Program-made: the position numbers and the translations under genes | DNA from: a virus | Reading direction: 5' to 3' (one strand) | Length of the DNA stretch: 22,930 nt | Virus record (IMG/VR): IMGVR_UViG_3300022929_000228 | Span: 1 to 22,930 of that record | Notes under the pieces: model-generated | What the model saw: only the letters and a program-made list of their open reading frames with translations | What the model was told of the DNA's origin: nothing | The model's database searches: none | Shown here: piece after piece, positions 1-22,930 of the stretch | How positions within the stretch are numbered: position 1 is the first letter of the stretch | Layout: every line of letters starts with the position of its first letter

Positions 1-1
1 T

Positions 2-103
2 GCAATGGGTGACGTACAAGGCTACAATTTCACTTTAAGTGCGATTGAGGCTGAATCTCCTTACTTGGTTCAAGCTGCTGTTGCAACGTCGTTAGGTATC
101 TAA
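2..103 (+). CDS. C-terminal end of a phage structural protein (partial)
   Basis: Only the last 33 codons are inside the window; the frame is open from base 2 to a TAA at 101-103. The visible end reads GDVQGYNFTLSAIEAESP and finishes AAVATSLGI. It lies directly upstream of a strong terminator and of tail fibre genes, so a tail tube or other virion protein is the likeliest identity. That is inference from position only, as the fragment is too short to assign to a family. Confidence 0.6.
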   Translation, partial: AMGDVQGYNFTLSAIEAESPYLVQAAVATSLGI

Positions 104-127
104 TTTCTTGTTTTCATAGTTTCTAAT

Positions 128-158
128 AGGGGAGGGCTTCGGCTCTCCTCTTTTTTTT
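128..158 (+). terminator. Rho-independent terminator with UUCG tetraloop
   Basis: GGAGGGC (131-137) pairs with GCTCTCC (142-148) with one G:T wobble around a TTCG loop. The stem extends outward through 128-130 with 149-151. A run of eight T follows (151-158). The strong stem, the C(UUCG)G loop and the U tract make a textbook intrinsic terminator. It separates the upstream structural gene from the fibre module. Confidence 0.9.
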
Positions 159-174
159 ACGCCAAAATCCGTTT

Positions 175-192
175 TTTCTTAATTATATATAG
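175..192 (+). promoter_or_regulatory. Shared 18-nt leader (copy 1) abutting a start codon
   Basis: TTTCTTAATTATATATAG ends exactly at the ATG at 193. The same 18 bases with a single change (T to A at position 14) lie directly before the ATG at 21659. The element follows the terminator at 128-158, so new transcription probably begins near here. It does not match TAnnTTTG, so a phage-specific late promoter or a translation-initiation element are both possible. Confidence 0.45.
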
Positions 193-645
193 ATGCTGCA
201 ACTGAATAAAGCGGAAACAAAGTTCTGGTACTTGACTTTAGGGGAGAAAACAACGATCCTCAACCCTTACTATTTGTTTTCCTTAAAGCATAGATTGACG
301 GCTGTCACCTACAACTTCATCCTTACAGATTCAAGTTCCTACACTGACCGGTATAACAAGTTTGAAATCACAGAGGGAACGACTATCACGTTGGACGCTG
401 GTGAGTATGAATACAAAATATACGCACAAACATCTGACACAAACACAGATCCTGCACTTGCTAATGAGTTAGTAGAGAGAGGAATTGTCAAGGTTGATTT
501 TGACCCAACGGCAGCGACACAATACACCGTTGAACTGAATGAGAAAATATACGAAATTGAAGCACCTGAGGCAATCGCTTACTTATTACTTGAAAGCGGT
601 GATTTCTTACTTCAAGAAGATAACACAAGCAAAATACTATTATAG
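193..645 (+). CDS. Phage structural protein of unknown function
   Basis: A 150-residue protein, acidic and rich in Thr and Tyr, with predicted beta character and no membrane segment. It ends in a leucine-rich tail (LLLESGDFLLQEDNTSKILL). My memory of such leucine/glutamine-rich ends is that they are seen in small virion proteins of Bacteroidota phages, but I cannot name a family. The start is set by the 18-nt leader that ends at this ATG. The stop TAG touches the next ATG (TAGATG), so it is probably translated together with the fibre gene. A role at the tail tip or fibre base is inferred from position alone. Confidence 0.65.
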   Translation: MLQLNKAETKFWYLTLGEKTTILNPYYLFSLKHRLTAVTYNFILTDSSSYTDRYNKFEITEGTTITLDAGEYEYKIYAQTSDTNTDPALANELVERGIVKVDFDPTAATQYTVELNEKIYEIEAPEAIAYLLLESGDFLLQEDNTSKILL

Positions 646-1689
646 ATGGCTGATAAAAAAATAAGTGCATTAGACGCTATTGTTTCGGTAGATGACGCTG
701 ATGTCCTGCCGATAGTCGACACGAGCGTTGCAACTACAAAGAAAGTAAACGTGAGCCAAATTAAGGCTCTCGCACCTGTTCAAAGCGTAGCAGGTAAAAC
801 TGGAACTGTTACACTCGCAAAGGGTGATGTTGGACTCTCTAATGTTGATAATACTGCTGATGCTGATAAACCTGTTTCGTCTGCTACTCAGACCGCCTTG
901 AATGCTAAACAAGACACTTTAGTAAGTGGAACAAATATAAAGACTGTAAACTCTACTTCTCTACTTGGAAGCGGTAACATTGAAATATCTTCATCAGTTG
1001 CATGGGGAGGCATTACAGGCACGTTATCAAGTCAAACAGATTTGCAGTCAGAACTTGACGGGAAAGAGGATACCATCACAGGTGCAGCGACAACCATCAC
1101 AGGAACTGATTTAACGGCTTCCAGAGCGTTGACATCAAGTGCAACGGGTAAGGTTGAAGTTTCTGCTGTTACTTCCACAGAGTTGGGATATCTTGACGGA
1201 GTTACTTCTTCAATACAGACACAGATTGACGGAAAAGAGGCAACGATTACAGGTGCGGCAACTACTATAACAAGTTCAGATTTAACAGCATCTCGTGCGG
1301 TTACTTCATCAGCAACGGGTAAAATAGAGGTTTCATCTGTTACATCTACTGAACTCGGATACGTTAGCGGAGTAACTTCTGCTATTCAAACGCAAATAGA
1401 CGGCAAACAAGCGACTATCACGGGGGCGGCTACAACGATAGACGATGCAGATTTAACGGCATCAAGGGCGTTGGTTTCTGACGGTAGCGGAAAGGTTGCG
1501 GTGAGTGATGTTACATCTACCGAATTAGGTTATTTGGATGGGGTTACTAGTGCGATACAAACGCAAGTTGACGCAAAGATTGCCAAATCAGACGGCACAA
1601 CCTACGACATCAACGCATTGTCAGCGGTGACACAAGCGGAATATGACGCATTAACACCATCAGCGACAACCATCTACTTTATTATATGA
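646..1689 (+). CDS. Tail fibre protein with three 57-residue repeats
   Basis: A 347-residue protein built like a trimeric tail fibre. Residues 45-90 carry the fibre motif VAGKTGTVTLAKGDVGLSNV followed by DNTADADKPV, widespread in phage fibres. Residues 139-309 are three tandem 57-residue repeats, each with the cores ITGAATTI, DLTASRA and STELGY..GVTS.IQTQ. The C-terminus (YDALTPSATTIYFII) resembles a short capping motif seen at the ends of fibre proteins. It likely projects from the virion and contacts the host surface. The stop overlaps the next start by ATGA, implying coupled translation with the adhesin that follows. Confidence 0.8.
   Translation: MADKKISALDAIVSVDDADVLPIVDTSVATTKKVNVSQIKALAPVQSVAGKTGTVTLAKGDVGLSNVDNTADADKPVSSATQTALNAKQDTLVSGTNIKTVNSTSLLGSGNIEISSSVAWGGITGTLSSQTDLQSELDGKEDTITGAATTITGTDLTASRALTSSATGKVEVSAVTSTELGYLDGVTSSIQTQIDGKEATITGAATTITSSDLTASRAVTSSATGKIEVSSVTSTELGYVSGVTSAIQTQIDGKQATITGAATTIDDADLTASRALVSDGSGKVAVSDVTSTELGYLDGVTSAIQTQVDAKIAKSDGTTYDINALSAVTQAEYDALTPSATTIYFII
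1060..1572 (+). repeat. Three tandem 171-bp coding repeats in the tail fibre
   Basis: Units at 1060-1230, 1231-1401 and 1402-1572 encode 57-residue repeats that are highly alike in protein. Their DNA differs at many synonymous positions: GAATT is written with different Gly, Ala and Thr codons in each unit. The repeats are therefore old or selected against homologous deletion. Confidence 0.85.
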
Positions 1690-3341
1690 AGTTAGGGAGT
1701 AACGATATTAGTGCGGTTAAGATTGGCTCAACCGATGTAAACAAGATTTACATTGGAAGCACGGAAGTATGGAGTAGTTTTACGGGCTTACTCGACACCT
1801 ACACGGGGGCTGCTGCGGCTTATTCCTTGCGTCAGTTAAAAAGTGGGGTCACAAATGCTATTGAGGTTAGAATAGACACAACGGGGCAACCTACTTATGA
1901 TATAGGTTTTGTTGATGGTGAGTTAGACGTTACAACTCTTGAGGGATATTGCACGGGAGGATTGGATGCTTATGTCACAACGTGGTACGACCAATCGGGG
2001 AACGGAAACGATGCAACGCAAAGCACAGATGCAGACCAACCGCAAATAGTTAGTAGTGGTAGTGTGATAACTGAAAATGGGAAACCTGCGGTTCAGTTTG
2101 ATGGTAGTGATGATGCAATACACGCGTCATATAGTGGTATAAGCGGTGAAGATATACCCTATTCCAATTTTAACGTAATAAAAAATAATGCATCAAGCGG
2201 TAATCCAACTGTATTATCATTAAATAATAGTACCGACATCCAACCTGTCACTACGTCTATCCTTCTGGGAAATGAGTATGGCTATTATTTCCGTTCGGGA
2301 AGTTCTGCAAAGTCATCTACATCTGCGCAAAGTCACGTTCAAACCAACTATAATTTAATTTGTGAAGGTACAACTACAAGTGTATATTATAACGGTAGCC
2401 AAATAATAAATAGCGGAGATACTGATTTAAATGCAATTGTGAGGGATACAATCTCAATAGGTACATTTAGAATAAATACACCTGCCAACTACTTTTTAGG
2501 CAATATACAAGAAATAATCCTATACCCATCCGACGAATCCTCAAACCGAAGCGGCATCGAAACAAACATAAACGACTTTTACTCTATATACTATGTAGCC
2601 ACAAATAGCGAATATCAAGACGTTTTAGACTATGCAGATTCTCAAGGCTACCAAAGACCATCATACGCTCAATGTGCATTACAAGATGCTTTAGTCGGTG
2701 ATTTAAAAGATGCGGGTGTCTGGAGTAAGTTAGATACATTTGCTGTTTTTGCTACTGATGGCGATGAAGATTTTGCTTTGATTGATTGGATAAGATTGAG
2801 CCAATATAGTGCAGTTAATAGTCCTACGTTTACTACTGATATAGGATTTACGGGCGATGGCGCCAGTGCTTACATGAACACTAATTTTAATTTAGCAAAC
2901 GATAGCGTCAATTATCAACAAGATAGTGCTTCAAAGTTTGGCTGGATAAATGGTACACCTCCAGATAATGACCCTTTTGATGGTGTTTCAGATTTTTCTT
3001 CTTATAACTCTGTTAACATAAGAACTTTAAGTGTATTTCAATGGAGAATAAATACAAGTTCTAATTCCAATGTTGTTGCGTCAAATCTTAGTAGTGATTA
3101 TTTATTGCACTACTATCGCGATGGTGCTTCATCAAACGGCTTTTATATGGACACAACATTAACGCAATCGAATACAACTGCATCAGCATCACTAGCAAAT
3201 GCCACTCAAATAATAATGGCGGGGCAGTCAAGTTGGGGATTTTCGAGTTTAACTATTTCCGCATATGGGATGGGTGATGATTTATCCGCTGAAAATACCG
3301 ATTTATATGACGCATTAAATACCTATTTAACATCATTATGA
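1686..3341 (+). CDS. Tail adhesin with arabinofuranosidase-B-like and second lectin-like domains
   Basis: A 551-residue protein. The N-terminus (KLGSNDISAVKIGSTDVNKI) is a short motif I associate with phage tail adhesins. Residues about 35-290 resemble the ConA-like fold of alpha-L-arabinofuranosidase B (GH54 catalytic family): AYSLRQLKSG, then VTTWYDQSGNGNDATQ, then GKPAVQFDGSDD. Residues about 375-550 look like a second lectin-like sandwich starting near GFTGDGASAYMNTNF. A glycan-binding or glycan-cleaving receptor-binding protein is the best reading. Catalytic residues were not verified, so binding alone is equally possible. Base composition falls sharply between the first domain and the C-terminal half, suggesting a module swap. 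It overlaps both neighbours by 4 nt. Confidence 0.75.
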   Translation: MKLGSNDISAVKIGSTDVNKIYIGSTEVWSSFTGLLDTYTGAAAAYSLRQLKSGVTNAIEVRIDTTGQPTYDIGFVDGELDVTTLEGYCTGGLDAYVTTWYDQSGNGNDATQSTDADQPQIVSSGSVITENGKPAVQFDGSDDAIHASYSGISGEDIPYSNFNVIKNNASSGNPTVLSLNNSTDIQPVTTSILLGNEYGYYFRSGSSAKSSTSAQSHVQTNYNLICEGTTTSVYYNGSQIINSGDTDLNAIVRDTISIGTFRINTPANYFLGNIQEIILYPSDESSNRSGIETNINDFYSIYYVATNSEYQDVLDYADSQGYQRPSYAQCALQDALVGDLKDAGVWSKLDTFAVFATDGDEDFALIDWIRLSQYSAVNSPTFTTDIGFTGDGASAYMNTNFNLANDSVNYQQDSASKFGWINGTPPDNDPFDGVSDFSSYNSVNIRTLSVFQWRINTSSNSNVVASNLSSDYLLHYYRDGASSNGFYMDTTLTQSNTTASASLANATQIIMAGQSSWGFSSLTISAYGMGDDLSAENTDLYDALNTYLTSL

Positions 3342-3547
3342 TAGTATTAAACCCAAACACAGGACAATACAATACTTTAGACGGATACCGAAACGGCAAC
3401 TCTGTTTTGAAGTTTGTCAAAGACGGAAGCGATAGATGGATAGTGGGATTGAATGTTCTAACCGACCCTAACTTTTCAGCGATACACGACCAACTTGAGC
3501 AACTTGAACGCATAGAATATACACCAATACCCGAAGAAGAAATATGA
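3338..3547 (+). CDS. Small protein of unknown function
   Basis: A 69-residue acidic protein with a compact N-terminal part (VLKFVKDGSDRWIVGLNVL) and an acidic end (PIPEEEI). No membrane segment or known motif is visible. It is locked into the adhesin operon by ATGA overlaps on both sides. The next gene ends similarly (PHEEI). A chaperone or accessory role for the adhesin is possible but rests on position only. Confidence 0.65.
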   Translation: MIVLNPNTGQYNTLDGYRNGNSVLKFVKDGSDRWIVGLNVLTDPNFSAIHDQLEQLERIEYTPIPEEEI

Positions 3548-3768
3548 ACGGATATACATTTAACACAGAACAAGAAGCAATCACCGCAAGACAAGACGCG
3601 GCAGACTACAAAGGCTATCCGATACGCCCTAATGATACCACCATCTATTGGGTCAACTATAACTATTCAGAACTTGACGGGTTTTGGTATATCCGTTATG
3701 TAGATGGATTAGAGGCAGTATTGGGACAACCTACTGACATCACAATCACACCACACGAAGAAATATGA
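3544..3768 (+). CDS. Small protein of unknown function
   Basis: A 74-residue protein rich in aromatic residues (IYWVNYNYSELDGFWYIRYV). It begins MNGYTFNTEQEAITARQDA, a style I associate with small proteins beside fibre genes in Bacteroidota phages. No catalytic or membrane motif is seen. ATGA overlaps tie it to the genes before and after. It may help fibre assembly or sit in the virion; neither is shown by the sequence. Confidence 0.65.
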   Translation: MNGYTFNTEQEAITARQDAADYKGYPIRPNDTTIYWVNYNYSELDGFWYIRYVDGLEAVLGQPTDITITPHEEI

Positions 3769-4022
3769 GATTCCCCGTAAGTTTTGAGCAATTCACCAAG
3801 AACAGCGAGAAGGCTATCACCTATCTTTTGCTTTTTGTCGTTACTGCCCTATACATCAGAGCGGAGCGTCAGAGCAATTTGGCAACGGCTCAATGTGAGA
3901 AGCGTCTTGTAAAGTGTGAAACAGAACTTCGCAAAATGTCGGCTATGCTTAAAACTCAAGACTCACTCTGTTCTGCATTGGTGACTGAGATTAAAATCTA
4001 CAAAGCGTTAGGAAAGATATGA
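3765..4022 (+). CDS. Membrane-anchored coiled-coil protein, spanin-like
   Basis: An 85-residue protein with one hydrophobic segment (residues about 18-33, AITYLLLFVVTALYI) followed by a charged helix with heptad spacing (RLVKCETELRKMSAMLKTQD) and three cysteines. An N-terminal anchor and periplasmic coiled coil match the architecture of inner-membrane spanins (Rz type). It lies in a cluster of three tiny membrane proteins just before the portal gene. A lysis role is plausible but could equally be a different small membrane function. Overlaps both neighbours by 4 nt. Confidence 0.65.
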   Translation: MRFPVSFEQFTKNSEKAITYLLLFVVTALYIRAERQSNLATAQCEKRLVKCETELRKMSAMLKTQDSLCSALVTEIKIYKALGKI

Positions 4023-4207
4023 AAGGCTTAGCAATTTTAGCAATACTCGCTGTTATCTTGGCATTGTCAACTGATAAGCCAAGGATTGAGGATGAAGTAG
4101 CGGAACAGATGGAGGAGAGTCAAAAGTTGTACGATTCAGCCATGATAGAACTTGAACGATTACACGATATAAATGACTCGTTGTTGATTAAATACTTTGG
4201 AAAATGA
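4019..4207 (+). CDS. Small membrane or secreted coiled-coil protein
   Basis: A 62-residue protein. The first 17 residues (MKGLAILAILAVILALS) form a signal anchor, followed by an acidic helix (EDEVAEQMEESQKLYDSAM). No lipobox cysteine is present, so it is not a standard lipoprotein outer spanin. Together with the preceding gene it could form a two-part lysis unit, or it could be an independent periplasmic protein. ATGA-type overlaps join it to the genes on both sides. Confidence 0.6.
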   Translation: MKGLAILAILAVILALSTDKPRIEDEVAEQMEESQKLYDSAMIELERLHDINDSLLIKYFGK

Positions 4208-4374
4208 TAGAGAGAATATTTAAGAATTGGAAAACGACGGCTTTAGGTGTTCTATTAGTGACAGGGTCATTAATATTAGTCGGAATAAACAAAGCAACAC
4301 TCACAGAGGCAGGGGCGTTCATCGTCGCTGGTGTGGGTTCTATATTTGCAAAAGATAAAAAAGATGGAAAATAA
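4204..4374 (+). CDS. Holin-like two-segment membrane protein
   Basis: A 56-residue ORF, MIERIFKNWKTTALGV to a C-terminal KDKKDGK. Two hydrophobic segments (residues about 12-27 and 37-49, the second AGAFIVAGVGSIFA) are split by a short polar turn (NKATLTEA), and both ends are charged. Small phage holins share this size and hairpin layout. The ATG overlaps the preceding TGA, and the stop lies 11 nt inside the next gene. Within the cluster it is the best candidate for the pore that releases the GH108 endolysin encoded at 8813. Confidence 0.7.
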   Translation: MIERIFKNWKTTALGVLLVTGSLILVGINKATLTEAGAFIVAGVGSIFAKDKKDGK

Positions 4375-6145
4375 CTTCATACGGATCAACTTTGCTGAGA
4401 GCAAGATTCCCATTTTCAAGGAGAACAAAGCAAAAGGCTTCTTGACTTATGGTGCGGATAATGCTTACCCACAGATGTTGATTGACTTGTTTAACAGCTC
4501 ACCTAAACACGGTGCGATTGTTACTCAGAAAGCAGACTTTATAGCCGGTGATAAAACCGAGATAATCGCATATAACACAGAGAACATAGCAAAGGCAAAC
4601 GATGCTCTTGATTCAATTAACGCTTACGAGGACTTTGACAGTCTTAAAAACAAGATTGCTCAAGACCTTGAGTTGTTTGACGGTTTCGCTCTTGAGATAA
4701 TTTGGAACAAAGCAAAAACTAAAATAGCTGAGATTTATCACTTGCCGTTTCAGAATGTCCGTCATTCATTAGATGGGCATTATTTATATGCTGAAGATTG
4801 GACTGCAAGAAAAGTTGAGCCTGAACATTATTACCCTTGGAATCCAAATACGAGAGAATCTAAGCAGGTTTATTATTTTAAGATGTACAAAGCAGGTTGC
4901 GGCGAATATCCAACTGCACCATATCAATCGGCTCTTAAGTACATCGAGATTGACACCGAGATTGCAAACTTTCATTTGAACTCCATCAAATCAGGCTTTT
5001 CTGCTCAGACTCTTTTACAATTATTTAAAGGCATTCCATCACCAGAAGAAGCTCGACAGACAATCAGAAGATTTAAAGACAATTTTAGCGGCACAGATAA
5101 CGCTGGAAGCATCATCATTCAGTTTAACGATCCGAATGAAACTCCTTCAGTAGTTAACAACCTTGCACCTTCAGACTTTGACAAGCAGTTTGACATTCTG
5201 AACAACACAGTTCAAGAGGAGATTTTGATGAGTCACCGAGTTACTTCTCCGATGCTTTTCGGTATCAAGACAGAGGGGCAGTTGGGAGGGCGTAACGAAC
5301 TGATTGAAGCATTTGAGGCGTTTCAAACTTCCTACATTGAGCCAAGACAGAATCAAATGGATAGAGCCTTGAGTTCTATCTTCAAATACATTACACCTGT
5401 AAAGCTTAAAACAAAGAACAAGCCACCGATTGGACTTGACTACGTTGAACTATTTGAGAAAGGCATCATTGACAGAGATGAGGCTCGTATTGAGTTAGGA
5501 ATGTCAGCCACAACAGCAATGTCTGAGCAAGTGAAATGTGAGAGCTGTGAGAATCCTTTTGGATGGGATGATGACAAAGATTTAAAAGTATTCGCTGAGT
5601 TCGGTGAAGATGCTGACAATTTTGAGTCTGTACCCTTGGAGTTCGGAGATGCTCTACAAGCGATGATTTTGCAGTGGCTGTACTCTAACGAGGGTATCAC
5701 CTTAGAAACGCTCTCAAACAACATTAAAAAGCCTGTGGAGGAGATAATGAGGGAAGTAGATGATATGGCACAGAGGGGCTTGATTGAATCTGTTGATGAT
5801 GGTTTCAGAATTACGCCTGAAGGAACAACCACTCTTGAAAATTCTAATGTAGGAACAGAGATTGTGACTCGTTACACTTATGAAAAGGCACCAGGTATAA
5901 GCGGAGGCGATTTGTTGCCTACATCAAGAGATTTCTGTCAGAGGATGATTAGACTCAACCGAGTTTACACAAGAGAAGAAATCGACCAAATATCTGTGAT
6001 ACTTGCAAGGGAGTATAACGACCCTGGTTATTCAGCTTGGAAAAGACGAGGCGGATGGATGACCATCAAAGGCACAACGACTCACGTTCCATATTGCAGA
6101 CACATTTGGCAACCACAACTACTAAGAAGAAGAATCAATGGCTAA
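4364..6145 (+). CDS. Portal protein with C-terminal winged-helix and MuF-like regions
   Basis: A 593-residue protein taken to start at 4364 (MENNFIRINFAESKIPIF), because an in-frame ATG 33 nt upstream only adds residues read inside the holin gene. Residues 1-370 have portal character: YGADNAYPQMLIDLFNSSP, KADFIAGDKTEI, and VTSPMLFGIKTEGQLGGRNE, which resembles the conserved segment of SPP1-type portals. Residues about 445-510 resemble a winged-helix fold (LSNNIKKPVEEIMREVDDMA). The end (DFCQRMIRLNRVYTREEID, then HVPYCRHIWQPQL) looks like the Cys/His C-terminus of MuF-type minor head proteins. The protein likely forms the dodecameric head vertex through which DNA passes; the fused end may replace a separate minor head protein. 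Confidence 0.85.
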   Translation: MENNFIRINFAESKIPIFKENKAKGFLTYGADNAYPQMLIDLFNSSPKHGAIVTQKADFIAGDKTEIIAYNTENIAKANDALDSINAYEDFDSLKNKIAQDLELFDGFALEIIWNKAKTKIAEIYHLPFQNVRHSLDGHYLYAEDWTARKVEPEHYYPWNPNTRESKQVYYFKMYKAGCGEYPTAPYQSALKYIEIDTEIANFHLNSIKSGFSAQTLLQLFKGIPSPEEARQTIRRFKDNFSGTDNAGSIIIQFNDPNETPSVVNNLAPSDFDKQFDILNNTVQEEILMSHRVTSPMLFGIKTEGQLGGRNELIEAFEAFQTSYIEPRQNQMDRALSSIFKYITPVKLKTKNKPPIGLDYVELFEKGIIDRDEARIELGMSATTAMSEQVKCESCENPFGWDDDKDLKVFAEFGEDADNFESVPLEFGDALQAMILQWLYSNEGITLETLSNNIKKPVEEIMREVDDMAQRGLIESVDDGFRITPEGTTTLENSNVGTEIVTRYTYEKAPGISGGDLLPTSRDFCQRMIRLNRVYTREEIDQISVILAREYNDPGYSAWKRRGGWMTIKGTTTHVPYCRHIWQPQLLRRRING

Positions 6146-6704
6146 CTTTGTATATTTTGTATCCGTTACCTACCTAAAGGATAACACACCCATCAACGAG
6201 AACTTAGACGATAAGCTTCTCAAAGCAGCAATTAAAGAGGCTCAGGAGATTTACATTCGTGATGTGATTGGGTCGGGTATATACGATGAGCTGCAAGACC
6301 AAGCCTACAACGGTACACTAACAAGCGATAACACCACGTTACTTGATAGTTACATTGCACCTTGTTTGAAGTATTACTCACTTACCGAGTCAATGTTGCC
6401 GATGACTTTCAAATTCATGAATAAGTCAGTAGCATCTCGTAACTCTGAAAACGCAACACCTATCACAACAGGAGAATTAACACAGATTGAGCAGAGATAC
6501 AGAGATAAGGCTGAGTATTATGCAGAGCGATTGCGTGACTTCTTGAAGGAGAATCCAACATTGTATCCAAAGTATTTGAACCCTGGTACTGGCTTTGATG
6601 TAATACGCCCACAGAACACGGCATATTTTGGAGGAATGTATCTACCAGGTACGGATGATGACTGTTTCTACAATTATGACTTCCCTGATGACTACAAAAA
6701 ATAA
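6138..6704 (+). CDS. Head-tail connector-like protein (DUF6712-like)
   Basis: A 188-residue mostly helical protein. The pattern LKAAIKEAQEIYIRDVIGSG, then LLDSYIAPCLKYYSLTESM, and a later helix TQIEQRYRDKAEYYAERLRD matches the connector proteins that follow portal genes in Bacteroidota phages. I would place it near DUF6712 from memory. It overlaps the portal gene by 8 nt. It likely docks under the portal as the adaptor ring that receives the tail. The aspartate-rich end (PGTDDDCFYNYDFPDDYKK) is unusual but intact. Confidence 0.65.
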   Translation: MANFVYFVSVTYLKDNTPINENLDDKLLKAAIKEAQEIYIRDVIGSGIYDELQDQAYNGTLTSDNTTLLDSYIAPCLKYYSLTESMLPMTFKFMNKSVASRNSENATPITTGELTQIEQRYRDKAEYYAERLRDFLKENPTLYPKYLNPGTGFDVIRPQNTAYFGGMYLPGTDDDCFYNYDFPDDYKK

Positions 6705-6743
6705 ATGGCGATTGAAAAACGAAGCCAAATTAAAAAAGTATGA
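6705..6743 (+). CDS. Twelve-codon micro-ORF coupling two virion genes
   Basis: ATG at 6705 follows the TAA of the connector gene without a gap, and the reading frame MAIEKRSQIKKV ends in a TGA that overlaps the next ATG as ATGA at 6740. It fills the only gap in this gene string exactly. The product is very basic. It may be a coupling peptide that delivers ribosomes to the next start, a remnant of a longer gene, or chance. Confidence 0.35.
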   Translation: MAIEKRSQIKKV

Positions 6744-7177
6744 CGCTCAACCAAATCATCGAAAAGATAAAAACCCAAGCGGAAAGCCACAAGATGGTCG
6801 GCAAGTTCGCAGTCGGGGCTGAGTTTGACTTCGCAGTTGATGAAGTTAAATACTATCCTCTTGTGTGGTTAGTTCCAAACGGCTTCACGTTTAACACCGA
6901 GCAAAAGGCTGTTAATTATGACTTCTCTATGCTTGTGATGGACAGACAATTTGAAAGCAGCTCTAACACGATTGAAGTGCTATCTGACACAGCAGGGATT
7001 ATTATCGACATTGTAACACTACTTAAAAGAAACGTAACCGATGCAGACTTTGAAATCGTGGTTAGCGGAACGGCTGAACCCTTTTTTGACTCACGCACTG
7101 ATGTTGTTGCTGGGCATGGTATTAGCTTTACTATTAACACGCCCTACCTCGAAAGCTACTGCGACATACCAACCTGA
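6740..7177 (+). CDS. Tail-completion or tail-terminator-like protein
   Basis: A 145-residue alpha/beta protein placed after the connector, the usual slot for neck or tail terminator proteins. Visible features are an opening helix (MTLNQIIEKIKTQAESH), a strand-rich core (YYPLVWLVPNGFTF, NYDFSMLVMDRQF) and a C-terminal strand ending TPYLESYCDIPT. Similar short ends are common in Bacteroidota phage proteins in this position, from memory. The start at 6740 is supported by ATGA coupling to the preceding micro-ORF. The last 137 nt are also read in another frame by the next gene. Confidence 0.65.
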   Translation: MTLNQIIEKIKTQAESHKMVGKFAVGAEFDFAVDEVKYYPLVWLVPNGFTFNTEQKAVNYDFSMLVMDRQFESSSNTIEVLSDTAGIIIDIVTLLKRNVTDADFEIVVSGTAEPFFDSRTDVVAGHGISFTINTPYLESYCDIPT

Positions 7178-7328
7178 CACCAGTAGAGTCATCATAATTC
7201 GTGAAATCTATGCAGTTGACAAAGAGATTGATTCCATTCGCAATATCTACGCTGATAGCATTAGCAGTGCTAACACCACAGAGAGCATCCTCTCAATTCT
7301 CAGACAGCACGATAAGAGAGATAAATGA
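7041..7328 (+). CDS. Membrane-anchored spanin-like protein, almost wholly overprinted
   Basis: A 95-residue protein: MQTLKSWLAERLNPFLTH, then a strong membrane segment (residues about 19-33, ALMLLLGMVLALLLT), then a helical periplasmic part (YAVDKEIDSIRNIYADSISS) with charged end RQHDKRDK. This is the layout of Rz-type inner-membrane spanins. The ATG at 7041 lies 137 nt inside the preceding tail gene; an ATG at 7101 would keep most of the membrane segment. The next gene's start lies 119 nt inside this one, in a third frame. About 89% of this gene is shared coding, recalling Rz/Rz1 nesting. The natural-looking anchor and helix argue that it is real; start choice is uncertain. Confidence 0.6.
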   Translation: MQTLKSWLAERLNPFLTHALMLLLGMVLALLLTRPTSKATATYQPDTSRVIIIREIYAVDKEIDSIRNIYADSISSANTTESILSILRQHDKRDK

Positions 7329-7533
7329 GCGTTTAATAGAGTTGCATGAATGTCGCAAAAAACAATCATTATACGAAGAATTGGCACTTAATGATGGGAA
7401 AACCATACATCGTCAAGACAGCATTATTGAAGAACTAATAATAGCCACTAATAAAGAAAAAGAGGCTAAATATAGATATCAAAAAATATCAGCCTTATCA
7501 AGTGCTTTGCTTGTTTTGGCTTTAATACTATGA
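7210..7533 (+). CDS. Secreted coiled-coil protein with C-terminal membrane segment, spanin-like partner
   Basis: A 107-residue protein from the ATG at 7210 (a GTG at 7201 is a 3-codon longer alternative). The N-terminus MQLTKRLIPFAISTLIALAV followed by TPQRASS is a clear signal sequence. A long charged coiled coil follows (about residues 30-90, e.g. NERLIELHECRKKQSLYEEL), then a C-terminal hydrophobic run (ISALSSALLVLALIL). Its 5' end lies in another frame inside the membrane protein gene at 7041-7328, as Rz1 lies within Rz. It may bridge membranes at lysis. No lipobox is seen. ATGA overlap with the phosphoesterase gene. Confidence 0.6.
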   Translation: MQLTKRLIPFAISTLIALAVLTPQRASSQFSDSTIREINERLIELHECRKKQSLYEELALNDGKTIHRQDSIIEELIIATNKEKEAKYRYQKISALSSALLVLALIL

Positions 7534-8381
7534 AAACAAATGTACACATCCTCAGAAACACATTCGAGCCAAAAAAGGTATTACTCATCTCTGACGCCCA
7601 TTGGGACAATCCAAAGTGTGACCGTGACCTACTCAGAAGCCATCTCGAAAAAGCAAAAGAAATCGGGGCGGACGTATTGCTTAATGGCGATACCTTTTGT
7701 TTAATGCAGGGAGCGTATGACCCTCGTAAGAACAAAAGCGACATTCGACCTGAACACAACAAAGCAAACTATTTAGATGCCGTTGTGAATGATGCGGTCA
7801 AGTGGTTTTCTCCTTACGCTCATCTTATCAAGGTAGTAGGTTATGGCAACCATGAGAGCAACATACTCCGCAGACAAGAAACAGATGTGATTGAACGCTT
7901 TGTGTATGGACTTAACTCAACGAACGATACAAATGTTGAAGTTGGTGGGTATGGCGGTTGGATTATTTACAACTTTGCTCGTGACAAAAGCAACGGCAAA
8001 GTGAATTTCAATATCAAGTATTTCCACGGATCAGGTGGGGGCGGACCAGTAACGAAGGGAACAATTCAGTTTAACCGAATGCAGACTTTTGTTGAGGGTG
8101 CTGACTTGATATGGATGGGTCACGTTCACGAAGACCATGAATTAACGTACACAGTTGAACGACTGACTCATAATAACAAGGTAAGACTTAGAGATATTCT
8201 GATGGTTAGAACTGCAACCTATAAAGAGGAATACAACGAAGGCAAGGGAGGTTGGCATGTAGAGAGAGGGGCAAGTCCTAAGCCTTTAGGTGGTAGATGG
8301 TTAGAGATGCACCCACAGAGAGTAATCAAAGACGGCAAAGAAGAAGTAAAAGTCAACGCTTATACATACAAGATAAGATGA
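7530..8381 (+). CDS. Calcineurin-like metallophosphoesterase
   Basis: A 283-residue enzyme with the full metal-binding motif set of the calcineurin-like superfamily: D22-x-H24 (ISDAHWDNP), G53-D54 (NGDTFC), G106-N107-H108-E109 (GNHES), H166 (YFHGS) and G197-H198-V199-H200 (MGHVHED). It should hydrolyse a phosphoester with a two-metal centre. Substrate cannot be read from sequence; phage members of this superfamily include nucleases, nucleotide phosphatases and protein phosphatases. The protein has no membrane or secretion signal, so it acts in the cytoplasm. ATGA overlaps tie it to the genes before and after. Confidence 0.85.
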   Translation: MKTNVHILRNTFEPKKVLLISDAHWDNPKCDRDLLRSHLEKAKEIGADVLLNGDTFCLMQGAYDPRKNKSDIRPEHNKANYLDAVVNDAVKWFSPYAHLIKVVGYGNHESNILRRQETDVIERFVYGLNSTNDTNVEVGGYGGWIIYNFARDKSNGKVNFNIKYFHGSGGGGPVTKGTIQFNRMQTFVEGADLIWMGHVHEDHELTYTVERLTHNNKVRLRDILMVRTATYKEEYNEGKGGWHVERGASPKPLGGRWLEMHPQRVIKDGKEEVKVNAYTYKIR

Positions 8382-8617
8382 AGATAGAGGTTAATTACAT
8401 ATTTAGAGAAGAAATGATTGATCCTATTTATCAGCAGATAGGATTAGAAACAGAAGCTCAAGACGTTGAGATTGTTGAACAGGGCGTTTTAGACTTGACA
8501 AAAGTGGTAGGAGCTTCACAATTTTACGAGATGACTCAAGTGTTTTGTGAGGGTTCTCATTCTTTTTATATAGATTTGCCATACGAAGAGTTTAGATATA
8601 TATGGCTGACAACGTGA
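8378..8617 (+). CDS. Small acidic protein of unknown function
   Basis: A 79-residue protein starting at the ATGA overlap at 8378 (MKIEVNYIFREEMIDPIYQQ). It is acidic, with an aromatic-rich end (CEGSHSFYIDLPYEEFRYIW). No motif or membrane segment is recognised. An in-frame ATG farther upstream lies wholly inside the phosphoesterase and was not used. It overlaps the DUF3310 gene by 16 nt. Confidence 0.6.
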   Translation: MKIEVNYIFREEMIDPIYQQIGLETEAQDVEIVEQGVLDLTKVVGASQFYEMTQVFCEGSHSFYIDLPYEEFRYIWLTT

Positions 8618-8820
8618 ACAATCCTACCCACTATGCAGGGGAGATTGAATGTATAGAATGTATTAAAGCACAAATGAGTTATGAAGAATTTAAAGGCTAT
8701 TTACGGGGTAATTCTCTTAAGTATATGTGGCGTTATAATCGTAAGAACGGAATGGAAGACCTGCAAAAAGCAGAGTGGTATCTCAAACGTTTACAAAAAG
8801 AAATACAAGACCATGGGTAA
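8602..8820 (+). CDS. DUF3310 protein (SaV-like)
   Basis: A 72-residue protein that matches the compact DUF3310 family: NPTHYAGEIECIECIKAQMS at the start, then YLRGNSLKYMWRYNRKNG and an end helix EDLQKAEWYLKRLQKEI. The family is common in phages, usually annotated as a nucleotide kinase-like or SaV-like protein, but its biochemical role is not established. Full length for the family. It starts 16 nt inside the preceding gene and overlaps the endolysin start by 8 nt. Confidence 0.9.
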   Translation: MADNVNNPTHYAGEIECIECIKAQMSYEEFKGYLRGNSLKYMWRYNRKNGMEDLQKAEWYLKRLQKEIQDHG

Positions 8821-9388
8821 TATAAACAATGCAAATATTGACTATATCCTCCGCTGGGAGGGCGGACTTTCTAAGCACTCAAAAGATAGTGCATCAGCAA
8901 ACTGTGTGCCTGATGGCTCAGGCGTTCACACCAATAAAGGCATTACTTGGGCGGCTTGGAAAGCTCAACACGGAGATTCAGAAGAATCAGTAAAGCGTTT
9001 TTATGAGATGACTCATGAGGATTGGAAGTCTATTTACAAACTTTATTGGGAAGGTATAAAAGCAGATGATATTGAGTCAGATTTAATCGCTGAGTTTTGG
9101 GCTGATTTCGCTTGGGGTTCTGGTGTTTATGGTGCAGCAAAGCAATTACAGAAATTTATCGTATCAGAGGGTTTCTCTATCGCAGTGGATGGGAAGGTAG
9201 GCAAGAACACTTTAAGTGCCTTAAATCGCCTTATAATCATGAAAGGAGAGGACTATATCTACTTGAAGTCATACGACCACAGAGTTAACTTCTTAAGAGG
9301 GCTATCTTCATTCAAGCATTTTGGCAGAGGATGGATCAGCAGATTAAAGGATTTTCACAACTACGCATTGACTAAAATAAATGGCTGA
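8813..9388 (+). CDS. Endolysin, GH108 N-acetylmuramidase with PG-binding domain
   Basis: A 191-residue lysozyme starting at MGNINNANIDYILRWEGGLS. The glutamate in RWEGG is the expected catalytic residue of GH108 lysozymes. Further marks are the stretch NKGITWAAWKAQHG and the segment FWADFAWGSGVYGAAKQLQK. The C-terminal half contains a small peptidoglycan-binding domain (SIAVDGKVGKNTLSALN). It should cleave the glycan backbone of host peptidoglycan at lysis. There is no signal peptide, so it needs the holin to reach the wall. An earlier in-frame start at 8681 would lie within the DUF3310 gene and is unlikely. Confidence 0.92.
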   Translation: MGNINNANIDYILRWEGGLSKHSKDSASANCVPDGSGVHTNKGITWAAWKAQHGDSEESVKRFYEMTHEDWKSIYKLYWEGIKADDIESDLIAEFWADFAWGSGVYGAAKQLQKFIVSEGFSIAVDGKVGKNTLSALNRLIIMKGEDYIYLKSYDHRVNFLRGLSSFKHFGRGWISRLKDFHNYALTKING

Positions 9389-9893
9389 TTCTCTTGAAAG
9401 CATAGGAAAAGAGTATTCAGATTTTAACCCGTCAGCAGATGATGGGATTTTGCGTGTAGTTCAGAATTGGGGCAACGAGCTAATCGCTCAAATGCAGAAC
9501 CGATTAAGGGCTAACAAGACAAACGCTTCAAGTTCATTATCTCAGTCTATTGAGCCACAAATCAAACAAGCAAGTGCTGACAATCTCAGATTGACAATCT
9601 TAATGGAGGATTATTGGCAATATGTAGAAGATGGCAGGAGAGCCGGTAAGATGCCACCGATTAAAAACATTTACGAGTGGATTCAAAACAAACGACCTAT
9701 TCAGCAAAAGATTGCTCAGTCACCTGATAGGATAGCAGCAACAAAATCACTTGCCTATGTTATCGCTCGTAAGATTGGACAGAAAGGAACAAAGGCTCAA
9801 CCATTCGTGACACCATCATTGAAACAAGTCACAACCCAAACACTCGCTCAGAGAATTGGAAGGTATATTGCCGACACTTTAGGCAGCCCATAA
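9381..9893 (+). CDS. Neck or tail-completion protein (HK97 gp10-like)
   Basis: A 170-residue basic protein with a helical N-terminus (LRVVQNWGNELIAQMQNRLR), a strand pair (LRLTILMEDYWQYVEDGRR) and a second half with GRRAGKMPPIKNIYEWIQNK and FVTPSLKQ. This pattern resembles gp10-like neck proteins that plug the head-tail junction; the G-x-x-P..I..W.. segment is typical. It overlaps the endolysin gene by 8 nt and is the last gene before the early promoter. Family assignment is from pattern memory. Confidence 0.6.
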   Translation: MADSLESIGKEYSDFNPSADDGILRVVQNWGNELIAQMQNRLRANKTNASSSLSQSIEPQIKQASADNLRLTILMEDYWQYVEDGRRAGKMPPIKNIYEWIQNKRPIQQKIAQSPDRIAATKSLAYVIARKIGQKGTKAQPFVTPSLKQVTTQTLAQRIGRYIADTLGSP

Positions 9894-9894
9894 A

Positions 9895-9935
9895 GAAAAA
9901 AGTTTTTTCATTCTACAAATTATTTTTATATTTGT
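9895..9935 (+). promoter_or_regulatory. Palindromic operator candidates over the early promoter
   Basis: Two inverted repeats occur. GAAAAAA-G-TTTTTTC spans 9895-9909 and covers the -33 region. ACAAAT (9915-9920) and ATTTGT (9930-9935) form a second one with a 9-nt spacer, and its right arm overlaps the -7 box. Such placement fits repressor binding, perhaps by the small HTH protein encoded just downstream. Both are AT-rich, so chance cannot be excluded. Confidence 0.4.
9904..9934 (+). promoter_or_regulatory. Bacteroidota-type promoter for the early operon
   Basis: The -7 element TATATTTG (9927-9934) matches TAnnTTTG. With a 19-bp spacer the -33 position holds TTTT (9904-9907) in place of TTTG. 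The HTH gene starts at 9939, so the transcript would have almost no leader. It sits in the only gap between the virion/lysis genes and the recombination genes. Confidence 0.7.
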
Positions 9936-9938
9936 GGC

Positions 9939-10133
9939 ATGGAAATACAAGAAATTGTAAAGCTAATCAAGCTTAAGAAACGTCACGGCATCATTAAGCG
10001 TGTCAGTGAACAAACGGGCGTATCTATGCCCAGCGTCAAGAAGTACATTGAAGGCAACGTTATTTCAGACAAAGCCCTTTTAGTTTTAAAGGCTGCCCTT
10101 GAGGACATCGAAAACGAGGAGGTGCAGCAATGA
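9939..10133 (+). CDS. Small helix-turn-helix DNA-binding protein
   Basis: A 64-residue protein with a central helix-turn-helix (residues about 15-40: GIIKRVSEQTGVSMPSVKKY), basic first half and acidic end (EDIENEEVQQ). It is the first gene after the early promoter, and palindromes overlap that promoter, so an autoregulatory Cro-like role is reasonable. It lacks any other domain. It could instead regulate host genes. The stop overlaps the next start (ATGA). Confidence 0.65.
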   Translation: MEIQEIVKLIKLKKRHGIIKRVSEQTGVSMPSVKKYIEGNVISDKALLVLKAALEDIENEEVQQ

Positions 10134-10408
10134 TTACCATTTTAGTTGAGGACAAAGATGTTGTTGTCGAGCAGTATTTTGTCACGTTAATCTTTGATCG
10201 TGAAGAAATCGAGTCAATGATTATGGAGCATTACAGAGATGAGTATTCTGACCATGTGTATAGACACGTTGATGAAGAAGGTGCATCATTCACCACTGAC
10301 TTTCTTTTGTACAATGACATTGAGCGTCATGACGTTATCAATGACTTGATGTACTACCATGACCTAAAACCAACCAAAATCAAATTAGTAGAAAATGAAA
10401 ACAAGTAA
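10130..10408 (+). CDS. Acidic protein of unknown function
   Basis: A 92-residue very acidic protein (e.g. FDREEIESMIMEHYRDEYSD and YRHVDEEGASFTTDF) with no membrane segment or catalytic motif. Many early phage genes encode such small acidic proteins, some of which inhibit host DNA-binding proteins; there is no direct evidence of that here. It is in the same operon as the HTH and ERF genes and overlaps the ERF gene by 14 nt. Confidence 0.6.
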   Translation: MITILVEDKDVVVEQYFVTLIFDREEIESMIMEHYRDEYSDHVYRHVDEEGASFTTDFLLYNDIERHDVINDLMYYHDLKPTKIKLVENENK

Positions 10409-10931
10409 CGAAACTAACAACCTTGTGAAAGCTTTATTTGAGTTCCAAGGTAAAGTCAACGCTGTAAAAAAGACAGCCAAGAATGACCATTTCCACTCTT
10501 CGTATGCGGATTTGTCCAGCATTCTTACAACCATCAACCCGGTATGTCAAGAGTTAGGGCTTTTGATTACACAGCACCCACACGATGACGTATTGGTAAC
10601 TAAAATTTACCACGTTGAATCAGGCGAATGGATGCAATCTGAACAGCTCTTAAGAATGCGAGATGCAAACAATCCACAGCAGTACGGATCTGCTTTGACC
10701 TATGCGAGAAGATATGCTCTTGCTTCTATCTTTAATTTGAACCAGGCAGATGATGACGGCAACTCAGCAAGTGGGCATCAAGTTAAAACAGTCAAGGAAA
10801 CCATCACTCCACAACATCCAATGTGGGATAAAGCATTAAAACACATCCAAAGCGGTGGTAAGATTCAAGACATCAAAGAAAAGTTTGTCATCTCTAAAAA
10901 GCATGAGGAGGTGTTGACAGCAACGAAATGA
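10395..10931 (+). CDS. ERF-family single-strand annealing protein
   Basis: A 178-residue protein with the ERF core: FHSSYADLSSILTTINPVCQ near the start, LGLLITQHP, and the signature YGSALTYARRYALASIFNL followed by DDDGN (residues about 95-122). ERF proteins coat single-stranded DNA and anneal complementary strands during phage recombination. The C-terminal part is a short helical extension (WDKALKHIQSGGKIQDIKEK). The exonuclease partner follows directly with an ATGA overlap, giving a complete annealase-exonuclease pair. Confidence 0.88.
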   Translation: MKTSNETNNLVKALFEFQGKVNAVKKTAKNDHFHSSYADLSSILTTINPVCQELGLLITQHPHDDVLVTKIYHVESGEWMQSEQLLRMRDANNPQQYGSALTYARRYALASIFNLNQADDDGNSASGHQVKTVKETITPQHPMWDKALKHIQSGGKIQDIKEKFVISKKHEEVLTATK

Positions 10932-11578
10932 CTACTGAGCAACGGATGGAAGTTACAATGACACAAAGCCAAGAGGAATGGCTTAAAGCAAGAGCCAACA
11001 GATTCACGGCTTCAGTAGTACACAAGTTAATGGGGAGCAGCCGATCAGGTTCTCCCCTTTCAAAGACGGCAGAAACATTTGTCTATGAACGAGCTGCTGA
11101 GATACTGACCGGCAACTCTAAGCCAATTTATGGAGATGCTCTTGATTGGGGTATGTCACACGAGGCGGATGCCTTTTACTATTTCAATCAGCAGAACTTT
11201 CAAGAGTGGACATACTATGGCGGAGAAACCTATGTATTTATTCCTTATGGTGAGTACAGTGGTTATTCACCTGACGGCTTAAGTGAAGATGCAATCCTTG
11301 AAATAAAATGCCCTTACAACTCAGGTATACATTTAAAGAACTTCAACATATACGATGCGGATAGCCTTAAGCAAATACACCCAGAGTATTATTGGCAGAT
11401 GCAGTTGGGTATGTTAGCCACTGATTTAGATTACGGTTACTTTGTTTCTTATGATCCACGAATGCCCGAAGGAAAACAGATGCATATTGGAGAGATAGAA
11501 CGTCACGAAGTCGAGTTTGAACTCAATGAGAAATTAGAGAATGCTTGGGAATTATTGCAAAATATTTTGGCGAATTAA
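10928..11578 (+). CDS. YqaJ-family viral recombinase (exonuclease)
   Basis: A 216-residue nuclease of the lambda-exonuclease/YqaJ type. Residues about 22-35 carry ARANRFTASVVHKLMG, DWGMSHEADA follows at about 75, and the PD-(D/E)xK centre is GYSPDG (Asp) with LEIKCPYNSG (Glu-x-Lys). A Gln-rich helix, YYWQMQLGMLATDLDY, completes the fold. It should resect 5' ends to produce single strands for the ERF protein. The start could also be an internal ATG a few codons later, but 10928 is coupled by ATGA. Confidence 0.88.
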   Translation: MTTEQRMEVTMTQSQEEWLKARANRFTASVVHKLMGSSRSGSPLSKTAETFVYERAAEILTGNSKPIYGDALDWGMSHEADAFYYFNQQNFQEWTYYGGETYVFIPYGEYSGYSPDGLSEDAILEIKCPYNSGIHLKNFNIYDADSLKQIHPEYYWQMQLGMLATDLDYGYFVSYDPRMPEGKQMHIGEIERHEVEFELNEKLENAWELLQNILAN

Positions 11579-11596
11579 AAATAAAGTTTATATTTG
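11566..11596 (+). promoter_or_regulatory. Bacteroidota consensus promoter TTTG-N19-TAnnTTTG
   Basis: TTTG (11566-11569) and TATATTTG (11589-11596) lie exactly 19 bp apart, matching the Bacteroidota sigma-factor consensus. The -33 box is inside the end of the YqaJ gene. The next ATG (11601) begins five bases after the -7 box, so the mRNA should be leaderless or nearly so. Confidence 0.85.
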
Positions 11597-11600
11597 AACT

Positions 11601-11786
11601 ATGGAAGTACCAGTAATTTTAGTTTTACCAATCGCATTAATTATGGCAATTTGCTATTTAGCTTATTTGAAAATATGCGACGAAGTCAGAGAATTTAAGA
11701 AGCTTGAAGATGAGCTTGAACGCCAAGCCAATGAGTCTGAAAAGCCGTATGTTGAACCACTTTACAGAAGGAGATTCAAGAAATGA
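11601..11786 (+). CDS. Small single-pass membrane protein
   Basis: A 61-residue protein with an N-terminal membrane segment (residues about 5-25: VILVLPIALIMAICYLAYLK) and a charged cytoplasmic helix (DEVREFKKLEDELERQANES), ending in a very basic tail (RRRFKK). It has its own consensus promoter directly upstream. Function unknown; membrane proteins expressed early can act in superinfection exclusion or host takeover, which is speculation here. ATGA overlap with the next gene. Confidence 0.65.
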   Translation: MEVPVILVLPIALIMAICYLAYLKICDEVREFKKLEDELERQANESEKPYVEPLYRRRFKK

Positions 11787-12100
11787 ACAACATGATTCAG
11801 CAAAGGGTTGCCGCAGTTCTACTCAAGCACCCAGAAACCAAAGACGATGACCGAATGCTTACTGCCTATTATTGGACAATGCAGATGTCAGATGAAGGCA
11901 TAAGATTAGAAACCTTTGATGATTTTAAGCGTGAGTACACATTCGGCAAGTTGACCGATGCTCAGACCATCACAAGAATCAGACGTAAGCTTCAGATGGA
12001 ACGCCCACAATTCAGAGGCAAGAAGTACCTGGAGAAGATGGCAAAGCAACAAAAAGTAAAAAGTGATTTGGGTTATACTCATAATTCATTAAATTCGTAG
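11783..12100 (+). CDS. Conserved phage protein of unknown function
   Basis: A 105-residue basic, helical protein. The opening VAAVLLKHPETKDDDRMLTA and the later segment DAQTITRIRRKLQMERPQFR resemble a small family I recall beside replication genes in many phages (pattern: short helix, DDDR, then TITRxRRKxQ). The arginine-rich helix suggests nucleic-acid binding. It lies just upstream of the structured leader and the DUF6291 gene. Confidence 0.65.
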   Translation: MNNMIQQRVAAVLLKHPETKDDDRMLTAYYWTMQMSDEGIRLETFDDFKREYTFGKLTDAQTITRIRRKLQMERPQFRGKKYLEKMAKQQKVKSDLGYTHNSLNS

Positions 12101-12101
12101 A

Positions 12102-12195
12102 GCAAACAACAGGGTGGGAGCTGTTATGTTTAATGACTTTTGCCTCGGCTGGTTAGATGGTCTTCCACACATCTAATCGGTACGGGGCTTTTTTT
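12102..12195 (+). ncRNA. Structured leader ending in a terminator-like hairpin at a start codon
   Basis: GCAAA (12102-12106) can pair with TTTGC (12139-12143), enclosing a small hairpin AACAG/CTGTT (12108-12112 with 12121-12125). Downstream, GCCTC (12142-12146) pairs with GGGGC (12184-12188), and CTGGTTAGATG (12149-12159) pairs with CATCTAATCGG (12170-12180) with wobbles. Seven T (12189-12195) follow and touch the ATG at 12196. The first and last helices share bases 12142-12143, so they compete. This looks like an attenuator for the DUF6291 gene. A plain terminator plus downstream promoter is the alternative. Confidence 0.65.
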
Positions 12196-12861
12196 ATGGC
12201 ACAAAATAAGAAATCATTCATATTGTACACCGACCTAATTCATACGGTGGAGCAGTTAAACGAGGAACAAGCAGGGAGATTGTTTAAGCATATTCTCGCT
12301 TACGTTAATGACCTTGATCCTGAAACAGACGATGTTATCACAAAGATTGCATTTGAACCGATTAGACAACAGTTAAAGCGTGACCTTCAGAAATGGGATA
12401 GTTACATTGAAAAGCAGAGCCTAAATGGGAAAAAGGGTGGCAGACCAAAGAAACCCAAAGAAAGCGAAAAAACCCAAGCCTTTTCTGAAAAACCCAAAAA
12501 AGCTGATAGTGTTAATGTAAGTGTAAGTGATAGTGTAAATGTTAATGTAATAAATAAGAGAGATAAATCTCTCTTGGTGGAAAGGGATGAAATTTTTGAT
12601 CAGGTTTGGAAGGCTTACAGCCAAGTTTCAACACGACAACCTGGAAGCAAAAAGGATGCAGCATCAAAGTTTAAAAAACTAAAACAGACGGAGCTTGAAA
12701 AGATCAGGCAGCATTTACCCAAATATCTCAAGAATCACATCGCAGCACAAAAGACAGATTATCTTCCTAACTTTACAACCTACTTAAACCAAAGGAGATA
12801 CGAGGATGAAAAACTCCCGTATGCGGATAGTCAAAACGAATTAGACAACTGGACATTATGA
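12196..12861 (+). CDS. DUF6291 phage replisome-type protein
   Basis: A 221-residue protein started at 12196 (MAQNKKSFILYTDLIHTVEQ); a longer frame from 12157 would begin inside the leader hairpin. Residues 1-80 match the DUF6291 domain (EEQAGRLFKHILAYVNDLDP, then WDSYIEKQSLNGKKGGRPKK). A low-complexity linker (SVNVSVSDSVNVNV, residues about 105-118) joins it to a C-terminal helical domain (VWKAYSQVSTRQ..SKKDAASKFKKL). Proteins of this layout occur where phage replication initiators are found. The linker DNA holds hexamer repeats, as in lambda O. Likely role: origin recognition or helicase loading. Confidence 0.75.
   Translation: MAQNKKSFILYTDLIHTVEQLNEEQAGRLFKHILAYVNDLDPETDDVITKIAFEPIRQQLKRDLQKWDSYIEKQSLNGKKGGRPKKPKESEKTQAFSEKPKKADSVNVSVSDSVNVNVINKRDKSLLVERDEIFDQVWKAYSQVSTRQPGSKKDAASKFKKLKQTELEKIRQHLPKYLKNHIAAQKTDYLPNFTTYLNQRRYEDEKLPYADSQNELDNWTL
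12505..12575 (+). repeat. Iteron-like hexamers and inverted repeat: candidate replication origin
   Basis: Seven tandem hexamers of consensus RTGTAA fill 12509-12550 (GTGTTA, ATGTAA, GTGTAA, GTGATA, GTGTAA, ATGTTA, ATGTAA). GTTAATGTAA occurs twice (12511-12520, 12541-12550) and GATAGT twice (12505, 12529). Five bases later a perfect 9-bp inverted repeat AAGAGAGAT-AA-ATCTCTCTT spans 12556-12575. Repeats inside a replication gene linker recall lambda ori. Confidence 0.5.
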
Positions 12862-13712
12862 AACACGGATCTTTATTTAGTGGATTAGGTGGCTTTGATT
12901 TAGCTGCTGAGTGGATGGGATGGGAGAACATTTTTCACTGCGAGTGGATGGAATTTCCTCGTAAGGTTTTAGACTACCACTTTCCAAATGCTGATAGCCA
13001 CATTGATATATGTAAAACTGATTTTAAAAAATATGCAAACAAAATTGACATTCTCACAGGAGGATTCCCATGCCAACCATTCTCAATGGCAGGGAAAAGA
13101 AAAGGAACGGATGATGAACGCTATCTCTGGGGCGAAATGCTTAGAGCAATACAAGAAATTAAACCGACATTCGTCATCGCTGAAAATGTATTTGGTATCA
13201 CTAATATTGATGACGGATTGGTATTCGAGCAGGTGTGTCTTGACTTGGAAGCTGAAGGGTACGAAGTTCAGCCGTTTATTATTCCAGCTGCAGCCAAAAA
13301 CGCACCACATAGGAGAGATAGGGTTTGGTTTATTGCTAAAAACACCAACTGCATCGGATTGGATGACAGAAAAATTAAAACCGGGAGAGGGAGAAATAGG
13401 AAGTTTGAGTCAACAAGCAGTAAGTGGAAGGTTGATGAAACACATTGGAATGCTACCGACACCGATAGCCTCAGATTGCAACGGTTCAAAAAAGAAAAGA
13501 AAAGGGAATACTCAACTGACGGAAACACTTGGCATATCTTCCCAACTAAATCCCCAATTTGTAGCGGAGATGATGGGCTTCCCACCGAACTGGACGGAAT
13601 TACCTTTTCAAAGTGGAGAGCAGAAAGTATCAAAGGATACGGAAACGCAATAGTGCCACAGGTAGCACTTGAGCTATTTAAGCAATTAGAAAAAATATAC
13701 TTAGAATTGTAA
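12858..13712 (+). CDS. C5-cytosine DNA methyltransferase
   Basis: A 284-residue enzyme with the C5 motifs in order: motif I FSGLGGFDLA (residues 7-16), motif IV GGFPCQPFS with catalytic Cys72, motif VI ENV (Glu109), motif VIII HRRDRVW (151-157) and motif X GYGNAIVPQVA (260-270). The region between VIII and X, where the target recognition domain lies, is only about 100 residues. It should methylate cytosine in a specific site, probably to evade host restriction. A second long frame overlaps most of the gene and also looks like methyltransferase sequence. It overlaps DUF6291 by 4 nt. Confidence 0.9.
   Translation: MKHGSLFSGLGGFDLAAEWMGWENIFHCEWMEFPRKVLDYHFPNADSHIDICKTDFKKYANKIDILTGGFPCQPFSMAGKRKGTDDERYLWGEMLRAIQEIKPTFVIAENVFGITNIDDGLVFEQVCLDLEAEGYEVQPFIIPAAAKNAPHRRDRVWFIAKNTNCIGLDDRKIKTGRGRNRKFESTSSKWKVDETHWNATDTDSLRLQRFKKEKKREYSTDGNTWHIFPTKSPICSGDDGLPTELDGITFSKWRAESIKGYGNAIVPQVALELFKQLEKIYLEL
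12988..13653 (+). CDS. Overlapping +1-frame ORF with methyltransferase TRD-like sequence
   Basis: An open 221-codon frame inside the C5 methyltransferase gene. It contains TPTASDW (residues 119-125), LPTPIASDCNG (156-166) and QLNPQFVAEMMGFPPNW (186-202), which I recognise as the recognition-domain and post-TRD motifs of other phage C5 methyltransferases, including ones from high-GC phages. The motif block SSRCVLTWKLKGTKFSRL also recurs in such proteins from memory. Either it is a genuine overprinted gene, the product of a frameshift from the upstream frame, or a retained frame from an ancestral arrangement. It lacks motifs I and IV by itself. Confidence 0.35.
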   Translation: MLIATLIYVKLILKNMQTKLTFSQEDSHANHSQWQGKEKERMMNAISGAKCLEQYKKLNRHSSSLKMYLVSLILMTDWYSSRCVLTWKLKGTKFSRLLFQLQPKTHHIGEIGFGLLLKTPTASDWMTEKLKPGEGEIGSLSQQAVSGRLMKHIGMLPTPIASDCNGSKKKRKGNTQLTETLGISSQLNPQFVAEMMGFPPNWTELPFQSGEQKVSKDTETQ

Positions 13713-13714
13713 TC

Positions 13715-14317
13715 ATGTTTATTCAGGATGTTAATCAGGAGATGATATTGGAGCGTTTAAAAAAGCTCTGTTCATTAGGAGGCATTAAGCCACCACAACA
13801 AGGAAAGGAGTTCATCGAGTTTATTCAAGAAGGATTTGCACGATGTGAAATCGAAACGATGGACAAAGCCTTCAGAGAGTATCTGCTCGGAAAGTACACG
13901 ATCAGACAACCACAGCAACTCAACGTCAAATTTGTAAGCGACATCATGAACGCCTACATAAAAGACAACTCTCACACTTTAAAACTAAAGCCACGGGAGT
14001 ATTTGGCAATAGAAGCACCGGTTGACAATAGCCCTAAGATGTCATCCTTTGAGATAGCCAAAAGCAACTGGGAGAATGTCAGAACAAAAAGGGCGGCAGT
14101 GTTTCCATCTTTTCTATGCAAGGCTTGGGAGGAATTAGAAGACAAGCCAAAGATTGATGAGAAGCGAGTGGCTGAGTTAGTGGAGATGATTAAGGACAAT
14201 CAAAATATATGGTTTTACAAACTGAAACGAGAGCGAGGTCATAAACAGAAACGCTCACAATTAGACGAGGAAATTATTTACAAAGCAGCCTGTATGGCAT
14301 ACTATTTAGAACTATGA
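13715..14317 (+). CDS. Phage protein of unknown function in the replication module
   Basis: A 200-residue mostly helical basic protein. Its first half (LERLKKLCSLGGIKPPQQGK, then YLLGKYTIRQPQQLNVKFVS) resembles loader or replication accessory proteins found between initiator and DnaA-like genes; the second half carries helices such as WEELEDKPKIDEKRVAELVE. No Walker motif or zinc site is seen. It starts two bases after the methyltransferase stop and overlaps the next gene by 4 nt. A DNA replication role is inferred from context only. Confidence 0.6.
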   Translation: MFIQDVNQEMILERLKKLCSLGGIKPPQQGKEFIEFIQEGFARCEIETMDKAFREYLLGKYTIRQPQQLNVKFVSDIMNAYIKDNSHTLKLKPREYLAIEAPVDNSPKMSSFEIAKSNWENVRTKRAAVFPSFLCKAWEELEDKPKIDEKRVAELVEMIKDNQNIWFYKLKRERGHKQKRSQLDEEIIYKAACMAYYLEL

Positions 14318-14778
14318 AAGACTACTACGCAGAATACATTGCAGCAAAGCAAAAGTTGACACGCTTAGAAAAGCAGCACGACAACTATCAAAGAAAGGTC
14401 AGAAACCAAATAAGAGAGTATCAAGTGACCATTCACAAGATGAGGCATGAAATACTAAAACTCAAAGGACACAATGTTGAAAGATGTCAGGAACTATATG
14501 AACGCATTCTAAACGAGTACGGCATCACTGAAGATGAACTGAAGTCACCAATGAGGGATCGATCAATCGTTAACGTCAGACATGCTTTGTTTTATCATCT
14601 AAGGCATCGAAAGAATTTCAGCACAATAAAAATTGGTTCAATCTTTAATCGTGACCATTCAAGCGTTATAAATGGATGTAAGAGAGTTGAGAATTGGCTG
14701 GACATTCCTCAAGTGTACAGAGAGGAGTTAACCATATTAGAGTTAATCAATGGAGCTGACAGTCAGGAAGGGGCGTGA
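14314..14778 (+). CDS. DnaA domain IV-like DNA-binding protein
   Basis: A 154-residue protein. Residues 1-60 are a coiled coil (KQKLTRLEKQHDNYQRKVRN). Residues about 80-135 match domain IV of DnaA: RDRSIVNVRHALFYHLRH, then KIGSIFNRDHSSVINGCKR, where the DHSS-V-N..K signature contacts the DnaA box. The AAA+ domain is absent, so it cannot act as a full initiator. It probably binds DnaA-like boxes at the phage origin, or competes with host DnaA. It lies 1.7 kb downstream of the candidate origin. Overlaps the next small gene by 29 nt. Confidence 0.82.
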   Translation: MKDYYAEYIAAKQKLTRLEKQHDNYQRKVRNQIREYQVTIHKMRHEILKLKGHNVERCQELYERILNEYGITEDELKSPMRDRSIVNVRHALFYHLRHRKNFSTIKIGSIFNRDHSSVINGCKRVENWLDIPQVYREELTILELINGADSQEGA

Positions 14779-14908
14779 GTTTGTTCACATAATTCTTGAG
14801 AATGACAAGCAAGTCATCTACTATGCAAAGAAATACATGAAACAAGGCTTTGAGGTTTACAGTATCTGCAATGATAAGACTGTGCAACTATTGTGTAAAA
14901 CTTCTTGA
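14750..14908 (+). CDS. Small protein of unknown function
   Basis: A 52-residue ORF starting 29 nt inside the DnaA-like gene (MELTVRKGREFVHIILENDK) and ending KTVQLLCKTS. It has an alternating strand pattern and balanced charge, with the look of a small alpha/beta protein (QVIYYAKKYMKQGFEVYSIC). No family is recognised. It fills a stretch that would otherwise be empty. Confidence 0.5.
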   Translation: MELTVRKGREFVHIILENDKQVIYYAKKYMKQGFEVYSICNDKTVQLLCKTS

Positions 14909-14936
14909 ATAGGTATTGAAATTGCAAAGAACTTTG
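14905..14936 (+). promoter_or_regulatory. Possible promoter before the sigma-like gene
   Basis: TTG (14905-14907) and GAACTTTG (14929-14936) are 21 bp apart; the second differs from TAnnTTTG only at its first base. It lies in the 77-nt gap before the sigma-like gene. The fit is partial and unproven. Confidence 0.35.
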
Positions 14937-14985
14937 ACATATCAAAAAAGCCGACATCATAAACGAGCTTACCAAAGCCGAATGG

Positions 14986-15465
14986 TTGAGGGAGGTTTGC
15001 GATAAGATAGGGAAGCATCAAGCGAATGATTTATATCAGGAGGTGTTTCTGATAATCTGCGAAAAGGATGAAGATTGGATATTGGAAAAATACAACAGTG
15101 GATATTGGGAAGGGCTTGTCATTCGTATCGTGGTTAATCAAGCCTATGGGCAATACACGAGGTTCAACAAACTATTTAAACAAGAGCCAATGTTGGACTC
15201 CTCCAAACTTGAGATACCTGATCATGATGTTGATTACAGAAACGAGATACTGCATTACTGCATTGACATCGTCTTACGAGAATACGATTGGTATCACACA
15301 AAGATTTGGAAGTTGTATTCTGAAGGAGGTCGAAACATTAAGCCCAAATCAGCACGATCAATCAGTAGAGCAACGGGCATTAGTAGGCATGAGATAGACA
15401 AAGTGATTAACGAGATTAAATACAAAGCGAACAAACAATTCAAAAAATATGAGCCTTACATTTGA
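14986..15465 (+). CDS. Sigma-70-like protein, start uncertain
   Basis: A 159-residue protein from a TTG at 14986. The segment HQANDLYQEVFLIICEKDED followed by YWEGLVIRIVVNQAYGQYTR resembles sigma region 2 (the DLxQEVFL pattern) of phage-borne sigma-like proteins. The end (SARSISRATGISRHEIDKVI) is a helix-turn-helix consistent with region 4. It may redirect host RNA polymerase to phage promoters, perhaps those with the shared leader at 175 and 21641. The frame stays open upstream to 14938 and reads IKKADIINELTKAEWL, which looks like true protein without any ATG, so a non-standard start or upstream error is possible. Confidence 0.6.
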   Translation: MREVCDKIGKHQANDLYQEVFLIICEKDEDWILEKYNSGYWEGLVIRIVVNQAYGQYTRFNKLFKQEPMLDSSKLEIPDHDVDYRNEILHYCIDIVLREYDWYHTKIWKLYSEGGRNIKPKSARSISRATGISRHEIDKVINEIKYKANKQFKKYEPYI

Positions 15466-15655
15466 GATATTAGGACTCGCCTCTATGGGAGTAATTCTTG
15501 TAAGAAACTTCACATACAAGTTCAAGGTTAAGCCATTTACCTGTGAGCTATGTCTTGCGTTTTGGTTGAGTGTACTGTACTTCCACTCCCTTGAGGGGGT
15601 CTTATTCTCATTTGCGGCAGGAATGATTGCAGCGATATTGAACAGATATGTATGA
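15449..15655 (+). CDS. Small two-segment membrane protein with CxxC motif
   Basis: A 68-residue protein with hydrophobic segments at about residues 3-18 and 38-63 (FWLSVLYFHSLEGVLFSFAA) and the motif CELCLAFW between them. The C-x-x-C-x-x-FW pattern resembles DUF1360-type membrane proteins, though this one is shorter. Function unknown. It overlaps the sigma-like gene by 17 nt and the next small gene by 8 nt. Confidence 0.6.
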   Translation: MSLTFEILGLASMGVILVRNFTYKFKVKPFTCELCLAFWLSVLYFHSLEGVLFSFAAGMIAAILNRYV

Positions 15656-15803
15656 ACTAAAAGATCTAAACGAAGTAATTGACACACTACAAAGACATTT
15701 AAAATACCGAAAGGGCTTTGCAATAAGTCAACCAAGACCGAGCGAAGTCAACGAGGCACTAACCAAAGTAATAAGAATACTAAATGAACAAAGAACAAAT
15801 TGA
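15648..15803 (+). CDS. Small helical protein of unknown function
   Basis: A 51-residue ORF (MYELKDLNEVIDTLQRHLKY, ending VIRILNEQRTN). It is basic and predicted as two helices. No family is recognised. The start lies 8 nt inside the preceding gene, and the end overlaps the next gene by 20 nt, typical of this compact operon. Confidence 0.5.
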   Translation: MYELKDLNEVIDTLQRHLKYRKGFAISQPRPSEVNEALTKVIRILNEQRTN

Positions 15804-16092
15804 TTTCATCCTCACCGAGATGTTGCCAGTATTTCAGAAATGGAAAGAAACACAAGTCTTAAAAATGACACCTGAGCAGAACGTAGAGTTCAGAGCAGTC
15901 TATCTACAAGAGATGGGTAAACCACTTCCAACGTGCGGCAACTGTGTCGTTGAGGGAATGCTCTCAATGATTATCAGAGCCGAAGCACAGAACAAGGAAC
16001 TGAACACTGATGACGAGCAACCGGTTAAAAAAAAGCGAAGAAAACGTGTCGTGCGTAACACAGATAATAAAACAGACTTGGGCGAAGGATAA
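15784..16092 (+). CDS. Small protein with CxxC and basic tail
   Basis: A 102-residue protein. An N-terminal helix (FILTEMLPVFQKWKETQVLK) is followed by a CGNC motif (PTCGNCVVEGML) and a highly basic tail (VKKKRRKRVVR). The cysteines could bind metal and the tail nucleic acid, but a function cannot be assigned. Its last 83 nt are shared with the next gene in another frame. Confidence 0.6.
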   Translation: MNKEQIDFILTEMLPVFQKWKETQVLKMTPEQNVEFRAVYLQEMGKPLPTCGNCVVEGMLSMIIRAEAQNKELNTDDEQPVKKKRRKRVVRNTDNKTDLGEG

Positions 16093-16582
16093 GCCTTGGC
16101 TTGTTGTTGGTACAGGTGCATCTCTTGAGAGGTGGGATGCCTCTATGATGTTAGACTACAACGTCTGGACAATTAACGGAGCATTGGAAAAGACACGCTA
16201 TGCAGATATAGCAGCCTTTCACGATCCTGTGATTTATAACGAACCACATAAATACATAAACGGAAAATACAAGGCACGTTTTATCCTTACAAGAACCTGC
16301 AATGCTAAGATATACGACAACACCATCTTTGTGCAGTTTAAGATTGATCCCAATATAGGTCACTACACATTCAGAACTTTCAACTCAAGTTCATTTGCAT
16401 TTGAACTACTGATGAACCGATTCGATCAGGTATATACTTTAGGCATAGATGGAGGCAGAGCTTTATATCAAGGACTGACTGAACACTATATCCAAGCAGA
16501 ACAAGGAACAGACTTCAACGCTCACAACGCTCACATGCACGAACTCAAGCAGAGAACCAAATGTCAAGTAATTAGGCTTTGA
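16010..16582 (+). CDS. DUF115-like protein with nucleotide-sugar-type N-terminus
   Basis: A 190-residue protein. The core begins KPWLVVGTGASLERWDASMM, a glycine-rich GxGxSL loop typical of the DUF115 / 6-hydroxymethylpterin-pyrophosphokinase-like fold that also includes sugar-transfer proteins. Later segments DYNVWTINGALEKTRYADIA, RFDQVYTLGIDGGRALYQGL and HAHMHELKQRTK complete the pattern. Its substrate is unknown. The ATG at 16010 lies 83 nt inside the previous gene; a GTG at 16046 is another start. It could modify phage DNA, protein or host surface; a glycosyltransferase is encoded 2.1 kb downstream. Confidence 0.6.
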   Translation: MTSNRLKKSEENVSCVTQIIKQTWAKDKPWLVVGTGASLERWDASMMLDYNVWTINGALEKTRYADIAAFHDPVIYNEPHKYINGKYKARFILTRTCNAKIYDNTIFVQFKIDPNIGHYTFRTFNSSSFAFELLMNRFDQVYTLGIDGGRALYQGLTEHYIQAEQGTDFNAHNAHMHELKQRTKCQVIRL

Positions 16583-16836
16583 AAAAACACACCAAAATAT
16601 ATCTAAACTATTTCGGCTATGACACAACCGATTGGATACCTTGTGAGATATGCGGAAGCAGTGCAAATGATATTCATCACATTGAACCAAGGGGAATGGG
16701 CGGAAGTAAAACTAAAGATGTAATTGAAAACCTGATGGCGGTTTGTAGATCTTGCCATGAAAAATACGAAGGGAATAAAGCAGACAAAGAGATGCTCAAG
16801 GTGGTCCATAAGGTTAAGATGACAGAAAGAAAATGA
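16579..16836 (+). CDS. HNH endonuclease
   Basis: An 85-residue HNH nuclease. The metal-binding and catalytic pattern is C22-x2-C25 (CEICGSS), HH at 32-33 (DIHHIEPRGMGG), an Asn in VIENLMAVC and C-x2-CH at 51-55 (CRSCHEKYEG). It starts with TTG, coupled to the preceding TGA (TTGA). Single-domain HNH proteins in phages help packaging nucleases or cut host DNA; this one lies near the terminase genes and directly before a methyltransferase. Full length for the family. Confidence 0.85.
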   Translation: MKKHTKIYLNYFGYDTTDWIPCEICGSSANDIHHIEPRGMGGSKTKDVIENLMAVCRSCHEKYEGNKADKEMLKVVHKVKMTERK

Positions 16837-18017
16837 ACATACAAGTAGTAAAAATAACAGACATTAAGAGCAACCCAAACAATCCAAGAGTTATCAAGGA
16901 TGACAAGTTTCACAAATTATGTGAATCAATCAAGGCATTCCCTAAGATGCTTGAGCTACGACCTATTGTTGTAAATGACGATATGGTTGTACTTGGTGGT
17001 AATATGCGATTAAAAGCATTAAGGCATTTAGGATTAAAGGAAGCACCTATCATAAAAGCATCAGACTTAACCGATGAACAACAACGTCAGTTTATAATTA
17101 AAGACAACGCTGGATTCGGTGAATGGGATTGGGATATGATAGCCAACGAGTGGGATACTGATGAACTTGAGGAGTGGGGTATTGATGTTCCTGTGTTTGC
17201 AGAAACAGAAATTGAAGCAGAGGAGGATGACTTTGAAGTTCCTGATGGGGGAATAGAAACGGACATTGTAATTGGTGACTTGTTTGAGATAGGTGAACAC
17301 CGTTTGTTGTGTGGGGATAGTACCGATAGCGATGCAGTTGCGAAGTTAATGAATGGAGAAAAAGCAGATATGGTTTTTACTGACCCCCCGTATGGAATGA
17401 AATTAGACGCAGATTATAGTGAAATGAGTAATAATTCAACATTTGCAAAAGAAAAAGGTATCAAAAATGGCAAGAAATATGAAAATGTAATAGGTGACCA
17501 CAATGATTTTAGTCAAGAATTGATAAATACTATTTTTGCTTGTTTTAATGATTGTAAAGAAATATTTATATGGGGTGCAGATTATTTTGCGGAATTATTG
17601 CCAAATAAAAATCAAGGGAGTTGGATTGTATGGGATAAACGAGTAGATGAAAATTTTGATAAAATGTATGGAAGTTCATTTGAATTGTGTTGGAGTAAAA
17701 ATAGACATAAAAGAGAAATAGCGAGAATAAGATGGGCAAGTGCATTTGGAACTGAAAAAGAATTTGACCATAAAAGACATCATCCTACTCAAAAACCAAC
17801 TGAATTGGCATCTTGGTTTTTTAAGAAATGGGGTAAAGAAAATGATTTAATAGTAGATTTATATTTAGGAAGTGGTACAACAATGATAACGTCACACCAA
17901 CTTAAACGGAAGTGTTACGGAATGGAACTTGATCCTAAATACTGCCAAGTAATAATAGACCGAATGAAAGCACTTGACCCTTCACTTGTTATAAAACGCA
18001 ACGGACAAATAATTTAG
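16833..18017 (+). CDS. ParB/Srx-domain DNA methyltransferase (N4/N6 type)
   Basis: A 394-residue fusion. Residues 1-70 are ParB/sulfiredoxin-like (DIKSNPNNPRVIKDDKF, GGNMRLKALRHLG). Residues about 140-380 form an N4-cytosine or N6-adenine methyltransferase of the order in which the catalytic DPPY (182-185) precedes the SAM-binding DLYLGSGTT (340-348); HHPTQKPTELASWFFKK precedes it. It likely methylates phage DNA at specific sites. Bases about 17395-17880, coding for the segment between the two motifs, are much more AT-rich than the flanks. It overlaps the HNH gene by 4 nt. Confidence 0.88.
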   Translation: MNIQVVKITDIKSNPNNPRVIKDDKFHKLCESIKAFPKMLELRPIVVNDDMVVLGGNMRLKALRHLGLKEAPIIKASDLTDEQQRQFIIKDNAGFGEWDWDMIANEWDTDELEEWGIDVPVFAETEIEAEEDDFEVPDGGIETDIVIGDLFEIGEHRLLCGDSTDSDAVAKLMNGEKADMVFTDPPYGMKLDADYSEMSNNSTFAKEKGIKNGKKYENVIGDHNDFSQELINTIFACFNDCKEIFIWGADYFAELLPNKNQGSWIVWDKRVDENFDKMYGSSFELCWSKNRHKREIARIRWASAFGTEKEFDHKRHHPTQKPTELASWFFKKWGKENDLIVDLYLGSGTTMITSHQLKRKCYGMELDPKYCQVIIDRMKALDPSLVIKRNGQII

Positions 18018-18031
18018 AGATAATTTAGAAG

Positions 18032-18421
18032 ATGGCTAACGAACAGAATCTCATACCAGCAAAAAAAGGAGAGGTCAGAAATCCCAATGGTAGACCTAAA
18101 AAAGTAGATACCATATTAAAGGAAATCTTTTTGGATGAGTACAATGTCAAGTTATCCAAATCACAGACGGAGGAGATAATCAAAGGGGTATTATCACGGA
18201 CAAGAAGCGAACTGATGGAACTTGCTCAAAACGATGACCTTCCATTCTGGATATCTATGATTGCAAACAAAGCGACAAAGGACTACAAGAAAGGCAGTAT
18301 TCATTTGTTGGAGTTGTTGTTCGACAGAGTTTATGGTAAACCAAAGGAAACAGTAGATCAAAACATTGAGGCAAAAACAATCAACGTCACACTAAACTTA
18401 GAAAACCCAAAAGGAAAATAA
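18032..18421 (+). CDS. Small terminase-like DNA-binding protein (TerS candidate)
   Basis: A 129-residue basic protein. It opens with KKGEVRNPNGRPKKVDTILK, an element common in small terminase-like and DUF5681-type phage proteins, followed by helices (ELMELAQNDDLPFWISMIAN) and a C-terminal strand (TINVTLNLENP). It lies 1.3 kb upstream of the large terminase and may select the packaging site. Assignment is tentative; the family also has general DNA-binding members. An 11-bp sequence is duplicated just before its ATG. Confidence 0.6.
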   Translation: MANEQNLIPAKKGEVRNPNGRPKKVDTILKEIFLDEYNVKLSKSQTEEIIKGVLSRTRSELMELAQNDDLPFWISMIANKATKDYKKGSIHLLELLFDRVYGKPKETVDQNIEAKTINVTLNLENPKGK

Positions 18422-18422
18422 T

Positions 18423-18656
18423 ATGGATGAAATTACATTTTTAGGAAACGCCTGGTCTGATGACTTTGGCTTAAACATCACGATTAACGTGGAGAAGTTC
18501 AAACAAGCTTTGAATGACGGAAAGCTTGAAATCAACAAGTATGGTGACGTTCGCATCAGAGTGCAGAAACTCAAGACGCAAAACGACAGGTCAAAGGCTA
18601 CGCATTATGTGGCAGTGCCAAGACCACCGAAGGAGAAGGATGATATGCCTTTCTGA
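18423..18656 (+). CDS. SSB-like small protein with DDMPF tip
   Basis: A 77-residue protein. The strand-rich body (ITFLGNAWSDDFGLNITINV, YGDVRIRVQKLKTQNDRSKA) is consistent with a small OB-type fold, and the C-terminal end KEKDDMPF closely resembles the acidic DDIPF tip that single-strand DNA binding proteins use to recruit partners. It lacks the full length of bacterial SSB. I infer ssDNA-binding or a decoy of the SSB tail. ATG is one base after the previous stop and its TGA shares a base with the next ATG. Confidence 0.5.
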   Translation: MDEITFLGNAWSDDFGLNITINVEKFKQALNDGKLEINKYGDVRIRVQKLKTQNDRSKATHYVAVPRPPKEKDDMPF

Positions 18657-19669
18657 TGAGAATCTTACTATTACTTGACGGCATGAATGGGGTGAGCTTT
18701 CACAGGCTATACACCCCATACGTCAAAATCCAAATAGACTACGGAATCACAGTTGATGTTTCTGTTGATCAGGGGGAATGGGCTGACCTACCTTTTGAAA
18801 AATATGATTGCGTAGTATTCAACAGATGGCTTGGAAGATTGCAATACAACATCCTTCCGATACTCGCCAAAAAGAAAATCCCTTTCATTGTTGATATTGA
18901 TGACTATTGGGTAATTCCTAAACACAACCCAGCTTATAAGTTTTACAGAGCATACATCAAAAACGGAATCAAGGATAGCCTACACTATGCAGATGCAGTG
19001 ATGGTGACCACTCCACAACTTGAGGAGAAGGTAAAAGAGTTCAATCAAAACGTCACGATAATTCCCAATGCTTTAGACTTAAATCAAAGTCAATGGAAAG
19101 CAGAAACAGAGCATCCTTTTACAATCGGATGGGTGGGAGGGTTATCCCACACTGAAGATTTAAAGTTGCTTACAGGCAAAATAAAGCCTATCTGTGAGGA
19201 ATACGGAGCGAGGTTCTTAATGTGTGGCTTTCATGAGAATGTTGCTGATTGGGCAACAATGGAGAAAGCAATCACAGGAGAGCCAAGACATAAACGCCCT
19301 GAGTGGTTTCAGACAAGGGTAGGAACAAAGGCGAATGAGTTCGGCAAGTATTATTCAGAGATTGACATCTGCATTGCTCCACTACTTCCGACTAAGTTTA
19401 ACCGATACAAATCAGAGCTGAAGATTCTCGAAGCGGCAGCGTACAAGTTGCCCATCTTTGTAAGTGCAGTTGAGCCGTACACAAACCACCGAGATAATTT
19501 AGGCTGTTTCTTTGTGCAGAACAACGACTGGTCAGAGATTGGTAAGTTAATTAAGTCTGACAAAGTCAAAGAGGTGGGTGAGATTAATTATCAGTATTGC
19601 CACCAACATCACAACCTTGACACCATCAACAAGAAGCGTGTAGACCTTTTAAGGAGTGTTACATCGTGA
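18656..19669 (+). CDS. GT4-like glycosyltransferase
   Basis: A 337-residue enzyme of the GT-B fold. Evidence: N-terminal Rossmann strand MRILLLLDGMNGVSFHRL, linker VTIIPNALDLNQSQW, a C-terminal sugar-nucleotide domain starting FTIGWVGGLSHTEDLKLL, and the diagnostic E-x7-E type end of a GT4 family (FNRYKSELKILEAAAYKLP). It should move a sugar from a nucleotide donor to an unknown acceptor. Phage enzymes of this type modify DNA, virion proteins or host surface. No membrane segment is present. Confidence 0.8.
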   Translation: MRILLLLDGMNGVSFHRLYTPYVKIQIDYGITVDVSVDQGEWADLPFEKYDCVVFNRWLGRLQYNILPILAKKKIPFIVDIDDYWVIPKHNPAYKFYRAYIKNGIKDSLHYADAVMVTTPQLEEKVKEFNQNVTIIPNALDLNQSQWKAETEHPFTIGWVGGLSHTEDLKLLTGKIKPICEEYGARFLMCGFHENVADWATMEKAITGEPRHKRPEWFQTRVGTKANEFGKYYSEIDICIAPLLPTKFNRYKSELKILEAAAYKLPIFVSAVEPYTNHRDNLGCFFVQNNDWSEIGKLIKSDKVKEVGEINYQYCHQHHNLDTINKKRVDLLRSVTS

Positions 19670-19711
19670 AACGAAATCGGTTTTTTTTAACACGTAAATA
19701 AGGGGTTAAAA

Positions 19712-20896
19712 ATGCAAATCAACTACTCAAGACCAAAACTGACGAGCTACCAAAAAGCCATCTTAGATTCAGATGCACGTTACACGATAACGGCAGCATC
19801 GACTAAGACAGGTAAAACGGCAAGTCACATTATTTGGTTATTTGAGCAGTCTTTAAGTTTGAAAGAGAATCAGTCGGTGTGGTGGGTTGCTCCTGTATAC
19901 CAACAAGCGGAGATTGCATTCAGACGTATGAAGGCACAGGTGACAGAGAAAAACTTCTTTGTATCTAACGAAAGCAAGTTGACACTAATCACACCGGTAG
20001 GCTCAAGGATAGAGTTTAAATCGGCAGAGAAACCTGATAACCTTTATGGTGATGATGTGTACTCAGCAGTCTTTGATGAGGCATCAAGAGCAAGAGAGGA
20101 TTCTTGGTTTGCTCTACGTTCAACCCTAACAGCTACACAAGGCAAATGTAAACTCATTGGAAACGTCAAGGGTAAAAAGAATTGGTTCTATAAATTAGGA
20201 GAGAGGGCAAAGGCTGGTGATCCTAACATGGAGTATTTCAAAATCACGGCATACGATGCAGCGGATGAGGGCATCATTGAACGTGAGGAGATAGAACAAG
20301 CTAAACGTGACCTGCCTGAGTATGTATTTCGTGAGTTATATTTGGCTGAACCTGCTGATGATAATTCTAACCCATTTGGACATGAGAACATCAACGCTTG
20401 TATTCAACAGAGTAGCGGCACACCCACAGCCTACGGAATTGACCTTGCAAAGTACACTGACTGGACTGTAATCATAGGACTGAACGAGAATGGAGAGGTC
20501 GTTCACTTTGACAGATTCCAAGCTGATTGGAGTCAGACACTTCAGAAGATAACGGCAACCATAGGGAACACACCTGCTTTTGTAGATAGTACGGGAGTCG
20601 GTGATCCTATCGTGGAGCAACTACAAAGGCAGCATCCAAGAATCAAAGGTTTTAAATTCACGAGTCAATCAAAGCAGCAACTCATTGAGGGATTAGTGGT
20701 GGCGGTACAAGGGCAGCAAGTTAAATTCCCTGAGGGCGTGATTGCCGATGAAATGCGTAACTTTGAATTTGAATACACAAGAACAGGAGTGAGATACACA
20801 GCACCACAAGGGCTACACGATGACTGTGTTATGAGTCTTGCTCTTGCCAATGATTGCAAACAACACAATAAACCAGGACTATTCTACTATGCTTAA
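19712..20896 (+). CDS. Large terminase subunit (TerL)
   Basis: A 394-residue packaging motor. Walker A is ASTKTGKT (29-36), Walker B SAVFDEASR with D122-E123. The RNase H-like nuclease has acidic residues Asp244 (YGIDLAKYTDW), Asp292 (FVDSTGVGD) and Asp370/371 (GLHDDCVMSLALA). It translocates DNA into the procapsid and cuts it. Length is on the short side of the family but both domains are complete. An AAGGGG element lies about 7-12 nt upstream of the start, rare in this window. Confidence 0.95.
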   Translation: MQINYSRPKLTSYQKAILDSDARYTITAASTKTGKTASHIIWLFEQSLSLKENQSVWWVAPVYQQAEIAFRRMKAQVTEKNFFVSNESKLTLITPVGSRIEFKSAEKPDNLYGDDVYSAVFDEASRAREDSWFALRSTLTATQGKCKLIGNVKGKKNWFYKLGERAKAGDPNMEYFKITAYDAADEGIIEREEIEQAKRDLPEYVFRELYLAEPADDNSNPFGHENINACIQQSSGTPTAYGIDLAKYTDWTVIIGLNENGEVVHFDRFQADWSQTLQKITATIGNTPAFVDSTGVGDPIVEQLQRQHPRIKGFKFTSQSKQQLIEGLVVAVQGQQVKFPEGVIADEMRNFEFEYTRTGVRYTAPQGLHDDCVMSLALANDCKQHNKPGLFYYA

Positions 20897-21449
20897 ATGG
20901 AAAGATATTACAATCGGAATGCTTCAAGAGATTGGAGAGCTTCCTGATGACCTTAACCCGATAGAGAAAACAGCTCACACGGTGGCGATAATTAAAGGGC
21001 TGCCATACGAGGAGGTTGAGAAGTGGACACTAAATGACTTGCGGAAAATTGACTTGTCGTTTTTAGAGCAAGAACCAAAGCACCGATTGAAGTGGTCATT
21101 CAAACACAAAGGCAGAAGATTCAAGCTCGTCAAGAATGCCAAAGCAATGGAGGCACATCACTTTATTGAACTGCAAGAATTAGGCGATAGCGATAAGATA
21201 GAGGCATTGCACAAAATCATTGCTTGTTTATCGTACCGGGTGAACATATTTGGGAGAAAGATAGAGGATGACTATCAGTGGAAGGTTGACAATTTCAAGG
21301 ATCTACCAGCTCCACAGTTTTACAAATACTCGCTTTTTTTTTCGGCACTCTATCCGAAATTATTAAAAACTACCCTAACCTATTTGAAGGGGGAGGTGAA
21401 GAAAGCAAAGGAGATGTTTTCGGATGGCTCGGACTCGTTGACAGATTAG
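20889..21449 (+). CDS. Tail assembly chaperone, short zero-frame form
   Basis: A 186-residue protein starting at MLKWKDITIGMLQEIGELPD, 8 nt inside the terminase gene. It contains IKGLPYEEVEKWTLNDLRKI and VKNAKAMEAHHFIELQEL, a pattern of tail assembly chaperones in Bacteroidota phages. The zero frame continues through a T9 run and stops at 21449. Chaperones of this class wrap the tape measure protein until the tail is built. A second, -1 frame opens at the T9 run and continues to 21622. Confidence 0.72.
   Translation: MLKWKDITIGMLQEIGELPDDLNPIEKTAHTVAIIKGLPYEEVEKWTLNDLRKIDLSFLEQEPKHRLKWSFKHKGRRFKLVKNAKAMEAHHFIELQELGDSDKIEALHKIIACLSYRVNIFGRKIEDDYQWKVDNFKDLPAPQFYKYSLFFSALYPKLLKTTLTYLKGEVKKAKEMFSDGSDSLTD
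21334..21342 (+). promoter_or_regulatory. T9 slippery site for programmed -1 frameshift
   Basis: Nine T at 21334-21342 follow CGC. In the zero frame the codons are CTT TTT TTT TCG, so T_TTT_TTT (21335-21341) permits both tRNAs to re-pair one base back. The first new codon is TTC at 21341. Shifting at this site joins the two frames of the chaperone gene. Confidence 0.6.
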
Positions 21450-21622
21450 CAGGAGGTAGACGGCAAGAGTGGGATGCTATCTTAGAGATGCCACTCACTG
21501 AGTTTCTGAATACCCTTGCCTTTCACACCACGATCAGCAAACAGAGGCAGAAGCGATTAGAGAAGGCGGCTGCATCAGGTTTTGAATCTTATGTGTGTGC
21601 TTGTTTGAATGAACTGCTCTAA
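21341..21622 (+). CDS. -1 frame extension of the tail assembly chaperone
   Basis: Joining at the T9 run, the -1 frame reads FGTLSEIIKNYPNLFEGGGE, then VFGWLGLVDRLAGGRRQEWD and AILEMPLTEFLNTLAFHTTI to a TAA at 21620-21622. It has no start codon near its beginning, is open throughout, and has the length and tone of a real C-terminal domain (VFGWLG..LAGG.. and FLNTLAF recall known chaperone C-termini). A -1 frameshift from the 20889 gene would yield a 244-residue or so fusion. A sequencing error in T9 would give the same picture. Confidence 0.65.
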   Translation, partial: FGTLSEIIKNYPNLFEGGGEESKGDVFGWLGLVDRLAGGRRQEWDAILEMPLTEFLNTLAFHTTISKQRQKRLEKAAASGFESYVCACLNELL

Positions 21623-21640
21623 TTCAGCCACTTCGCTTGA

Positions 21641-21658
21641 TTTCTTAATTATAAATAG
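21641..21658 (+). promoter_or_regulatory. Shared 18-nt leader (copy 2) abutting a start codon
   Basis: TTTCTTAATTATAAATAG directly precedes the ATG at 21659 and differs from the copy at 175-192 by one base. It occupies most of the 36-nt gap after the chaperone's -1 extension. Likely the same signal, promoter or translation initiation, for virion genes. Confidence 0.45.
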
Positions 21659-22819
21659 ATGGCACTATCAGCAAGTCACCAAGTCAGTGGAACACACCAA
21701 CCAACCTATAACGATAATCTGTGGGTTGTACAAGAAACATCCACCGGTATAACAGGCAATTTCAATTTTAAGTTTATCTGCGATGTCAAGAATACATCCG
21801 ATGACCTACTCACAAGAATAAAAGCACCTTTACACTTTGGCTCAAACAATAGAGGCGTGTTTAACATCGCTCGTGTTTTGGAGTCTTACGTCACTCACGA
21901 TTGGGATTTTACAGATACGGCTTCTCAGTCTTGCACCAACTCATTCTTTGATTACAAATTAGAGTTTGGTTACGAGTACAGCACGGGAGCAACGTCACCA
22001 ATAGAGCAAACTACGGGCGTCACAACAGTAACGGGTAACACTGTTTGGAATGCTGCACTATCACCGAGAGAGTTCTTAAACTATGATGAGGGTGATTATC
22101 TAATGGAGGCAAGTAGCACAGCTACATTTTTAACCAATAACAATGCAAAAAAAATATACCGAGATCAAAAAGATTGGCTCTATGCTCTCCACGATGGTAC
22201 TCTCGACCATCTACTTGTTACTTTTTCTGATAGTAGTACTAACACCATATCTGTGGCAGCCGACGATGTGGCTCGTGTCCCGATTGGTTCAAATATTTCG
22301 GGAGGCATACCGACGGGTGCGACGAGTTACACGATTCGCCCAGAGGATAGCTCGAATAATTTGGTCGGATCAGTTTATACGATAACCATAGATGAGCGTT
22401 GTTCAAAATACGATGCAGTTGATGTGTTCTTTCTCAATCGCTTAGGAGCAGTTGAGTCATTCAGATTTAACAAGGTCAGGAGAGATAACTTTAGCATTGA
22501 CAGAAGGACATTCAAACAAAACCCATACTCCTTAGATGGGCAGGATTACGCCTATACAAACCAAGACTTCAATACTTCACAATATTACACGGAGAGCAAT
22601 CAAAGGATAACACTCAACAGCGACCTGATCACAGAAGCGGAATCTGTTTGGTTGAGGGAATTGGTAATGAGTCCAAGAATTTGGTTGTATGATGGCGAGT
22701 TGTATCCGATAAATATCACCGATGCAGAATACGAGCAGAGGTATCACATAAATGATAAAGCGTTTAATTTAAGCATTGAAGCAGAATTGAGTTTCCCAGA
22801 TAAGGCTCAAAGATTATGA
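21659..22819 (+). CDS. Tail structural protein, possibly distal tail or collar
   Basis: A 386-residue mostly beta protein. Residues 40-75 carry KFICDVKNTSDDLLTRIKAP, then LHFGSNNRGVFNIARVLESY and THDWDF, a strand-rich pattern I associate with tail proteins of Bacteroidota siphophages. Later stretches (ISGGIPTGATSYTIRPEDSS; DAVDVFFLNRLGAVESFRF; IWLYDGELYPINITDAEYEQ) are consistent with a tail-tip component. No signal peptide. The shared leader abuts its start and the next gene overlaps by 4 nt. Exact part of the tail cannot be told. Confidence 0.6.
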   Translation: MALSASHQVSGTHQPTYNDNLWVVQETSTGITGNFNFKFICDVKNTSDDLLTRIKAPLHFGSNNRGVFNIARVLESYVTHDWDFTDTASQSCTNSFFDYKLEFGYEYSTGATSPIEQTTGVTTVTGNTVWNAALSPREFLNYDEGDYLMEASSTATFLTNNNAKKIYRDQKDWLYALHDGTLDHLLVTFSDSSTNTISVAADDVARVPIGSNISGGIPTGATSYTIRPEDSSNNLVGSVYTITIDERCSKYDAVDVFFLNRLGAVESFRFNKVRRDNFSIDRRTFKQNPYSLDGQDYAYTNQDFNTSQYYTESNQRITLNSDLITEAESVWLRELVMSPRIWLYDGELYPINITDAEYEQRYHINDKAFNLSIEAELSFPDKAQRL

Positions 22820-22930
22820 TAGAAATTCTAATCAACGGAGAGAAGGTTGAGCTATCCCCTGACTTTGACATTGCCATCACTCGGTCTATTGCAGACATAC
22901 GCAACCCAGAGCAGAGGAGTTCGGACTACT
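22816..22930 (+). CDS. Tail protein, N-terminal fragment cut by the window end
   Basis: Starts at the ATGA overlap at 22816 and runs out of the window in frame. The visible 38 residues begin MIEILINGEKVELSPDFDIA and contain ITRSIADIRNPEQRSSDY. From memory, this kind of short beta start before an RSSDYS-like motif is found in phage tail proteins that follow the preceding gene. The family cannot be confirmed from the fragment. Confidence 0.55.
   Translation, partial: MIEILINGEKVELSPDFDIAITRSIADIRNPEQRSSDY

Follow-up and report, generated by a model that had tools for sequence, protein, structure and literature searches.

A promoter, a 5′ hairpin and an intrinsic terminator whose apical loop kisses the loop of that hairpin make up a leader placed before phage replication genes, and this anatomy, its covariation and its placement are established computationally. 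From the comparison of sequences, we assign a probability of roughly 0.55 to the reading that this leader is a cis-acting transcription attenuator of new design, in which read-through would be set by the kissing contact. That the leader acts in cis on expression of the downstream gene is quite probable.

The leader and its gene

The window, the whole stretch of 22,930 nucleotides that was analysed, is a 22.9-kb virus record of a Bacteroidetes phage and comprises structural as well as early genes. The early region encodes ERF, a YqaJ-type nuclease, DUF6291, a C5 methylase and a protein with the DnaA C-terminal domain. The leader fills the gap between a small gene (end at 12100) and the DUF6291 gene (start at 12196), and its elements are as follows.

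12067–12070, + strand: TTTG, a −33-like promoter element (from the sequence)
12090–12097, + strand: TAAATTCG, a Bacteroidetes −7 box of the TAnnTTTG type (from a box scan at DUF6291 loci)
12108–12125, + strand: hairpin H1, stem 12108–12112/12121–12125, loop 12113–12120 (folding; compensatory changes in relatives)
12114–12120, + strand: kissing segment A (GUGGGAG) in the H1 loop, complementary to 12162–12168 and covarying in relatives
12126–12141, + strand: 16-nt linker between H1 and H2, constant in length in the window family except in L021
12142–12188, + strand: H2, intrinsic-terminator stem of 18 bp including wobbles, arms 12142–12159/12170–12188, bulged A12182 (folding; alignments of relatives)
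12162–12168, + strand: kissing segment A′ (CUUCCAC) in the terminator apical loop, covarying in relatives
12189–12195, + strand: U7 tract, predicted 3′ end of a terminated RNA of about 95 nt (from the sequence)
12196–12861, + strand: DUF6291 replication gene, 221 aa (PF19808, 5e-26; PHROG matches to replication initiation and primosomal proteins)

A first-pass annotation of this DNA had described a terminator stem at 12142–12188, a T-tract at 12189–12195 ending at the ATG at 12196, and a small hairpin upstream. Folding reproduces the stem with 18 pairs, wobbles included, and the bulged A12182, as well as the small hairpin (12108–12112/12121–12125), and the T-tract ends exactly where it was placed. 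A GC-rich stem is immediately followed by U7, as in an intrinsic terminator. The minimum free energy (MFE) of the leader is −36.6 kcal/mol against −22.9 ± 3.1 for shuffled sequences (z = −4.36), and none of 200 shuffles was as stable. In nearly all of 63 units, the first ATG lies 6–19 nt past H2. Two features escaped the earlier reading, namely the loop-loop complementarity of 12114–12120 with 12162–12168 and the promoter, TTTG-19-TAAATTCG, from which transcription would start at about 12101. In 26 of 64 units, the −7 box is preceded by a TTG that begins 21–23 nt further 5′, the spacing expected of a Bacteroidetes promoter.

Covariation of the kissing loops

In the window, A and A′ form seven pairs, one of them G-U. 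Taken singly, these loops give P = 0.08 against shuffled loops, and it is the comparative evidence that carries the case. Relatives were gathered by protein and by leader pattern, and their loops are paired as GUGGAAG/CUUCCAC, GUAGGAG/CUCCUAC, GUCGCAG/CUGCGAC, GUGGUAG/CUACCAC, GUCGAG/CUCGAC, GGUCAG/CUGACC and GUAGUG/CACUAC. Among 18 homologous leaders with 10 distinct loop pairs, the total of own-partner loop pairing is 66, a value matched by one in 100,000 permutations.

Covariation in the leaders of relatives, a check that the first-pass annotation had proposed, was found in the kissing contact; the pseudoknot was written as a named structure and counted on MAFFT alignments that had not been fitted to it. 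The kissing helix is unbroken in all sequences scored, from three alignable subfamilies with 48 distinct leaders. In type B (11 leaders) it is 100% paired and five of seven pairs have changed on both sides; in type C (14 leaders) it is likewise 100% paired, with two-sided change in five of six pairs. The window family divides into subtype II (12 leaders), where 100% of lettered cells are paired and 3/7 pairs are two-sided, two gapped columns in eight six-pair rows being left aside, and subtype I (11 leaders, mean column identity 93%), where the helix is 100% paired and 2/7 pairs are two-sided. Elsewhere in the subtype I RNA there is no two-sided compensation. The whole-structure covariation score was reached by none of 500 shuffles in any of the four alignments, a control that leaves relatedness in and that is offset in part by the independent subfamilies and by sliding the partners, upon which pairing falls to 26–49%.

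Divergence per site in subtype I is 0.19 in the kissing segments, 0.19 in the unpaired linker and 0–0.07 in the stems. On these figures, the sequence of the kissing segments appears free to vary while their complementarity is constrained. The alignments hold two hairpin loops with covarying complementarity, and a structured RNA with a loop-loop contact almost certainly exists.

Distribution among phages and downstream genes

A scanner demanding a TAnnTT[TC]G box, a 5′ hairpin and a terminator was run at 125 further DUF6291 loci. On the gene strand it found 41 distinct kissing units at 81 box-plus-terminator sites, about seven of the units belonging to the window's own family, and on the other strand 4 at 63, while seven decoy boxes in the same scan gave 0–25%. 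This enrichment is if anything understated, because 81 counts all sites and 41 distinct units only. Loci missed by the scanner and read by eye add further units, among them that of Pedobacter L304. Many DUF6291 genes abut the upstream gene and have no leader. An exact-pattern scan with GGGGCTTTTTTTATG yielded mainly contigs outside the window family, and an unanchored kissing scan, in which no promoter was required, gave 208 hits against 145 expected by chance, so that such hits were left out of the counts.

The same architecture, without alignable sequence, occurs in Cellulophaga phage phi13:2, Flavobacterium phages filifjonk9-1 and elemoA and Olleya phage Harreka_1, either directly upstream of the DUF6291 gene or one or two small genes before it. 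The units lie at about 13,861–13,970 of NC_048831 in filifjonk9-1, at about 3,191–3,090 of KC821633 (− strand) in phi13:2 and at about 30,070–30,175 of MT732457 in Harreka_1. Four cultured genomes were scanned, two of them complete and two to 50 kb, and each has one clear unit, at the replication module. The architecture is also present in Flavobacterium, Pedobacter (L304) and Vicingaceae genomes. About 30–32 different loop codes are found among 63–64 curated units, and two units of one genome never have the same code: L195 has GTGTGGTAG and GTAGTG, L027 has CTGGTAC and ACCTCTCA, and the tooticki candidate also carries units with differing codes in one genome.

The leader serves DUF6291 in the window but is not tied to it, and homologous or like-built leaders also precede genes for DUF1376-like proteins, Lin1244_N, DnaD-like helicase loaders, an uncharacterised initiator, ERF (in L027) and NUMOD4-HNH. 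Because the downstream genes vary in this way, the leader RNA is best regarded as a module for early genes, chiefly replication initiators, and not as the partner of one protein. Loops that keep matching through many two-sided changes, in many leader backbones and before at least six kinds of downstream genes, imply a real function.

NUMOD4-HNH homing endonuclease genes stand behind kissing-terminator leaders at L195:5369–5851 (− strand) and, as a weaker candidate, in tooticki at L206:196–672 (+ strand). The leader may travel with mobile genes.

A terminator proposed to be tuned by kissing

In the proposed mechanism, host RNA polymerase would start at about 12101 at the leader's own promoter and make H1 and then the terminator H2. 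The H1 loop would kiss the H2 loop through 6–9 base pairs while both stems remain formed. Termination at U7 would release a compact RNA of about 95 nt in the majority of cases, and the remaining transcripts would read through into the replication gene a few bases on. The kissing contact would set how often H2 completes its zipping at the base, and thereby the level of read-through. The short fixed linker, which has to run back over the full length of the stack, probably acts as the mechanical element; that it strains H2 is a geometric guess. We infer from the architecture that termination and read-through take place in vivo, and likewise the effect of kissing and its sign and any ligand or trans partner. 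Alternatively, kissing may serve structure or stability alone.

The contact is compatible with the terminator, because the loops essentially consist of the kissing segments and both stems stay in place. Therefore, no alternative state is visible in the sequence, which tells against the proposed mechanism. A contact of this sort differs from what the first-pass annotation had assumed, namely an attenuator or riboregulator of the classical type, in which a terminator and an antiterminator helix exclude each other. Its structured terminator leader before a replication gene is supported by the strong covariation and the constant position, but its mutually exclusive helices are not supported. The proposed helix of 12102–12106 with 12139–12143 (GCAAA/UUUGC) is able to pair in the window, and segment A of subtype I can also pair with the U-rich linker and the base of H2. 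However, the GCAAA/UUUGC helix is absent from the MFE structure and broken in about half of the relatives; it pairs in about 13 of 24 (aligned position read by eye, G-U allowed) and is never compensated, because its 3′ side is nearly invariant. Folds of the truncated leader offered a second alternative helix, 12112–12120 with 12137–12145, which shows no compensation and scores identically to shuffles. Across 63 units, pairing of the upstream leader with the base of the 5′ arm of H2, at the stage when the 3′ arm has yet to be made, is weaker than that of shuffled leaders (0.165 vs 0.265), which disfavours a classical antiterminator, and no conserved antiterminator helix exclusive with the terminator was found among the relatives and these units. 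A classical attenuator is thus very unlikely, and its weakness together with the compatibility of contact and terminator favours tuning of terminator closure.

Other forms of control in the leader were considered as well. A ribosome-mediated leader-peptide attenuator is rejected, since no leader ORF is conserved: the window has a 16-codon frame starting with the ATG at 12126, which is reduced to ATG-TAA in L001 and absent from types B and C. The GGGG that had been taken as a Shine-Dalgarno sequence buried in the terminator stem is not conserved, and subtype C leaders lack it at that place. At the Rfam gathering score, no leader match was obtained in the window or in 20 relatives (c4, RF01695, and riboswitches included).

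In four relatives (L021, L180, L183 and L199) the structure is kept while the leader's own promoter is missing directly before it, and another promoter-terminator unit immediately precedes. Since these leaders are promoterless and still structured, a cis role in longer transcripts is favoured, and in these four the leader is presumably used within a longer transcript.

Possible trans recognition and other explanations

The terminated RNA carries both loops. Conceivably, it could bind nascent leaders that share its code and so modulate their termination, which would give copy-dependent feedback or superinfection exclusion. Such trans self-recognition would have analogues in plasmid copy-control RNAs, in P4 CI RNA and P1 c4 RNA, and in the short isoform of IsrK, which acts on the read-through form of the same RNA. 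The two-sided compensations of subtype I are confined to the kissing helix, whose segments diverge like the unpaired linker and not like the stems; codes differ within one genome (L195, L027 and the tooticki candidate); and predicted pairing between non-matching codes is far weaker. That matched codes diversify fast, are not shared within a genome and are predicted to cross-pair weakly suggests, as a conjecture, recognition of same-code nascent leaders, for which IsrK offers a precedent (PMC4825925). On the other hand, intramolecular kissing should beat pairing in trans, no second site in trans was found, and the cis contact alone also accounts for the covariation. We therefore treat trans recognition as tentative, and it is similarly doubtful that these leaders form a widespread class of Bacteroidetes phage RNAs with a private, fast-diversifying code, each terminated RNA recognising its own leader and setting read-through into the replication gene by copy number.

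Its own promoter and terminator, and its occurrence before different genes, would also suit an independent phage small RNA, such as a stable decoy or a host regulator, standing before replication genes by chance and just compacted and stabilised by kissing. This is improbable in view of the constant abutment on the start codon of early genes, the copies without their own promoter, and the lack of any exposed sequence conserved across subfamilies as a common target. T4 gp32 represses its own synthesis as an autogenous repressor, and a pseudoknot directly 5′ of a gene for a nucleic-acid-handling protein might likewise be an operator through which the replication protein represses its own synthesis, but near-identical leaders before unrelated proteins (DUF6291, DUF1376-like, Lin1244_N, DnaD-like and HNH) make this hardly credible.

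Relation to known regulatory RNAs

The λ PR′-tR′ leader (6S RNA) has a constitutive promoter and a short terminated leader followed by phage genes, and is controlled by Q antitermination. The window leader shares this layout of promoter, short terminated leader and phage genes, whereas control in λ is exerted by a protein bound to DNA and RNA polymerase, with no loop-loop code. ColE1 RNAI/RNAII and the ColIb-P9 rep leader use loop-loop pairing of about 7 nt with specificity codes before replication functions. In these plasmid copy-control systems the antisense transcript comes from the opposite strand, while in the window leader the complement lies in cis on the same strand. If true, a self-recognising leader would be a same-strand, self-addressed counterpart of plasmid incompatibility RNAs.

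P4 CI RNA and the P1/P7 c4 antisense RNA (RF01695) share with the leader a location by phage replication or antirepressor genes, loop-based pairing and termination before the gene (PMC4825925, PMC2864571). In those systems a separate, processed RNA pairs with sites in the leader, whereas here both loops reside in one RNA and one of them is the terminator loop. Gifsy-1 IsrK produces a terminated short RNA and a read-through mRNA from a single promoter (PMC4825925), as is predicted for the leader. IsrK activates translation in trans, and the available part of that source reports no kissing terminator loop with compensating codes for it (PMC4825925). Searches of an open-access library found no description of DUF6291 or of the kissing-terminator architecture, and the leader looks like an undescribed kind of regulatory RNA controlling phage replication genes.

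The timing of replication in Bacteroidetes phages is little known, and the leader is an experimentally simple system. Should kissing tune termination, the control of polymerase by RNA would gain a new mechanism; should the leader also act in trans, phages would possess an RNA-based means of telling self from non-self. The loop codes could be used as ready-made orthogonal parts.

Additional observations

At seven loci (L180, L183, L187, L192, L195, L199 and L021), a second TATATTTG promoter and a short terminated RNA lie immediately 5′ of the kissing leader. Some of these loci have no promoter between the two units, and therefore transcription must cross one terminator to reach the next.

Within 150 nt before the DUF6291 start, L221, L232 and L284 show the order A-A′-A, in which the 5′ segment is repeated just before the start codon, giving A′ two possible partners. 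L232 and L284 have the complementarity and no U-tract, a point against kissing-tuned termination, and because the U-tract is absent they suggest a translational version of the leader. Across 76 units, a third segment-A copy close to the start codon was no more frequent than in shuffles.

In type C leaders (L228, L230, L241 and others), the terminator stem contains a conserved internal loop, GUUAGUAAG/CGAAAGCG, whose flanking helices vary. It may act as a bend by which the 5′ hairpin comes within reach of the terminator loop.

Inside the DUF6291 gene, at 12504–12575 of the window, there are three iteron-like copies of 23 nt each with 12-nt spacing (TGATAGTGTTAATGTAAGTGTAA), followed on the 3′ side by an AT-rich stretch and an inverted repeat. 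The repeat encoded there is of DNVNVN type and is found in relatives as well. The copies, the AT-rich stretch and the inverted repeat together are a candidate replication origin within the initiator gene.
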